Shown here piece after piece: positions 1 to 64,000 of a DNA stretch of 64,000 nucleotides. The notes under the pieces are model-generated. The model was not told where the DNA came from. It searched no databases and saw only the letters and a program-made list of their open reading frames with translations. Source of the stretch: Sandaracinus amylolyticus (GTDB taxonomy: Bacteria > Myxococcota_A > Polyangia > Polyangiales > Sandaracinaceae); the NCBI RefSeq assembly GCF_000737325.1, contig NZ_CP011125.1:8556001-8620000 (forward strand). Reading direction: 5' to 3'. Numbering within the stretch: position 1 is the first letter of the stretch; the number at the start of each line of letters is the position of its first letter. The position numbers and the translations under genes were made by a program.

Positions 1-109
1 CGGGGTCCTGGCGGTGCTCCTCCGAGAGCGTCTCGTCGCTCTCGCGACCGCAGCCTCCGAGCGCGAGCAGTCCGCCGATCACGAGCGTGAGCAGGGCTCG
101 ATTCCGCAT
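1..109 (-). CDS. lipoprotein, N-terminal fragment cut by the window edge
   Basis: The reading frame starts with ATG at 109 and runs off the left end of the window. The visible 36 residues form a short basic N-terminus (MRNR), a hydrophobic stretch and an LGGC lipobox, then a charged mature part beginning CGRESDET. This is the layout of a signal-peptidase-II lipoprotein that would be anchored in the envelope. Its function cannot be read from the part present. Confidence rests on the clean signal and lipobox and on the high third-position GC. Confidence 0.6.
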   Translation of the reverse strand, partial: MRNRALLTLVIGGLLALGGCGRESDETLSEEHRQDP

Positions 110-187
110 GCTTGCCACCTCCGCCGCGGAGGTTTCGCAAGATGGAGGCCGGGCCGTGGCACGTCGCGACACGCCACGCGGGCGTGC

Positions 188-463
188 TCACGCGCCCCAG
201 GGCTCCATCTGCTTGACGACCCATGCGACGTCGAGCGCGTCGCGCTCGATCGCGCGCGCCCGTCGCTCCTCGTCGACGCCCTGCACGTCGACGTGCGTCG
301 GCGCGCGATCGTCGCTCCACGTCACCTCGATCGACGCGTCGGGGTGGTCGCGCCGGAGCGCATCGCGCAGCAGCCCCGCGTAGCGCGCGGCGCAGGCCTG
401 GGCGTCGAGCCCGTCGTTCGCGCCGACGAGCGCGCGCGCACCGAACGTGACGTTGAGCCTCAC
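188..463 (-). CDS. small conserved-looking hypothetical protein (91 aa)
   Basis: I do not recognise this protein. It begins VRLNVTFGARALVGANDG, is rich in Arg and Asp, and has no signal peptide or membrane segment, so it is probably cytoplasmic. An in-frame ATG exists at 499. I prefer GTG at 463 because a TAGGCT hexamer (-10 like) lies 7 nt before it, the spacing seen at several other genes here, and because the conserved-looking sequence begins there. It sits between two lipoprotein genes and the next gene is divergent. The function is unknown. Confidence 0.45.
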   Translation of the reverse strand: MRLNVTFGARALVGANDGLDAQACAARYAGLLRDALRRDHPDASIEVTWSDDRAPTHVDVQGVDEERRARAIERDALDVAWVVKQMEPWGA

Positions 464-470
464 GCACGCG

Positions 471-476
471 AGCCTA
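471..476 (-). promoter_or_regulatory. -10 element, leaderless start at 463
   Basis: TAGGCT on the minus strand, 7 nt before the GTG at 463. This would place the transcription start on the start codon. No convincing -35 is visible. Confidence 0.35.
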
Positions 477-553
477 CCGCCGCGGTCGGGCTCACGCATT
501 TTCTCGCGGGGGAGGCCTAGGCGGAGGCCGGCCTGATCTGAGAAACAGGCGGC

Positions 554-1300
554 GTGATCGCTGACCGCTTTCGTTTCTTGCTGGTTTCGTCGCTCCTTGG
601 GTGCGCCGCGTGCGGGCGCGTCGGGTACGACCCGTCCGACGCGTCGCTCGATGCGGCGTGCGCGACCGACGAGATCGTGTGCGGCGCGTTCGAAGGCCCG
701 CTCGGCGGGTGGGGCGTGCGCATCGAGCCGGACAGCGACGCAATCGTGCGCGTCGTCGACGATCCCGAGCGCGGCGGCGCGCTCGCGGTCACGTCGGAGG
801 GCACGGGCCACGGGCTCGCGGTCGCCGAGACGTACTTCGCGCCGGTGACCGAGGGATCGCTGCACGGGCGGGTGTGGGTGCGGATCGGCGCGCGCACGCA
901 CGTCGACGAGTTCGTGGTGCTCGTGCAGCTCGACGACGGCAACGACGCGGGCACGCAGAAGGTGTCGCTCGATCTCCTCCAGGGCGATGCGATCGGGCTC
1001 ACCGCGACGACGGCGCACCCCGCGGTCCGCAACGGCACGGCCGCGGGCACGATCCGCCGCGACGAGTGGATGTGCCTGCGCTTCGAGGTCGATCTGCGCG
1101 ACGACGGAGGCGCGGCGAGGCTCTCCGAGGGCGATCGGACGCTGGTGAGCGCGGACGCGATCGACACGATCCCCGAGGGCGGCTTCCGGCGGCTCATGCT
1201 CGGCGCGGTGGGCGAGCGCGCCGGGGTGCGCGACGTGATGTTCGACGACGTCGCGCTGGCGCGACACCCGCTGCCCTGCCCAGGTGCCCCGGGACGATGA
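554..1300 (+). CDS. secreted lipoprotein, LamG/jelly-roll-like
   Basis: GTG start, 248 aa. The N-terminus has a hydrophobic stretch ending LLGCAACG, a lipobox, followed by an acidic linker. The rest reads like a beta-sandwich: alternating hydrophobic strands, a central part with W-V-R-I and F-V-V-L-V-Q-L strands, and a C-terminal MFDDVAL motif as in concanavalin-like domains of myxobacterial surface proteins. The fold assignment is inference from pattern, not a recognised signature. The gene ends one base before the convergent oxidoreductase gene, so the two share a terminator region. It is probably surface exposed and of unknown ligand. Confidence 0.7.
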   Translation: MIADRFRFLLVSSLLGCAACGRVGYDPSDASLDAACATDEIVCGAFEGPLGGWGVRIEPDSDAIVRVVDDPERGGALAVTSEGTGHGLAVAETYFAPVTEGSLHGRVWVRIGARTHVDEFVVLVQLDDGNDAGTQKVSLDLLQGDAIGLTATTAHPAVRNGTAAGTIRRDEWMCLRFEVDLRDDGGAARLSEGDRTLVSADAIDTIPEGGFRRLMLGAVGERAGVRDVMFDDVALARHPLPCPGAPGR

Positions 1301-2899
1301 TCAGGCGCTGATCGTGATGCGCAGCCGCTCGGCGATCGCGTGCGCGACGCGCATGCCGTCGAGCGCCGCGCTCACGATGCCGCCCGCGTAGCCCGCGCCC
1401 TCGCCCGCCGGATAGAGCCCGTCGAGCGACGGCGACAGCAGCGTCTCGGGGTCGCGCGGCACGCGCACCGGCGCGCTGGTGCGCGACTCGACGCCGACGA
1501 GCACCGCGTCCTCGCCGACGTAGCCGCGCATGCGGCGATCGAACGCGCCGAGCGCCTCGCGCAAGCGCTTGCTGAACGAGATGCCCGCGACGTCGAGCAC
1601 GTCGGCGACGTTCGTCGGCTCGAGCCCCGGTAGGTAGCTCGACGACGGCGCGCTGCTCGATGCGTGGCCGCGCACGAAGTCGGTGGCGCGCGTCGCGGGC
1701 GCCTTGAGCATGCCGTTGCCCGCCTGCATCGCGGCGCGCTCGATCGTGCGCTGGAGCTCGACGCCGCCGAGCGGGCCGCGGAAGCCGGCGCGCTCCCAGT
1801 CCTCGACCTCGCACGACACCACGAGCCCCGAGTTCGCGTAGGGCGAGTCGCGCCGCGAGAGGCTCATGCCGTTGACCACGAGCCCGTCGGGCTCGGTCGA
1901 CGCGGGCACGATCCATCCGCCGGGGCACATGCAGAACGAGAAGACACCGCGCTCCTCGACCTGCTGCACGATCTTGTAGGAGGCCGCGGGGAGCTTCGGG
2001 TGCTCGAAGTCGCGCCCGTACTGGATGCGATCGATCAGCGGCTGCGGGTGCTCGATGCGCACGCCGAGCGCGAACGGCTTCGCCTCGAGGGTCACGCCCG
2101 CGCGCAGCAGCAGCTCGAACACGTCGCGCGCGGAGTGCCCGGTCGCCATCACCACCGCGTCCGCGCCGAGCTCGCGACCGTCGTCGAGCCGCACGCCGGT
2201 GACGCGACGGTGTCGGCCGTGCGGCGTCGTGATCAGGTCGACGACCTTCGCGCCGAACTCGAAGCGCACGCCATGCTGCTCGAGGCGCTCGCGGATCCCG
2301 GAGACGACCTTGGGCAGCTTGTTCGAGCCGATGTGCGGGCGCGCGTCGACGAGGATGTCCTCGGGCGCGCCGTGGAGCGCGAGGATCTCCATCACGTCGC
2401 GCACCGGGCCGCGCTTGTGCGAGCGCGTGTAGAGCTTGCCGTCGGAGTACGTGCCCGCGCCGCCCTCGCCGAAGCAGTAGTTGCTGTCGGGGTCGACGAC
2501 GCCGCGGCGCTGCAGGCCCTTCAGGTCGTGGCGGCGCGGCTGGACGGTCTTGCCGCGATCGACGACCACACACGCGATCCCGTCGCGCGCGAGCTGGTAC
2601 GCCGCGAAGAGACCACACGGTCCGTCGCCGACGATCACGACGCGCGGCTCGCCGCGCACGTCGTTCGGCTGGGGATCGGCGAGCGCGATCGTGTCGCTCG
2701 GCTCACGCAGGCCGAGCACGACGTGGAAGCGCACGCGCCCACCACGCGCGTCGATCGAGCGCTTGCGCAACGCGACGTGGGGCAGCGCGTCGGGCGGGAC
2801 GCGCAGGATGCGCGCGGCGCGGGCGCGCAGCGACATCGGATCGTCGGGCTCGTCGAGCCCGAGATCGAGCTCGATCTCCTCGGGAAGCGCGCGGCGCAC
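1301..2899 (-). CDS. FAD-dependent dehydrogenase/oxidoreductase (COG2509-like)
   Basis: 532 aa from a GTG at 2899. Residues about 1-70 form the small N-terminal domain typical of this family (RILRVPPDALPHVALRKRSID). The dinucleotide-binding loop GDGPCG is at about 91-96 and is followed by an acidic VVVDRG strand end. Other family marks are CFGEGGAGTYSDGKLYTR, MATGHSARD, the CMCPGG segment, and the C-terminal YPAGEGAGYAGGI FAD-contacting motif. It is a cytoplasmic flavoprotein. The substrate is not known for this family. A TACATT -10 lies 7 nt before the start, which suggests a leaderless message. It is transcribed divergently from the PH-like gene at 2976. Confidence 0.9.
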   Translation of the reverse strand: MRRALPEEIELDLGLDEPDDPMSLRARAARILRVPPDALPHVALRKRSIDARGGRVRFHVVLGLREPSDTIALADPQPNDVRGEPRVVIVGDGPCGLFAAYQLARDGIACVVVDRGKTVQPRRHDLKGLQRRGVVDPDSNYCFGEGGAGTYSDGKLYTRSHKRGPVRDVMEILALHGAPEDILVDARPHIGSNKLPKVVSGIRERLEQHGVRFEFGAKVVDLITTPHGRHRRVTGVRLDDGRELGADAVVMATGHSARDVFELLLRAGVTLEAKPFALGVRIEHPQPLIDRIQYGRDFEHPKLPAASYKIVQQVEERGVFSFCMCPGGWIVPASTEPDGLVVNGMSLSRRDSPYANSGLVVSCEVEDWERAGFRGPLGGVELQRTIERAAMQAGNGMLKAPATRATDFVRGHASSSAPSSSYLPGLEPTNVADVLDVAGISFSKRLREALGAFDRRMRGYVGEDAVLVGVESRTSAPVRVPRDPETLLSPSLDGLYPAGEGAGYAGGIVSAALDGMRVAHAIAERLRITISA

Positions 2900-2906
2900 G
2901 GGGCGG

Positions 2907-2912
2907 AATGTA
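2907..2912 (-). promoter_or_regulatory. -10 element of the flavoprotein gene
   Basis: TACATT on the minus strand, exactly 7 nt upstream of the GTG at 2899, consistent with transcription starting at the start codon. It is paired divergently with TACGGT at 2963-2968 for the opposite gene. Confidence 0.45.
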
Positions 2913-2962
2913 GTGCGGCACGCCCAGGTTGGCCCGCGAGTGCGACGGGTCGCGGCGAGCGC

Positions 2963-2968
2963 TACGGT
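2963..2968 (+). promoter_or_regulatory. -10 element of the PH-like gene
   Basis: TACGGT followed by 7 nt and then GTG at 2976. This spacing argues for 2976 rather than the in-frame GTG at 2967, which overlaps the hexamer. Confidence 0.4.
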
Positions 2969-2975
2969 GTTCGAC

Positions 2976-3920
2976 GTGGAGAGCACGCCGGACCTCGATC
3001 TCGCGGCGGGCGAGCCGGTGTTCAAGGCGGCACCGGTGCGCATCGCCGCGTCGCCGGGCGCGTTCGGCGGGCTCGAGGGCTCGGCGGTGCTCACGTCGCA
3101 GCGGCTGATCGTCGTGCCCGGCGCGATGGGCGAGGTGCGGCGCGGCGATCCGCTGCAGCGTGCGCTCGCGACGTTGTGGGAGCGGGTGAAGCCCGCGGTG
3201 CTCGACGCGTTCCCGATCGCGCGGCTGCTGAGCCGCGCGCGCGATCGCAACGCGCAGCTCGCGGCGCGGGCGCGGCCCGGCATCGAGATCCCGCTGGAGA
3301 CGGTGCGACGCGCGTTCGAGGCGCGCCTGCCGGGCTGGATCGGGCTCGAGCTCGCGCTGCCGCTGCCCGATCCGCGGCCGCCGTTCGCGCTCTATCTGCA
3401 GCTCGACGTCGGGCCCGGACCGCACCGCGAGTGGGCGCAGCAGATCGAGGCGCTCCGCACGTCGGCGCCCGCGCGCCCCGAGCTCGAGCGTCCCTACGCG
3501 CTCTTCTATCTGCTGCAGCCGCCGCCGCGCCCGATGGTGCGGGTGCGCAGCGCGGAAGGGACGCGCAAGGGCGCGCTGGTGCTGCACGCCGACGGACCCG
3601 CGATCGCGACGACGTTCGCGAGCGAGCGCGTGCTGCTGCCGTACGAGTCGATCACACGCATCGTGTACGCCGCGCCGACGTCGTGGCGGCGAAGCTTCCT
3701 GCGCATCGAAGCGGGCGAGCACGTGATGCGCGTCGAGCCGCAGAAGGACTGGGACGCGCAGCGCCTGCACGACAGCGCGCACCTGCTCGCGGAGATCGCG
3801 GGCGTGCCGCTGCGTCGCGACATGGGCGACGTGCGCGCGGCGCGCGTGATGACGGCGGTGATGACGGCTGCGGGCGCGGCGGCGGCGGTCGCGTACGAAG
3901 TGCTGCAGTCGCTGCCCTGA
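2976..3920 (+). CDS. hypothetical membrane-associated protein with PH-like start
   Basis: 314 aa. The segment VLTSQRLIVVPG resembles the strand pair in bacterial PH-like domains (for example YdbT/YdbS type). The central part is all soluble, and the C-terminus has a single hydrophobic stretch of about 18 residues that could anchor the protein. A second similar strand (RVLLPYESITRIVY) hints at a duplicated domain. I cannot name a function. The gene is divergent from the flavoprotein gene and converges on the TPR lipoprotein gene with a 14-bp gap. The start was chosen from the -10 spacing. GTG at 2967 is the alternative. Confidence 0.7.
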   Translation: MESTPDLDLAAGEPVFKAAPVRIAASPGAFGGLEGSAVLTSQRLIVVPGAMGEVRRGDPLQRALATLWERVKPAVLDAFPIARLLSRARDRNAQLAARARPGIEIPLETVRRAFEARLPGWIGLELALPLPDPRPPFALYLQLDVGPGPHREWAQQIEALRTSAPARPELERPYALFYLLQPPPRPMVRVRSAEGTRKGALVLHADGPAIATTFASERVLLPYESITRIVYAAPTSWRRSFLRIEAGEHVMRVEPQKDWDAQRLHDSAHLLAEIAGVPLRRDMGDVRAARVMTAVMTAAGAAAAVAYEVLQSLP

Positions 3921-3934
3921 GCGCGCTGCGATCG

Positions 3935-5050
3935 TCAGCGCCCTTCGCGGAGCTCGTCGGCGAGCGCAGGGAGGCCGCCCTGGGTGATCGCGTCCGCGAC
4001 GATCGCGCGCGCCTCTTCGTACGCCGACGCGCCCGCGGGCACCGCCGCGGCGATCGTCGCCGCATCACCGAGCCGGCCTTGCGCCAGGCGGGCGCGCGCG
4101 AGCACGACGCGCGCATCGGCGCCGCTGCCGCTCGCGAGCGCGGTCTCGGCCAGCTCCGCCGCGTTCTCGGGCTCGCCGAGCACCAGCCACGCGCGCGCGA
4201 CCTCGAGCATCTCGTCGGGGCGCTCCGGCGTCCACGACGCGAGCAGCGCCTCGATCTCGGCGCGCGCGTCCGCCGCGATCAGCACCCGCAGCCGCAGCGC
4301 GCGGCTCACCGAGCCCTCGGGCATCAGCGCGAGCAGGCGGTACGCGAGGATCGGATGCCCCGCCTCGAGCGCTTGCTCCGCCGCGCGCGAGACCTCGTCG
4401 CGATGCTGCGGCGAGCGACGCGCGAGCTCGAGCGCGGCGAGCCCCGCGGTCGCCGCGTCGCCGCGCGCCATCGCGAGCGACAAGCGCGCGCGCGCGGCCC
4501 CGACGCCGCCTTCGTGCTCCGCGAGGTAGCGCTCGAGCACGGCGTCGGCGCGCTCGCCCGCGCCGCTCTCGCGCAGCACGCGCGAGAGCGCGATCACCGG
4601 CTCCTCGCTGCCCTCGCCGCTCTCGACCGCGCGCGCGTACGCGTCGACCGCTTCCGCGAGCTCGCCGTGGCGCTCCGCGATCGCGCCGCGGGCCATGGCG
4701 ATCGCCTCGGAGCGCGGGTCGAGGCGATCGCCCTCGTCGAGCGCGCGCTCGGCCGCATCGCGGTCACCGAGCTGATCGCGCACGTCGGCGAGGCGCGCGA
4801 TCACCAGCGGGTCGTCGATCGCGCCGGCGCGCGCGAGCTCGTAGTGATCGGCGGCCGCCCGCAGGTCGCCGGCCTCGCGCGCGAGCTCGCCGCGGACGAA
4901 GTGCTCGTACGAGTGCGGCCCGACGAACACGCCGAGCCTGCGCTCGCCGCCGATCGTGCGCTCGATCGGATAGCCGCCGCGCGGGCCGCACGCCGCGAGC
5001 GACGACGCGAGCACCAGCGCGAGAGAGCACGTTCGGGCGAGACGGACCAC
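3935..5050 (-). CDS. TPR-repeat lipoprotein
   Basis: 371 aa from a GTG at 5050. The signal peptide ends in LAAC, so the protein is lipid anchored. The mature part is almost wholly alpha-helical, with repeated Ala-rich helix pairs, for example at RADAVLERYLAEHEGGVG and GEPENAAELAETALASG. These fit tetratricopeptide repeats used as protein-interaction scaffolds in the periplasm. A TATGTT hexamer lies 9 nt upstream of the start. The gene is divergent from the barrel protein at 5112 across a 61-bp gap holding both -10 elements. The partner is unknown. Confidence 0.8.
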   Translation of the reverse strand: MVRLARTCSLALVLASSLAACGPRGGYPIERTIGGERRLGVFVGPHSYEHFVRGELAREAGDLRAAADHYELARAGAIDDPLVIARLADVRDQLGDRDAAERALDEGDRLDPRSEAIAMARGAIAERHGELAEAVDAYARAVESGEGSEEPVIALSRVLRESGAGERADAVLERYLAEHEGGVGAARARLSLAMARGDAATAGLAALELARRSPQHRDEVSRAAEQALEAGHPILAYRLLALMPEGSVSRALRLRVLIAADARAEIEALLASWTPERPDEMLEVARAWLVLGEPENAAELAETALASGSGADARVVLARARLAQGRLGDAATIAAAVPAGASAYEEARAIVADAITQGGLPALADELREGR

Positions 5051-5059
5051 GGACGCGCG

Positions 5060-5065
5060 AACATA
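5060..5065 (-). promoter_or_regulatory. -10 element of the TPR lipoprotein gene
   Basis: TATGTT on the minus strand, 9 nt before the GTG at 5050. Confidence 0.35.
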
Positions 5066-5099
5066 GCGGACGCAGCGGGCCCCGGGCACTCGTCCCGAG

Positions 5100-5105
5100 T
5101 AGAGT
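5100..5105 (+). promoter_or_regulatory. -10 element of the outer-membrane protein gene
   Basis: TAGAGT followed by 6 nt and GTG at 5112. This leaves no room for a Shine-Dalgarno sequence on the mRNA. Confidence 0.4.
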
Positions 5106-5111
5106 CGGAGC

Positions 5112-6080
5112 GTGCGCGCGCAACGAATCGCGAGCTGGGGGCTCGCGCTGCTCGTCGTCCTCGCCGTTCCGTTCGTCGCACCGCCGCGCGCCGCTGCGGG
5201 ACCGTGGACGCCGGAGCCAGGGCACGGGTATCTGAAGCTCTGGCTCAAGTGGACCTGCAACTGCGGGTTCGGCTACGTCGCGAGCGACGGCAGCACGTAC
5301 GACTACGGCTTCTACACCGAGATCTTCGCGAACGCGTACGGCGAGATCGGGATCGTGCCGGGGCTCGCGGCGTGGGTGCACTGGCCGGTCGTCGAGACCT
5401 TCTTGCTCGAAGACACGCGGCGCGGGCACGTCCGCGATCACACCGTGATCGGCGATCCCGCGATCGGACTGCGCTGGAGGTTCCTGCGCGCCGGGCGCTT
5501 CGCGAGCGCGCTGGAGGCCGGCGTGCGCCTCCCGTTCGCGCCGAGCGGCGAGGTGCAGCCGGTGTACGGGCGCGATCCGCCGCACGAGCAGATCGGCGCG
5601 CTGCGCGTGGGCACCGGCGTGTTCGACGTCCCGCTCGCGCTCTCGATCGGCTACGCGTGGGACGGGTTCTATCTCGCGGGGAGCGGCGGGTACGTCGCGC
5701 GCACCGGCGACTTCGATCACGTCGCGACGTGGAGCGCCGAGGGCGGCGGCACGTTCGACTTCGGGCTCTCGCTGCGCGTGCGCTTCGTCGGATGGCACTC
5801 GATCGGGAACGGCGCGGAGAGCAGCTACCACGAGAGCCCGAGCGGGATCGGGAGCGGGACCAACTACACGGGCTTCGCGGTCGAGATCGACTATCCGTTC
5901 GAGCGCGACTGGTGGATCGGGGCGACGATCGAAGGCGGGATGTTCGCGCTCTCGCGACAGACCGGCGGACCGGTCGTGACGCTCTACGTCGCGACGCGGT
6001 TCTCGGTCGTCGAGGACCCGGCGCCGCAGCCGCAGACCGAGCCCGTGGTGCCGAGCGAGGAGACGGACGTCGCTCCGTGA
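5112..6080 (+). CDS. outer-membrane beta-barrel protein
   Basis: 322 aa with a clear signal peptide (WGLALLVVLAVPFVA, cleavage near RAAAG). The mature protein has many alternating aromatic/hydrophobic strands (YGFYTEIFANAYGEIG, LRWRFLRAGRF, FEVDYPF-type ends), as in transporter-like barrels of the MetA-pathway/DUF3187 kind. The last part (PQPQTEPVVPSEETDVAP) is a Pro/Glu tail outside the barrel. The N-terminal motif WTCNCGFG carries two cysteines that could form a disulfide. It probably resides in the outer membrane; substrate unknown. Confidence 0.7.
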   Translation: MRAQRIASWGLALLVVLAVPFVAPPRAAAGPWTPEPGHGYLKLWLKWTCNCGFGYVASDGSTYDYGFYTEIFANAYGEIGIVPGLAAWVHWPVVETFLLEDTRRGHVRDHTVIGDPAIGLRWRFLRAGRFASALEAGVRLPFAPSGEVQPVYGRDPPHEQIGALRVGTGVFDVPLALSIGYAWDGFYLAGSGGYVARTGDFDHVATWSAEGGGTFDFGLSLRVRFVGWHSIGNGAESSYHESPSGIGSGTNYTGFAVEIDYPFERDWWIGATIEGGMFALSRQTGGPVVTLYVATRFSVVEDPAPQPQTEPVVPSEETDVAP

Positions 6081-6155
6081 GCGTGTGCGCGTCGGGAGAC
6101 GCTCGATCTCGGTCTCTGCGTCGCGTCGCGAGCGCCCATGTGCTCGCGGGGGCGC

Positions 6156-6461
6156 ATGAGCAAGAGAGACATGTGGATCGGGATCGCAGTCGGCGCCGGC
6201 GCGGTGCTCGCGGCGCCGCTCGTGCTGCCGGTCGCGGGCGCGATCGCGCGACCGCTGGTGCGCGAGACGATCAAGCTCGGCTTCGTCGTCGCGGAGCTCG
6301 CGCGCGAGCGCGGCGCGGTCGCGCTCGAGGCGCTCGAGGATCTGATCGCCGAAGCCCGCGAGGACGCGCGGATCGCGATCGAAGCGCGCGAAGAGCCCCG
6401 CGGTCGCGGCGCACGCCGCGGCGGAGACGGAGCGCGACAGCGCGGAGCCGAGCCCTCGTGA
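6156..6461 (+). CDS. DUF5132-like small membrane protein
   Basis: 101 aa. One long hydrophobic N-terminal segment (IGIAVGAGAVLAAPLVLPVA) is followed by RPLVRETIKLG and an amphipathic acidic helix (ELARERGAVALEALEDLIAE) and a basic tail. This is the pattern of DUF5132 proteins, which I recall as often lying next to heavy-metal-associated (HMA) and P-type ATPase genes. I chose ATG at 6156 over 6138 because a G-rich stretch precedes it and the family begins at this point. The stop overlaps the next gene's GTG by 4 bp, so the two are translationally coupled. Confidence 0.7.
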   Translation: MSKRDMWIGIAVGAGAVLAAPLVLPVAGAIARPLVRETIKLGFVVAELARERGAVALEALEDLIAEAREDARIAIEAREEPRGRGARRGGDGARQRGAEPS

Positions 6462-6928
6462 GGGTGCCCGACGCGTTCGCGGTCCACCGCACGCGCCGCC
6501 GCGCGCGACTGCGCGTGCCCGAGCGTCGCGGCGACGCCGCGTTCTTCGAGCGGCTCGCGGACGCGCTGCGCGCCGCGCCCGGCGTGATCGAGGTGCGCGC
6601 CGATCCCCGCACGGCAGGCGTGCTGGTGCGCCACGACGGAGAGCTCGACGTCATCGCGGCGCACGCGACGCGGAGCGGTCTCGTCACGTGGCGCGAGCAG
6701 GGCGATCGCGACGTGCTCGCCGAGCTCCGCGAGCGGATGCGCGCCACCGACGCGGAGCTGCACGCGCGCACGCAAGGCCGGTGGAGCCTCGACTCGATCG
6801 CGTTCTTCGCGCTGCTCGGCGCGGGCCTCTTCCAGGTCGCGAGCGGCTCGATCCTGCCGGCGGGCGTCTCGATGCTCACGAAGGCGTTCTCGATGGTGGA
6901 GCATCGCGAGGACGACGACACCGGCTGA
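6458..6928 (+). CDS. HMA-like domain membrane protein
   Basis: 156 aa, GTG start overlapping the upstream stop (GTGA). Residues about 8-60 have the beta-alpha-beta arrangement of an HMA-type domain (RARLRVPERRGD, APGVIEVRADPRTAGVLV) but lack the CxxC metal ligand pair. A C-terminal hydrophobic helix follows (IAFFALLGAGLFQVASGS). The same HMA-like fold occurs at the N-terminus of the nearby P-type ATPase (about 17-75), which supports a shared role. The gene converges on metK with only 2 bp between the stops. Confidence 0.7.
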   Translation: MRVPDAFAVHRTRRRARLRVPERRGDAAFFERLADALRAAPGVIEVRADPRTAGVLVRHDGELDVIAAHATRSGLVTWREQGDRDVLAELRERMRATDAELHARTQGRWSLDSIAFFALLGAGLFQVASGSILPAGVSMLTKAFSMVEHREDDDTG

Positions 6929-6930
6929 CG

Positions 6931-8130
6931 TCACGACGCGCGCAGCGCGTCGACGGCGTCGAGCACCTCCCAGGGCGCGCGCAGATCTTCGCGCCCGAAG
7001 TGCCCGTACGTCGCGAGCGCGGGATAGAACCCGCGCTCGTCGCGCTGCGCGAGGCGACGCAGCGCGAGCCGCTGCAGGATCGCGCCCACCCGCAGATCGA
7101 TGGCGCGCAGCACGCGCGCGGCGAGCTCGTCCTCGGGGATCGTCGCGGTGCCCCACGTCTCGACCTGCACGCTGACGGGATCGGCGAGACCGATGCCGTA
7201 GGTGAGCGCGATCTCGCATTGATCCGCGAGCCCGGCGGCGACGACGTTCTTCGCGGCGTGGCGCGCGGCGTACGCGCCCGAGCGATCGATGCGCGAAGGA
7301 TCTTTGCCGGAGAGCGCCGCGCCGCTGTGGCGCGCGTACTCGCCGTAGGTGTCGACCGCGGTCTTGCGTCCGGTGAGCCCGGCGTGGTGCGCCGGACCGC
7401 CGTGCACGATCGGTCCGTCGGGGTTCACCGCGATGCGGGTGTGCGCGTCGGGGCGGATCTCGCGCTCGGCGAACACCGGCTCGATCACGCGCTCGCGAAG
7501 ATGACGCTCGAGCCGCCGCGTGAGGCCGTCGCCGTCGCTCTGCTGGCTCGCGAGCAACGTGATCGCGTGCACGCGCCGCGGGCGGCGCTCCGCGTACTCG
7601 ATGCTCACCTGCACCTTCGCGTCGGCGTCGAGCTCGGGGAGATCGCCGCGATGACGGAGCACGTCCATGCGGCGTACCAGCGCGTGCGCGAGCGCGATCG
7701 GGAGCGGCATCAGCTCGGGCGTCTGACGGCACGCGTAGCCGAAGACCGTCGCTTGATCCTGCGCGGTCAGCTCGTCGATCTCGTCGTCGTCGAGCGGCGG
7801 GCTCACGCGCTCTCCGGATCGCCACGCGGGCGGGACCTCGGCGATGCTCGTCATCACGGCGCAGCGATCGGCGTCGAGCGCGGGGTCGCGATACCCGATG
7901 CCGCGGATCGTCGCGCGCACGACGTCGACGACGTCGACCGAGCTGGCGCGCGAGCGCGCGCGCACGCTCACGAACACGATGCCGGTGGAGATGGCGCACT
8001 CGGCGACGACGCGCGCCCGGGGATCGAGGCGCAGGTAGTGCCCGACCACCGCGTCGCTGATGCGATCGCAGAGCTTGTCGGGGTGTCCCTCGCTCACCGA
8101 CTCCGACGAGAACACGAAGCCCGACTGCAT
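6931..8130 (-). CDS. metK: S-adenosylmethionine synthetase, divergent paralogue-type
   Basis: 399 aa, close to the usual 380-400. It would make SAM from ATP and methionine. Visible active-site marks: GHPDK with His16/Asp18/Lys19, DQATVFGYA, DADAKVQV, AGLTGRKTAVDTYGE and SGKDPSRIDRS. Departures from housekeeping MetK are ECAISTG in place of the GEITT motif and a rewritten ARHSGAALSGKDP in place of GGGAFSGKDP. The gene lies 7 bp behind a P-type ATPase gene on the same strand, an unusual place for the main metK. I infer a second, specialised copy. Whether a canonical metK exists elsewhere cannot be seen here. Confidence 0.88.
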   Translation of the reverse strand: MQSGFVFSSESVSEGHPDKLCDRISDAVVGHYLRLDPRARVVAECAISTGIVFVSVRARSRASSVDVVDVVRATIRGIGYRDPALDADRCAVMTSIAEVPPAWRSGERVSPPLDDDEIDELTAQDQATVFGYACRQTPELMPLPIALAHALVRRMDVLRHRGDLPELDADAKVQVSIEYAERRPRRVHAITLLASQQSDGDGLTRRLERHLRERVIEPVFAEREIRPDAHTRIAVNPDGPIVHGGPAHHAGLTGRKTAVDTYGEYARHSGAALSGKDPSRIDRSGAYAARHAAKNVVAAGLADQCEIALTYGIGLADPVSVQVETWGTATIPEDELAARVLRAIDLRVGAILQRLALRRLAQRDERGFYPALATYGHFGREDLRAPWEVLDAVDALRAS

Positions 8131-8137
8131 GACGTCC

Positions 8138-11100
8138 TCACTCTTCTTCGTCGCGGCGCCAGCGCGCCTTCAGCGCCTCGTTCGTCAGCAGCGTCGCAGC
8201 CGCGCTGCCCAGCGCGACGAGCCAACCCCCGGGCCCGATCGGCGCGGTCCCGAGCACGCGACGAACGAGCGGCAGCCGCTCCGCCGCCATCTGCAGCGCG
8301 AGCGAGCCCGCGATCGTCAGCGGCACCGCGCGGTTGGGCGGCAGGCGCTCGCGATCCCAGATCACGTGGCGCGTCGAGCGCGCGTGCACCGCGTGCACGA
8401 GCTGGCTCGCAGACAGGCTCGCGAACGCGAACGAGCTCGCGCGCGGGCCCGGGCCCCAGCGGGTGCGCGCCCACACGAACGACGCGAGCGCCGACGCGGT
8501 GATCACGCCGCCTTCGATCGCGACGCGTCCGAGCTCGCGACCACCGAACATCGGCGCGTCGGGATCGCGCGGCGGGCGTCCGAGCACGTCGCGCTCGGGA
8601 GGCTCGATCGCGAGCGCGAGCTCGGGGAGCACGTCGGTGAGCACGTTCAGCCACAGCAGCTGCAGCGGCGTGAGCGGCTCGCCGAGGCCGCTCGCCACGC
8701 CGATCGCGGTCAGCAGGATCTCGCTCGCGTTCGTCGCCACGACGAAGCGCACCGCCTTCGCGACGTCGTCGTGGATCGCGCGGCCGTGCTCGATCGCGAT
8801 CGCCATCGTCTCGAGGCGATCGTCGAGGAGCACGACGTCCGCGAGCTCGCGCGCCGCGTCGCTCCCCGCGCGCCCCATCGCGACGCCGACGTTCGCGGCG
8901 CGCAGCGCCGGCGCGTCGTTCACTCCGTCGCCGGTCATCGCGACGATGCGCCCGCCCTCCTGCAGCGCGCGAACGATCGCGAGCTTCTGCGAGGGGCTGA
9001 CCCGCGCGAACACCTGCACCCGCGGCGCGAGCGCGCGCAGCAGCGCGGGATCCATCGCGTCGATGCGCGTCGCGTCGAGGAGATCGACGCGCCCTTCGTG
9101 CGCGAGGCCGACGCGCTTCGCGATCGCGTGCGCGGTCGCGGGCTGATCGCCGGTGATCATCGCGGTCTCGATGCGCGCGCGATGGAACGTGCGCATCAGC
9201 GCCTCGAGCCCTTCGCGCGGCGGATCGGACATCGCGACGAGCCCGAGGTGCACCAGATCGCGCTCGTCGTCCGGATCGTCGTCGTCCGCGAGCGCGCGCC
9301 GCGCGAGCGCGAGCACGCGATGGCCCTCCCCCGCGAGCGTCGCGTTGGCTCGCTCGAGCGCGGCGCGCGCCGCTTCGTCGAGCGCCTCTTCCTGGCCGTC
9401 GCGCAGCCGCCGGGCAGACGCTGCGAGCACCTCCGACGGCCTTCCCTTCACCACGAGCAACGCGCCGTGCCGCGTCGCCATCGTGCCGCGACCCTCGCTG
9501 CGCGGACGGACGCGCTCGATCGGTCGCTCCGCGCGGAGCGCCGCGACGTCGAGCCCGCGGTCGAGCGCGAGCCGCACCAGCGCGGTCTCGGTCGGTGACC
9601 CGACGAGCACCGGCGTGCCGTCGGGCGCGTGATCGAGCTCGACCTCGTTGTTCAGCGCGAGCGCTTCGAGCAGAGCGCGCACGTCGTGGTCGCCGAGCGT
9701 CGCATCGCCCGCGCGCACGCAGCGCCCGGCGACGCAGACCTGCTCCACCGACATGCGGTTCTCGGTGATGGTCCCGGTCTTGTCGAGGCAGAGCGTCTGC
9801 ACCGAGCCGAGCGCTTCGACCGCGTGGAGCTGGCGCACCAGCACGCCGTGCTCGCGCATGCGCCGCACGCCGAGCGCGAGCGTCGTGATCGCGACGGTCG
9901 GCAGCCCCTCGGGCACCGCGGCGACCGCGAGCGAGATCGAGCTCGTGAGCGCCTGGCGCAGCGTGTGGCCGCGCAGCAGCGACACGCCGAGCACGCCCGC
10001 GCAGACCGCGCTCGCGGTCCACACCAGCTTCGCCCCGAGCTCGCGCAGCTCGCGCTGCATCGGCGTCTCGTGCGCGCCGATCTCCGCGGCGAGCGCGCGG
10101 ATGCGGCCGATCTCGGTCGCGTCGCCGATCGCGATCACCACCGCGTGCGCGCTCCCTCCGGTGATGACGGTGCCGCGGAACACCATCGCGTGTCGATCGG
10201 CGAGCGGGACGTCCTCGCGCTCACTCTCGATCGCGCGCTTCTCGACCGGTGCGCTCTCGCCCGTGAGCGACGACTCGTCAACGAAAAGCGCGTCCGCCGC
10301 GATCACGCGCGCGTCGGCCGCGAGCAGCGTGCCCGCGGCGAGCACCAGCACGTCGCCCACGACCAGCGCCTCGGCGTCGACCTCGACGACCGCGCCCTTG
10401 CGCAGCACGCGCGCGCGCCGCGGACCGGTGCGTCCGAGCTCTCCGAGCGTGCGCTCGGCGCGGCTCTCGGTGAGCCATCCGATGCCCGCGTTCGCCGCGA
10501 CGACGAGCGCGATCACGCCCGCGTCGGCGAGGCCGCCGGTCGCGACCGAGAGGAGCGCCGAGCCCGCGAGCAGCGCGACGGGCCCGCTCCGAAGCTGCGC
10601 GACGAAGATCGCGAGCTCCGATCGGCGCGTCTCGGCGCGGAGCGCGTTGGGCCCGTCGTGCTCGCCGCGCGCGCTCGCTTCGGCGTCGTCGAGCCCGCGC
10701 TCGGAGCTCCCGACCTCGGCGAGCACGTCCTGCGCGGACATCGCGTGCCATGCGGGCGCGGTGCTCGGCGCCGGCGCGACGGGCGCAGCCGACGCGGGCG
10801 CGGACGCGGCGAGCGCACGCCCGAGCGCGACGAGATCGATCTCCCACGTGTCGTCGATCAGCGAGCGAGCGCGCAGCGCCGACGCGAGCGCGTGCAACGG
10901 GCCGACGCGCGTGACGCCCGGCGCGTGACGCTCGGGCGCGCTCACGCGCAGCGCGCCGACGATCGCGGAGATGCTCGTGCGCGCGGGATCGAACTCGATC
11001 AGCAGCGCGCCCGTGTGCGCCCGGGCGCGCGCAGCGTGCACGCCGGGAAGCGCGCGCGCGCACGCCTCGACGCGTCGTGCCTCGTCCCCGCGACGACGGA

Positions 11101-11203
11101 TCGCGCCGATCGCGAGGCGCACGCGCCCGGGCACGCGCGCGTGCACGACCCGCGTCCCGCCGATGGCGCTCTCGTCCGCGTCCCGCATGGGCGCGGTCGA
11201 CAT
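8138..11203 (-). CDS. cation-transporting P-type ATPase with N-terminal HMA-like domain
   Basis: 1021 aa, ATG at 11203. The order is: an HMA-like domain without CxxC (about 17-75), a linker, a P-type N-terminal cation ATPase segment, the actuator loop with TGES (314-317), the membrane segment with PEGLP (431-435), the phosphorylation site DKTGT (Asp474), the MTGDGVNDAP hinge, and C-terminal membrane helices. PEGLP instead of CPC points to a Ca2+/Mn2+/Mg2+-type pump rather than a soft-metal pump; CtpI/CtpE-like enzymes fit. It lies in the inner membrane. It precedes metK by 7 bp (operon), and the HMA-like/DUF5132 pair faces them. The ion is not determinable. Confidence 0.92.
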   Translation of the reverse strand: MSTAPMRDADESAIGGTRVVHARVPGRVRLAIGAIRRRGDEARRVEACARALPGVHAARARAHTGALLIEFDPARTSISAIVGALRVSAPERHAPGVTRVGPLHALASALRARSLIDDTWEIDLVALGRALAASAPASAAPVAPAPSTAPAWHAMSAQDVLAEVGSSERGLDDAEASARGEHDGPNALRAETRRSELAIFVAQLRSGPVALLAGSALLSVATGGLADAGVIALVVAANAGIGWLTESRAERTLGELGRTGPRRARVLRKGAVVEVDAEALVVGDVLVLAAGTLLAADARVIAADALFVDESSLTGESAPVEKRAIESEREDVPLADRHAMVFRGTVITGGSAHAVVIAIGDATEIGRIRALAAEIGAHETPMQRELRELGAKLVWTASAVCAGVLGVSLLRGHTLRQALTSSISLAVAAVPEGLPTVAITTLALGVRRMREHGVLVRQLHAVEALGSVQTLCLDKTGTITENRMSVEQVCVAGRCVRAGDATLGDHDVRALLEALALNNEVELDHAPDGTPVLVGSPTETALVRLALDRGLDVAALRAERPIERVRPRSEGRGTMATRHGALLVVKGRPSEVLAASARRLRDGQEEALDEAARAALERANATLAGEGHRVLALARRALADDDDPDDERDLVHLGLVAMSDPPREGLEALMRTFHRARIETAMITGDQPATAHAIAKRVGLAHEGRVDLLDATRIDAMDPALLRALAPRVQVFARVSPSQKLAIVRALQEGGRIVAMTGDGVNDAPALRAANVGVAMGRAGSDAARELADVVLLDDRLETMAIAIEHGRAIHDDVAKAVRFVVATNASEILLTAIGVASGLGEPLTPLQLLWLNVLTDVLPELALAIEPPERDVLGRPPRDPDAPMFGGRELGRVAIEGGVITASALASFVWARTRWGPGPRASSFAFASLSASQLVHAVHARSTRHVIWDRERLPPNRAVPLTIAGSLALQMAAERLPLVRRVLGTAPIGPGGWLVALGSAAATLLTNEALKARWRRDEEE

Positions 11204-11218
11204 CTAGTCGCGGCGTGC

Positions 11219-11851
11219 TCACGCAGGACGGGGACGAACGAGCCGGAACGTGAGGCTCACGCGCGCGCCCACCGGCTTCGCGGTCTTCGGCACCGAGTGC
11301 TGCCAGCGCCGCTGCGTGGTGCCGCCCATCACCAGCAGATCGCCGTGCCCGAGCGGGAGCTCGTGGGTCTCGCCGCGCCGGCGGTGTCGCAGCAGGAAGC
11401 GGCGATGCGCGCCGAGCGACACCGACGCGATCAGCACGTCGTCGGGCGCGTGCGGGCCGAGCTCGGGCTCGTCGTCCGAATGCCAGCCCATCGAGTCGCG
11501 CCCGTCGCGGTACTCGTTCACCAGCACCGAGTCGAAGCGCACGCCGGTGAGCGCCTCCACGCGATCTCGGATCTCGACGAGCGGCGCCGTCCACGGCGCG
11601 GGCTCGAAGGTGCGCCCCGAGTACGCGTAGACGCGCCCCGGATCGCCGTGCCACGCGGTGCGCCGCGGCGTGAGCACCTCGCGCGCGCCGATGCGCAGCG
11701 TCTCGGCACCGAGCGGCGAGCTCTCCACGATCCGCGCCGCGAGCGCGTCGGGCTCCTCCACCGCCTCGCGCGCCAGCGTGATCCACGCGCCCTCGCCGAG
11801 CTCGGTGACGTGCTCCGCGAGCCGCGCGCGCACCGCGTCGCTCGAGATCAC
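11219..11851 (-). CDS. AlkB-like 2-oxoglutarate/Fe(II) dioxygenase
   Basis: 210 aa, GTG at 11851 overlapping the upstream stop by GTGA. The Fe(II) ligands are readable as His124 and Asp126 in MGWHSDDE and His185 in WQHSVPKT; Arg197 in GARVSLTFR would bind 2-oxoglutarate. VNEYRDG and LLVMGGTTQ are further AlkB-family marks, closest to the ALKBH2/3-like bacterial group. The expected role is oxidative demethylation of alkylated bases (1-meA, 3-meC) in the cytoplasm. Translational coupling to a thioredoxin-fold lipoprotein gene has no obvious functional logic. Confidence 0.88.
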   Translation of the reverse strand: MISSDAVRARLAEHVTELGEGAWITLAREAVEEPDALAARIVESSPLGAETLRIGAREVLTPRRTAWHGDPGRVYAYSGRTFEPAPWTAPLVEIRDRVEALTGVRFDSVLVNEYRDGRDSMGWHSDDEPELGPHAPDDVLIASVSLGAHRRFLLRHRRRGETHELPLGHGDLLVMGGTTQRRWQHSVPKTAKPVGARVSLTFRLVRPRPA

Positions 11852-12381
11852 AGGTCGCTGCGCGCGGTGATCACGCCCGCGCGTGCGCCGCTCAGCAGAT
11901 CGAGCAGCTCGCGCTCGATGCCGCGCGGCGCGCTCTCGACGATGCGCCCGACCTCGGCGCCGTCGCGCCGCACGACGATCGTCGGCACGTAGCGCAGCCC
12001 CAGATCTGCGGGGAGCTCCGGCGCGCGCTTCGCGCGATCCACCCCGACGAACGAGATCGTGAACGGATGCGGCTCGGGCGCGACCTCGAGCGCGCGGAAC
12101 AGCCGCGTGATCTCGCGGCGCGAGTCGCCGCACCACGTGCCGAGATACACGTCGACGTGCGCGCCGGGCGGGACGCTCGCGAGGGCACGCGCGGTGTCTT
12201 CCTCGACGTCGGCGGACGCGATCGCGTCGCGCCACGCGGGCAGCGCGGCCTCGATCTCGGCGCGCGAGGTGGGCCCGACGACGTCGCCCGAGCGCGCGGG
12301 CTCCGGTGCCCGCGATGCCATCACCGCCGAGCCGCAGCCGAGCGCGAACAGGGACCCGACGATCACGAGAAGGCAGCGCAC
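11848..12381 (-). CDS. thioredoxin-fold lipoprotein with CGDS active-site motif
   Basis: 177 aa from GTG at 12381. The signal peptide ends FALGC, so it is lipid anchored on the periplasmic side. The thioredoxin-like segment DVYLGTWCGDSRREI has Cys-Gly-Asp-Ser instead of CxxC, and the cis-Pro motif is present in YVPTIVV. A single-cysteine site cannot form the usual internal disulfide, so a monothiol, binding or isomerase-type role is possible. A TACGTT -10 sits 7 nt before the start. Coupled downstream to the AlkB-like gene. Confidence 0.8.
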   Translation of the reverse strand: MRCLLVIVGSLFALGCGSAVMASRAPEPARSGDVVGPTSRAEIEAALPAWRDAIASADVEEDTARALASVPPGAHVDVYLGTWCGDSRREITRLFRALEVAPEPHPFTISFVGVDRAKRAPELPADLGLRYVPTIVVRRDGAEVGRIVESAPRGIERELLDLLSGARAGVITARSDL

Positions 12382-12388
12382 GTGGCGA

Positions 12389-12394
12389 AACGTA
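12389..12394 (-). promoter_or_regulatory. -10 element, leaderless start at 12381
   Basis: TACGTT on the minus strand, 7 nt upstream of the GTG at 12381. Confidence 0.45.
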
Positions 12395-12457
12395 GGAGCC
12401 CCGCCCCGCTCGCCGCAAGCGTGCGGCACGATCCGGGCGTCGATCGCGCGATCGGTG

Positions 12458-12463
12458 TACGAT
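12458..12463 (+). promoter_or_regulatory. -10 element of the gene at 12474
   Basis: TACGAT followed by 10 nt and ATG at 12474. It overlaps the alternative ATG at 12462, which argues against that start. Confidence 0.35.
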
Positions 12464-12473
12464 GCGCGCTCCC

Positions 12474-13334
12474 ATGAAGGCGCTGCTCCGCTTCCTCGAA
12501 GTCGTCCGGCGCGAGCTCGAAGCGGACGACGTGCGCGGCGAGATCGGAGGGCGCGACCCGGGGCCCGACGTCATCTGGGGGACGATGCCGGGCGGCATCC
12601 GCGTGGTCGCGGTGTACGACGCGCCGCCCGTGGAGCTCGACGACAAGCGGGTGAAGCTGCGCGCGCTGCTCGAGTCGTTCGCGAGCCTCGGCACGCGCGA
12701 GGAGGCGAGCCCTCCTCCGCCGCCGCGCGTGGGCGCGGGCCACGAGCTCGACGACGCGCTCGACCTGCTGGCGCAGCGGGCGCGCGCGCTGGGCGCGCTG
12801 GTGGTCGACGACGCGTCGCCGGTGATCTGGGGCAGCTCGCTCGTGCCCCACGGGCCCGAGGACGTCGACGAGGCGACGTGGGTCACGCGCATCGCGGCCG
12901 CGGTGGAGGCGCTGGGGCTCGACCCGCTGGCGCTCTTCAAGCGCGAGCCCGACGAGGTGCGCGGCGAGCTCCAGAAGGCGGGCGCGTCGGACGCCGCCGC
13001 GCTGGCGCGCGACGTCGAGCGCGTGCGCGAGCTCGGTCGTCGTGTGCTCGATCGCGCGCACCTGCTCGCGATGCGCGCGGTGGCCGCGGTGCGCGAGTCC
13101 GAGGGCGCGAGCGCGGAGCCGCGCGCCGAGGGGATGCACGCGCTGGTGCGGTCCTTCGCGAACATCTACCGCGTCGTGCTGGTGTTCGACGCGCCGTTCT
13201 CGGAGCTGCACGCCGACGCGGCGCTCATCCACGCGATGCCGGTGATCGAGCGGCTCGTGACGTCGCTGCCGCCGCGCGATCCGGTCTCCGGGGGCGCGAA
13301 GGTCGCGGTGCTGCGCCGGCTGCGCCGGGTGTAG
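12474..13334 (+). CDS. hypothetical cytoplasmic protein (286 aa)
   Basis: I do not recognise this protein. It has no signal peptide or transmembrane segment. Two halves look related: each contains a V-I-W-G strand followed by a glycine/proline turn (VIWGTMPGG near 26 and VIWGSSLVPHG near 120), so an internal duplication is possible. The middle is Arg/Ala-rich and helical. The start at 12474 is preferred because the upstream in-frame ATG lies inside the likely -10 hexamer. It is divergent from the thioredoxin-fold gene. Confidence 0.7.
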   Translation: MKALLRFLEVVRRELEADDVRGEIGGRDPGPDVIWGTMPGGIRVVAVYDAPPVELDDKRVKLRALLESFASLGTREEASPPPPPRVGAGHELDDALDLLAQRARALGALVVDDASPVIWGSSLVPHGPEDVDEATWVTRIAAAVEALGLDPLALFKREPDEVRGELQKAGASDAAALARDVERVRELGRRVLDRAHLLAMRAVAAVRESEGASAEPRAEGMHALVRSFANIYRVVLVFDAPFSELHADAALIHAMPVIERLVTSLPPRDPVSGGAKVAVLRRLRRV

Positions 13335-13378
13335 CCCCCCGCGGGGCCGCGCGAGCGCGCGTCGCGAGGGTCAGTCGA

Positions 13379-14926
13379 TCACTCGAACTCGGTCATCGGG
13401 CGCGGTCCGCCCGACGCCGCCGGCGCGCTCGGGGCACGCTCGACGCGCTCCTCGCGCGGCGCTTCGCGCACGACCGGCGCAGCCGCCGGCGCGCTGCTCA
13501 CCGGGCTCCGCTGCGCGCCACCGCGCGCACGTGGCCGTCGAGCCCGCACGTCGCTCGGCCCGTCGGCCGCGAGCTGCGGCGCTTCGGGATCGTCGTCGCG
13601 CGCCGCCTCGACGTCGGCCGCGCTCGCGGCGACCTCGTCGGTGACCTGGGGCGCTGCCGGAGCGGCGGCCTCGGGCGACGTCTCGGGCGGCGGGCTCGCG
13701 ACGTGGACCTCGCTCGCCCCGCTCGCCGCGCTCGCGTTCGCCGCGTCGGCCCACTGCAGCGCGCGCCACACGCCGAGACCCGACGCCGCGATCACCACGC
13801 CCGCGACCAGCCACACGAGCGGCCGCGAGCCGCGCTCCGGCGCAGCGGGCGGACGCACCGACGCGATCTCGATCGTCGGCACGTCCTGCGAGGTCGTCGT
13901 CGTCGTGAGCTCGTGCTCCGACGACTCGACCTGCTTCACGATCTCGCTCGCCTTGCGCAGCGAGGTCGAGTGCTCCTCGATCTCGTCGGCGAAGAGCTCG
14001 TGCATGTACTCGCGCACCATCTGCGCGCCCGCCGCACGGCCCGTCGAGATGATGAACTCCTCGAGGTCGGCCGCGAAGTCCGCCGCGGTCTCGTAGCGAT
14101 CCTCGGGCTTCTTCGCGAGCGCCTTGAGCACGATGCGATCGAGCTCGGGCGGGCACTCGTGGCGCACCGTCGAGGGCGCCTCGATCTCGCCGCGCATGAG
14201 CGCGAGCGCGACCTCGCCCTCGGTGCGGCGCTTGAACAGACGGCTGCCGGTGACGAGCTCCCACAGCACGATGCCCAGCGAGAACACGTCGCTGCGGCGA
14301 TCGATCGGGAATCGCTGCAGCTGCTCCGGGGACATGTACGCGATCTTCCCCTTGAGCTCGTCGATCTCCGTGTGCTCGTCGTCGCTGCGCTCGTTCGAGA
14401 ACGCGATGCCGAAGTCCATGACCTTCGTGCCACCGCCGTAGAGCACGAAGATGTTGTGGGGCGACACGTCGCGGTGGACGATCCCGGCGCTCTCGCCGTG
14501 CTCGTTCTTGAGTTCGTGCGCCGCGTGCAGGCCGCTCGCCGCGTCCGCGACGATGCGCGCCGCGAGCGGCAGCGGCACCGGACGATCGCGGAGCACCGCC
14601 TGCTGGGCGACCTTCCGCAAGGTCTGCCCGCTCAGGTACTCCATCGCGAGGTAGTACGTGCCGCTGTCCTCGCCGCAGTCGAACACCGTCGCGACGTTCG
14701 GGTGATCGATCTGCGCGACGATGCGCGCTTCCGTGATGAACATCTTCCGGAAGCGGTCGTTGCCGGCGTGCCGCGGATGGACGACCTTGAGCGCGGCCCA
14801 CTTCGCGAATTGGTTGTTCCCGCGGAGCTGCGCGAGATAGACGCTCGCCATCCCGCCGTCGGCGAGGTGGCCGAGCAGTACGTACCGTCCGAAGCGACGT
14901 CCTCTGGCTTCGATCAGCGTGCCCAA
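13379..14926 (-). CDS. Hanks-type serine/threonine protein kinase, membrane anchored
   Basis: 515 aa from TTG at 14926. The kinase domain fills about residues 12-275: glycine loop LADGGMAS, Lys47 in AALKVV, HRDVSPHN (HRD 151-153), DFG 171-173 and YMSPEQL. One transmembrane helix follows (WLVAGVVIAASGLGVW), then an Ala/Pro/Glu-rich tail on the outer side. An in-frame ATG at 15001 exists, but the 25 codons between have only about half GC at the third position, and a GGGAG sequence stands 7 nt before the TTG. The gene follows a cluster of secreted proteins and may report on the envelope. Confidence 0.9.
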   Translation of the reverse strand: MGTLIEARGRRFGRYVLLGHLADGGMASVYLAQLRGNNQFAKWAALKVVHPRHAGNDRFRKMFITEARIVAQIDHPNVATVFDCGEDSGTYYLAMEYLSGQTLRKVAQQAVLRDRPVPLPLAARIVADAASGLHAAHELKNEHGESAGIVHRDVSPHNIFVLYGGGTKVMDFGIAFSNERSDDEHTEIDELKGKIAYMSPEQLQRFPIDRRSDVFSLGIVLWELVTGSRLFKRRTEGEVALALMRGEIEAPSTVRHECPPELDRIVLKALAKKPEDRYETAADFAADLEEFIISTGRAAGAQMVREYMHELFADEIEEHSTSLRKASEIVKQVESSEHELTTTTTSQDVPTIEIASVRPPAAPERGSRPLVWLVAGVVIAASGLGVWRALQWADAANASAASGASEVHVASPPPETSPEAAAPAAPQVTDEVAASAADVEAARDDDPEAPQLAADGPSDVRARRPRARGGAQRSPVSSAPAAAPVVREAPREERVERAPSAPAASGGPRPMTEFE

Positions 14927-14952
14927 CGCTCTGCTCCCAGCAGCGTTTCGCG

Positions 14953-14981
14953 ATGCTACGACGATCGGTGGAGCGGCAGAA
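14953..14981 (-). promoter_or_regulatory. promoter of the Ser/Thr kinase gene
   Basis: TTCTGC (14976-14981) and TAGCAT (14953-14958) are separated by 17 nt on the minus strand. A transcript would start near 14946 and carry the GGGAG ribosome site at 14934-14938. Confidence 0.35.
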
Positions 14982-15030
14982 GCGCCGGCAGCGTGAGGCA
15001 TCGCCGGCGAAGGTACCGCGATCGTGCCCG

Positions 15031-15060
15031 CGCCGTGTAGGGACTGATCCCTACGCGGCG
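15031..15060 (-). terminator. strong hairpin between FG-GAP gene and kinase gene
   Basis: A 13-bp stem with one G-U pair and a CTGA loop sits just after the stop codon of the FG-GAP gene at 15079. There is no T-tract, so it may be a factor-dependent terminator, an RNA-stabilising hairpin or an operator upstream of the kinase promoter. Confidence 0.45.
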
Positions 15061-15078
15061 AGGTGGGAGAGACGTCGC

Positions 15079-16935
15079 TCACGATCCGCGCGACCACGTC
15101 GCTCCCCACAGCCACGCGACGGTGGTGCCCAGCGCCGTGGTCACACCACCTTCGATCAGCCACACCGGCGCCAGCGGCAGACCTGTCGTCTGCACACCCT
15201 GGTTCACCTGCAGTCCGCCCGCGCCGCCGCTGCGGAACGGCATGCCGCTCACGACCTCGTCGATGCCGTCACCGTCGACGTCGCCGGCGAGACGCGACGT
15301 CGCGATGCGGTTCTCGACCGGCGTCGAGCCGAACGCGCGCGGGTGCGTGGTGGACGCGCCGGCGGGCGTGATCGGCAGACCACCCGCCGATCCGTGGAAG
15401 ACGAACGCGTACCCGACGAAGCCGGTGACGCCCGCGACGAGCTCGGGCGCGACGACCACGACGTCTCCGTACTCGTCGCCGTTCACGTCGCCTGCGGCGG
15501 CGACCATCGAGCCGAAGCCGTCGCCGTGCGACGTCGTCACGCCGCCGCCCGGATTGCCCGGCTGCTTGCGGACCGCGCCGACCGCGGTCGCGCCGACCCC
15601 GCTCGCGTTGCCCGCGTAGACGAACGCCGCGTGATCGATCGGCGCGCCGACGATGACGTCGGGATGACCGTCGCCGTTCACGTCGCCCGCGCACGCGACC
15701 GACGCGCCGAATCCGGCGCTGCTCGGTGCCGGCGTGAGCGTGATGCGCTCGTCGCCGATGCCGCTCGCGGCGCCGAGCACCACGAACGCCGCCTCGTCGG
15801 CGCCGACGATCAGATCGGAGTAGCCGTCGCCGTTCACGTCGCAGCTGCCCGCGACGCTGCGACCGAAGCCGGCCGCGCCGCTCGCGATCGGCGTGCCGGT
15901 CGTCGCGAGGCCGCTCGCGCCGCCGCGGAAGAGCACGACGCGGCGCATCGACGGCTCGCCGACGACGAGGTCGGCGTAGCCGTCGCGATCGACGTCGCCC
16001 GCGATCGCGAGGCGCGCCGGCGTGAGCGCGCCGAGCGACGCGAGCGTCGTGCTCGCGCCCGTGACGTTGAGCGCGGCGGGCAACGCGCCGCTCACGCCGT
16101 GGAAGGCGTACGCGTTCTCGGCGCCGGCGATCACGAGATCGCCGAGGCCGTCGCCGTTCAGGTCGCCGCCGTTCGCGATCGCGGTGCCGAGCTGGAGCGG
16201 CGTCGCGCCGGAGATCTCGGTGCTCGGCGTTGGCGGCGCGCCGCCGATCGGCGCGCGGCCGCGCCACAGGCGCACGACCGAGGAGGCCGGCGCGCCCGCG
16301 AGGACCTCGGCGAGGCCGTCGCCGTCGAGGTCGTAGGTCGAGCCCCAGGTCGCGCTGACCGTCACGGTCGCGCGGCCGTGCACGCTGAACGACCAGATCG
16401 GGCTCTGCTCGGTGCCGACGCGCGTGCCGGCGCGACCGGTGAGGCGCCAGTAGAAGACGCGCGACGCGGGCAGCGGATCGGGCGGCACCAGCGTCGTGAG
16501 CTCCTCGCCGTCGACGTCCTGCATCTCGATCACGGTGACGCACGCGGGGTCGCCGCAGATCTCGACGCGCGCGCCGGTCGCAGGCTCGGCGAGCGCCCAG
16601 CGGAACGTGACGGTCGGCGAGGTCGTGCGCGCGGTCGACCACGGCAGGATCGGGCGCGGCGCGGGGATCGGCGTGGTGTCCCCTGCGTCGGTGCCGGCGT
16701 CGGGCATCTCGGTCGTCGCGTCCGAGCCCGCGTCGGCGGCGGAGGCGTCGTCGTGCACCTCGCCGGCGTCGTCGGGCGTCGTGCCCGCGTCGTCGCGACC
16801 GGCGTCGATCGACGCGCCGCCGGAGTCGCGGGTGCCCGCGTCCGTCGCGGGCGCGTCGTCGTCGCCACCACAGGCGATCGTCGTGAGCGCCGCGAGCGCG
16901 CACAGCGCGCGAGAGAACGAGCGCAGAGCAGTCAT
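15079..16935 (-). CDS. FG-GAP/VCBS repeat surface lipoprotein (618 aa)
   Basis: The N-terminus has a signal peptide ending LTTIACGG, a lipobox, then a long DAG-rich acidic linker (about 22-80). A fibronectin-like segment (VTFRWALAEPATGARVEIC) precedes seven Ca-binding-like DxxxDG blades (for example DLDGDGLAEVL, DVNGDGYSDLI), which form an integrin-alpha-like propeller. It is expected on the cell surface as an adhesion or ligand-binding protein. Its start ATG overlaps the upstream gene's stop by ATGA. It is a close paralogue in architecture of the upstream gene, so a tandem duplication is likely. Confidence 0.88.
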   Translation of the reverse strand: MTALRSFSRALCALAALTTIACGGDDDAPATDAGTRDSGGASIDAGRDDAGTTPDDAGEVHDDASAADAGSDATTEMPDAGTDAGDTTPIPAPRPILPWSTARTTSPTVTFRWALAEPATGARVEICGDPACVTVIEMQDVDGEELTTLVPPDPLPASRVFYWRLTGRAGTRVGTEQSPIWSFSVHGRATVTVSATWGSTYDLDGDGLAEVLAGAPASSVVRLWRGRAPIGGAPPTPSTEISGATPLQLGTAIANGGDLNGDGLGDLVIAGAENAYAFHGVSGALPAALNVTGASTTLASLGALTPARLAIAGDVDRDGYADLVVGEPSMRRVVLFRGGASGLATTGTPIASGAAGFGRSVAGSCDVNGDGYSDLIVGADEAAFVVLGAASGIGDERITLTPAPSSAGFGASVACAGDVNGDGHPDVIVGAPIDHAAFVYAGNASGVGATAVGAVRKQPGNPGGGVTTSHGDGFGSMVAAAGDVNGDEYGDVVVVAPELVAGVTGFVGYAFVFHGSAGGLPITPAGASTTHPRAFGSTPVENRIATSRLAGDVDGDGIDEVVSGMPFRSGGAGGLQVNQGVQTTGLPLAPVWLIEGGVTTALGTTVAWLWGATWSRGS

Positions 16936-19319
16936 GTCGCCTCCTCGATCGAACGCCACAGGAGCTCGGCCAGCGCGGCGCCGAAGCCCGTCGTCGCGGA
17001 GTCGCTGTACGACGTGCCGCTGGTCGCGAGACCGGCCGCGGTGTGCAGATAGAGCTGGAACGAACGGTTGGTCGGCGCGCCGACGACGGTGTCGTCGTGG
17101 CCGTCTCCGTCGATGTCGCCCGTGCTCGTCACGTCGGCGCCGAAGCGCGAGCCCGCGCTCGACGAGTACTCGGCGGCCGCGGTCGCCGACGGGCTCGGCC
17201 CGCCGCGATACACGAACGCGCGCACGACGCCGGGCGCCCCGACGACCCAGTCGTCGTAGCCGTCGCGGTTCACGTCGCCGTTGCCGTGGAGCGACGCGCC
17301 GAACTGCGTCGTCGACGAAGGCGCGCCCGGCGCGCTCCACTCGCTCGCGACCTCGGTCGCGATCGTGCCCTCGGCGGTGCCGAGGAAGAGCCGGACGCCG
17401 CTCTCGCCCGCACCGGCGCTCGGCGACGACACGAGCAGATCGGGACGCCCGTCGCCGCTCACGTCGAGCGCGCCCGCGATCGCAGCGCCGAAGTCCGCGC
17501 CCGCCGGGCCCTCGAGCGACGCGAACGCATCGGTCTGCGAGAGCGACGCGGGGAGCGTCGCCGCGCCGCGGAAGAGATACACGCGATCCTCGCCGGGCGC
17601 GCCGACGGCGAACTCGTGACGACCGTCGCCGTCGAGGTCGCCGAGCGACGTGAGCGACGCGCCGAAGCCCGAGCCCGTCGGGCCGGCGAGCATCACGTCG
17701 GCGCCCGAGTCGGGCGTCGCACCGCCGAGATAGAGCGCGACCATCGCCGCGCTCGGCGCGCCGACGAGCACGTCGGCGTAGCCGTCGCCGTTCACGTCGC
17801 CCGCGGGCGCGAGGGTGCGCCCGAACTCGGTCGCCGCGGCGGCACCCACGAACGACAGCGGCGTGGTGCCGAGGCCGCCCGCGCTGCCGCGATAGAGGTA
17901 CGCGCGTCGGAACGCGGGCGCGCCGAGCACGAGATCGCCGTACCCGTCGCCGTCGACGTCGCCGGCCGCGGCGACGGACGCGCCGAACATCGAGCCGCCC
18001 GCCTGCGTGAGCGCGCCCGCGACGCGCGTGAGCCCGCTCGCCGAGCCGTTGTAGAGCACGACCGAGTCGCCCTCGCTGCCGACCGCGAGGTCGGAGTGAC
18101 CGTCGGCGTTCACGTCGTAGACCGTGCCGAACGCGGTCTCGTGCTCGGCGCTGCGCGCGGGCAGCTCGAACGCCCACACCACGCTCGGGCTCGACCCCGT
18201 CGCGGGCCCGGAGCGCCCGAACAGCCGGAAGTACACGCGCCGCGAGCCGCTCGCGGGCAGCGTGAGATCGGCCGAGAGCTGCAGGCTCGTCGCGCCACTG
18301 CCGACCTCCTCCGCGGCGATGATCCGCGAGCACGCGCGGTCCTCGCAGATCTGCACCAGCGCGCCGTCGCTCCCCGACGCGAGCGCCCAGCGGAACGTCG
18401 GGCGCAGCGAGGTCACGCGGCTGAGCGAGAGCGGCGAGATCGGGCGCGGCGGCTCGACGTTCGGGCCCGGCACGCAGCCGTCGCCGGTGCGCTGGTAGCC
18501 GGGGTCGCAGCGGAAGCCGCAGCGCGATCCATCGCACGACGCGACGCCGTTGCCGCCCGAGGGCGCGGCGCACGGCTCGCACGAGTCGCCGCACGTCGAG
18601 AGCGAGCGGTTCGACACGCAGTCGTCGTCGCAGACGTGGTACCCGGGCTCGCACGCGTACGTGCACGTGCTCTCGAAGCAGCTCGGCTCGCCGTGGCTCG
18701 TGGGCGGATCGCACTCCGTCCCGCACTCGCCGCAGTGCTCGGGGTTCGTCGTGGTGTCGACGCACGCGCCGCTGCACATCGCCGTGCACGCGTCGGTCGG
18801 ACCGCCGTCGCCGACGATGCCGGCGTCGGGCACCGGCGCGTCGGGATCGAACGCGGGCAGATCGCTGCGCAGCACCGGCTCGCAGCCGTTCGGGCCGCAC
18901 GTCTGTCCCTCGTCGCAGTCGCGCGCGACCGCCTCGCGGCACCGCGCGGCGAGGAACACGTCGAGCAGCAGCGTGCTCTCCTCGACGTAGCGCGCCTGCG
19001 CGCGGTGCGTGAACAGCAGCGTGTCGCCCGGGCCGAGCGCGTCGATCTCGATCGACAGCAGCGCGTCGCGCGCCGAGTCGGGCACGAGGCCGAGCGTGCT
19101 CGGGAGCATCACGTCGGTGCCGAGCACGTAGCGCTGATCGTGCGCGGGCGTCGCGGCGCCGTCGTTGCTCACGCGGATGCGGATCGCGGCGAGCGTGGCG
19201 CTCGGGCCCTGCTCCATGTCGGTGCGGACCCGCAGCATGATCTGGGTGCGCGCCTGGGTGCACGACGCGAGCATCGCGACGAGGAGCGCGGCCTTGGCGA
19301 GATGGATCGCGTGCTTCAT
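16932..19319 (-). CDS. FG-GAP repeat surface lipoprotein with Cys-rich region (795 aa)
   Basis: The signal peptide ends AMLASC, giving a lipoprotein. Residues about 23-130 form a soluble beta-rich domain. A Cys-rich EGF/MYXO-CTERM-like stretch follows (EHCGECGTECDPP, HVCDDDCVSN, CGDSCEPC). Next come a fibronectin-like strand set (LRPTFRWALASGS) and seven FG-GAP blades (DVDGDGYGDLV, DVNGDGYADVL and others). The start overlaps the PEGA gene by 4 bp and the stop overlaps the next FG-GAP gene by 4 bp, so the three are translationally coupled. It is probably a surface adhesin. Confidence 0.88.
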   Translation of the reverse strand: MKHAIHLAKAALLVAMLASCTQARTQIMLRVRTDMEQGPSATLAAIRIRVSNDGAATPAHDQRYVLGTDVMLPSTLGLVPDSARDALLSIEIDALGPGDTLLFTHRAQARYVEESTLLLDVFLAARCREAVARDCDEGQTCGPNGCEPVLRSDLPAFDPDAPVPDAGIVGDGGPTDACTAMCSGACVDTTTNPEHCGECGTECDPPTSHGEPSCFESTCTYACEPGYHVCDDDCVSNRSLSTCGDSCEPCAAPSGGNGVASCDGSRCGFRCDPGYQRTGDGCVPGPNVEPPRPISPLSLSRVTSLRPTFRWALASGSDGALVQICEDRACSRIIAAEEVGSGATSLQLSADLTLPASGSRRVYFRLFGRSGPATGSSPSVVWAFELPARSAEHETAFGTVYDVNADGHSDLAVGSEGDSVVLYNGSASGLTRVAGALTQAGGSMFGASVAAAGDVDGDGYGDLVLGAPAFRRAYLYRGSAGGLGTTPLSFVGAAAATEFGRTLAPAGDVNGDGYADVLVGAPSAAMVALYLGGATPDSGADVMLAGPTGSGFGASLTSLGDLDGDGRHEFAVGAPGEDRVYLFRGAATLPASLSQTDAFASLEGPAGADFGAAIAGALDVSGDGRPDLLVSSPSAGAGESGVRLFLGTAEGTIATEVASEWSAPGAPSSTTQFGASLHGNGDVNRDGYDDWVVGAPGVVRAFVYRGGPSPSATAAAEYSSSAGSRFGADVTSTGDIDGDGHDDTVVGAPTNRSFQLYLHTAAGLATSGTSYSDSATTGFGAALAELLWRSIEEAT

Positions 19320-20251
19320 CGCGCCCCCAGCTCGGTCACGACGACCCCGAGGTTCGGCATCAGCGGCGCTTGCACGTCGGGCTCGTAGAGCACCGCCGCG
19401 GTCACGCCCGCGGCCGCACCGACCGCGACCACGCCGAGCACGACCCACAGCCACGTGAGGTCCTCGCCGCCCTGCGGCACCTCGAGCGAGAGCCCGAGGC
19501 GCTCGCCCGCCGCGATCGAGAACGCGCGCGTCACGTCGCGACCGCCCGCGCTCACCGCGAGCGTGTACGCGCCGGGGTCGAGCTCGATCTGCTGATCGCC
19601 CGCGCCGCGCGGCGCACCGTCGAGGCTCACCGCCGCGTCCTCGGGCGTCACGTCGAGCACCAGCGTCCCGCGCGTGCTGACGCGCTCGAGCGCGAGCACC
19701 TCGGTCGTGCTGCTGCCCGGCGCGAGCTCCACCTCGCGGCGCAGCTCCGCGTGCTCGCGCGCCGTCGCGACGATCACGTGGCGCCCCGGATCGAGCGCGA
19801 TCTCGGCCGCGCCGACCGCGGCGGGCTGTCCGTCGATCGACACCTGCGCGTCCGACGGCGACACCTGGATGCGCAACCGCGCGAGGGTCGAGCGCAGCGT
19901 GCGCAGGTAGCGGTTCACCTCCTCGACGCGCGCCGGATCGCCGGTGCTGCCCACCGCCGCGAGGAAGCGCTCGAACGAGTCGATCGCGTCGCGCGCGCGG
20001 CCGGTGCCGCGGTACGCGAGGCCGAGGTTGAAGTGGATCGACGCGGTCGGATAGAGCGAGCGCGCGGCTTCGAGCTCGCGCACCGCGTCGGCGTACGCCG
20101 CGTCGGCGAGGAGCTGCACGCCGCGCTCGAAGCGGGCGCGCGACTGCGCGCGCGCGTCCGCGTCCTGCGCGTGCACGACCCCGACGTGCGCGCACACCGC
20201 GATCGCGCACGCGAGGACCGTGAGAGGAGAGAGAGAACGCCGAGCGATCAT
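19316..20251 (-). CDS. PEGA/TPR periplasmic membrane-anchored protein
   Basis: 311 aa with a signal peptide (cleavage near VVHAQ). Residues about 30-110 are TPR-like helices (RARFERGVQLLADAAYADAV, IHFNLGLAYRGTGRARDAI). Two PEGA-like beta domains follow (QVSPSDAQVSIDGQPAAVG and DVTPEDAAVSLDGAPRGAG), with the typical LDPGxxxIxV ends. A transmembrane helix (WVVLGVVAVGAAAGVTAAVL) and a short tail close the protein. It is a likely scaffold for the surface proteins encoded downstream and is coupled to them by ATGA overlap. Confidence 0.85.
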   Translation of the reverse strand: MIARRSLSPLTVLACAIAVCAHVGVVHAQDADARAQSRARFERGVQLLADAAYADAVRELEAARSLYPTASIHFNLGLAYRGTGRARDAIDSFERFLAAVGSTGDPARVEEVNRYLRTLRSTLARLRIQVSPSDAQVSIDGQPAAVGAAEIALDPGRHVIVATAREHAELRREVELAPGSSTTEVLALERVSTRGTLVLDVTPEDAAVSLDGAPRGAGDQQIELDPGAYTLAVSAGGRDVTRAFSIAAGERLGLSLEVPQGGEDLTWLWVVLGVVAVGAAAGVTAAVLYEPDVQAPLMPNLGVVVTELGAR

Positions 20252-20265
20252 CGGGAAGGCCTTTC

Positions 20266-21903
20266 TCAAGGAACCAGCACCTCGACGCCCTGGCTCTCCG
20301 CCCCGCCGCGCGCGATCGCGGAGATCGCCCAGCGACCTCGGCCGAGCGACGTGGCAGGAGAGCCCGCGGGGATCCATCGATCGATCTCGAAGCTGCCATC
20401 GACGTCGCGGTAGACGGCGTACCCGCGGATCGTCGTGGGGCTCGGGTGCGAGAGCGTGACGTTGCCCGCCGTGCGCATCACGACGGGGGGCTCGACGGCA
20501 TCGCCTGCGGTCTCGATCACCGCGGGCGGGCGCGCCGGCGTCGAGTACACGCGCGCCATCATCGCACGCGAGCCGTGCAAGTCGTTGGCGAGCATCCGGT
20601 AGCGGAACCACGTGTTGCCCGCGGTGCGCGGGGCCTCGGCGCGCGTGAGCATCACCTGGCGCTCGAACTCCGCGGCGTTCCACTCCGCGCCCTCGCGGTG
20701 GAGCGCGAGGCTCGGGATCACGAAGCGTCCCGGGGGTGCGAGGTCGGCCCACCACGAGACGAGCGCACCGAACGGTTGCTGGCTCGAGACGGTCGACCAG
20801 TAGAGCTGCGGCGCGAGGTAGTCGACCCACCCCTCGCTGATCCATCGCACCGAGTCGGCCGCGAGCACCTCGTACGCGTCCGTGCCGGCCACACCCGGGG
20901 GCATCCCGGGGCGGTAGATGCCGAAGGGCGCGATGCCCCACATGACCCACGGCTTCTCCGTCTTGATCGCATCCGAGACCCCGGCGACCAGACGGTTCAC
21001 GTTGTCGCGACGCCAGTCGCCGAGCGAGAGCACGCCTCCGGCGTCGACATACGCTTGGTACGACTCGGAGTCAGCGAAGGGCGGTTCCCCGGGCCTGGGG
21101 TACGGATAGAAGTAGTCGTCGAACACGACGCCGTCGACATCGTACTCGCGCACGATCTCGGTCACGACCGCGACGATGTGCGCGCGGACCGCGTCGGCGG
21201 CGGGGTTCATCACGACCGCGCCTCCATACGTGATCGCCGCGTCGGGGAAGCGCTGCGTGACGTGGCTCGCCGCAGGCGTGACCGACGTCGACGTGAGCGC
21301 GCGATAGGGGTTCACCCACGCGTGCACCTCGATCCCGCGCTCGTGCGCGATCTCGAGAAGCAGCCCGAGCGGATCCCAGCCCGGCCCGACGCCCTGCACG
21401 TCGGTGAGGAAGCGGCTCCAGGGCTCGAGCGTGGACGCATAGAGCGCGTCGCTCTCGGGGCGCACCTGGAAGAAGATCGCGTTGATCCCTGCCGCGCGAC
21501 ACACGTCGGCGATCGCCGTCAACTCCGCGCGCGCCTGGGTCGCGCCGACGCCCGCCGCCGACGGGAAGTCGAGGCGGAACACGGTCGAGAGCCACATCGC
21601 GCGGAGCTCGCGGTCGTGCGAGACGTCGAGCAGCGCGGGAGGGCCACCATCGAGCGCGCCCGCGTCCGGCCCGGCGTCGGGCTCGCCCGCGTCCGAGCCC
21701 GCGTCGAGCCCACCGGCATCGGTCCCTGCGTCCTCGTCCGCGCCGGCGTCGGGAGGACCTGCGTCGTCTTCTTCGTGCCCGCCGGCATCGAATCCGGCGT
21801 CGAGCTGCATGCCGTCGTCGTCACCGCATGCCGTCGTGAGCGACACGAGACATGCGGCGACGAGGAGCAAACGGGACCAGAAGGGACCGATGCGGTGGCT
21901 CAT
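20266..21903 (-). CDS. GHL10 (DUF187/YngK-type) glycoside-hydrolase-like lipoprotein
   Basis: 545 aa. The lipobox is in SLTTACGDDD, followed by a DAG-rich linker to about residue 90. The GHL10 TIM-barrel begins RAMWLSTVFRLDFPSAAG, with further family strands INAIFFQVRPESDALYAS, GIEVHAWVNPYRA, DVDGVVFDDYFYPYP and VMWGIAPFGIY. The C-terminal 90 residues are a beta domain of fibronectin type. Members act on, or bind, glucosaminoglycan or peptidoglycan-derived sugars; the substrate is not settled. It lies 14 bp behind the TIG lipoprotein and 14 bp before the PEGA gene, so one operon is likely. Confidence 0.9.
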   Translation of the reverse strand: MSHRIGPFWSRLLLVAACLVSLTTACGDDDGMQLDAGFDAGGHEEDDAGPPDAGADEDAGTDAGGLDAGSDAGEPDAGPDAGALDGGPPALLDVSHDRELRAMWLSTVFRLDFPSAAGVGATQARAELTAIADVCRAAGINAIFFQVRPESDALYASTLEPWSRFLTDVQGVGPGWDPLGLLLEIAHERGIEVHAWVNPYRALTSTSVTPAASHVTQRFPDAAITYGGAVVMNPAADAVRAHIVAVVTEIVREYDVDGVVFDDYFYPYPRPGEPPFADSESYQAYVDAGGVLSLGDWRRDNVNRLVAGVSDAIKTEKPWVMWGIAPFGIYRPGMPPGVAGTDAYEVLAADSVRWISEGWVDYLAPQLYWSTVSSQQPFGALVSWWADLAPPGRFVIPSLALHREGAEWNAAEFERQVMLTRAEAPRTAGNTWFRYRMLANDLHGSRAMMARVYSTPARPPAVIETAGDAVEPPVVMRTAGNVTLSHPSPTTIRGYAVYRDVDGSFEIDRWIPAGSPATSLGRGRWAISAIARGGAESQGVEVLVP

Positions 21904-21917
21904 TCGGTGATGCGACC

Positions 21918-24188
21918 TCAGGGAACGGGAGCGATGGCGACGCCGCGGAACGCAGTGTTCGTCGGCGCCGTGGCGATCGAGGAGAACGCGGTCGTGCTGC
22001 CGGCCGAGCTCGCACCGACGTCGCGCATGCGGAGCACCGCCGCCGCCGTGGTGCCGAGGCACACGACGTCGGCGCCGTCGCGCTGACACGCGAGGAAGCG
22101 AACCGGCCCGCCGAACACGTCCGTCGCCGCGTCGGACATCCACGCGCCGCTCACGCGCCGGTAGCGGCGCACACCGATGGCGTCATCCGCGAGGTAGATC
22201 CGGTCGACGCCCGGCTCGGTCGGATCCACGTCGAAGACGGCGAAGCCGTACGGGCTGCTGGTGGTGCCCTGCACCACGGTCGCGGTCGTGCCGGCAGCGG
22301 TCGGAAGGCCGGTGCCGATCGCCCAGACGCCGGCCTCGGACGCGGGCGGGCCGGCGGCCGACGTCGCGGTCGCGTACAGCTGACCTTCGAAGATGCCGAT
22401 GGTGCGGCCCGGGCTCGGGACGGCGACGATCTGCGTCGACGTAGTGCCGCCGAGCGTGGCCGTGAAGATCCCGCCGAACCCACCGCTCGCCCAGATCCTC
22501 GTGCCGTCGACCACCGCCCCTCGCACCGCGGTCGTGTCGAACGCGCCACCGAGCGTCGTCGACGTGTCGACCCCTGCGGGATCCGTGAAGTCGTCCGCGC
22601 CCACCACGGCGACGACGCGCGGCACGTCGTCGGTCTCGTTCTGCACACTCGGCGTGCCGGGAACGGACTGATAGCCGGTCAGCGAAATCACCGATCCGTC
22701 CTGCGATCGCGCCAGGCTGCCATCAGCGATGCTTCCCGACAGAGTGAACGGCAGGTTCGCGCCGCTCGCCGCGACGGGCATGGCCAGCGTGCTCACCAGC
22801 GCTCCACTCGTGAGCGAGCGACGCTCGATGAAGACCGGGTAGGCCGGCCCGTTCGTGCCCACGAGGGGCGCGCTGCCGTCACCCACGCGCACCACGACGA
22901 AGTCGCTCGGCGGCGGCGCGACGTAGCCGGTGAACGCCGCGGTGTCCGCGGTCACCGGGATGCCGAACGTGTCGAGCAGCATGTCGTCGGCAGCGAGCGT
23001 GTAGGTCGTCCCCGCGGTCTGCGCCGACGTCGTCAGCGTGACGGTGTCGCCCGCCACGGTCGCCGCGCTCACCGTGAGCCCGCCCGAGATCGTGAAGCGC
23101 GCCGGCGTCGTCACCGGCGCGTGCACGTTGCGGTTGAACTCGACCTCGACCGTCGTCGCGCTCGTCGCGGTCGCGCTCACGATGCGGAACGCGTCGACGA
23201 CCTGCACGTTCACCGGCGCGCTGTCGATGCCGCCGAGGCGCGCGACGACCGGCTGCTCACCGAGCGCCGTGCTCGCCGACACCGTGCCGATCACGATCTC
23301 GGTCGCGGTGCTGCTCGTGATCACCTGCGCCGCGCCGCCGATCGTCACGGTCGCGCCCGCGAGGTTCGTGCCCGTCAGCGTGAGCCGAGAGTCGCCGGGC
23401 ACCACGTGCATCGGCGCGATGCTCGAGATCACCGGCACCGTCGGCGCGAACCCGGTGAAGTCCGCCTCGTTCTCGCCGGTGAGCCCGTTGCCGAACGTGT
23501 CGGTCACGTCCGCCGCGACCTCGACCGTGTAGTCGGCGTCGGGCGTCTGCGCGCTCGTCGTCAGGGTCACCATCGCGCCCGACGCGCTCGCCGCGCTCAC
23601 CGTGAGCCCGTCGATCGTGAAGCTCGCCGCGTCGACGCTCGCCGCGTCGACCTCGCGCGAGAACGTCACCACGACCGACGTCGCGGTCGGCCCCGCGGCC
23701 ATCACCACCGCGAGCGGCTCGAGGACCGTCACGTCGAACGACGGGCTCGTCCCGTCGGCCGTCGTCACGAGCACCGGCTGCGTCCCGGTCGGCGTGGTCG
23801 CCGCGACCGCGTCGATCGTGATCGACGTCTCGGTGCTCGCCGAGACCGTCTGCTCGACACCGCCGATCGTCACGCCCGTCGGGTCCGCGAGCCGCAGGCC
23901 GTCGAGCACCAGGCCCGAGCCCTGCGCGACGCTCGTCGGATCCGCCGCCGTGACCACCGGGCCCTCGGTCGGCACCCACGCGTCGGGGCCCGCGTCGCTC
24001 CCGCCGGCATCGTTGCCCGCGTCGGCGCGGCCGCCGTCGGTTGGCGTGCCGGCGTCACCGCCGCCCGCGTCCGCGTTCATCGCGGCGTCGGTCTCGTCGA
24101 CCGGACCGTCGTCGTCGCCGCACGCGACCAACGGCAGCGCGAGCGCCGCCATCAAGGTCACGTTCCACCAAGCTCGACGCAGTCTCAT
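21918..24188 (-). CDS. IPT/TIG and Ig-like domain lipoprotein with propeller-like C-terminus
   Basis: 756 aa. The start is fixed by a strong GGAGGTGA ribosome site 4 nt upstream of ATG 24188. The signal ends LPLVACGDDD. A DAG-rich linker is followed by alternating IPT/TIG (PTSVAQGSGLVLDGLRL) and SbsA-type Ig domains (VVVTFSREVDAASVDAASF, VEVEFNRNVHAPVTTPARF). Residues about 440-756 are repetitive beta strands that could form a propeller (GVWAIGTGLP, IYLADDAIGVRRY). It is probably a surface-exposed binding or adhesion protein. It lies between two GHL10 genes. Confidence 0.85.
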   Translation of the reverse strand: MRLRRAWWNVTLMAALALPLVACGDDDGPVDETDAAMNADAGGGDAGTPTDGGRADAGNDAGGSDAGPDAWVPTEGPVVTAADPTSVAQGSGLVLDGLRLADPTGVTIGGVEQTVSASTETSITIDAVAATTPTGTQPVLVTTADGTSPSFDVTVLEPLAVVMAAGPTATSVVVTFSREVDAASVDAASFTIDGLTVSAASASGAMVTLTTSAQTPDADYTVEVAADVTDTFGNGLTGENEADFTGFAPTVPVISSIAPMHVVPGDSRLTLTGTNLAGATVTIGGAAQVITSSTATEIVIGTVSASTALGEQPVVARLGGIDSAPVNVQVVDAFRIVSATATSATTVEVEFNRNVHAPVTTPARFTISGGLTVSAATVAGDTVTLTTSAQTAGTTYTLAADDMLLDTFGIPVTADTAAFTGYVAPPPSDFVVVRVGDGSAPLVGTNGPAYPVFIERRSLTSGALVSTLAMPVAASGANLPFTLSGSIADGSLARSQDGSVISLTGYQSVPGTPSVQNETDDVPRVVAVVGADDFTDPAGVDTSTTLGGAFDTTAVRGAVVDGTRIWASGGFGGIFTATLGGTTSTQIVAVPSPGRTIGIFEGQLYATATSAAGPPASEAGVWAIGTGLPTAAGTTATVVQGTTSSPYGFAVFDVDPTEPGVDRIYLADDAIGVRRYRRVSGAWMSDAATDVFGGPVRFLACQRDGADVVCLGTTAAAVLRMRDVGASSAGSTTAFSSIATAPTNTAFRGVAIAPVP

Positions 24189-24414
24189 CAGCTCACCTCC
24201 AAACAGAAATGGTTCGAGCGTCCGTGGGCGCGCGTCGGTCGTGCCTGGCGACGACCGAACGCGGGGGGCGCGCCCGGGGGAGCGACCTTGTCACCTCGGA
24301 GCGACCTCCGGATACGGGGTTTCCCTGACAGGCGAAAACTCCGTGTGCGCACGTGCCGCAGCGGCGCGCGGTGTGGGCGATGTGAGGCGCCGACACCGCG
24401 CGTCGCACGCAGCG

Positions 24415-26880
24415 TCAGCGGCAGCGCCTCGGCAGCGCGATCGCCGCGGCGGTCAGCTGGATCCGCCGCTCGTTGCGCCACGTCAGCAGCGACACGCGCG
24501 GCAGCAGTCGATCCGCCGCAACCTCGTAGAACGAGTCACCCGGGGGCGCGAAGTACGCGCCCTCGTCGGTCGTCCCGACGATGCTCCACTCGACCGGGAT
24601 CGACCACGCGTTCGGGTTCGACACGCGGAACCGGCGACGCGTCACGTCGTCGGCGCACACACCGCGCAGCTCGAGCCGCTCGACGCGCGCGTTCTTCCAC
24701 GGCATCGCCGGCCACTCCGCGTACCCGGGCCACGCCGCGCGCGCCTGCTCGAGGTAGCCGAGATCGCCCATCGTGCCGTGGCGGAACGGCGACGTGCCCG
24801 CGAAGCCCGCGAGCCGCGCCGTCTCGATCTGCCCCGAGAGATCGACGCCCGCGCGGAACGCATCGAGCGTCACGCCGAGCAGGCGATCACCGCCGTACGC
24901 CTCGGCATGCGCGGCGAGGCTCGTCGCGAACGCCGCGTTGTCCGCCGTGTAGATCTGCGGGAGCACGCCGTCGATCGCGCCCTCGGTCATCCACGTCGGC
25001 CAGTCCTGGTAGTTGAACTGGCGCGCGTCGGTGAGGCGGCCGATCGGGTACGCGAGCAGGATCAGATCGCCGTCGATGCGCTCGAGGCGACGGTGGATCG
25101 CCGCGACCGTGTCGGTGATCGCCTCCTGGCGGAACGTGATCCAGTCCGCGTCGCGCGGGCTCGGCACGCCGCGGCGGTGGAAGCGGCGGTTGAAGCGCTC
25201 GATCGCCTCGGGGTGGTAGCCGAAGTCGCGGTTCTCGCGGGTGAACGCGGTCTGCGGGTACCGGATGCGATCGAGGATGACGCCGTCGATCTCGTAGTTC
25301 GTCGCGATGTCGCCGACGACGTCCGCGAGGTACTCGCGCACGTCGGGCAGCGCGGGCTCGAGCCACATGCCCTCGGGGTCGTGCGCCGGCGTCTGCACGA
25401 CGGGCGCGCCGCCGTTGTACGCGTAGGTCCGCCACTCCGGGTGCGCGTTCACGACGTGCCCGGGATCGCTCGGCGACGCGGCGCCCTCGGTCACGAGGTG
25501 CGTGTTCACGTACGCGAAGATCTTCAGGCCGCGCGCGTGGCCGCGCGCGATGAACTCCGCGAGCACGTCGACGTCGCCCACCGCCGTGCTGCGCGGCTCG
25601 TGGTTCGGGTACGTCGCGTCGGCGCGGTTCGGGATGTACGTCGCGTCGCCGCGGTAGCGCGTGTGGACCGCGATCGCGTTGTATCGATGCGCCGCGATCT
25701 CGTCGATGATCGACTGGATCGCGCCGACGTCCGAGAGGCCGTCGAACACGGTCACCGCCGCGACGCGCATCTCGGGCTCGTCGACGCCCGGCGAGGTCCC
25801 GGGCACGAGGCGCACCGCGTCCGCGATCGCCACCGAGCCGACCGGCAGGCTCTGCGCCGCCGAGAGCGTCACGCGCACCACGCCGGTCGCCGACGCGTCG
25901 ACCCCGCCGATGTAGACCCACTGCTGGTCGCGCGTGCGCTGGTTGACCGACGTCGAGACGCTCGTCCCGTTCGACTCGATCGTGTAGTGCGCGGCCGTCG
26001 CGCGGTTCGCGCCCGCGCGGTAGGTGACCTGCACGTCGTAGTAGCCGGGCTCGACCGTCGCTTCCCAGGTCGCGACGCTGGTCGCGTTGCCCGACGACGC
26101 GAAGCGGTAGTGCCCGCCGCCGTGGCCGATGCCGCCGCTGACCGTCCACGCGCCCTGCTGCACGAAGTCGGGCGCGCCGTCGTCGTCGTCGACGATCGTC
26201 GAGCCGTCCGACGGACCGGCCGCGACCAGCGTGATCGCGCCGACGAGGACGTGGCCGCCCCAGGTCGCCGACCCGGCGCTCCAGGTGCCGCTCGTCACGT
26301 CGGTGCCGAAGGCGATGAGCAGGTCGTCGCCCGCGTGCGCGTCGAACTCGCCGGTGACCAGCGTCTGCGGGCCGAGCGCGGTGTCGTCCGCGGTGGTCAG
26401 CCCCGTGTAGCTCGCCGACACGCCGAGCCCGGGCAGCGAGCTCGGGTTGGGCCCGCGGTGCCGCGCGGTCGATCCGACCGCGACGCCGACCTGGAACGCA
26501 CGGATGCCGTTCGTCGAGGTCGCGCCGGTCTCGACGACCTGGACCGGGACCGAGATCTGGTAGGTGCCGTCGGCCGGGATCGCGGCGCGGTAGATCGTGT
26601 AGACGCCGTTCGCGAACCCGCCGTCGTCGATGCGCATCGCGGGCGCGCCGGCCAGCGTGCTGCGCGACGGGGTGCCGAACGTGTTGTGGGTCGCGTCGTA
26701 CCAGACGCCGTAGGCACCCGCGCTCTCGGGGTGGTTCGCCTGGGCGACGGCCGCGAAGGTGTCGACGGGGGTCTCGACCAGCGCGTCGTCGTGGGCGCCG
26801 AGGGGGCCCTCCGAGGTGCAGCCGGCTGGACCGAGCGCGGCGAGGGCCAGGAGAGCCACAGCAAAACGACGGGTGCTCAT
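24415..26880 (-). CDS. GHL10-like lipoprotein with golvesin-type domain (821 aa)
   Basis: The start is set by GAGGAGG 5 nt before ATG 26880. The signal ends GPAGCTSE. Residues about 40-210 are a beta domain. About 235-360 match the golvesin/Xly C-terminal-like carbohydrate-binding domain (WTVSGGIGHGGGHYRFAS, WVYIGGVDASATGVVRVTL). About 375-700 form a divergent GHL10 barrel (IQSIIDEIAAHRYNAIAVH, GLKIFAYVNTHLV, YEIDGVILDRIRYPQ). A final beta domain ends the protein. It is likely a secreted polysaccharide or peptidoglycan hydrolase-like protein. 226 bp separate it from the TIG gene, and a separate promoter there is possible but not clear. Confidence 0.87.
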   Translation of the reverse strand: MSTRRFAVALLALAALGPAGCTSEGPLGAHDDALVETPVDTFAAVAQANHPESAGAYGVWYDATHNTFGTPSRSTLAGAPAMRIDDGGFANGVYTIYRAAIPADGTYQISVPVQVVETGATSTNGIRAFQVGVAVGSTARHRGPNPSSLPGLGVSASYTGLTTADDTALGPQTLVTGEFDAHAGDDLLIAFGTDVTSGTWSAGSATWGGHVLVGAITLVAAGPSDGSTIVDDDDGAPDFVQQGAWTVSGGIGHGGGHYRFASSGNATSVATWEATVEPGYYDVQVTYRAGANRATAAHYTIESNGTSVSTSVNQRTRDQQWVYIGGVDASATGVVRVTLSAAQSLPVGSVAIADAVRLVPGTSPGVDEPEMRVAAVTVFDGLSDVGAIQSIIDEIAAHRYNAIAVHTRYRGDATYIPNRADATYPNHEPRSTAVGDVDVLAEFIARGHARGLKIFAYVNTHLVTEGAASPSDPGHVVNAHPEWRTYAYNGGAPVVQTPAHDPEGMWLEPALPDVREYLADVVGDIATNYEIDGVILDRIRYPQTAFTRENRDFGYHPEAIERFNRRFHRRGVPSPRDADWITFRQEAITDTVAAIHRRLERIDGDLILLAYPIGRLTDARQFNYQDWPTWMTEGAIDGVLPQIYTADNAAFATSLAAHAEAYGGDRLLGVTLDAFRAGVDLSGQIETARLAGFAGTSPFRHGTMGDLGYLEQARAAWPGYAEWPAMPWKNARVERLELRGVCADDVTRRRFRVSNPNAWSIPVEWSIVGTTDEGAYFAPPGDSFYEVAADRLLPRVSLLTWRNERRIQLTAAAIALPRRCR

Positions 26881-27092
26881 TCAGCCTCCTCGAGTACGAA
26901 CTGCCGAGGATTCGACAGGTGTACGAGCCTTGCGCAGTCAGCGAGCACCCGTCAACGGTGAGCCGCACATTGTAGCTATGGCGTTCTGATCCGCTCTCGC
27001 TGGCATTCCGGGGCAGACGCGAGCGGACGCGCGAAACCCGCGCGAAACACGGGGCTCGCGCGGCGTCCGGGTCTCGAGGAGAGCGCTCGGGG

Positions 27093-28559
27093 TCAGCGCG
27101 CGCGCTGGCGGCGCGGCGCGGCGGGCGCTTCGGTCGTGGCCTCGGTCGCGGGCGGCGGGGCGATCGTCTCCGGCGTCTCGGCCGCGGGCGGCTCGACCGC
27201 GGGCGCATCGTCGATCGGCGGTGCGCCTTCGTCCGCGACGGTCGGATCCGCCGGGCGAACGTCGGTGACGACCTCTTCGACGACCGGGGGCTCCGGCGTC
27301 GGGTCCACCACCAGCCGCGCGGTGAACGAGACCACGTGGAGATCGCCCCAGTACCGCGCCAGGGGCGCGTCCTGGCTCGTCGACTCGCGCCCGACGAACG
27401 TCACGTACGAGTAGCTCGCGTCGATCCCGATCTCGCGCGTGACGTCGAAGCCCGTCCCGAGCGTCACGCCGAAGCGCGCCATGTCGGGCGATGCCGGGCC
27501 CAGCGTCTCCGGCGGCGACGCCTCCATGTCGTAGAAGAGGCCGGCCCGGGCGTGGAACCAGTCGATGGGCGTGACCTCGCCGCCGAGCCGGAACACCCAG
27601 GTGTCGCGCCAGTCCTGGGCCACGTCGCTGTCGCTGGTGGTCTCGCGCTCGAAGTCGACACGCTGCCGGTCGCGCACGCTCCACGCCGTCCAGCCGACGT
27701 CGGCGAACACCCCGAATTCGCGCTGCTGCCACGCCGCGCCGAACGTCAGGCGATCCGGGATGACGAGCTCGGTCGACGCGTGCTGGTCGGGGGCCCGTCC
27801 GACGAACGGCGGGGGCACCGTGAAGTCCGCGTCGCCCGTCGCGCGCATCCAGGTGCGGCTCTTGTACGAGGCGCCGAGCGCGAATTCCGGGGTCGCCTGC
27901 CAGAAGATCGACGCGTCGCCGCCCACGCCCGCGCCCCACATCAGCACGTGCACCGAGCCCTCGACGTCGATGAAGTCGAGCTGCCGGCGCGTCTCGGCGC
28001 GCGCGGTGTCGACGTGGGCGCCGATCGAGAGCCGGATGTCCGGGAAGTCGCGCAGGAGGCCGTGCTCGCCGCCGAGCCGCAGCGAGAAGAACGGCGCGGC
28101 GCGGAACACGAGGAGGTTCGTGCTCATCGCCTCGAAGCGCCCCCACCACGCGTCGGGCGCCGAGGGCCACGACACGCTCGTGCCGTGCGAGACGCCGAGG
28201 TACGCGCCGACCGCCCACTCGTTCTCCGCGTACGAGAGGTGGAGGTGCGGCGGCGGGGAGACGCCGGAGACGGTCGACGACGTCTCCATCTCGCCCTCGA
28301 GGTGCTCGATCGAGATGTTCGGCACCGCCAGCAGGATGCCGAGCGCACCGCGGAAGCCACCCCCGTCGGCGAGCGCCGCGGGGTTGTAGAACGCCGCCGA
28401 GGGATCGTCGCGACGGGCCGTGCCCGCGCCGCCCGTCGCCCCCGCGACCGCGCTCTGATCGGGCACCTCGAACCCGCCTGCGCGGGCTCGTGGAGCCGGC
28501 AACGTGGCAAGGAGAAGAGCCGCGACGAGCGCGAGCGTTCGAAGCGAAGTGCGCGTCAC
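27093..28559 (-). CDS. FadL/OmpP1-family outer-membrane transporter
   Basis: 488 aa from GTG at 28559. The signal peptide is cleaved near ARAGGFEVPDQ. The N-terminal hatch motif SAVAGATGGAGTARRDDPSA and FYNPAALA are diagnostic of FadL-type long-chain fatty-acid or hydrophobic-compound channels. The barrel strands end near DLHVVSFTARLVV, and a Pro/Glu/Ala tail follows. A TAGCGT -10 lies 8 nt upstream. It sits in the outer membrane; the substrate is not predictable. Confidence 0.9.
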   Translation of the reverse strand: MTRTSLRTLALVAALLLATLPAPRARAGGFEVPDQSAVAGATGGAGTARRDDPSAAFYNPAALADGGGFRGALGILLAVPNISIEHLEGEMETSSTVSGVSPPPHLHLSYAENEWAVGAYLGVSHGTSVSWPSAPDAWWGRFEAMSTNLLVFRAAPFFSLRLGGEHGLLRDFPDIRLSIGAHVDTARAETRRQLDFIDVEGSVHVLMWGAGVGGDASIFWQATPEFALGASYKSRTWMRATGDADFTVPPPFVGRAPDQHASTELVIPDRLTFGAAWQQREFGVFADVGWTAWSVRDRQRVDFERETTSDSDVAQDWRDTWVFRLGGEVTPIDWFHARAGLFYDMEASPPETLGPASPDMARFGVTLGTGFDVTREIGIDASYSYVTFVGRESTSQDAPLARYWGDLHVVSFTARLVVDPTPEPPVVEEVVTDVRPADPTVADEGAPPIDDAPAVEPPAAETPETIAPPPATEATTEAPAAPRRQRAR

Positions 28560-28567
28560 GGCCGAGC

Positions 28568-28573
28568 ACGCTA
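28568..28573 (-). promoter_or_regulatory. -10 element of the FadL-like gene
   Basis: TAGCGT on the minus strand, 8 nt upstream of GTG 28559. Confidence 0.35.
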
Positions 28574-28607
28574 TCCGAACCGGCCGCGCCGCGGAAGACG
28601 CGTCGCG

Positions 28608-30425
28608 TCAATTGGATGAACGATCCGCTTCGTCCGTCCCCGCGTGCGGAGGAGGAGGCTCGCTCGGAGGGGGCGCGGCGGGCAGCGGGGTCGGCGTCGA
28701 GGGGCGGACGCCGGCCGACGAGATGCTCGTCTCGCCCGAGCGCGTCGCGCCCGCGCGGCGCGCGCGCGACTTGCGCGACGTGATCTGCACGATGATCTCG
28801 GTCGCGACCGCACCGCCGATCACCGCGGTGACGATCGCCTGGGTCGCGGGGCTCTCGTAGAGCGTGCGCGCGGTGATCACGAACGCGAGCGCGAGCGCGC
28901 CCATCGGCGGCGTGATCAGGTCGGGCGTCGGCATCTCGTCGAGCCCGGGATGACGCGCGTCGTGCGGCAGGCGCCGCGCGACGCGCGCGCCGAGCGCGCG
29001 GCCGACGATGCGCGCGACGACGAACACCGGCAGCAGCACCCAGCCGCGCCAGTCGTCCACGCGCCAGAGCGCGCCGACGACGACCAGGAACACCAAGTAG
29101 ATCGGCCGCTCGAGACGCGCGAACGCCGCCGACAGACGCGGCTTGTCGCCGCCCGGCATGTTCTTCAGCAGGATGCCGGCGAGGAAGCACACGACGAGCG
29201 GCGGCAGCGAGAAGAAGCCCGCCATGCCGGCGGTGAAGCAGACGCAGCCGATCAGGAGCGCCGAGCTCTCCGCGGCCGACTCGGTCCCTCGGAGCACCGC
29301 GTACATCACGAGCCCGAGCGTCGCGGCCATGCCGAACGTCACGAAGAGCCAGCCGACGCCCGGCAGGTTCCAGCTGCCGCCCTCGGAGGGATGCAGCCAC
29401 GCGAAGAGCATCGCGAGCGCGACCACGCCGACGACGTCGTCGAGCACGCCGATCGTGCGCGCGAGCTCCATCGCGCGCGCCGGGACGCGCTGCGCGCCGA
29501 GCCGCTCGAGCGTGGGCGCGGAGAGCGCGCCCGCGAGCCCGACGATCGCCGCGTCGCGCACGAACGTCGTCATGCGGAACGGATCGCCGCCGAGCCCCGT
29601 CGCGAAGAGCAGCACGCCGCACGCGACCGCGATCGTCGCGAACGACGCGCCGGTCAGGAGGATCACCACCGACGACGTGCCCTTCGGCACCTCGTCCATC
29701 GCCGCGCCCTCGAACTGGAAGCCGGTGTGGAACCCGATCCACCCGAGCCCGAACTGGAGCAGCGGCGTGATCGCGATGAGCACCTCGTCGTTCAGGATGT
29801 CGATGCCGGGGGCACGACAGATCACGCCGAGCGCGACGAAGGGCAGGCCGCTGGTGACGACCTGCGAGATGCCCATGCGCTCTTCGAGGCGCTGCACGCG
29901 CGGGTGCGCGCCGATCCACGCGAGCGCGAGCAGCGCGACGAGGCCCAGCAGCGTGCGGATGACGCGGCTTCCGTCGCTCTCGCCGGTGATCGACGGGATC
30001 TCGGTCGGGACCTCGCCCTCGGCGGGCTCGATCGGGACGAGCGCGATCGCGCCGGCATCGGTGCCCGCGTCGAGCTCCATCGCCGCGTCGGGGACGCCCG
30101 CGTCGTCGACGATCGCGCCGTCGGGGATGCCCGCGTCGTCCACCCCCGCGTCGGCGAGCACGCCCGCGTCGGGCGGCCCGGCGTCGCGCGCACGAGCCGG
30201 GGCCGTGCGCGCCGCTCCCGCGTCTCGCTCGCGCGTCGCGCCGGCGTCGCGCTCTCGCGCAGCGCCTGCGTCGCTCGTCGTCGCGGTGGCCTCGCCCGCG
30301 TCGGGGCGCCGACCTGCGTCGACGTCCTGACCGCGCGCCGGCGCTTCGTACGTGGCGAGCAGGAGCGCGGCCGACGCGACGAGCACGCCGACGTGGCCCC
30401 ATGCGCGTCGTCGGGGACGATCCAC
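28608..30425 (-). CDS. cation:proton antiporter (CPA2/Kef-NhaP type) with DAG-rich N-terminal tail
   Basis: 605 aa from GTG at 30425. An N-terminal hydrophobic segment (VGVLVASAALLLATYEAPA) reads like a signal peptide, followed by about 110 residues rich in Asp, Ala and Gly. The rest is a polytopic antiporter of about 12 helices, with GLGWIGFHTGFQFEG, ALSAPTLERL, GVLDDVVGVVALAMLFAWL and FLAGILLKNMP. It would exchange Na+ or K+ for H+ across the inner membrane. The DAG tail is otherwise a feature of surface lipoproteins in this genome, so here it is odd. A TAGTCT -10 sits 7 nt before the start. Confidence 0.9.
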   Translation of the reverse strand: MDRPRRRAWGHVGVLVASAALLLATYEAPARGQDVDAGRRPDAGEATATTSDAGAARERDAGATRERDAGAARTAPARARDAGPPDAGVLADAGVDDAGIPDGAIVDDAGVPDAAMELDAGTDAGAIALVPIEPAEGEVPTEIPSITGESDGSRVIRTLLGLVALLALAWIGAHPRVQRLEERMGISQVVTSGLPFVALGVICRAPGIDILNDEVLIAITPLLQFGLGWIGFHTGFQFEGAAMDEVPKGTSSVVILLTGASFATIAVACGVLLFATGLGGDPFRMTTFVRDAAIVGLAGALSAPTLERLGAQRVPARAMELARTIGVLDDVVGVVALAMLFAWLHPSEGGSWNLPGVGWLFVTFGMAATLGLVMYAVLRGTESAAESSALLIGCVCFTAGMAGFFSLPPLVVCFLAGILLKNMPGGDKPRLSAAFARLERPIYLVFLVVVGALWRVDDWRGWVLLPVFVVARIVGRALGARVARRLPHDARHPGLDEMPTPDLITPPMGALALAFVITARTLYESPATQAIVTAVIGGAVATEIIVQITSRKSRARRAGATRSGETSISSAGVRPSTPTPLPAAPPPSEPPPPHAGTDEADRSSN

Positions 30426-30432
30426 GGAGCGC

Positions 30433-30438
30433 AGACTA
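30433..30438 (-). promoter_or_regulatory. -10 element of the antiporter gene
   Basis: TAGTCT on the minus strand, 7 nt before GTG 30425. Confidence 0.4.
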
Positions 30439-30472
30439 CTGCATCTCCTCACGAGCTCTCGACCGGAACCGC

Positions 30473-31402
30473 TCACGCGCGCGGCACGTGCTCGTCGAGC
30501 CAGCGCACGAGCGAGCCCATCACCTCGTCGCGGTTGGTCTCGTTGATCATCTCGTGGCGGCCCGCGGGATAGAGGCGATCGGTCACGCGCCCGAGGCCCG
30601 CCTTGCGCATCGTGTCGACGAGCCGGCGCACGCCCTTGCCGCGCTCGCCGACCGGATCGAGCTCGCCCGCGAACACCAGGATCGGCAGCTCGCGCGGCAA
30701 GCGCGACCACTGTCCGCGCCCGAGCTCCTCGAGCGCGCCGAGCAGATCGATCCAGGTCTGGGTCGTGACCTCGAAGCCGCAGCGCGCGTCCGCGCAGTAC
30801 AGGTCGACCTCGACGGGATCGCGCGAGAGCCAGTCGTACTTCGTGCGTCCTTCGAAGCCGCGGTTGTAGCTGCCGAACGAGAGCTGCGTGAGCAGCGGGC
30901 TCGTGCCGCGCTTGCCGACCCGGATGCGCTCGAGCTTCGCGGCCTGCTTGCCCGCCGCGACGAGCGGACCGCCGCCCGCGGTCGAGCCCGACAGCACGAG
31001 CGCGTCGAGCTCCTGCGGATGACGCAGCACCAGCGTCTGCGCGAGGAAGGAGCCCATCGAGTGCCCGAAGAGCACGTAGGGCACGCCGGGGTGCTCGCGG
31101 CGCGCGTGCTGCGCGATCATGCGGAGGTCGGCGATGACGCGGTTCCAGCCGTCCTCGTCGCAGAAGTGACCGACCTCGGCGTCCGTCTTCGCGGTGAGCC
31201 CGTGGCCGCGGTGATCGCTCGCGTACACGGCCCAGCCCGCGTCGTTGAGCTGCTGCGCGAGGCGCGCGTAGCGCTTGCCGTGCTCCGCCATGCCGTGCGC
31301 GATCTGTACGATTCCACGCGGCTTCCCTGCAGGAAGCCAGCGATGCACCGCGATCTCCACGCCGTCGTCGGCCCGCAGCATGAACGTCTCGGTCGTCGTC
31401 AT
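30473..31402 (-). CDS. alpha/beta hydrolase, monoacylglycerol-lipase-like
   Basis: 309 aa, ATG at 31402. It has the serine-hydrolase nucleophile elbow GHSMGS (Ser115), the oxyanion motif HGMAEHGKRYARLA, the acid in VFAGELDPVG and the His in YPAGRHEMINE. These give a Ser/Asp/His triad typical of the S33/hydrolase-4 lysophospholipase-monoglyceride lipase group. It is soluble. AAGGA about 8 nt upstream is a weak ribosome site. The start lies only a few bases after the 3' end of a group II intron in the same orientation, so mRNA starting farther upstream must pass through the intron. Confidence 0.9.
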   Translation of the reverse strand: MTTTETFMLRADDGVEIAVHRWLPAGKPRGIVQIAHGMAEHGKRYARLAQQLNDAGWAVYASDHRGHGLTAKTDAEVGHFCDEDGWNRVIADLRMIAQHARREHPGVPYVLFGHSMGSFLAQTLVLRHPQELDALVLSGSTAGGGPLVAAGKQAAKLERIRVGKRGTSPLLTQLSFGSYNRGFEGRTKYDWLSRDPVEVDLYCADARCGFEVTTQTWIDLLGALEELGRGQWSRLPRELPILVFAGELDPVGERGKGVRRLVDTMRKAGLGRVTDRLYPAGRHEMINETNRDEVMGSLVRWLDEHVPRA

Positions 31403-31458
31403 TGGTAGATCCTTACCTGCTACCGGCCTGCGCCGGCGGTTGGTCAAGACCCCCGTTC

Positions 31459-31491
31459 AAACCGTGCGTGCGGATTTCCCGCACACGGCTT
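31459..31491 (-). ncRNA. group II intron domain V
   Basis: On the minus strand the hairpin reads AGCCGTGTGCGG, a GAAA tetraloop and the complementary arm CCGCACGCACGGT. The AGC catalytic triad opens the 5' strand. This is a conserved domain V. It lies 26 bp beyond the RT stop codon. Confidence 0.8.
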
Positions 31492-31516
31492 ACGGGCAGT
31501 CTCTCGAGTCGCTGCA

Positions 31517-32968
31517 TTACGCGACCTCCCGGAAGAAGGCTCGCTCGGGGTACTGCACGGTCCCTCGCAGGCGATGAAGTCCGAGGCTCCAGAAGTACTC
31601 GCGCGTCCACCTGCTCGACTCCCCCGGCTTCAGATGCCGGCCCTTGCGCTCCACGCGCAGGTCCCGCAGCCGACGCCAGACGTAGCTGTCGAGTTGGTTG
31701 AATTTCTTGGCGGCATTTCCGGTGCGGAAGTAGTTGCCCCAGCCCCGCAGCACGGGGTTGAGATCGGCGATCACCTCGCGAAGATCCGCGTGGCACCGCC
31801 TCCTCGGGGTCAGCTCCTTCACGCGCTGTCTCACCCGCTTCATCGCGCGCGCGGACGGCCAGCGATGCAGGAAATAGAGGCGTCTGCCTTTCTTCTCCCA
31901 CAGCGCTCCGCTCATGCGTTTGTGCAGGTGATGTCCGAGAAAATCGAAGCCCTGCTTGCCATCGTAGAGCTCGACTCGCCTCGTCTTGTCCGGATGCAGC
32001 TCGAGACCGAGGCGCCCGAGGATGACTCGAATGCGCCTCTCTGCCTCTTCGCACTCGCGCTTCGTCTTGCACATCACGACGAAGTCGTCCGCGTAGCGCA
32101 CCAGCGTCCCGGGCGGGGCGCTCCTGCGCATCCACGTCACGTCGAGCACGTGCAGGTAGATGTTCGAGAGCAGCGGAGAGATGACTCCGCCCTGCGGCGC
32201 GCCCGCGACGTTGCGAGCCACGACGCCCTCGTCCATCACCCCCGCTTCGAGCCACTGCCGCACCAGCTTGAGCATCCGCCGATCCGAGATGCGTCGAGCG
32301 ACGAGCTTCATCAGCTTGTCGTGATCGATGCTCCCGAAGTAGTCGCGGATGTCGGCGTCGAGCACGTGGAGATGCCCTTTCGCGCCGAGCTTCCTCAGCG
32401 TCTCCAGCGCACCCAGCGCGCCCCGCTTCGGCCGGAAGCCCCACGAGCACGGAAGAAAGTCCGCCTCGAAGATCGGCTCCAGCACCAGCTTCGCCGCCAT
32501 CTGGACCACTCGATCCCGGACCGTCGGAATCCCCAGCGGCCGCTTCCTTCCATCTGCCTTCGGGATGTACCGGCGCAGCACCACCTCGGGCCGGTACGTC
32601 TTGCTCCGCAGTGCGTCGCCGAGCTCTTCGAGGAAGCGCTCGACTCCGTACTGCTTCACCTCGGCGATCGTCTGGCCATCGACGCCCGCCGCGCCCTTGT
32701 TCGCCTCGACTCGCTTCCACGCTTCCCGAAGGACGTCACTCCTCCAGATGTGGTCATAAAGAGCGTGGAAACGTCTTCCAGGTGCTCGCTTGGCCGCGAC
32801 CCACAGTCGCCTCTGCAGTTGTCGCACTTCTTCGCGCGGCCTACGGCCGCCGGGGTCGTTAGGTCCGGTCCTGCCGGCCATTCCCTCGCGCTTACCTGCT
32901 TCCTCGACGTGACTGCCCCAGGGACCCTTCCCTCCCGTCGCGTTGTTCTGCACGACGTTCGTCGACAT
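31517..32968 (-). CDS. ltrA: group II intron reverse transcriptase/maturase
   Basis: 483 aa from ATG at 32968. RT blocks run from about 75 to 310: ANKGAAGVDGQT, RYIPKADGRKRPLGIPTVRDRVVQ, DIRDYFGSIDH, GAPQGGVISPLLSNIYLH and the catalytic YADD (292-295). The maturase X/GIIM domain follows (VLRGWGNYFRTGNAAKKFNQLD, SYVWRRLRDLRVERKGRHLKP). No HNH endonuclease domain is seen at the C-terminus, so retrohoming would use an endonuclease-independent route. The copy appears intact. It assists splicing and reverse transcription of its host intron. Confidence 0.93.
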   Translation of the reverse strand: MSTNVVQNNATGGKGPWGSHVEEAGKREGMAGRTGPNDPGGRRPREEVRQLQRRLWVAAKRAPGRRFHALYDHIWRSDVLREAWKRVEANKGAAGVDGQTIAEVKQYGVERFLEELGDALRSKTYRPEVVLRRYIPKADGRKRPLGIPTVRDRVVQMAAKLVLEPIFEADFLPCSWGFRPKRGALGALETLRKLGAKGHLHVLDADIRDYFGSIDHDKLMKLVARRISDRRMLKLVRQWLEAGVMDEGVVARNVAGAPQGGVISPLLSNIYLHVLDVTWMRRSAPPGTLVRYADDFVVMCKTKRECEEAERRIRVILGRLGLELHPDKTRRVELYDGKQGFDFLGHHLHKRMSGALWEKKGRRLYFLHRWPSARAMKRVRQRVKELTPRRRCHADLREVIADLNPVLRGWGNYFRTGNAAKKFNQLDSYVWRRLRDLRVERKGRHLKPGESSRWTREYFWSLGLHRLRGTVQYPERAFFREVA

Positions 32969-33558
32969 CACCGTGGCGATGCCGTGCGGTACTACGATCC
33001 CCTCGGACTCCCGCTGCGCGGCGGCCGATTTCGCCTTCGGCTTATACGGCGCGCTTCGCCCCGACGAGGGCTGCGCAGACGGGCCTCTCGTGTTCCGCGC
33101 TTCTCCGTGATCGCGTGCTGCGCCCCATACCCCGCCGAGACTCGATGCGCGCTCCGGAACAGACGCTTCGAGCGTGGCCTTCGCCGTGAAATGAGCGGCT
33201 CGGCTCTCGGATTGTTCATCTGACGAGGCTGCAGGCTTCACTTCATGTTGCGGCCCGCGATCTTGCTCCCCGCTGCACAGCTCTCGCTGCCTGACGGGCT
33301 TTCGACGCCCCGCTCGGGACGACGGGATCTCTCCCGACGCCCGGGGCCTGCTACTCGGCGCTCCGGCGCCTACCGAGGCGGGACTCTCACCCGCAGGAGA
33401 AGCGCAGCGAGCAGACGTCGGCCCTACGGCTCGACCTTCGTCTGCGTCACGACGCACCATCGCGCGCGACTCTACCCCGAAGACCACTTGCGTCGACCTC
33501 GACGCGAGGTCGTCGGGGTTCGGGCGGGAGGGAGGCTCGGCGGGCTCCGCCCGACGAG

Positions 33559-33583
33559 GGAGGGCGCGCCGCACGCGCCCTCC
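33559..33583. repeat. perfect inverted repeat upstream of the intron
   Basis: GGAGGGCGCG and its exact complement are separated by 5 nt. A second shorter hairpin (CGGGC/GCCCG) lies at 33541-33553. They sit about 100 bp on the 5'-exon side of the intron and may be terminators for a gene formerly upstream of the hydrolase. The stretch from 33458 to 33652 otherwise shows no gene. Confidence 0.5.
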
Positions 33584-33616
33584 GGAGAAAAGCAGCGAGC
33601 GCCGCGTGACGAGAGA

Positions 33617-33646
33617 TTGGAGCGAGCATCGCTCGGCTCCTACAAT
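33617..33646 (+). promoter_or_regulatory. promoter with TTGGAG and TACAAT, leaderless
   Basis: TTGGAG (33617-33622), 18-nt spacer, TACAAT (33641-33646), then 6 nt to GTG at 33653. This is the best sigma-70-like promoter in the window. The transcript would start on or next to the start codon of the 29-codon ORF. Confidence 0.5.
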
Positions 33647-33652
33647 CGCGCG

Positions 33653-33742
33653 GTGGACCGGGACACGGCGCGCACCTTCGCACGAGCGCTGACGCGTGCG
33701 CTGCGGGGCTCGGACTCCATCGGGGCGGCGTTCGCGTCGTGA
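33653..33742 (+). CDS. 29-aa leader ORF coupled to the HEAT-like gene
   Basis: GTG-initiated ORF of 29 codons (begins VDRDTARTFARALTRALR). Third-position GC is about 90 percent, as in real genes here. The stop overlaps the downstream GTG by GTGA, so ribosomes could pass from one to the other. It could be a regulatory leader peptide, or an artefact if the downstream gene is really initiated elsewhere. No homologue is recognised. Confidence 0.35.
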   Translation: MDRDTARTFARALTRALRGSDSIGAAFAS

Positions 33743-35262
33743 GCGAGCGGAGCACGCGCATGCGCCTGACGAGCGACGCCGATGCGGCGGCGCGCTCCGA
33801 CGACGAGCTGCGCGCGCTGCAGCGCGAGAGCGACGACGCGATCACGCGCGTGCGCGCCGCGTGGGCGCTCGCGGCGCGGCTCGGTGCGAGCGCGATCACT
33901 GCGCGTGATCCCGGCAGCGGGCTCAGCGTCGGCGTGCGGCAGCACCTGCTCGGCGTGCTCGAGCGCCAGCACGAGCTCGCGACGATCGTCACGATCGGGC
34001 GCGACGATCCGGATGCGCGCCTGCGCGCGACCGCGTGCGCGCTGCTCGCGAAGCACGCCGGCGAAGAGCGCGCGGCCGTGCAGGTGCTCGTCGATCGGCT
34101 CGCGCACGAGCGCGACGGTGCGGTGCTGCGCGCGCTCGTCGAGGCGCTGCCGGAGCGCGCACCGCCGCTGATCGAAGCGGGGTGCGACGCGCTGCTCGCG
34201 CGCGGCGATGCCGACGCGGATCTGCGGTTCGCGGTGCTGGAGCGACGGATCGCGCAGGGCGGCCCGCTGCTCGCGCTCGAGCTCCACGAGTCGCTCGCGC
34301 AGCACGGCGCGGACGTGCGCGGTCGCGCGCTCGAGACGTGGATCGCGCGCGCGGGCGCGCCGGCGGTGCTGCGCGCGGTCGAGAGCGCCCCCGTCGCGAT
34401 CGTCGCCGACGCGCTCGCGCGCGTGAAGGGTGGCGTCTCGTGGGACGACGTCGCGGCGATCGCGGCGCGCAACCTCCCGGCGCTCGACGCGCTGCTGCTT
34501 CCCTACGCGACGCCGAGCGATCGCCGCGCGATCAGCTTCCTCGTCGCGGTCGTCGCGCGCGGGCTCGATCCCGGATCGCGCGTGTTCGAGAGCCCCGAGC
34601 TGCGGCGATCGCTCATCGAGCGCGCGCTGCAGGTCCTCGGTCCGGTGCTCGACCGTCCGATCGATCCCGCGCTGGTCCCGGTGCTGAGCGTGCTGCTCGA
34701 GCTCGTCGAGCGCGTGGTTCCGCAGATGGACGCGGATCGCCTCGCGCAGGACGAGCACGCGCTCGCGGGCATCGCGGGCGCGCTGCGACATCGGCTCGGC
34801 GCGCCCGGGCCTCATGGCTGGATGGGCGCGCTGCGCCGGGTGCGCGACCCGAGCCCGCGCACGATCGTCGAGCACACGAAGCCCGACGGAACGTCGTCGA
34901 TCGTGATCACCGCGACGAGCGGGCTCGAGCTGCGCGCGCCGGCGCACGCGGTGCGCGAGATCGCGCGCGCCCTCCCCGAGCCGGCGATGGCCGCGGAGGT
35001 GGAGCGCCTCGGGCGCGATGCGCGCACGCGCTTCCTGGATCCCGACGCGCTCGACGCCGCGCTGTCGCGCGCGGTCCCGCCCCACCCCGCGCTGGCCCAG
35101 GATCTCGGTCAGCTCGCGCGCATCGCGGGCGCGCGCGGCGCGCCGCTGCGCGCCGACTTCGAAGAGGGCTGGTGGGATCCCGCCGAGGAGCCGCAAGATC
35201 GCGCGACGATGGTCGAGCTCGTCGGCGAAGAGCTCTCGAGCACGCGCCGCGGCCGCGGCTGA
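33739..35262 (+). CDS. HEAT-like helical repeat protein (507 aa)
   Basis: GTG at 33739. The protein is nearly all alpha-helical and built from repeated helix pairs with Ala/Leu/Arg faces (LRATACALLAKHAGEERAAV, VLVDRLAHERDGAVLRALVEALPE, VLSVLLELVERVVPQ). This fits HEAT/Armadillo-type or FES-like repeats of large myxobacterial scaffold proteins. There is no signal peptide, so it is cytoplasmic. Residues about 380-430 are a beta-rich insert (HTKPDGTSSIVITATSGLEL). The partner is unknown. It converges on the MFS gene; a small CGCGGC/GCCGCG hairpin (35254-35268) spans the stop. Confidence 0.75.
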   Translation: MSERSTRMRLTSDADAAARSDDELRALQRESDDAITRVRAAWALAARLGASAITARDPGSGLSVGVRQHLLGVLERQHELATIVTIGRDDPDARLRATACALLAKHAGEERAAVQVLVDRLAHERDGAVLRALVEALPERAPPLIEAGCDALLARGDADADLRFAVLERRIAQGGPLLALELHESLAQHGADVRGRALETWIARAGAPAVLRAVESAPVAIVADALARVKGGVSWDDVAAIAARNLPALDALLLPYATPSDRRAISFLVAVVARGLDPGSRVFESPELRRSLIERALQVLGPVLDRPIDPALVPVLSVLLELVERVVPQMDADRLAQDEHALAGIAGALRHRLGAPGPHGWMGALRRVRDPSPRTIVEHTKPDGTSSIVITATSGLELRAPAHAVREIARALPEPAMAAEVERLGRDARTRFLDPDALDAALSRAVPPHPALAQDLGQLARIAGARGAPLRADFEEGWWDPAEEPQDRATMVELVGEELSSTRRGRG

Positions 35263-35284
35263 GCCGCGCGCAACCCCGGGAAGC

Positions 35285-36616
35285 TCAGTCGACCCAGTCG
35301 TGCTGCAGCGTGCGCGACGCGCGGTACAGCAGGAACGACGAGAGCATGTAGAACGCCATGCCGGTGTAGATCGACCAGCGCAGGCTCTCCTCGCCGAACG
35401 TCGGACGCAGCACGTCGCTCATCCAGCCGAAGTAGAAGACGCCGACCGCGATCCCGAGCAGGTTGTTGATCAGCAGGAAGAGCGCGGACGCCGTCGTGCG
35501 CATCGGCGCGGGCACGAGCTGCTGCACCGCCGCCGTCACCGGGCCGAGCCACGCGAGGTTGAGCCCGGTCGGCACGACGAACACGACGAACGCCATCGCG
35601 AGCGCCTGCCAGCCGTTCGCGCCCGCGTCGGGGAAGAACGCCTGGATCAGCGACGCCGAGTTCATGCCGAGCAAGAAGCACGGCACCGAGATCACGAACG
35701 CGATCGCCGGCGTCAGCGGATACGCGGCCTTCGAGAGGCGCCCGAGGCGATCCGCGATCGCACCGCCGAGCCAGATCCCGATCACGCCGCCGACCAGCGA
35801 GATGCCCGAGTAATACCAAGCGGTCTGCGCGAGGCTGAGCTCGAAGCTGCGCATGAAGAAGCTCGGCAGCCACGCGGCCACGCCGTAGCCGCACACCGAC
35901 GACGACGCCGCGCCGAACGAGAGCAGCCAGAAGCTGCGCTTCGGGAACACGGTCCGCAGCACCTCGGCGAACGGCGGCGCTTCCTTCGGTGCGGCGCGCT
36001 CGTCCATCGCGCCGCGCTCGGGATCCCGCACCGAGAGGCGCAGCACCGGCGCGACGATCACCCCGAGCAACCCGACGGTGACGAACGCGACGCGCCATCC
36101 GTACGTCGCCGCGAGCAGCCCGCCGACGAGCGTGCCCGCCGCGGTCCCGAGCGGGATCCCGAACGCGTACACCGCCATCGCGCGTGCGCGCTGCGACTTC
36201 GGGAACGTGTCGGCGATCAGCGAGTACGCGGGCGCGACGCCGCCCGCCTCGCCGATGCCCACCCCCATGCGGCACAGGAAGAGCTGCGTGAAGCTGCCCG
36301 CGAGCCCGCAGAGCGCGGTGAAGCCCGACCAGATCGTCAGCGCCACGGTCATGATCCACACGCGGCTCACACGATCGGCGGCCCACGCGATCGGGATCGC
36401 GAGGCTCGAGTAGAGCAGCGCGAACGCGAGGCCGCCCATCAGGCCGAACTGGCTGTCGGAGAGCTCGAACTCGTCCTTCAGCGGCGTCGCGAGGATGCCG
36501 ATGATCTGACGGTCGAGGAAGTTGAGCGTGTAGATCAGCGTCAGGACCGCGAGCACGTAGTAGCGGTACGCGGGCGACGCAGCCTGCTGCGGAGCAGCGA
36601 CTCGGACTTGGTTCAC
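35285..36616 (-). CDS. MFS transporter, spinster-like
   Basis: 443 aa from GTG at 36616. The start is supported by AGAGGGGA just upstream. The protein has about 12 hydrophobic helices in two halves. The first helix carries NFLDRQIIGILATPLKDEF, a motif shared with spinster-homologue (Spns-type) transporters, and WAADRVSRVWIM is the loop-2 motif. A cytoplasmic linker (MDERAAPKEAPPFAEVL) joins the two halves. It is an inner-membrane secondary transporter; substrate unknown, with sphingolipid-like or drug-like amphiphiles among family substrates. Confidence 0.9.
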   Translation of the reverse strand: MNQVRVAAPQQAASPAYRYYVLAVLTLIYTLNFLDRQIIGILATPLKDEFELSDSQFGLMGGLAFALLYSSLAIPIAWAADRVSRVWIMTVALTIWSGFTALCGLAGSFTQLFLCRMGVGIGEAGGVAPAYSLIADTFPKSQRARAMAVYAFGIPLGTAAGTLVGGLLAATYGWRVAFVTVGLLGVIVAPVLRLSVRDPERGAMDERAAPKEAPPFAEVLRTVFPKRSFWLLSFGAASSSVCGYGVAAWLPSFFMRSFELSLAQTAWYYSGISLVGGVIGIWLGGAIADRLGRLSKAAYPLTPAIAFVISVPCFLLGMNSASLIQAFFPDAGANGWQALAMAFVVFVVPTGLNLAWLGPVTAAVQQLVPAPMRTTASALFLLINNLLGIAVGVFYFGWMSDVLRPTFGEESLRWSIYTGMAFYMLSSFLLYRASRTLQHDWVD

Positions 36617-36733
36617 GACATCCCCTCTTCCCTGCCCTGACGGTAGCGGAGATTTGCTGCGTTGCACAAACAGCGAGTTGGGCGCCCGGAAAATCGCGGC
36701 TCCGCCGCATTGTGCGGCGCGACACGGCGGCGA

Positions 36734-37204
36734 TCAGCGCGCGATCGGTCCGACCTTCGCCCCGGTCGTGCGCAGGTAGTCCGCGGGCGCGATCAGGATC
36801 TGCGTCCCGCGCACGCCCGCGCTCACGCTGATCACGTCGAAGAGCTCGATCGTCTCGTCGCAGCACACCGGGTACGGCTTCTTCGCGGCGAGCGCGGTGA
36901 CGCCGCCGCGGATGTAGCCGGTGATCGGCTGCACTTCCTTCAGCGGCACGAGCTCCGCGCTCTTGTGCCCGGCGAGGCGCGCGTACGCCTTGAGGTCGAG
37001 CTCGGTGCCCGCGGCGATCACCGCGAACCCGATGTCCTTGCCGTCACCGCGACAGCAGAGCGTCTTCCAGACCTGCTCGAGCGGCATGCCGACCTTCTGC
37101 GCGACGGTCTCGGCGCTGAGATCGTCGGGGTCGACGTCGTACTCGCGCAGCTCGTACGTCATCCCGAGCTGATCGAGCACGCGGCACGCGTTCGTCTTCG
37201 GCAT
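36734..37204 (-). CDS. ybaK: Cys-tRNA(Pro) deacylase YbaK/EbsC
   Basis: 156 aa, the family's usual length. Recognisable parts are KTNACRVLDQLGMTYELREYDVD at the N-terminus (shown here only in outline), VWKTLCCRG, FAVIAAGTELDLKAYARLAG, the GYIRGGVTALAAKK loop and SVSAGVRGTQILIAP. The enzyme removes Cys mis-attached to tRNA-Pro and acts in trans in the cytoplasm. The gene appears to be alone, with TACACC 8 nt ahead of its ATG as a poor -10 candidate. Confidence 0.9.
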   Translation of the reverse strand: MPKTNACRVLDQLGMTYELREYDVDPDDLSAETVAQKVGMPLEQVWKTLCCRGDGKDIGFAVIAAGTELDLKAYARLAGHKSAELVPLKEVQPITGYIRGGVTALAAKKPYPVCCDETIELFDVISVSAGVRGTQILIAPADYLRTTGAKVGPIAR

Positions 37205-37270
37205 TCGCGCGAGGTGTAGCGCGGGTCGAAGCCGGTCGGGACCGACGGAACGCGCGCTCCTGCCGGAGGC

Positions 37271-40200
37271 TCAGCGGCCGAGGCGCTGCAGCGCCTGCGC
37301 GTTGTCGGGCTCGATCTCGAGCGCAGCCTCCCACGCCTCGCGGGCGCCGCTCTCGTCGCCGGTCGCGCGGCGCACGTCGCCGAGCAGGATGCGATAGGGC
37401 GCACGACGCGCGCGGCGGCGCACCGCGTCCTCGGCGAACGGGAGCGCGTCGCCGGGCGCGCCGCGATCGAGGAGCAGGCGCGCGAGACCGACCATCGCGT
37501 AGTGGTTCTGCGGGTCGAGCGTGAGGGCGCGCCGATAGAGCGTCTCGGCGAACGCGGGCGGTGCCGAGCGGGCGCGCGCGACGAGATCGTCGGCGGTCTC
37601 GCCCTCGACCGGCGCGAGCGCGTCCTCGGGCGACGTGGCGGGCGGCTCGGCCGCGGTGGGCTCGGCGGCAGCGGGCTCGGCGGCAGCGGGCTCGGCGGCA
37701 GCGGGCTCGGCCGCGGTGGGCTCGGCGGCAGGGGGCGGCTCGCTGGGAAGCTCGACCGCGACGGGCTCGGCGACGGCGGGCTCGGACGGCGGCTCGGCGA
37801 TCGGCTCCTCAGGCGCGGCGGCCTCGGGCTCGACGGGCGGCTCGGCGGGCGGCTCGACGATCGGCGCCTCGGGCTCGGGCTCCGCCACCGGCAGCGTGGG
37901 CTCGGGCGGCGGCTCGATCGTCGGCTCGCCGACGCCGACGACGATCGCGGGCTGCGGCGGCCACATGCCCATCCGCCGCGCGACGATCAGCCCCACCACG
38001 CCGATCACCGTCATCAGCGCGAGCGCGAGCACGAGGAACCCGAGCACCCGCATCGCACCACCGCCGCGCCCCGTCTCCGACGTGGCCTGGGGCACCGGCG
38101 TCGGGCGCTGCGGGGGCGGGAACGACGTGCGCGAGGGCGGGCTCGAGATGCGCGGCGGGCTCGAGCTCCGGACCGGAGGCGCGGGCGGCGCGGCGGCCGG
38201 CGGCGCAGGCGGAGCGACGGGCGGCGGCCCGGTCAGCATGCCCGCAGGCGCGCTCGGCGCCCCGGCGGGCGCCGGATGCACCGAGAGCGGCCGATCCCGC
38301 GGCGTCTCCGGCGCGATCTGCTCACTGGACGACGATCCCAGCTCGACGAGATCGGCGCTGTCCATCTCGGCCGACGGAGACGACGCCGTCCCCTCGTCGT
38401 GCGACTCGATGCGCGGATCGGACGCGCCGCGCGACGTGATCTCCTCCGCGACGGCGCGCCGCTCGATCGCGCGCAGATCGCTCGCCGTCGATCGCCGCGC
38501 GGTCGCGATGCGCCCGAGCGTCGCGCTGCTGCGTGCATCACCGACGTCGGGAGACGACGAGCGCCGCGTCTCGCCCGACTCGGGCTCGCTCTCCGGCGGC
38601 TGGCTCGCGGCGGCGAGCGCGGCCGGCGGCAGCTCGGACGACGTCATCTGCAGCGTCGCGCGGCGCGTCGGCACACGACGCGGACGATCGGAGGCCGGCG
38701 CATCGGGGCGCGTGGTCGCCGCGGGCGTGGCGACCACCGGCGCGGTCGGCGCCACGGGCGCGCGCGGCGGCTCGGCCGCTGTCGGAGCCTTCGCGGGCGG
38801 CGCGATCGGCGCGCGCGCCGCGGGCATGCCCTGCGTGGACTGCCCGGAGCCGCGCATCACGCCCATGACCAGCGTCTGCTTGCGCGCGTTGGGCGCTCCC
38901 GGGCGCGGCGCTGCCGCCGGGGCCTGCGGCGGGGGCGCGGCGCCGCCCAGGACGCCGGTGGGGAGCTTCTCCGAGGTCGGGCGCGCCGGAGCAGCGGCGG
39001 CCGGCGGCGCGGCGAGGGCGGGCCCCTTGAGCGTCGTCTGCAGCGCCGGGGCCGCACCGCGCGCCGGAGCCGCGCCGCGCGCGGGCGCCGCGCCGGTCGG
39101 GCGGGGCACGTTCGCCGGGCGCGCCGTCATCGGCGCGGCCTCGCGCGGGGTCGGGCGAGGCAGCGCGCTCGCCGGCGGGATCACCGGCTGCTTCGGGCGC
39201 GGCGGCTCGCTCTCGCCCCAGCTCAGATCCTCGGGCGCGGCGGGCTTCACGCTCTGCGACATGCGCGTGACGCTCGCCGCCTCGATCGGCGCCGGCAGAT
39301 CGCTCTCCGAGTCCAGCCCGGAGTCGCCGATCGGCATCAGCTCCTTCCCGAGCTCGCTGGCGTTCGGGAACGGCCGGCGCCGCCCCGGCGCGCTGCTGAT
39401 CGACGACGCGCTCCCCGCGAACGACGGAGGCAGCATCGAGGGCGCGATCGGCGGCGACTCCTGCGACGCGCGCGCGAGCGCCTCGTCGACCGGCGCCATC
39501 ACGTTCGCCGTCGCGGGGTGCGCCCGCTGCTCGACGTGCACCCGCCCCGAGCCCATCGCGAGCAGCGCCGCGAGCGCGCGCGTGCCCTCGAGGCCTTCGC
39601 CCGTCGAGCGCGTCCCGGTCGCGCCGACGACGAGCCCCTCGGCGAGGTCGACCTCGACCACCGCCTTCGAGCTCCGGACCATCACGTGGCACGTCCCGGG
39701 CGCGCCCGCGATCGCGCGCAGCAGCCGACACGGGCCGGTCGCCTCGAGGCGCGCGTCGAACGCGCTCTCGCTCCCCGCGCGCTCCCGCAGCGCGCGATCG
39801 TGCATGACCAGCGGCGCGATCTTCTCGGCGAGCCGCTCGGCATCCGGCGCGCCGCGCGGATCGGGCCACAGCTCGTCCCACGGCGCGACCAGGATCGACG
39901 CCCAGCGCAGCCGCACGTCGCGCCGCAGCTGCCGCACGACCTCGAACCCCGGCCCGTCGATCCCCGCGGCGTCCATCACGACGACCTCGGGATCGAGCCC
40001 CGCCGCGCGCTCGAGCCCCACGCCGCCGTTGTCGCTCACGGCGACCGTCGCGCCCCGCGATCGCAGCTCCTGCGCGAGCGCGTCCGCGCGCGACGGGTCG
40101 TGATCGACGAGCAGCACGCGCAGCCCGCGGAAGATCGTCAGATCGGCGCGCCGCGGGCCCTCGGGATCGATCAGCTCGATCGCGCCGCCCGCGCCGTCCT

Positions 40201-40837
40201 TGTGGAACTCGTAGACGAGCGGCTCCGCGCGCGAGACGAGCGGGCGCAGGCGCTGCACGAACTCCTGCACCGCCTCGGCGACCGGTCGCCCGGCGCCGAG
40301 CACGATGCGCATCGGATCGCCGCCCTGACGGCCGACGCTGAGGATCCCGCTGCGCAGCTCGCGCGTGACGAGCCCGACCAGCTCGTCGAACGTCGCCTCC
40401 CCGAGCTCCGCCGCGTCGGCATCGCGATCGGGGAGCTCGCGCGCGAGCTGGGCGACGCGCCGCGCGATCTCGTCGACGCTCGGCGTCTTGGGCACCACCG
40501 CGATCGCGCCGTAGCGGAACGCGAGCACGCGCTTGTCGAGCGCGCCCTGATCGTCCGAGAGCAGCGCGACCGGCACCACGCTCGTCGCGGGATCGCGCGA
40601 GAGCGCCTCGAGCACGGTGCGCCCGCCGTCCTTCGACGCATCGCCCACGAGCAGCACGAGATCGGGCGCGGACATGCGCACCGCGCCGGGGGCATCGGCG
40701 GTCGACGCTTCCTCCACGAAGAGGCCGTGACGATCGAGCGCGACGCGGAGCGCGGCGTCCATCGGCTCGCCGTGCCCGACCATCAGCAGCGTCGGACGAT
40801 CCTTCGCTGCGCTCTGCGTGCTCGCAGTCACCCACAT
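37271..40837 (-). CDS. large pseudo-receiver/DUF4388-like/TPR membrane protein (1188 aa)
   Basis: ATG at 40837. Residues about 16-135 have a receiver-like fold but lack the acidic pair (MVGHGEP) and the phospho-Asp (PDLVLLVGD), so this is a pseudo-receiver. About 140-230 and 410-490 resemble DUF4388/PATAN domains. A second receiver (about 255-370) keeps LLVDHDPSRAD and VVVMDAAG. A long Pro/Ala-rich linker follows, then one transmembrane helix (LGFLVLALALMTVIGVVGLIV), an AAEPA-repeat segment, and a C-terminal TPR (LDPQNHYAMVGLARLLLD). A myxobacterial polarity or motility scaffold is possible, but this is inference. Confidence 0.82.
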   Translation of the reverse strand: MWVTASTQSAAKDRPTLLMVGHGEPMDAALRVALDRHGLFVEEASTADAPGAVRMSAPDLVLLVGDASKDGGRTVLEALSRDPATSVVPVALLSDDQGALDKRVLAFRYGAIAVVPKTPSVDEIARRVAQLARELPDRDADAAELGEATFDELVGLVTRELRSGILSVGRQGGDPMRIVLGAGRPVAEAVQEFVQRLRPLVSRAEPLVYEFHKDGAGGAIELIDPEGPRRADLTIFRGLRVLLVDHDPSRADALAQELRSRGATVAVSDNGGVGLERAAGLDPEVVVMDAAGIDGPGFEVVRQLRRDVRLRWASILVAPWDELWPDPRGAPDAERLAEKIAPLVMHDRALRERAGSESAFDARLEATGPCRLLRAIAGAPGTCHVMVRSSKAVVEVDLAEGLVVGATGTRSTGEGLEGTRALAALLAMGSGRVHVEQRAHPATANVMAPVDEALARASQESPPIAPSMLPPSFAGSASSISSAPGRRRPFPNASELGKELMPIGDSGLDSESDLPAPIEAASVTRMSQSVKPAAPEDLSWGESEPPRPKQPVIPPASALPRPTPREAAPMTARPANVPRPTGAAPARGAAPARGAAPALQTTLKGPALAAPPAAAAPARPTSEKLPTGVLGGAAPPPQAPAAAPRPGAPNARKQTLVMGVMRGSGQSTQGMPAARAPIAPPAKAPTAAEPPRAPVAPTAPVVATPAATTRPDAPASDRPRRVPTRRATLQMTSSELPPAALAAASQPPESEPESGETRRSSSPDVGDARSSATLGRIATARRSTASDLRAIERRAVAEEITSRGASDPRIESHDEGTASSPSAEMDSADLVELGSSSSEQIAPETPRDRPLSVHPAPAGAPSAPAGMLTGPPPVAPPAPPAAAPPAPPVRSSSPPRISSPPSRTSFPPPQRPTPVPQATSETGRGGGAMRVLGFLVLALALMTVIGVVGLIVARRMGMWPPQPAIVVGVGEPTIEPPPEPTLPVAEPEPEAPIVEPPAEPPVEPEAAAPEEPIAEPPSEPAVAEPVAVELPSEPPPAAEPTAAEPAAAEPAAAEPAAAEPTAAEPPATSPEDALAPVEGETADDLVARARSAPPAFAETLYRRALTLDPQNHYAMVGLARLLLDRGAPGDALPFAEDAVRRRARRAPYRILLGDVRRATGDESGAREAWEAALEIEPDNAQALQRLGR
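37644..37733 (-). repeat. six 15-bp tandem repeats inside the 1188-aa protein gene
   Basis: On the plus strand, six units of the GGCTCGGCGGCAGCG type run in register with the codons and encode AAEPA/AAEPT pentapeptides. Units 2-4 are identical, and units 1 and 5 share a GGCCGCGGTG variant. Copy number could vary among strains by slippage. Confidence 0.8.
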
Positions 40838-40886
40838 TCGATCGTCGCCGATCCCGGTGGTCCGCGCCAAGATCGATCCGATCCCG

Positions 40887-40892
40887 TACGTT
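40887..40892 (+). promoter_or_regulatory. -10 element of the MOSC gene
   Basis: TACGTT, 8 nt before ATG 40901, in the 63-bp gap shared with the divergent 1188-aa protein gene. Confidence 0.4.
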
Positions 40893-40900
40893 CCGGCAGG

Positions 40901-41398
40901 ATGGAGACCCTTCGCGAGCGCCTCGAGAACGTCCCGCAGGTCGGCCGGGTGACGTGGATCGGCGTCCGGCCCGAGCACGGCGCGCCGATCGAGGTGCTCG
41001 AGCGCGCGGGGGTGCTCGCGGATCGCGGGCTCGAGCGGGATCGGGTGTCGCGCCGCCAGGGCGGCAAGCGCCAGGTCACGCTGATCCAGGCCGAGCACCT
41101 CGACGTGATCGCGCGGCTGCTCGGCCGCGAGGGCGCGATCGATCCCGCGCTGCTGCGCCGCAACGTCGTGGTCGCCGGGGTCAACCTGATCGCGCTTCGG
41201 CGCATGCGGTTCGCGATCGGCGGCGCCGTGATCCTCGAGGGCACCGGCACGTGCGAGCCCTGCGCGAAGATGGACGCGGCGCTCGGCGAGGGCGCGTTCC
41301 ACGCGATGCGCGGCCACGGCGGGATCACGGCGCGCGTGATCGAGGGCGGCGAGATCGCGATCGGCGATCCGGTGCGCGCGCTCTCGTACGTGGGATGA
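40901..41398 (+). CDS. MOSC domain protein
   Basis: 165 aa. MOSC marks are VTWIGVRPEHG near the N-terminus, RQVTLIQAEHLDVIARLLG, LRRNVVVAGVNLIALR and the conserved cysteine in GTGTCEPCAKMDAAL. The family transfers or handles sulfur in molybdenum cofactor chemistry and related pathways. It has no partner domain here. It is soluble. The peptidase E gene starts 8 bp downstream and probably shares its message. Confidence 0.9.
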   Translation: METLRERLENVPQVGRVTWIGVRPEHGAPIEVLERAGVLADRGLERDRVSRRQGGKRQVTLIQAEHLDVIARLLGREGAIDPALLRRNVVVAGVNLIALRRMRFAIGGAVILEGTGTCEPCAKMDAALGEGAFHAMRGHGGITARVIEGGEIAIGDPVRALSYVG

Positions 41399-41405
41399 TC
41401 GCGCG

Positions 41406-42011
41406 ATGCGAAGGCTCTTCCTCGCGTCGCTCTCGCTCGACGGGCTCCCGGAATTCCTCGGAGGTGCGCGCGGCCGGCGCGCCGCCTGGGTGCCCACCGC
41501 GGCCGATCCGCTCGAGGATCGCGAGCGAGTCCGCGCGCTCTTCGCGGGCATGCTCGAGTCGATCGGGCTCTCGCTGCTCCCGGTCGAGCTCGATCGCGAC
41601 GCCGACCCGACCATCGCGGTGCGGCTCGCGGCGAGCGATCTCGTGATCGTGACCGGCGGCGATCCGTTCCATCTGCTCGCGAGGGCGCGCGCGAGCGGCT
41701 TCGATCGTGCGCTGCAGACGCGCGCCGATCTGCCGTACGTCGGCGTGAGCGCGGGCGCGATCCTCGTCGGGCCGAGCCTCGAGCCCCACGTGCTGACGAG
41801 CCCGTTCGCGCCCGCGAAGGGTCAGCCGCTCGAGGGGCTCGGCCTCACCGAGCACGTCGTGCTGCCGCACCACGATCGCGAGGAGCGCGCGCTCCTGCAC
41901 GACGTCGCGAAGCAGAAGCACGGCGCCCGATGGACGCTGACCCCGCTGCGCGACGACGAGGCGCTGATCGTCGACGGCGACGGTCGGTCGCACATCGTCA
42001 CGAGCCGGTGA
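41406..42011 (+). CDS. peptidase E-like (S51) serine peptidase
   Basis: 201 aa. The nucleophile motif GVSAGAIL places the catalytic Ser at about 115, and LVIVTGGDPFHLL and VVLPHHDREER are other S51 marks. The family hydrolyses Asp-X dipeptides or, in relatives, cyanophycin fragments. The gene lies 8 bp after the MOSC gene. Its last 14 bases overlap the 3' end of the convergent hydrolase gene. Confidence 0.85.
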   Translation: MRRLFLASLSLDGLPEFLGGARGRRAAWVPTAADPLEDRERVRALFAGMLESIGLSLLPVELDRDADPTIAVRLAASDLVIVTGGDPFHLLARARASGFDRALQTRADLPYVGVSAGAILVGPSLEPHVLTSPFAPAKGQPLEGLGLTEHVVLPHHDREERALLHDVAKQKHGARWTLTPLRDDEALIVDGDGRSHIVTSR

Positions 42012-42672
42012 GCCGCGCGACGAGCGCCTCCGGCTGCGCCAGCGCGATCAGGTGCCCGGCGTCGATCTCGATCGGCGCGATCCCGAGCCGCTCCTTCGCG
42101 AGCCGTCGCACGAATTCGATCGGGAACAGGCGATCGCGCGTGCCCGCGATCACCTGGGTCTCGACCTCCGGCCACGACGCGAGCGGCCACGGATCCTCGA
42201 ACGGACGGGACGACTGCGCGTGCGGGCGCGACGCCGACCCGGCGACGACCGCCTGCGGCACGTCGTGGAGGAACATCACGAGCGGATCGAAGGGCGCATC
42301 GGGATCGCGCCCTTCGGCGATCGCCATCGCGCGCTCGGCGTCGGTCTGTCCCGATCGCGACCACCACGCGTGCCCGGTCTCGCCCGGCTCGGGGATCATC
42401 GGCGCCACCAGCACCAAGCGCTCGCACGTCCGCCGCGCGCACACGATCGGCGCCGTCAGCGCGCCCATCGACTGACCGACGATCACGAGCTCGCGCCGGT
42501 CCCCGATCGCGCGCTCGATCACGTCGGCGTACGCATCGAGCCCCGCGGAGTCGTCGCTCGCCGGCAGATCCGGCGCGATCACGTCGTGCCCGCGAGCGCG
42601 CAGGAGCGGCACCACGCGATGCCAGTACCAGGAGTCCCCGGTCGCGCCCGGGATCAGCACGTAGGTCGCCAT
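41998..42672 (-). CDS. alpha/beta hydrolase (224 aa)
   Basis: A compact hydrolase of the PGAP1/salicylate-esterase-like kind. The nucleophile motif GQSMGA gives Ser68, the oxyanion segment is IPGATGDSWYWHRV, and the acid and base are likely in GTRDRLFP and DAGHLIALA. It is soluble. The substrate is unknown. It is convergent with, and overlaps, the peptidase E gene. No promoter is clear upstream. Confidence 0.88.
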   Translation of the reverse strand: MATYVLIPGATGDSWYWHRVVPLLRARGHDVIAPDLPASDDSAGLDAYADVIERAIGDRRELVIVGQSMGALTAPIVCARRTCERLVLVAPMIPEPGETGHAWWSRSGQTDAERAMAIAEGRDPDAPFDPLVMFLHDVPQAVVAGSASRPHAQSSRPFEDPWPLASWPEVETQVIAGTRDRLFPIEFVRRLAKERLGIAPIEIDAGHLIALAQPEALVARLTGS

Positions 42673-42702
42673 GCGAGAAGAGACGCTCCCGACGGCAGGA
42701 TC

Positions 42703-43830
42703 TCATCGGTCCGCCTGGCGACAAGCCTGCCCTCCGAACCGCAGCGTCCCGATCTCGCACGCGGCCTCGCAGATCCCCGGGCAGAACGACGTGTCGCCGT
42801 CGACCAGGCCGCACACGTCGGGCGGCGACTCCGGCTCGCAGCGCACGCACTGGATGTCGTTCGCGACCAGGCTCGCGACCCCGCACAGCGCGCTGTCCGC
42901 GATGCGGCTGCGCAGCTCGATCGTCGTGCCGCCGAACGCGCACTGCGCGTAGTACCCCCACTCGCCCTCGAGATCGCCGCGGAACGCGCTGAGGTCGGCC
43001 TCGACCTCGTCGAGCACCACGCGCCCTTCGCACGCCGCGATGCGCGACGCGGCCAGGTGCACGCGGCTGAGCAGCGCATCGCCGCACCGAGCGAGCTCGC
43101 TCCGCAGCCAGTCGCCGCCACCCGCGGCGAGCTCGTCGATCGCGAGCGTCGCGTCGACGAAGTCCGCCCCGATCAGCTCGGCGCGTGTGGCGCGGACGAC
43201 GCCGTCCGAGATCGCACCGCGCTCCAGCGCGAGGTGCGCGACGTCGATCCGCGCGACATCGAGCTTCGCCTCGCGCAGCCGCAGCACGCCGTGCGGCGAC
43301 GTGATCGCCACGTCGCGGTGCTCGCCGCCCTCGACGTGCACCTCGAGCGCCTCGATGCGAGCACGCTCGAGCTCGGCGCCCGCCGTCGCGATCACGACCG
43401 CTCCCTCGCCGACGATCGTCGCGTCGACCACCCGCGACACCTCGAGCCGCACCTCGACCGGGCGCGATCTTCCGTGCACCACGACGTGTGCGTCCTCGAG
43501 CGACGCTCCTTCGAGCGCGATCACGAGCGGCGCCTCGCCCGGCGCGACCTCGATCGTGAGCTCGGTGCACGCGACGCTCGCTGCGTCGATCCGGGTGTCC
43601 TCGCTCACGTCGAACGTCGTCGGAGCGAGCCCGTCGCGACATCGCGGCGCGGGATCCGCCGCTTCGGTGACGTGCCCCGCGATCAGCTCGTCGAGCATCG
43701 CGCACTCGACGAGGCGCACGCACGGCGGGACGTCCGTCGGCCCGCCCGGCGGAACGCGCGACGACACCCACGGCTCGATCGCGTCGCACCCCGCGAGCAC
43801 GAGCACCACGAGCGGCACGAGGCGCCTCAT
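42703..43830 (-). CDS. lipoprotein of unknown function (375 aa)
   Basis: ATG at 43830 overlaps the OmpA-like gene's stop by ATGA. The signal ends VLVLAGCDA, a lipobox. The mature part is a string of short beta strands with regular ELERARIEALEVHVEGG and VARIDVAHLALERGAI steps that suggest a right-handed parallel beta-helix. The C-terminal 60 residues are Cys-rich (CVRCEPESPPDVCG, CPGICEAACE). Coupled to an OmpA-family protein, it may be an outer-membrane partner. Confidence 0.8.
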   Translation of the reverse strand: MRRLVPLVVLVLAGCDAIEPWVSSRVPPGGPTDVPPCVRLVECAMLDELIAGHVTEAADPAPRCRDGLAPTTFDVSEDTRIDAASVACTELTIEVAPGEAPLVIALEGASLEDAHVVVHGRSRPVEVRLEVSRVVDATIVGEGAVVIATAGAELERARIEALEVHVEGGEHRDVAITSPHGVLRLREAKLDVARIDVAHLALERGAISDGVVRATRAELIGADFVDATLAIDELAAGGGDWLRSELARCGDALLSRVHLAASRIAACEGRVVLDEVEADLSAFRGDLEGEWGYYAQCAFGGTTIELRSRIADSALCGVASLVANDIQCVRCEPESPPDVCGLVDGDTSFCPGICEAACEIGTLRFGGQACRQADR

Positions 43831-44912
43831 CGCGCGCCCTCCTCGGTGGGCGTCTGCTCGAGCTCGAGCCGGATCGTCACCCGGCGATCGGGCGCGAGGG
43901 TCGCGACGTCGTCGCTCCCGCCCTGCACCAGCGGGCGCGTCGTGCCCTCGCCGCGCAGCACCATGCGCGCGCGATCGACGCCGTGCGCGACGAGCCACTG
44001 CGCGACGACCTCGGCGCGACGCATCGAGAGCGGCAGGTTGACCTCGGGCGTGCCGGTCGTGTCGGCGTGGCCCTGGAGCACGATGCGAGCGCTCGGGTCG
44101 GCGGCGATCACGCGCTCGAGCACGTCGTGCATCGTGACCTCGCCCGCCGCGGTCAGCGCCGACTCGCCGTGCTCGAACAGCACCGGCGGCACGAGCATGA
44201 CGACGTGGAGCGAGCGCGTGGGGATCGCGCGCTCGAGCAGCGCGTCGAGATCCTCGCTCGGCGGCGGCGGCGGCGGTGGCGACGGCGACGGCGGCGGCGG
44301 CGGTCGCACCCGCACGCGTCGCGGCGGGGGCGGAGCGGGAGGCGGCGGCGGCTCGGGCGCGCGCACCATCGGTCGCCACCAGAGGCCGAGCCCGGCGCTC
44401 AGGAAGAGCGCGTCGTCGCTCTGGTCGACCCCGTCGTTCTGCATCACGTGCAGGAGCGACACCTCGGCGGACACCGCGAGCTCGTCGTCGAGGTGCAGCG
44501 CCGCGCCGAGCGCGAGCGACGCGGCGGGACGGATCAGCGTCCCGGTGAACGCGACGCCGAGCCCGATCACCGCGAACGGCGAGACGTCGTCGATGCGCGG
44601 CGCGATGCGCGCGGCGAGCAGCGCGTCGATCGCCCCGCCCGGCCGCTCCTCCCCCGGCCCGACGAGCGAGCCGCCGAGGCTCATCTCGCCCTCGAGCCAG
44701 TCGACGCCGTCGAAGGGCCGTCCCGCGCCCGAGATCCGCAGCGTCCCACCCCCGCCGTCGAGCGCGAGGACGTCGCGCTGATCGGCGGAGATCATCAGTC
44801 CGCCCGAGATCGATCCGCGGAGCGCCCAGCGCGCCTCCACGTCGTCGGCGAGCGCGGGTCGCGAGACGACACACGCCGAGAGCGCGAGCCCCGCGCAAAG
44901 CCATCGCACCAT
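43827..44912 (-). CDS. OmpA-family outer-membrane/peptidoglycan-binding protein
   Basis: 361 aa, ATG at 44912. Signal peptide with cleavage near RPALADD. An N-terminal beta-barrel (LRGSISGGLMISADQ, FAVIGLGVAFTGTL) is followed by a Pro-rich linker near 180-215. The OmpA/MotB C-terminal domain comes last, with VLFEHGESALT, VLQGHADTTGTPEVNLPLSM and RRAEVVAQWLVAHGV. The Asp and Arg that clamp diaminopimelate in this family are in the GHADTTGT and RRVTIRL segments. It would tie the outer membrane to peptidoglycan. Confidence 0.92.
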   Translation of the reverse strand: MVRWLCAGLALSACVVSRPALADDVEARWALRGSISGGLMISADQRDVLALDGGGGTLRISGAGRPFDGVDWLEGEMSLGGSLVGPGEERPGGAIDALLAARIAPRIDDVSPFAVIGLGVAFTGTLIRPAASLALGAALHLDDELAVSAEVSLLHVMQNDGVDQSDDALFLSAGLGLWWRPMVRAPEPPPPPAPPPPRRVRVRPPPPPSPSPPPPPPPSEDLDALLERAIPTRSLHVVMLVPPVLFEHGESALTAAGEVTMHDVLERVIAADPSARIVLQGHADTTGTPEVNLPLSMRRAEVVAQWLVAHGVDRARMVLRGEGTTRPLVQGGSDDVATLAPDRRVTIRLELEQTPTEEGAR

Positions 44913-45459
44913 GCCCGCGGTCGTCGTAGCCGCCCGGAGTTTCCACCCGGTGCTCCGACCCACATCGCGTCGCGCGCCTGATACCACCGGAAACCGCCAC
45001 GATTCCGACCCCTTCGAGATTCTCCGTCGGTTCCGGCACTTGTTCCGTCGTTCCCCCGACCTCCTCCACGCGTCCCACGACGTCCTCCACGCGCAGCACG
45101 ACGTCCTCCACGCGCAACGCGACGTCCTCCACGCGCAACGCGACGTCCTCCACGCGCAACGCGACGTCCTCCACGCGCACGGCGACCTCTCCCGCGCCTC
45201 GCGCGACCTCTCCCGCGCCTCGCGCGACCTCTCCCGCGCCTCGCGCGACCTCTCCCGCGCCTCGCGCGACCTCTCCCGCGCCTCGCGCGACCTCGCTCGC
45301 GCATCGCGCGACCTCCTCCGCCCGACGCGCCGTCGCCCCCGCCGTCGCCGCCGCACCCGCCGTCGCCGTCGCCCCCGCCCTCGCAGCGCGCGCCGCGCGC
45401 GCGCTCAGACGTCCTTCGACGTGCACACCTTGTTGCGCCCGCCGCGCTTCGCCGCGTAG
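44911..45459 (+). CDS. possible heptad-repeat protein (182 aa frame)
   Basis: A plus-strand frame runs through the 21-bp repeat array and reads as perfect heptads, first D-V-L-H-A-Q-R and then D-L-S-R-A-S-R. The codons inside the repeats are nearly all GC3. This frame fits the local codon bias better than the minus-strand frames, where EVARGAG-type heptads use two A-ending codons per unit. The N-terminus is doubtful: ATG 44911 overlaps the OmpA start. The C-terminal end overlaps the 3' end of the GGDEF gene. It may be a small coiled coil or merely open repeat sequence. Confidence 0.3.
   Translation: MPAVVVAARSFHPVLRPTSRRAPDTTGNRHDSDPFEILRRFRHLFRRSPDLLHASHDVLHAQHDVLHAQRDVLHAQRDVLHAQRDVLHAHGDLSRASRDLSRASRDLSRASRDLSRASRDLSRASRDLARASRDLLRPTRRRPRRRRRTRRRRRPRPRSARRARAQTSFDVHTLLRPPRFAA
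45058..45330. repeat. 13 tandem 21-bp repeats in two subfamilies
   Basis: Units 1-6 (45058-45183) follow GACGTCCTCCACGCGCAACGC. Units 7-13 (45184-45330) follow GACCTCTCCCGCGCCTCGCGC. Every unit is exactly 21 bp, so all frames stay open. Units 3-5 are identical and units 7-11 are identical. The array lies in the 492-bp gap between the OmpA-like and GGDEF genes. Confidence 0.92.
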
Positions 45460-47525
45460 AGCGCCTTGTCGGTGATCTCGAACAGCTCCGCGCCGCTCTT
45501 CGCGTCGCGCGGGTACGTCGCGACGCCGATCGAGCACGTCACCTTGAGCTTGCCGAGCTCGGTCTGGAACACCGTCTTGCCGAGCTCCTCGCGCACCCGC
45601 TCCGCGAGCAGCACCGCGCCGTCGGTGTCGGTCTCCTCGCAGAGCACGCAGAACTCCTCGCCGCCGAAGCGCGCCACACGATCGGTCTCGCGCTTCATCT
45701 TCATGAGCAGCTGGCCGAGCGCCTTGATCACCACGTCGCCGGTCGCGTGCCCGTACGTGTCGTTCACGCTCTTGAAGTGATCGATGTCGGTCACCAGCAG
45801 CGAGAGCTTCCGCTTGAAGCGCTCGGCGCTGCGCATCTTCGCGTCGAGCTCCTCGAGGAACGCCCGCTTGTTGAGGCAGCCGGTCAGACCGTCGGTGGTC
45901 GCCATCTCCTCGAGGCGCTTCACCGCGCGCGCGTTCGAGAGCGAGATCGCGATCTGGTTCGCGAGCACCTGCAGCGTCGGACGCGTGAAGTCGGGGAACG
46001 CATCGGGCCGCTGGGCCGCGACCGCGAGCGTGCCGATCGCGTCCTCGCGCACCACGAGCGGCAGCACGAGCACGCTCTTCAGCTCGGGCAGCTTCGCCTT
46101 CGTCGTGAAGAGCGTCTGCTGCCGCGCATCGAACTCGCCGCGGTACGGCAGGTAGTGCTTGTTCTTCACGACCATCGCGGTGAGCGACGCGTTGTCGCGG
46201 AACGCCAGCCCGCTCACGGTCTCGCTGCCCTCGCCCACCGCGCGCAGCACGTGGTGCTGCTTCTTCTCGTCGTCCCAGCGCGTGATCGCCGCGAAGTCGT
46301 AGCGCGCGATGCTCGTCGCCGCGCCGAGGCCCGCCTCGATCACCTGGTCCTCGCTGAGCGCGCCGCCGAGCGCCTGCGACGCCTTGAAGAGCACCGCCTG
46401 TTCGCGCTTGCTGCGCTGCAGCTGCACGAACACGCGCTCGTTCGTCAGCGCGCGCAGCACCTGGCCGATCGCGCTCTTGAGCAGCTCTTCCTCGCGCGCG
46501 GTGAACGGCCGATCGTCGACACGATCCGCGCACAGCGCGCCGCGCAGGTGCCCGTTCTCCATCACCGGCACGCCGCAGAACGCGCGCACCAGCGCGGGCG
46601 AGCGGTAGTAGCAGAGCCCTTTGTACCCGGGCTTCACGTGCTCGAGGTTCATCGTGAGCCCGCGGCTCGCGACCGCGCCCACCGCGCCCGCGCCCGCGTC
46701 GAACGGCCCGTCGGCGACGTCGTCGCTGTCGGTCACGAGCTCGACGATGCGCAGCCGCCCATCGGGATCGCTGAAGAGCAGGATGCACGTGTGCAGCTCG
46801 AGCGAGCGCTTGAGCAGATCGAGCACGTGATAGAGCGCGTCGCGCACTTCCTCGACGCTCGAGCGGAACATGCGCTCGTCGTCGTGCTCCTCGCTGTTGC
46901 CCGCGCTCGGCGCGGCCACGAGCCGGAAGAGCCGCGCGTCCTCCTGCGCCTTCTGCTGCTCCTCCGCGCGCTCCTTCTTGCTGCGCTCGCGCACCCGCGC
47001 GATCTCGGCGCGCGTGAAGAGCAGGTTCAGCACCCCGAAGAACATCACGAAGAGCGCGTGCAGCGCGACGGTGCGCGCCGGCACGAAGGGCTCGCCGAGG
47101 ATCCAGATCGCGCCCTCGAGCGCGATCGCCGCGAGCACCAGCACCGTGCCCATCGGCTTCTTCGCGAACGCCGCGAGGAACGCGACGACCACGTAGACCA
47201 TCGGATAGAGCGGGCCCTCGAGCCCACCGAGCGCCTGCACCGCGGCGTGGGTGCCCGCGAGCAGCATCAGCCCGAGCTCGAGCTCGAGCAGCATCGTCTC
47301 GCGGTGCGCGCCCTCGCGCTCCTGCTGCTCGAGCTTCCACCGCGCGACGCCGCGCGTGATCGCGATCGCCGCGAACGCCGCCGCGACGACGCCGTGCTCC
47401 ACGTCGAGCGCACCGCGGAACACACCGAGCAGATCGAGCGCGATCAGCGCGCCCGCGGCGACGAGCCCGAACGATGCGCGCGCGGTGCGGCGGATGGTCA
47501 GCGCGGCGTGGACCAGCGAGGACAT
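45405..47525 (-). CDS. GAF-GGDEF diguanylate cyclase
   Basis: 706 aa. The N-terminal 175 residues contain several hydrophobic helices (LVAAGALIALDLLGVF, PMVYVVVAFLAAFA), followed by a Glu/Lys coiled linker. Two GAF domains (about 215-360 and 380-525) precede the GGDEF domain. The active site is GGEEF (621-625), and RETD (612-615) five residues before it is an inhibitory I-site, so product feedback is expected. It makes cyclic-di-GMP at the membrane in response to ligands of the GAF domains or light or redox input. The gene stands alone on the minus strand. Confidence 0.93.
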   Translation of the reverse strand: MSSLVHAALTIRRTARASFGLVAAGALIALDLLGVFRGALDVEHGVVAAAFAAIAITRGVARWKLEQQEREGAHRETMLLELELGLMLLAGTHAAVQALGGLEGPLYPMVYVVVAFLAAFAKKPMGTVLVLAAIALEGAIWILGEPFVPARTVALHALFVMFFGVLNLLFTRAEIARVRERSKKERAEEQQKAQEDARLFRLVAAPSAGNSEEHDDERMFRSSVEEVRDALYHVLDLLKRSLELHTCILLFSDPDGRLRIVELVTDSDDVADGPFDAGAGAVGAVASRGLTMNLEHVKPGYKGLCYYRSPALVRAFCGVPVMENGHLRGALCADRVDDRPFTAREEELLKSAIGQVLRALTNERVFVQLQRSKREQAVLFKASQALGGALSEDQVIEAGLGAATSIARYDFAAITRWDDEKKQHHVLRAVGEGSETVSGLAFRDNASLTAMVVKNKHYLPYRGEFDARQQTLFTTKAKLPELKSVLVLPLVVREDAIGTLAVAAQRPDAFPDFTRPTLQVLANQIAISLSNARAVKRLEEMATTDGLTGCLNKRAFLEELDAKMRSAERFKRKLSLLVTDIDHFKSVNDTYGHATGDVVIKALGQLLMKMKRETDRVARFGGEEFCVLCEETDTDGAVLLAERVREELGKTVFQTELGKLKVTCSIGVATYPRDAKSGAELFEITDKALYAAKRGGRNKVCTSKDV

Positions 47526-47741
47526 CGGGGGTCACGGTCGGGTACCGGATCGGCACGTGCGGGGTCAAAAAACCGGGCTCGCGACGAGATGGCGCGGTGA
47601 GGGAACCGCGGTCCGCACGGGAGCAAGGGGCGCAGCGCGGGCTCGACACGGGCGCTCCGAACGAGCGCAAGGGGGCGTAGGGGCCCCGCGCAGCGCCGAA
47701 CGCGGCGGCCGGGCTCGAAAGGGGCGGAGCCCCCTTGGAAA

Positions 47742-47775
47742 ATCAGCCTCTGATAGATTCGGCGGCGGAGGCTCG
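47742..47775 (+). promoter_or_regulatory. inverted repeat, -10-like hexamer and ribosome site before the VCBS gene
   Basis: ATCAG-CCT-CTGAT (47742-47754) abuts TAGATT (47754-47759), and GGAG at 47767-47770 stands 5 nt before ATG 47776. The overlap of the palindrome with the hexamer would suit an operator, but no repressor is known. The remaining 47526-47741 is GC-rich spacer with no gene. Confidence 0.35.
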
Positions 47776-50301
47776 ATGCGCATCGGCGGTAGTTCTTCGG
47801 CGCTCTTCTCGTTCCTGTTCGTCTCTTCTTCGCTCCTCTTCGCGACCGGCTGCGACTGCGCCGGAGAAGGCCCCGGCGGCCCAGGCGACCCGTGCGAGAG
47901 CGCGAGCGACTGTCGCGGCGATCTCACCTGCCGCGACGGCACCTGTCAGCCGCGCGCCGATGGCGCCCTGCCCGACGGCTTCGTCCCCGGGGGCGACGCG
48001 GGAAGCTGCGCCGACGCGCCCGAGCGCCAGTGCCGCGGCGGCCGCGTCTGCTGCGCCGAGGGCGAGGAGTGCGTCGACGGCTTCGTGTGCGCGCCGGTCT
48101 GCGAGAACACGCGCTGCGGCGACAACAACCTCGTGTGCTGCGAGGCGGGCCAGATCTGCCTCGATGGCGTGGTGTGCGCGGCCTCGTGCGAGGCCGGTCG
48201 CGCGCTCTGCGGCGAGGCGCTCGACACGTGCTGCGACGAGGGCCAGGTCTGCGTCGAGGACGCGTGCGCGACCCCGGGCGCGACGTGCGCCGACGACTAC
48301 GACTGCCTCGACGAGGGCACGTACTGCGAGCCGACGATCGGCCGCTGCCTCGCGAACCCCGCGCCGCCGCTCTGCGAGGTGCGCCCGGACTTCGAGGACG
48401 TCGAGCTCGAGGTCGAGTGGCACTGGCAGGGCGTCGACGTCGGCGGTCGCCGCTACCAGAACGTCGGCGCGACGCCGGTGGTCGGCGACGTGTCGGGCGA
48501 CGGCATCCCCGACGTCGTGGTCGCGGTGTACGGCGTGCCGGTCGAGGGTGAAGGCGATCCGCTGGACGACGAGACGGTGCTCGTCGCGATCCACGGCGGC
48601 ACCGGCGCGCTGCTCTGGAGCGTGGGCCCGACCGACGGCCCGCAGCCCCGCAGCGTCGCGGCGCTCGCGAACCTCGACCCCGCCGACGACGCGCTCGAGG
48701 TCGTCTACAAGCTGCGCGGCAGCGGGCTTCGCGTGCTCGACGGCGACGGCACGACCGAGCTCGCGCGCATCACGACCGGCAGCGCGGCGTCGTCGCGCAG
48801 CGGCCCGTCGATCGCCGACATGGATCACGACGGCGTGCCCGAGATCGCCGCGGGCTGTCACGTGATGAGCTTCGAGCGCATGGGCGCGGGCTGGACGCTG
48901 CGCACCCGCGGCGACGGCGGCGCGTGCGGCGAGCCCGGGCAGCAGTTCGCGAGCCCGGCGATCGCGAACCTCGACGCCGATCCGGAGCTCGAGCTCACGA
49001 GCGGCGGCGCGGCGTACGGGATCGACGGCACGCGCCTCTGGCCGGCGAGCGGCACGCCCCAGCACGGGCTCGCGGCGGTCGCGGATCTCGACGTCGACGG
49101 GGACCCCGAGGTGATCACGATCCGCAGCGGCACGATCACGGTGCGCGACGGCGCGACGGGCGCGGTGCTCGTCGGCGCGGGCGGCACGTGGCTCGGCAGC
49201 GCGGTCGCGATCCCCGGTGGCGGCAACGGCGGCGCGCCCACCGTCGCCGACTTCGACGGGGACGGGATGCCCGAGGTCGCGGCAGCGGGCCAGGGCTGTT
49301 ACGCGGTCTACGATCCCGACTGCCTGCCCGACGCGACGCGCCCGCGCAGCGGCGGCGACTGCACGCGCGCCGACATGCCCGGCGACACCTGCGACGACTC
49401 GCCGAGCGCGTTCTTGCGCTGGGCGCGCCGCACCCAGGACATCTCGAGCTCGCTCACCGGCTCGAGCGTCTTCGACTTCCAGGGCGATGGCGTCGCCGAG
49501 GTCGTCTACAACGACGAGTGCTTCCTGCACGTCTACGACGGACGCGACGGGCGCGAGCTGCTCGCCACGCCGCGCCCCAACTCGTCGCGCACGATCCTCG
49601 AGTACCCGCTGGTCGTCGACGTCGATCGCGACGGCAACTCCGAGATCGTCCTCCCGGCGAACAACGACCAGGGCGATCGCGACGGCTGCCTCGCGCAGTG
49701 GGTCACCGCCCTCGGCGTGCCGAACGTCGCCGCGCTGCCGCCCGAGTTCCGGAGCGGCTCGTTCGGCATCTTCGCGTTCGGCGATCCCAACGATCGCTGG
49801 GTGCGCACGCGCCCGATCTGGAACCAGTTCGCGTACCACGTGACCAACGTCGACGATCGCGGCGCGATCCCGACGAACGAGGACGACAACTGGACGGCCC
49901 CGGGCCTCAACAACTACCGCCAGAACGTGCAGGGCGCGGGCGTGTTCAACGCGCCGAACCTCACGGTGACGCTCGACGCGGTCGCGCTCTGCGGCTCGTC
50001 GAGCATCCGCCTGAGCGCGGTGATCACGAACGCCGGCAGCCGCGGCGTCCCCGCGGGCGTGCCCGTCGAGTTCGTCGAGACCGCGCCGACCGCGCGCACG
50101 ATCACGACCAGCGCGACCACGCGCCCGCTGCTCCCCGGCGCGAGCGAGCGCATCACGATCACGGTGAGCGACGTGCCGTTCGACACCGACCTCGCGTACG
50201 AAGTGCGCGTCGACGGGGTGACGGCGACCGATCCCGTCATCGAGTGCAACGAGGACGACAACGCGTCGACCGCGATGGATCGCTGCCCCGGCTTCGGGTG
50301 A
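47776..50301 (+). CDS. Cys-rich VCBS/FG-GAP surface lipoprotein (841 aa)
   Basis: Lipobox in LLFATGCDC. Residues about 40-195 are a Cys-rich region of disulfide modules (VCCAEGEECVDG, LVCCEAGQICLDG, DTCCDEGQVCVED). About eight VCBS/FG-GAP blades follow (DVSGDGIPDVV, DMDHDGVPEIA, DFDGDGMPEVA, DVDRDGNSEIV), then a CARDB-like beta domain (IRLSAVITNAGSRGVPAGV) at about 720-830. It is probably a calcium-binding surface protein. The ribosome site GGAG sets the start. It precedes the VWA lipoprotein gene on the same strand. Confidence 0.88.
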   Translation: MRIGGSSSALFSFLFVSSSLLFATGCDCAGEGPGGPGDPCESASDCRGDLTCRDGTCQPRADGALPDGFVPGGDAGSCADAPERQCRGGRVCCAEGEECVDGFVCAPVCENTRCGDNNLVCCEAGQICLDGVVCAASCEAGRALCGEALDTCCDEGQVCVEDACATPGATCADDYDCLDEGTYCEPTIGRCLANPAPPLCEVRPDFEDVELEVEWHWQGVDVGGRRYQNVGATPVVGDVSGDGIPDVVVAVYGVPVEGEGDPLDDETVLVAIHGGTGALLWSVGPTDGPQPRSVAALANLDPADDALEVVYKLRGSGLRVLDGDGTTELARITTGSAASSRSGPSIADMDHDGVPEIAAGCHVMSFERMGAGWTLRTRGDGGACGEPGQQFASPAIANLDADPELELTSGGAAYGIDGTRLWPASGTPQHGLAAVADLDVDGDPEVITIRSGTITVRDGATGAVLVGAGGTWLGSAVAIPGGGNGGAPTVADFDGDGMPEVAAAGQGCYAVYDPDCLPDATRPRSGGDCTRADMPGDTCDDSPSAFLRWARRTQDISSSLTGSSVFDFQGDGVAEVVYNDECFLHVYDGRDGRELLATPRPNSSRTILEYPLVVDVDRDGNSEIVLPANNDQGDRDGCLAQWVTALGVPNVAALPPEFRSGSFGIFAFGDPNDRWVRTRPIWNQFAYHVTNVDDRGAIPTNEDDNWTAPGLNNYRQNVQGAGVFNAPNLTVTLDAVALCGSSSIRLSAVITNAGSRGVPAGVPVEFVETAPTARTITTSATTRPLLPGASERITITVSDVPFDTDLAYEVRVDGVTATDPVIECNEDDNASTAMDRCPGFG

Positions 50302-50414
50302 TCACGGAGCGCGCCGTGGGGGGCGCACGGAACGCTCCGTGCGCCCTGGCTCCCGAATGATCCGGCGTGATCATCCGGGCACATCGTCTGCAGAGAGGGC
50401 GCGCGGAGGTCGGT

Positions 50415-51467
50415 GTGCCCTCATCGCTTCGTTTGCTGTCGATCGTCGCTGCGCTGCTCGCTCTCCCGCTCGCCCCCGGCTGCAACGCAGGCACGAGCGG
50501 CGGCGCGGACGACGGCGGCACGTTCACGCGCTTGCCCGACGGTCGTGTGGTCTCGACGCGCGACGGCGCGCTCCCGCCCGGCACCTGCGCGATCACGCAG
50601 GTGAGCACCACGCGCGTGGTGCCGACGGTCGTCGTGGTGGTCGATCAGTCGGGCTCGATGACCGAGAACTTCGGCGGCACCGATCGCTGGAACGCGCTCC
50701 GCAACGCGCTGCTCGACGACGAAGGGCTGATCCAGGAGTTCGAGAGCAGCGTGCGCTTCGGCATCGCGCTCTACACCGGGCTCGACGACGACCCGAGCGT
50801 GCCCGTCGAGTGCCCGCACATCACGAGCGTCGCGCCGGCGATGATGAACTTCGACTCGATCCGCGACATGTACGCGGACGAGCGGCCGCTGCAGGAGACG
50901 CCCACCGGCGACGCGCTCGACGCGCTGCTCGACGATCTCCTCGCGATCCCGGATCCCGATCCCGATCCGACGATCTTCATCCTCGCGACCGACGGCGAGC
51001 CCGACACGTGCGAGCAGCCGAACCCGCAGAACGGCCAGGCCGAGGCGCTCGCGGCGGTCCGCCGCGGGTTCCGCTCGGGCATCCGCACGTACTTGCTCTC
51101 GGTGGGCCGCGAGATCTCCGAGACGCACATGCAGGACATGGCGAACGCGGGCGTCGGTCGCGAGAGCGGTGCCGACGCGCCGTACTGGGTCGCGGGCGAC
51201 GACGTCGGCCTGCGCACCGCGCTGCGCTCGATCATCGCGGGCGAGGTGAGCTGCACGCTCGAGCTCGCGGGGCGCATCGATCCCGAGGAAGCGTGCTCGG
51301 GCAGCGTCGTCGAGATGACCGGCCGCGGCGAGCTCGAGTGCAACACCGACTGGCGCGCGGTGGACGAGACGCACATCGAGATCCTCGGCGACGCGTGCGA
51401 GGAGTTCCTCACGAGCCGCGGCGCGACGATCGACGCGCGGTTCCCCTGCAACGTCATCCTCATCTGA
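50415..51467 (+). CDS. VWA-domain lipoprotein (350 aa)
   Basis: The start is decided by GGAGG (50405-50409) 5 nt before GTG 50415; an in-frame GTG at 50367 lacks one. The signal ends LALPLAPGC. The von Willebrand A domain has the MIDAS residues DQSGS, a Thr in TPTGDALD and Asp in ATDGEPDT, so metal-dependent ligand binding is likely. The C-terminal 90 residues have paired cysteines (SCTLELAGRIDPEEACSG). Surface or periplasmic; follows the VCBS lipoprotein gene. Confidence 0.85.
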   Translation: MPSSLRLLSIVAALLALPLAPGCNAGTSGGADDGGTFTRLPDGRVVSTRDGALPPGTCAITQVSTTRVVPTVVVVVDQSGSMTENFGGTDRWNALRNALLDDEGLIQEFESSVRFGIALYTGLDDDPSVPVECPHITSVAPAMMNFDSIRDMYADERPLQETPTGDALDALLDDLLAIPDPDPDPTIFILATDGEPDTCEQPNPQNGQAEALAAVRRGFRSGIRTYLLSVGREISETHMQDMANAGVGRESGADAPYWVAGDDVGLRTALRSIIAGEVSCTLELAGRIDPEEACSGSVVEMTGRGELECNTDWRAVDETHIEILGDACEEFLTSRGATIDARFPCNVILI

Positions 51468-51493
51468 TCGCTCGCAGAGCTGCGACACGCGTG

Positions 51494-51499
51494 CATACT
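51494..51499 (+). promoter_or_regulatory. -10 element of the gene at 51507
   Basis: CATACT followed by 7 nt and GTG 51507. Confidence 0.3.
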
Positions 51500-51506
51500 C
51501 GCGCGC

Positions 51507-52568
51507 GTGTCGCGCTCCTTCGCCGTGCTCGTCGTCCTCGCGTCGCTCCCAGCCGTCGCCGAGGCGCAATACGATCGCACCGGCTCGCTGCGCGCCGCGA
51601 ACACGACGCAGGTCGCGGTCGCGCGCGAGGAGGTCGAGCTCGACTGCACCGCCGGCGCGCCCGACGAGCTCGAGTGCGCGCTGCACGTGACGTGGACGCT
51701 CGAGAACACGAGCGAGACCGCGCAGACCCCGCAGATCGTCTTCAGCTGGCCGCACGAAGCGGAAGCGCGCCTCACCGTGGAGGGCGCGGAGATCGCGGAG
51801 CTGCCGACGATCCGCCCGCTCACCGTCGTCGTCGCGCCGGGGAGCACCACGACCGTCGAGCTGCGCGCGACGCTGACGCTCGACTGGAATTACGTCGCGG
51901 GCGAGAGCGGCGTCCAGGGACCGCTCGAGTCGCTCGACGCGCTCTACGCGCGCCATCCGCTGCTCGCGACGCCGTGGGTGCGCGTGCGTCGCGGCTTCGT
52001 GTGGGTGCGCCCCGACGATCTGCGGTTCGCGTCGATCGGCCCGACGCACGTGCGGGTGCGCGTGCCCGAGGGATGGCACCCGGGCGCCGATCTGCGCGCG
52101 ACCGACGAGGCGCGCGTGCTCACGTACGAGTCGCCGCGCGAGAACGCGCCGCGCCGCATCGGCATGGAGCTCACGCGCGGCAGCCGCGGCGACTTCTTCC
52201 GGCACGGAGGCCCGTTCCTGGCGCTCGGCGGCACGATCGACGCAGGCGTGCGCGGCCGAGTGGGCTACGAGATCGGCCTCGGCGAGTTCGTGCTGGTCTC
52301 GGTCGCGGTCGACACCGACTTCGAGGAGCAGGCGATCGTCACGCCGCAGGTCGAGCTCGCGAGCTGGGGCATGGTGCTCATCCCGAGCTTGTCGTTGGGC
52401 GTCGGCGTGCCGGTGCGCGTGACGAGCACCGAGGACCATCCGTCGACCGTCGGCATCCGCATCGAGAGCAGCGCGACGTTCTTCGCAGCAGCGTTCGTCG
52501 CGACGCTCGACGTGTGGCCCGGCGAAGGCGACTTCGCGCTCTCGATCCTCGGCCGCGTGGGGCTCTGA
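51507..52568 (+). CDS. secreted protein of unknown function (353 aa)
   Basis: GTG start. A signal peptide is cleaved after VAEAQ. The mature protein is beta-rich. The first part resembles an Ig/jelly-roll fold (ELECALHVTWTLENTSETAQ) and the second half looks like barrel-type strands (VGYEIGLGEFVLVSVAV, SLSLGVGVPVRVTST). It could be an outer-membrane or periplasmic protein. I do not recognise it. Its stop TGA shares an A with the next gene's ATG (TGATG). Confidence 0.7.
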   Translation: MSRSFAVLVVLASLPAVAEAQYDRTGSLRAANTTQVAVAREEVELDCTAGAPDELECALHVTWTLENTSETAQTPQIVFSWPHEAEARLTVEGAEIAELPTIRPLTVVVAPGSTTTVELRATLTLDWNYVAGESGVQGPLESLDALYARHPLLATPWVRVRRGFVWVRPDDLRFASIGPTHVRVRVPEGWHPGADLRATDEARVLTYESPRENAPRRIGMELTRGSRGDFFRHGGPFLALGGTIDAGVRGRVGYEIGLGEFVLVSVAVDTDFEEQAIVTPQVELASWGMVLIPSLSLGVGVPVRVTSTEDHPSTVGIRIESSATFFAAAFVATLDVWPGEGDFALSILGRVGL

Positions 52569-53479
52569 TGACGACGTGGGTCGTGCAGCACGGGCTGGTG
52601 GGGGCGGACGGCCAGCTGCCGTTCGAGTACGCGAGCCCGCTCTACGACCTCTTCACTGTCGGTCCGCAGCACGTCGACACGAACGTCGAGCGACTCCTGA
52701 GGCAGGCGGCGGGGCTGCCGAGTGACCTCGACGTCCTCGACGAGCACCAGGGCCTGCTCGACGACGACGTCGTGCTGCTCGCCAGGCAGGATCTCACCAG
52801 CCTCGCCGCGTCACTCTGGTGGATCGACGCGATGACGCAGCGGGGCAGCGACGTGCAGCGGGTGCGTCTCGCGGTGGTCCCCGTGTTCGCGCCCGCGGAG
52901 GTCGTCGTGAGCGCGGTGCGCGACGCGCAGGCGATCGCGGAGGACCTCGAGCCGCTCCGCGCGCTCCGGCGTGTCATCGCGCGCGATGACGATGCGCTGA
53001 CGCTTCCGATCGCGTCCGTCACACCGGCACGGCGCCCGTGGGCCGAGCTCTGTGCGCGGATGCGCGACTTCCTGCCTGACGCGCGCGGGCTCGACCTCGT
53101 CGACGTGCGCCTGCTGGACGCGGTCGGGAGCGAGTGGACGCGCGTCGTGCCCGTCGTCAGTCGCGTGTTCGCCTCGCAGGACGATGCGAATCGCGTCGGA
53201 GATGTCGTGCTCTGGCGACGGCTTCTCGAGCTCGCCGAGCACCGTCCTGCGAAGCACCCTCGTGATCAGGACGACGACGACGAGCCGACGAAGCTGATCG
53301 AGCTCGAGCTCGAGGGCCCGATCTCGATGCGCTTCGCGCGCGTGCGCCGCACCGCGCTCGGTGATCAGGTCCTCGCGGGTCGCGACGTGCTCGAGGTCCG
53401 CGCCTACGACCGCTGGGTCGGCGGCCGGTTCCTCACCTGCGATCGCATCCTCCGCGCGCCCTCGCTCCGGCGCGCGTGA
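52568..53479 (+). CDS. hypothetical soluble protein (303 aa)
   Basis: The ATG at 52568 is coupled to the preceding stop by TGATG. There is no signal peptide. The protein mixes helical and strand segments (VQRVRLAVVPVFAPAEVVV, ELCARMRDFLPDARGLDLVDVRLLD) and has an Asp-rich loop (RDQDDDDEPTK). The C-terminal 40 residues contain GPISMRFARVRRTALG. I do not recognise a family. It ends directly against the convergent RND gene; the stop codons are adjacent. Confidence 0.65.
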   Translation: MTTWVVQHGLVGADGQLPFEYASPLYDLFTVGPQHVDTNVERLLRQAAGLPSDLDVLDEHQGLLDDDVVLLARQDLTSLAASLWWIDAMTQRGSDVQRVRLAVVPVFAPAEVVVSAVRDAQAIAEDLEPLRALRRVIARDDDALTLPIASVTPARRPWAELCARMRDFLPDARGLDLVDVRLLDAVGSEWTRVVPVVSRVFASQDDANRVGDVVLWRRLLELAEHRPAKHPRDQDDDDEPTKLIELELEGPISMRFARVRRTALGDQVLAGRDVLEVRAYDRWVGGRFLTCDRILRAPSLRRA

Positions 53480-55957
53480 TCACTCCGCGACGCTGCGCTC
53501 GCTCGCTAGCGCATCACCCGCGGCGCGCGCCCCTTCCCGCGGCACGCCGACCGCGAGCAGCGCGGGCAAGAGCACCAGCTGCGCGATCAGCGCGCCGCCG
53601 ATCGCGACGAACGAGAGCTCGCCGAAGAGCCGGATCGGCTCGAACGCGCTGAAGAGCAGCGCGCCGTACCCGAGCAACAGAGTGAGCGCAGAGAGCACGA
53701 CCGCGCGCCCGCTGGTCTCCATCGTGCGCAGCAGGATCTGCTCCGGCGTCCCTCCGAGCGCGTGCTGCTCACGGAACCGCGCGATCACGTGCGTCGCGCC
53801 GTCGACCGCGAGCCCGACCGTCACCGTGAACACGATCACCGTCGCGGCGTGCAGCGGGATCCCTCGCAGCACCATGTACGCGAGCGTCATGGCCAGCGGC
53901 AGCGCGTTGGGCGGGATGCTCAGCAGCCCGAGCCGCACGCTGCGGAACAAGAGCGTCATCACGAAGAAGATCACGACGACGGCCGAGCCCAGCCCGCCGA
54001 GGGCCGCGACGATGCGCTCGAGCCCGCGCGACGCGATCCACGCCTCGCCCCCGAAGCTCACACGCGCCCCGTCGATCTCGTCTGCTCGCGCGCGGAACCG
54101 CTCGAGCATCGCGAGCGTCCGCCGCGCGCCGTGATCGAGCAGCCGCACCTCGATGCGCGCGCGCCGTCCGTCGTCGGTCACGAACGCATCGAGCGGATCG
54201 ACGCCGCCCGACGCGAGCAACGCACGCAGCGCGCGCACCTGCGCATCGCTGCGGAACGGCTCGGAGCGCGCGGTCTCCTCTCCGGTCACGAGCACCCACG
54301 ACTCGTGCAGCCAGTCCGCGATCGTCGTCGCGCGCAGCACGCCTTCCTGATCGCGAAGCCATCGCGAGAGCGACTCGAGCTGCGCGATCCCTTCGGGCGT
54401 CGCGAAGCGCCCGTCGTCCGCGTCGAGCGCGATCGAGAGCTCGCGCACGCCGTCGAGCTCTTCTTCCATCACGCGCGTGACCTGCGCGATCTCCGATCCA
54501 ACGCCGAACTGATCGAGCAGACGACTGTCGACGACGACCCCACGCGCGATCACGAGCGACACGATCATCAGCACCGACGCGACCGCGATCGTCATCCGCG
54601 GATGCCGCGCGTTCGCGCGCGCGAGGAGCACGATCGCGCGATCGAGCCCGCGCGACATGCGCCCCGCCTCGAGCGACACCTTCGCTTCTCCGGGGAACGA
54701 CGGCAGCGACGCCGGGACGAACACGATCGCGACCAAGTACGACGTCATGCTCGCGATCGCCGCGATCGCGCCGAATCGCACGAGGATCGGCGTTCCTTGC
54801 ACTACGAGCGCGCCGAACCCGACCGCCGTCGTGAACGACGTCACGAAGCACGGCAGCCACATGTGCCGCAGCATCCGCGACGCCGCGGTGCGCGCGTCGG
54901 GCGCGCCCTCGCGCAGCTCCTCGCGGTAGCGGATCACGAGGTGCAGCGAGTCCGCGAGCCCGATCGTCACGAGCAACGGCGGGATCACGTTCGTGAGCAG
55001 GTTGATGGGCTCTCCCGCGAGCGCCATCCCGCCCATCGTGATCGCGAGGGTGATCCCGACCGTGCCCATCGGGAGGAGCACGCCACCGCGCGTGCGCATC
55101 CCGAGCATCAACACGAGCAAGCTCCCGAGCACCGCGAGCGACACGAGCAGCACTTGATCGGTCCGCAGCGCGTCGATCATCGACACGCGCATCGCGGGCA
55201 GTCCCGCCAGCCGCGCCCGCGCGCCCGCAGGCGGCGCTTGCGCGGCGATGCGCGCGCTCGTGCTCGCGACGAGCGCCTCCGCGTCGCGCTCGCTCGCATC
55301 GGACCCGAGCACCGCGGCGATCACGGTCACGCGCCGGTCCTCACTGATCATCCGCCCGCGCAAGAGCCCGCTCGACGCGACGAGCGCCTCGATCGCGGCG
55401 CGCTCGACCTCGGTCGGCGCATCTCCCGCGACCATCGGACGGACCTCCACCGGCCCGCGTCCCCGCTCCGCGAGCGACGCGAGGCCCGCAGGAAAACGCT
55501 CGGGATCGCTGGCGACCGCGGCGGTGATCGCGTCTTCCGCGCGCACGCGCTGTGCGTCCTCGACGTCATCGAGCGCCTCGAGCGTCAGCTCGTCGTCGCG
55601 CGTCGGTCGCGGCAGCGGCGTCGTCCCGAGGCTCTCCACGCGCATCACGCCGCGCTGCGACTCGAGGAATCGCGCCATCGAGTGCGACCACGCGAGCACG
55701 TCCGGCGCGAGCACGTCGTCCGCCTCGACGAGCACCACGAGCGCCTGCTCCTGCGCGCCGAAGTCGCGCGCGATCGCGGCCGCATCACGTGCCGCATCGT
55801 CGTCGCCCGCGACGAGCTCCTCGGGCGCGAAGCGCATCTCGAGCCGCGGGATCGCGAGCGCGAAGAGCGCCGCGACAATCAACACGATCGCGCGCACCAC
55901 GCCGCGGTGCCGCACGATCGCGACGATCCGCTCTCCCGTTCGCCGCGCCTCGCTCAC
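53480..55957 (-). CDS. RND/MMPL-type exporter (825 aa)
   Basis: GTG at 55957. Two halves each have one helix, a large periplasmic loop and five or six helices. The sterol-sensing/MMPL signatures are GEPINLLTNVIPPLLVTIGLADS and TVTVGLAVDGATHVIARFREQ. The same dual layout is shared by hopanoid and lipid exporters, so export of lipids or hydrophobic compounds across the envelope is likely. It starts 48 bp behind the AsmA-like/GT51 gene on the same strand. Confidence 0.9.
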   Translation of the reverse strand: MSEARRTGERIVAIVRHRGVVRAIVLIVAALFALAIPRLEMRFAPEELVAGDDDAARDAAAIARDFGAQEQALVVLVEADDVLAPDVLAWSHSMARFLESQRGVMRVESLGTTPLPRPTRDDELTLEALDDVEDAQRVRAEDAITAAVASDPERFPAGLASLAERGRGPVEVRPMVAGDAPTEVERAAIEALVASSGLLRGRMISEDRRVTVIAAVLGSDASERDAEALVASTSARIAAQAPPAGARARLAGLPAMRVSMIDALRTDQVLLVSLAVLGSLLVLMLGMRTRGGVLLPMGTVGITLAITMGGMALAGEPINLLTNVIPPLLVTIGLADSLHLVIRYREELREGAPDARTAASRMLRHMWLPCFVTSFTTAVGFGALVVQGTPILVRFGAIAAIASMTSYLVAIVFVPASLPSFPGEAKVSLEAGRMSRGLDRAIVLLARANARHPRMTIAVASVLMIVSLVIARGVVVDSRLLDQFGVGSEIAQVTRVMEEELDGVRELSIALDADDGRFATPEGIAQLESLSRWLRDQEGVLRATTIADWLHESWVLVTGEETARSEPFRSDAQVRALRALLASGGVDPLDAFVTDDGRRARIEVRLLDHGARRTLAMLERFRARADEIDGARVSFGGEAWIASRGLERIVAALGGLGSAVVVIFFVMTLLFRSVRLGLLSIPPNALPLAMTLAYMVLRGIPLHAATVIVFTVTVGLAVDGATHVIARFREQHALGGTPEQILLRTMETSGRAVVLSALTLLLGYGALLFSAFEPIRLFGELSFVAIGGALIAQLVLLPALLAVGVPREGARAAGDALASERSVAE

Positions 55958-56005
55958 CGATCGGCCCCGCTCGTCGCACCGTCGGCTCGCAGCGTCATCG
56001 GGTGC

Positions 56006-58327
56006 CTACTCGTACTCGTCGACCGGCTCCTCCGCCACCATTCCGTCGAGCGCCTCGTCCCAGACGACCTCGTTCGCGGCGCCCGAGATCGGGAGTGGCG
56101 TCGTCCGCCCCGCGAACTCGCGAACCGGAGGCGGCTCCCCGCCGCGATGGAACTGGAGCGACTCCGCCTCGCGCACCCCTTCGTCGACCGCGGTCGCATC
56201 GAAGCGCTCACGCTCTCCGAGCGTGCGGATGAAACGCGCGACGCGCGACGCCCACGAGCTCGGGAGCGCGCCCTGCTCCCAGTGCGAGTGGTACGCCTTC
56301 GGGTTCGGCAGGATCGTCGCGAGATAGGCAGCCTGCGCGGGCGAGAGCTCCGACGGCTGCACTCCGAAGTAGTGCTGCGCCGCGTTCCGGATCCCGTACA
56401 CGCCCGGCCCGTACTCGATCACGTTCAAATAGAGCTCGAGGATCCGCTCCTTCGGCCAGGCGCTCTCGATCCACCACACGAGCAGCACTTCCTGCACCTT
56501 CCGCGCGAGCGTCTTCTCGCGGCGCAGGAACACGTTCTTCACCAGCTGCATCGAGATGGTCGAGCCGCCCATCACGTAGCGCCCCGCGCGCAGGTTCCGC
56601 ACCAGCGCCTCGCGGATCGACGACGGCGAGAACCCCGAGTGCCGGAAAAACCCGCCGTCCTCGTGCCCGAGCACGGCATGCAGCATGAAGGGGCTGATGT
56701 CCGCGATCGCCGTCCACTCGGGCGTCCCCGGCCCGGTCGTCATCTCGAAGACGGCCCCGTCCGGCTCTTCCACGCGATGCACGAACGGCGCGTCGAAGCG
56801 AGACAGATCCGCGAGCGGCGGCACCATCTCGAACCGACAGCCGTCCGCGACCCGGATCCTCAGCTGCGTCGCATCGAGATCGCGCGAGTCGACCCGCGCC
56901 TCGATACGCCCCCCGATCGACCCCGTCAGCGAGAAGGCAGCCATCTCCTGCAGCAGATCGCGCGGAATCGCCGAGATCGCGTCGTTGCAGCGCGTCGCCG
57001 GCATCTCCGCGCGGACGTCGAAGAGATAGTGGTCCGGGGCCCACTCCACGGCACCGGAGACGTCCACGTGCGCAGCCCCGGAGCGCACCCGCAGCCGCGC
57101 GATCTCCAGGCGCCGCTGCTCGGGCAAGAACGTCGACTCTCCCTCGAGCTCGAGCGCGATCCCCGCGATCGGCGCCGGCGCGATGCGCTCCGATTGCAGC
57201 GCGAGATCCCGCACCGCGAGCCGCCCGGTCGCGTGCAGCGCGTCGCCGGCACCTTCGATCGTGAGCGCGCCCTCGAGCCGCGCGTCCTCGGAGCGATGCA
57301 GCGGCAGCGCGTCGGGCAGCAAGGGCTCGACCACCGCCACCGCCACGTCTCGCAGCTCGATCGACCCGACCGCCCGTAACGACAGCGGCTCGACCCGCAG
57401 ATCCCATCCGAGCCGACCACCGTGATCGGGCGCGCCCTCGCCGCGCGTGCGGAACGCATCCGCGCCGTCCCGGCGCACGTCGAGCGACAGGTTCGTGAGC
57501 ACGTCGCGCGATCCGTCGGCCGTGCTCCGCCGCACGGTCAGCCCCTGGACGCGCCCTTCGAACGCCTCGCCCAGGAACCCGAACGCGCCGGCTGCTGCGC
57601 CCGCGCCCTCCTGTGCCCCGCTCTCCTCGTCGGACGCGCCCCGCAACGCGCGAGCGCGCGCGAGCAGCCCCTCGTCGTCCTCGCCCTCGCGGTCACGAAC
57701 CTCGACCACGACATCGCGTGCCTCGACGCGGTCGAGCACCGAGCCACTCGCCACGACCCTCAGCTCGCCGATCGTCGTGGACTCCGAGGTGCCCGCCCCG
57801 AGCACCAGGTCCCTCGCGACGATCTCCAAACCACCCGCGGGATCACGCCTGACCTCGACGACGCCGCTCCCCAGCTCGCCGCGCGAGTCACGCAACACGG
57901 CGCGCACGTCGCGCGCGGCGATCGCGGGCAGCACGCGAACCGGGCCACCGTCCCCCGCGCCAGCTTCCTGCGGCGACTTCCGCCGAGCGCTCGCATCGAC
58001 GACGACCTCGCCGCCGCGCACTTCCACGCGCTCGATTGCGTCCAGTCCGCTCGTCGCGAGCCCGAAGAGCCCACCGACGATCTCGAGCTCTCCGAGGCTC
58101 CCCCGCAGCAGCCCGGCGTCATCGTGCAGGTCGACGCCGCGCAGCACGATCGAGCCGAGCCCGACGTCGGTGTCGCGAACCGAGCAACGAAGCCCGCGCT
58201 GCTCGGCGCGCGCGACGACCTCTTCGCGCACGATCCCGGGCAATGCCAGCCAGCCGCCAAGCGCACCAGCCCCGAGAACGCCCCCCGCGACTGCTGCGAC
58301 GACGGCCGCATTTCGACCGCGTTTCAC
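56006..58327 (-). CDS. AsmA-like protein fused to a GT51 peptidoglycan glycosyltransferase (773 aa)
   Basis: GTG at 58327. One N-terminal helix (VVAAVAGGVLGAGALGG) anchors the protein. Residues about 60-520 are repeated beta strands with the AsmA/DUF748 look (LGSIVLRGVDLHDDAG, LRAVGSIELRDVAVAVVEP). The GT51 domain is C-terminal: GHEDGGFFRHSGF with catalytic Glu556, MGGSTISMQLVKNVFLR, ELYLNVIEYGPGVYG and LSPAQAAYLATILPNPK. No transpeptidase domain is present, so it would polymerise glycan only. The gene heads a likely operon with the RND exporter. Confidence 0.87.
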   Translation of the reverse strand: MKRGRNAAVVAAVAGGVLGAGALGGWLALPGIVREEVVARAEQRGLRCSVRDTDVGLGSIVLRGVDLHDDAGLLRGSLGELEIVGGLFGLATSGLDAIERVEVRGGEVVVDASARRKSPQEAGAGDGGPVRVLPAIAARDVRAVLRDSRGELGSGVVEVRRDPAGGLEIVARDLVLGAGTSESTTIGELRVVASGSVLDRVEARDVVVEVRDREGEDDEGLLARARALRGASDEESGAQEGAGAAAGAFGFLGEAFEGRVQGLTVRRSTADGSRDVLTNLSLDVRRDGADAFRTRGEGAPDHGGRLGWDLRVEPLSLRAVGSIELRDVAVAVVEPLLPDALPLHRSEDARLEGALTIEGAGDALHATGRLAVRDLALQSERIAPAPIAGIALELEGESTFLPEQRRLEIARLRVRSGAAHVDVSGAVEWAPDHYLFDVRAEMPATRCNDAISAIPRDLLQEMAAFSLTGSIGGRIEARVDSRDLDATQLRIRVADGCRFEMVPPLADLSRFDAPFVHRVEEPDGAVFEMTTGPGTPEWTAIADISPFMLHAVLGHEDGGFFRHSGFSPSSIREALVRNLRAGRYVMGGSTISMQLVKNVFLRREKTLARKVQEVLLVWWIESAWPKERILELYLNVIEYGPGVYGIRNAAQHYFGVQPSELSPAQAAYLATILPNPKAYHSHWEQGALPSSWASRVARFIRTLGERERFDATAVDEGVREAESLQFHRGGEPPPVREFAGRTTPLPISGAANEVVWDEALDGMVAEEPVDEYE

Positions 58328-58397
58328 GCGACGGTGCCTATCACGGAACTCGGATCGAGCCCAGCGGCGCGAGCGCGTGCAAGACGACGGAATAGGA

Positions 58398-58432
58398 GAA
58401 GCCCCGTGCTGCGCTGGGCAGCACGGGGCTTC
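58398..58432 (-). terminator. rRNA operon terminator
   Basis: A perfect 14-bp stem (GAAGCCCCGTGCTG with its complement) and a 7-nt loop lie directly downstream of the 5S gene on the minus strand. The T-rich tail is short. Confidence 0.75.
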
Positions 58433-58440
58433 GAAGAAGA

Positions 58441-58556
58441 CCCGGCGGCGTCCTACTCTCCCACTCACTCACGCGAGCAGTACCATCGGCTCTGGAGGGC
58501 TTGACTTCCGAGTTCGGGATGGGATCGGGTATGGCCCCTCCGACGTTGCCACCGGA
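58441..58556 (-). rRNA. rrf: 5S ribosomal RNA
   Basis: The minus strand shows the conserved ATCCCATCCCGAACTCGG core, the GTGGAGAGTAGGACGCC-like 3' part and complementary CCGG ends. Length is about 116 nt. The ends are approximate to a few bases. It is the last gene of the operon, 130 bp behind the 23S gene. Confidence 0.93.
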
Positions 58557-58685
58557 AAATGTGGAAGCGTGATCCCGAACCGATTCGCGTTGTTGGTGCG
58601 AGTGTCGGGTCGGGCGAGCTCCGCTGAAGTAGCGGACTGCTCTTACTCCCAACCCTGACCTCGAATCTGACGTTTGCCTTAGAGG

Positions 58686-61647
<2,962 letters not shown>

Positions 61648-61892
61648 TCCCTAAGGCACGCGTCGTGACTCGAGACCAGGGTTCGTCGCAAGAGCTTCCG
61701 GACAGACGCACACGTCTGCACGACAACTCGCGCTCACCCCGTCCTCGCGCCATTCTCGCGATTACGGAATCTACGCTTCCTATTCGATTTTCAGAGAACT
61801 CGAGGCTTGCGCCTCGTCGGTGACCACGAGCTCGATGCTCATGAGCACTGACGAATCAGAAGACTCGCTGCCGACGGCTGATTCGGCAGATT

Positions 61893-61965
61893 TGGAGCTG
61901 ACCGGGTTCGAACCGGTGACCCCCGGCTTGCAAAGCCGGTGCTCTCCCAGCTGAGCTACAGCCCC
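61893..61965 (-). tRNA. tRNA-Ala(TGC)
   Basis: The minus strand gives GGGGCTGTAGCTCAGCTGG, then the anticodon loop CTTTGCAAG with TGC, TTCGAA in the T arm and a 7-bp acceptor pairing with CAGCTCC followed by discriminator A. CCA is not encoded. It lies between tRNA-Ile and the 23S gene, as in standard rRNA operons. Confidence 0.96.
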
Positions 61966-62008
61966 GTATGTGGAACTGCTGGCTCGAGCTCGCCCTGAGG
62001 GAAGAGAG

Positions 62009-62082
<74 letters not shown>

Positions 62083-62154
62083 TCGGGTTGGGAGGGCCCC
62101 TCCTCGGAAGGAGAGACAGCAGCCTTCAAAGAACCGACCCTGTCGGATCAGTTG

Positions 62155-62179
62155 CTGAAAACTGAATCGGATGGACTCC
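62155..62179 (-). other. 3' arm of the 16S rRNA processing stem
   Basis: The plus strand reads CTGAAAACTGAATCGGATGG and on to GACTCC. It is complementary, with a two-base bulge, to 63950-63973 upstream of the 16S gene. Together they would form the RNase III-type stem enclosing pre-16S RNA. Confidence 0.7.
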
Positions 62180-62254
62180 GGCGTTCCGTCGAAACCAGTT
62201 CGACGCTCACGGGTTTGACCGAGCTGGCTTCGCATCAGAGACACGAAGCATTCG

Positions 62255-63818
<1,564 letters not shown>

Positions 63819-64000
63819 GAATTCGGCGGCACTCTCCGAAGAGAACGCCTAACTGTTGAGCGAGTCCTGAACTCCTTAGAGTTCGTTGCTCGACTTCGAT
63901 CTCGACCTGCGAATCATCCGTGGATGATTCGCGGGACCCGTGATCACGCGGAGTCTTCCGATTCAGTTTTCAGAGACCGATCCGACCTTCGAGCTCGTCT
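63819..64000 (-). other. 16S leader region (no gene)
   Basis: Contains a perfect hairpin at 63909-63932 (10-bp stem GCGAATCATC with its complement, CGTG core) and the 5' arm of the processing stem at 63950-63973. The sequence GCTCAACAGTTAGG on the minus strand resembles a boxA antitermination site only weakly. No promoter is visible. Confidence 0.5.

Follow-up and report, generated by a model that had tools for sequence, protein, structure and literature searches.

Noncoding satellites whose repeat size is constant, at 20-21 or 52 nt, while their sequence varies have been described in bacteria (Subirana & Messeguer, PMC8161180). A unit of 20-21 nt corresponds to two turns of the helix, and binding of nucleoid proteins or production of small RNAs has been proposed for these repeats (PMC8161180). 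The main text of a 2019 survey by the same authors mentions neither Sandaracinus nor Sorangium nor Myxococcales (PMC6749651). Here we describe a 21-bp repeat array of Sandaracinus amylolyticus, located in a 64,000-nucleotide stretch of contig NZ_CP011125.1 (the window). For arrays of 41-43 bp, a class of 22/44 nt that would cover them is said to have been named by Subirana and Messeguer in J. Bacteriol. in 2020. Tandem direct repeats of about 17-22 bp are also found in the iteron arrays of replication origins.

The array resembles the satellites of PMC8161180 in having a noncoding, intergenic, two-turn unit, and in that several unrelated families of the same unit length occur per genome while a given family is confined to one species. 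It differs from them by its very GC-rich myxobacterial host, by a leader common to the family and by the many 41-43-bp arrays present in the same genomes. Unlike iteron arrays, it exists as three diverged chromosomal copies and has no adjoining rep gene, and its units vary too much to be recognised by a single sequence-specific initiator. Protein-coding heptad repeats share with it the 21-bp unit, the open frame and a heptad pattern, here on either strand; however, the array has neither a gene-like codon score nor a consistent start or stop, and is missing in a relative. We consider the array a noncoding intergenic satellite of the constant-repeat-size, variable-sequence class (probability roughly 0.78), based on three dispersed copies with a common leader (A, in the window, B and C), an empty site in the relative G008, the codon evidence, the clustering of repeat periods and the published class. 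Such repeats have already been described, and it is best read as a new case among them.

The array and its neighbouring genes

The array occupies a 492-bp gap (44913-45404) between an OmpA-like and a diguanylate cyclase-type gene, as originally predicted. The features of the locus are:

43827-44912, minus strand: OmpA-family gene (Pfam PF00691, E 5e-16), its start placed at 44912 on the basis of conservation in G008
44980-45057, plus strand: leader common to copies A, B and C, less GC-rich than the array (alignment of the three copies, profile)
45058-45183, plus strand: subfamily 1, six 21-bp units of GACGTCCTCCACGCG type, consensus GACGTCCTCCACGCGCAACGC (TRF, units in register)
45184-45330, plus strand: subfamily 2, seven 21-bp units of GACCTCTCCCGCGCC type (GACCTCTCCCGCGCCTCGCGC) (TRF, units in register)
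45328-45384, no strand assigned: short adjoining array of 12/18-bp CCGTCGCCCC-type units, on the GGDEF side of the 21-bp array (TRF)
45405-47525, minus strand: GAF-GAF-GGDEF gene, putative diguanylate cyclase (Pfam PF00990, E 3e-42)

The 13 units claimed for 45058-45330 were recovered by TRF, which reported a period of 21 and 13.0 copies at 45057-45330. Within the core of the array, identity at a lag of 21 was 0.90, compared with at most 0.49 at any lag from 9 to 63 in 500 dinucleotide-preserving shuffles. Aligned in register, with the first base of GAC at 45058, the units fall into the two subfamilies that had been proposed, units 1-6 being of one type and units 7-13 of another. Five of the seven units of subfamily 2 are identical and two are variants. 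Taken by itself, the leader of A did not reach significance (p 0.13) as a run of degenerate units.

Homologous copies and orthologous sites

The host genome was searched as one contig of 10,327,335 bases, and two further copies were found:

C1:3989602-3989840: copy B, 74% identity to A over 239 bp
C1:5999681-6000019: copy C, 68% identity to A

Alignment revealed a leader of about 80 bp preceding the repeats in all three copies, and a profile built from the leader and first units retrieved exactly A, B and C, at E values of 1e-27 to 1e-28. In a comparison of A, B and C, the units share the core GAC-NTC-CTN-C. Later units in each copy are homogenised into copy-specific types, as would be expected of arrays growing by repeated local amplification. 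A profile search at family and order level, covering 182 other genomes of the order, gave no credible match; other Polyangiales yielded weak matches (E 7e-5 to 1e-3), none of which proved on inspection to contain a 21-bp array. A, B and C thus constitute a dispersed family found in the host only.

The closest relative, G008, belongs to the same genus as the host and encodes a GGDEF protein that is 99% identical. At its site A the GGDEF stop and the OmpA start are no more than 45 bp apart, and the array, with its plus-strand frame, is absent. Hence, array A lies between genes that are nearly adjacent in G008, and may change their co-transcription. At site C the array is missing together with a neighbouring 359-aa gene. 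This gene, which adjoins copy C, is Ser/Asp-rich (L010 2036-3542 vs L123); in G008 an acyl-CoA dehydrogenase-like gene follows almost directly. Both genes flanking copy B are missing in G008, so the empty-site comparison covers A and C. None of the relatives searched carries the family, and because the more distant genomes have other sequence after GGDEF, the empty site at A fits either a gain in the host or a loss in G008, neither being proven.

Three dispersed copies with a common leader and an empty orthologous site might also point to a MITE-like non-autonomous mobile element, the body of which happens to be a tandem array. However, terminal inverted repeats were not found, the inverted-repeat scan returning a local palindrome only, and inspection of the empty site revealed no clear target-site duplication. 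When the leader pattern was searched in 84,980 species genomes of GTDB, just two exact matches were obtained, both in unrelated organisms and taken as chance, and a plasmid and phage search gave no match. The copies have moreover diverged by about 27-40%, which gives no sign of recent activity. A mobile element of this kind is therefore highly improbable.

The plus strand of copy A is C-rich and G-poor (GC skew about -0.4), and copies B and C are each flanked by convergent genes and start 20-40 bp past the stop of a gene that is read in the element's plus direction. Both observations would suit an element acting at the RNA level, as a Rho-loading or 3'-UTR region, and B and C may have such a role. 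At A, however, both neighbouring genes are on the minus strand, making the C-rich strand antisense to them, and this gene orientation is wrong for such a role. The RNA folding z score was about -3.7 on both strands of A, -1.9 for B and -1.0 for C; because it is strong in A and weaker in the others, no fold is common to the copies. An Rfam search returned nothing credible. Other arrays of the class likewise do not prefer convergent genes, the host intergenic arrays lying between tandem genes in nine cases, divergent genes in five and convergent genes in two. An RNA-level 3' element is thus an improbable account of the family.

Reading frames through the array

The original prediction treated the array as selected coding sequence, in frame on both strands and translated on the plus strand into D-[VL]-x-[HR]-A-x-[HR] heptads with near-saturated GC3, possibly a small coiled-coil protein. 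The plus frame is indeed open, from an ATG at 44911 to 45459. That the array stays in frame on both strands is trivial, since all six of its frames are free of stops; for the same reason an open frame in it is no evidence of coding. The GC3 of 0.95 is similar to that of genes (0.93), yet it arises automatically, high GC3 and open frame both following from the copying of one very GC-rich 21-bp unit. High GC3 and open frames in GC-rich repeats can hence be misleading as evidence of coding.

Codon usage was scored with a model trained on the host genome. The plus heptad frame scored 0.072 per codon and the in-phase minus frame 0.155, whereas 261 called genes of 300-600 bp had a mean of 0.312 and a 5th percentile of 0.170. 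Gene-like usage was thus found in neither heptad frame, both falling below the 5th percentile of genes, and gene calling with the codon model placed no gene over the array. Searches of the heptad frames against Pfam and NCBIfam gave weak coiled-coil matches, all under the cut-offs.

The homologous copies lack the start codon and shared boundaries expected of a coding heptad repeat. The single ATG of the plus frame in A (44911) lies within a CATG that also starts the OmpA gene, and in copy C both heptad frames lack any possible start (ATG, GTG, TTG) in the interval from the preceding stop to the anchor unit. The plus heptad frame has no start or end common to A, B and C, and in the minus frame a conserved stop past the leader is absent from every copy. 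Over 270 bp, the differences at codon positions 1, 2 and 3 numbered 29, 28 and 24 between A and B, 36, 33 and 40 between A and C, and 31, 29 and 40 between B and C. By these counts, substitutions are distributed roughly equally among the codon positions and show no clear coding pattern. The sole part leaning to position 3 is the 75-bp leader, with a mild excess of 33 changes vs 21 and 16. The 21-bp register of the three copies is kept across the 270 bp without an indel, as a coding array would also do.

A small plus-strand protein, as first proposed, is very improbable. It could draw on the open frame, the gene-like GC3 and the somewhat more frequent third-position changes in the leader, but its codon score is under the 5th percentile of genes, a start is lacking in copy C, neither start nor end is common to the three copies, G008 has no array and the protein-family matches amount to weak coiled-coil noise. 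A coiled coil on the minus strand, with A-A-R-V-E-E-V heptads, whether as a small protein or as the remnant of one, is scarcely credible. In its favour, the in-phase minus frame has the more regular a/d heptad and the better codon score of the two, and weakly matched coiled-coil models, those of MCP signalling among them. However, 0.155 still lies under the 5th percentile of genes, copy C again offers no start, no copy has a conserved stop past the leader, and relatives yielded no matches of comparable score.

Judged from sequence, a selected-coding reading of the array is thus not supported: codon scores, substitutions by codon position, starts, the orthologous site and the periods of the class, which need not be multiples of three, all speak against it. 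The coiled-coil protein becomes very unlikely with it, given heptad frames that score below genes, a copy without a start and an array absent from G008. A variable-copy spacer had been offered as the other option, and here the noncoding spacer comes close to the evidence, while the three dispersed copies and the constant-period class lay beyond what had been foreseen.

Repeat periods in four myxobacterial genomes

Four of the five features listed for the class of PMC8161180 were found in the array. Its 13 units of 21 bp fit the unit length of the class, 20-21 nt in tandem and 20-23 nt in the wider survey; gene calls, codon scores and inconsistent starts place it, as far as can be predicted, outside protein-coding genes; and the same repeat size recurs with unrelated sequence in the 21-22-bp arrays of host and relatives. 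The fourth is the confinement of the dispersed family to one species. For the fifth, a short characteristic sequence maintained throughout the repeats of a species, the comparison covered A, B and C, in which the GAC-NTC-CTN-C core recurs.

Tandem arrays were surveyed with TRF in 2.46 Mb from four myxobacterial genomes, comprising 1.264 Mb of the host (about 12% of its genome) and 0.4 Mb from each of three relatives, with genes called by our own codon model. Periods of 20-22 or 41-43 bp were found in 25 of 37 intergenic arrays, compared with 2 of 29 genic ones (Fisher p 6e-7), and the units of these intergenic arrays are unrelated in sequence. Periods not divisible by 3 occurred in 20 of the 37 intergenic arrays and in none of the 29 genic ones. 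Because a Rayleigh test on the periods did not distinguish 10.5 bp from 10-12 bp, the link to the helix is carried by the clusters near 21 and 42. Compared with shuffles, many 41-43-bp units fold better and 21-bp units mostly do not. A profile search with the plus-frame heptads retrieved additional arrays of 21-bp units, differing in sequence, from the host and from other Polyangiales; some of the latter contain in-frame stops. Two arrays in the host have unrelated 21-bp units:

C1:8429660: 13.9 copies
C1:6336966: 12.9 copies, including a frame-breaking 20-bp unit

If the array is a satellite, a seed copy would have been inserted in the host, or lost from the relative, and would then have been extended by complete units, each of about two helical turns, through slippage or unequal exchange; a late local amplification would account for the second subfamily. 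The fixed period would then reflect a constraint at the DNA level, either the duplication mechanism or a protein contacting the helix every two turns, rather than a reading frame; divisibility by 3 would be a by-product, because 21 bp is two helix turns. A broader proposal is that the period of Myxococcota intergenic satellites is fixed at pairs of helical turns (21-22 and 41-43 bp), independently of sequence, by an architectural protein or duplication machinery acting once per two turns, the array being one such lattice. This we regard as speculative and rather unlikely.

Taken alone the array is ordinary, but within its class it makes a clean system: a near-identical relative lacks it at the orthologous position, there are three homologous copies, and the periods of 21-22 and 41-43 bp form a spectrum in one phylum. 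The question why unrelated bacterial satellites have one repeat size thereby becomes testable.

Several other observations concern individual arrays. A 21-bp array of the host (L163 1410-1735, G000:C1:6336909-6337234), in which one unit is 20 bp long, begins just past a gene stop and a perfect hairpin resembling a terminator (GAGGAACG gcag CGTTCCTC). In another myxobacterium, a 21-bp array of 12.4 copies and an unrelated one of 14.3 copies directly adjoin each other head to tail (L166, G159:C20, 2036-2596). Intergenic arrays of 41-43 bp, about four helix turns, are commoner in the host sample than 21-bp ones, and were found in the following tiles:

41 bp: L186, L189, L196, L197, L198, L212
42 bp: L177
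43 bp: L196, L215

The units of several of these show strong dyad symmetry, with fold z scores down to -11 vs shuffles. Finally, two host arrays with periods of 45 and 56 bp (L171 2361-2651 and L172 11090-11346) have the motif CTCAACCACGGTCGG in common, suggesting that they may belong to another dispersed family.
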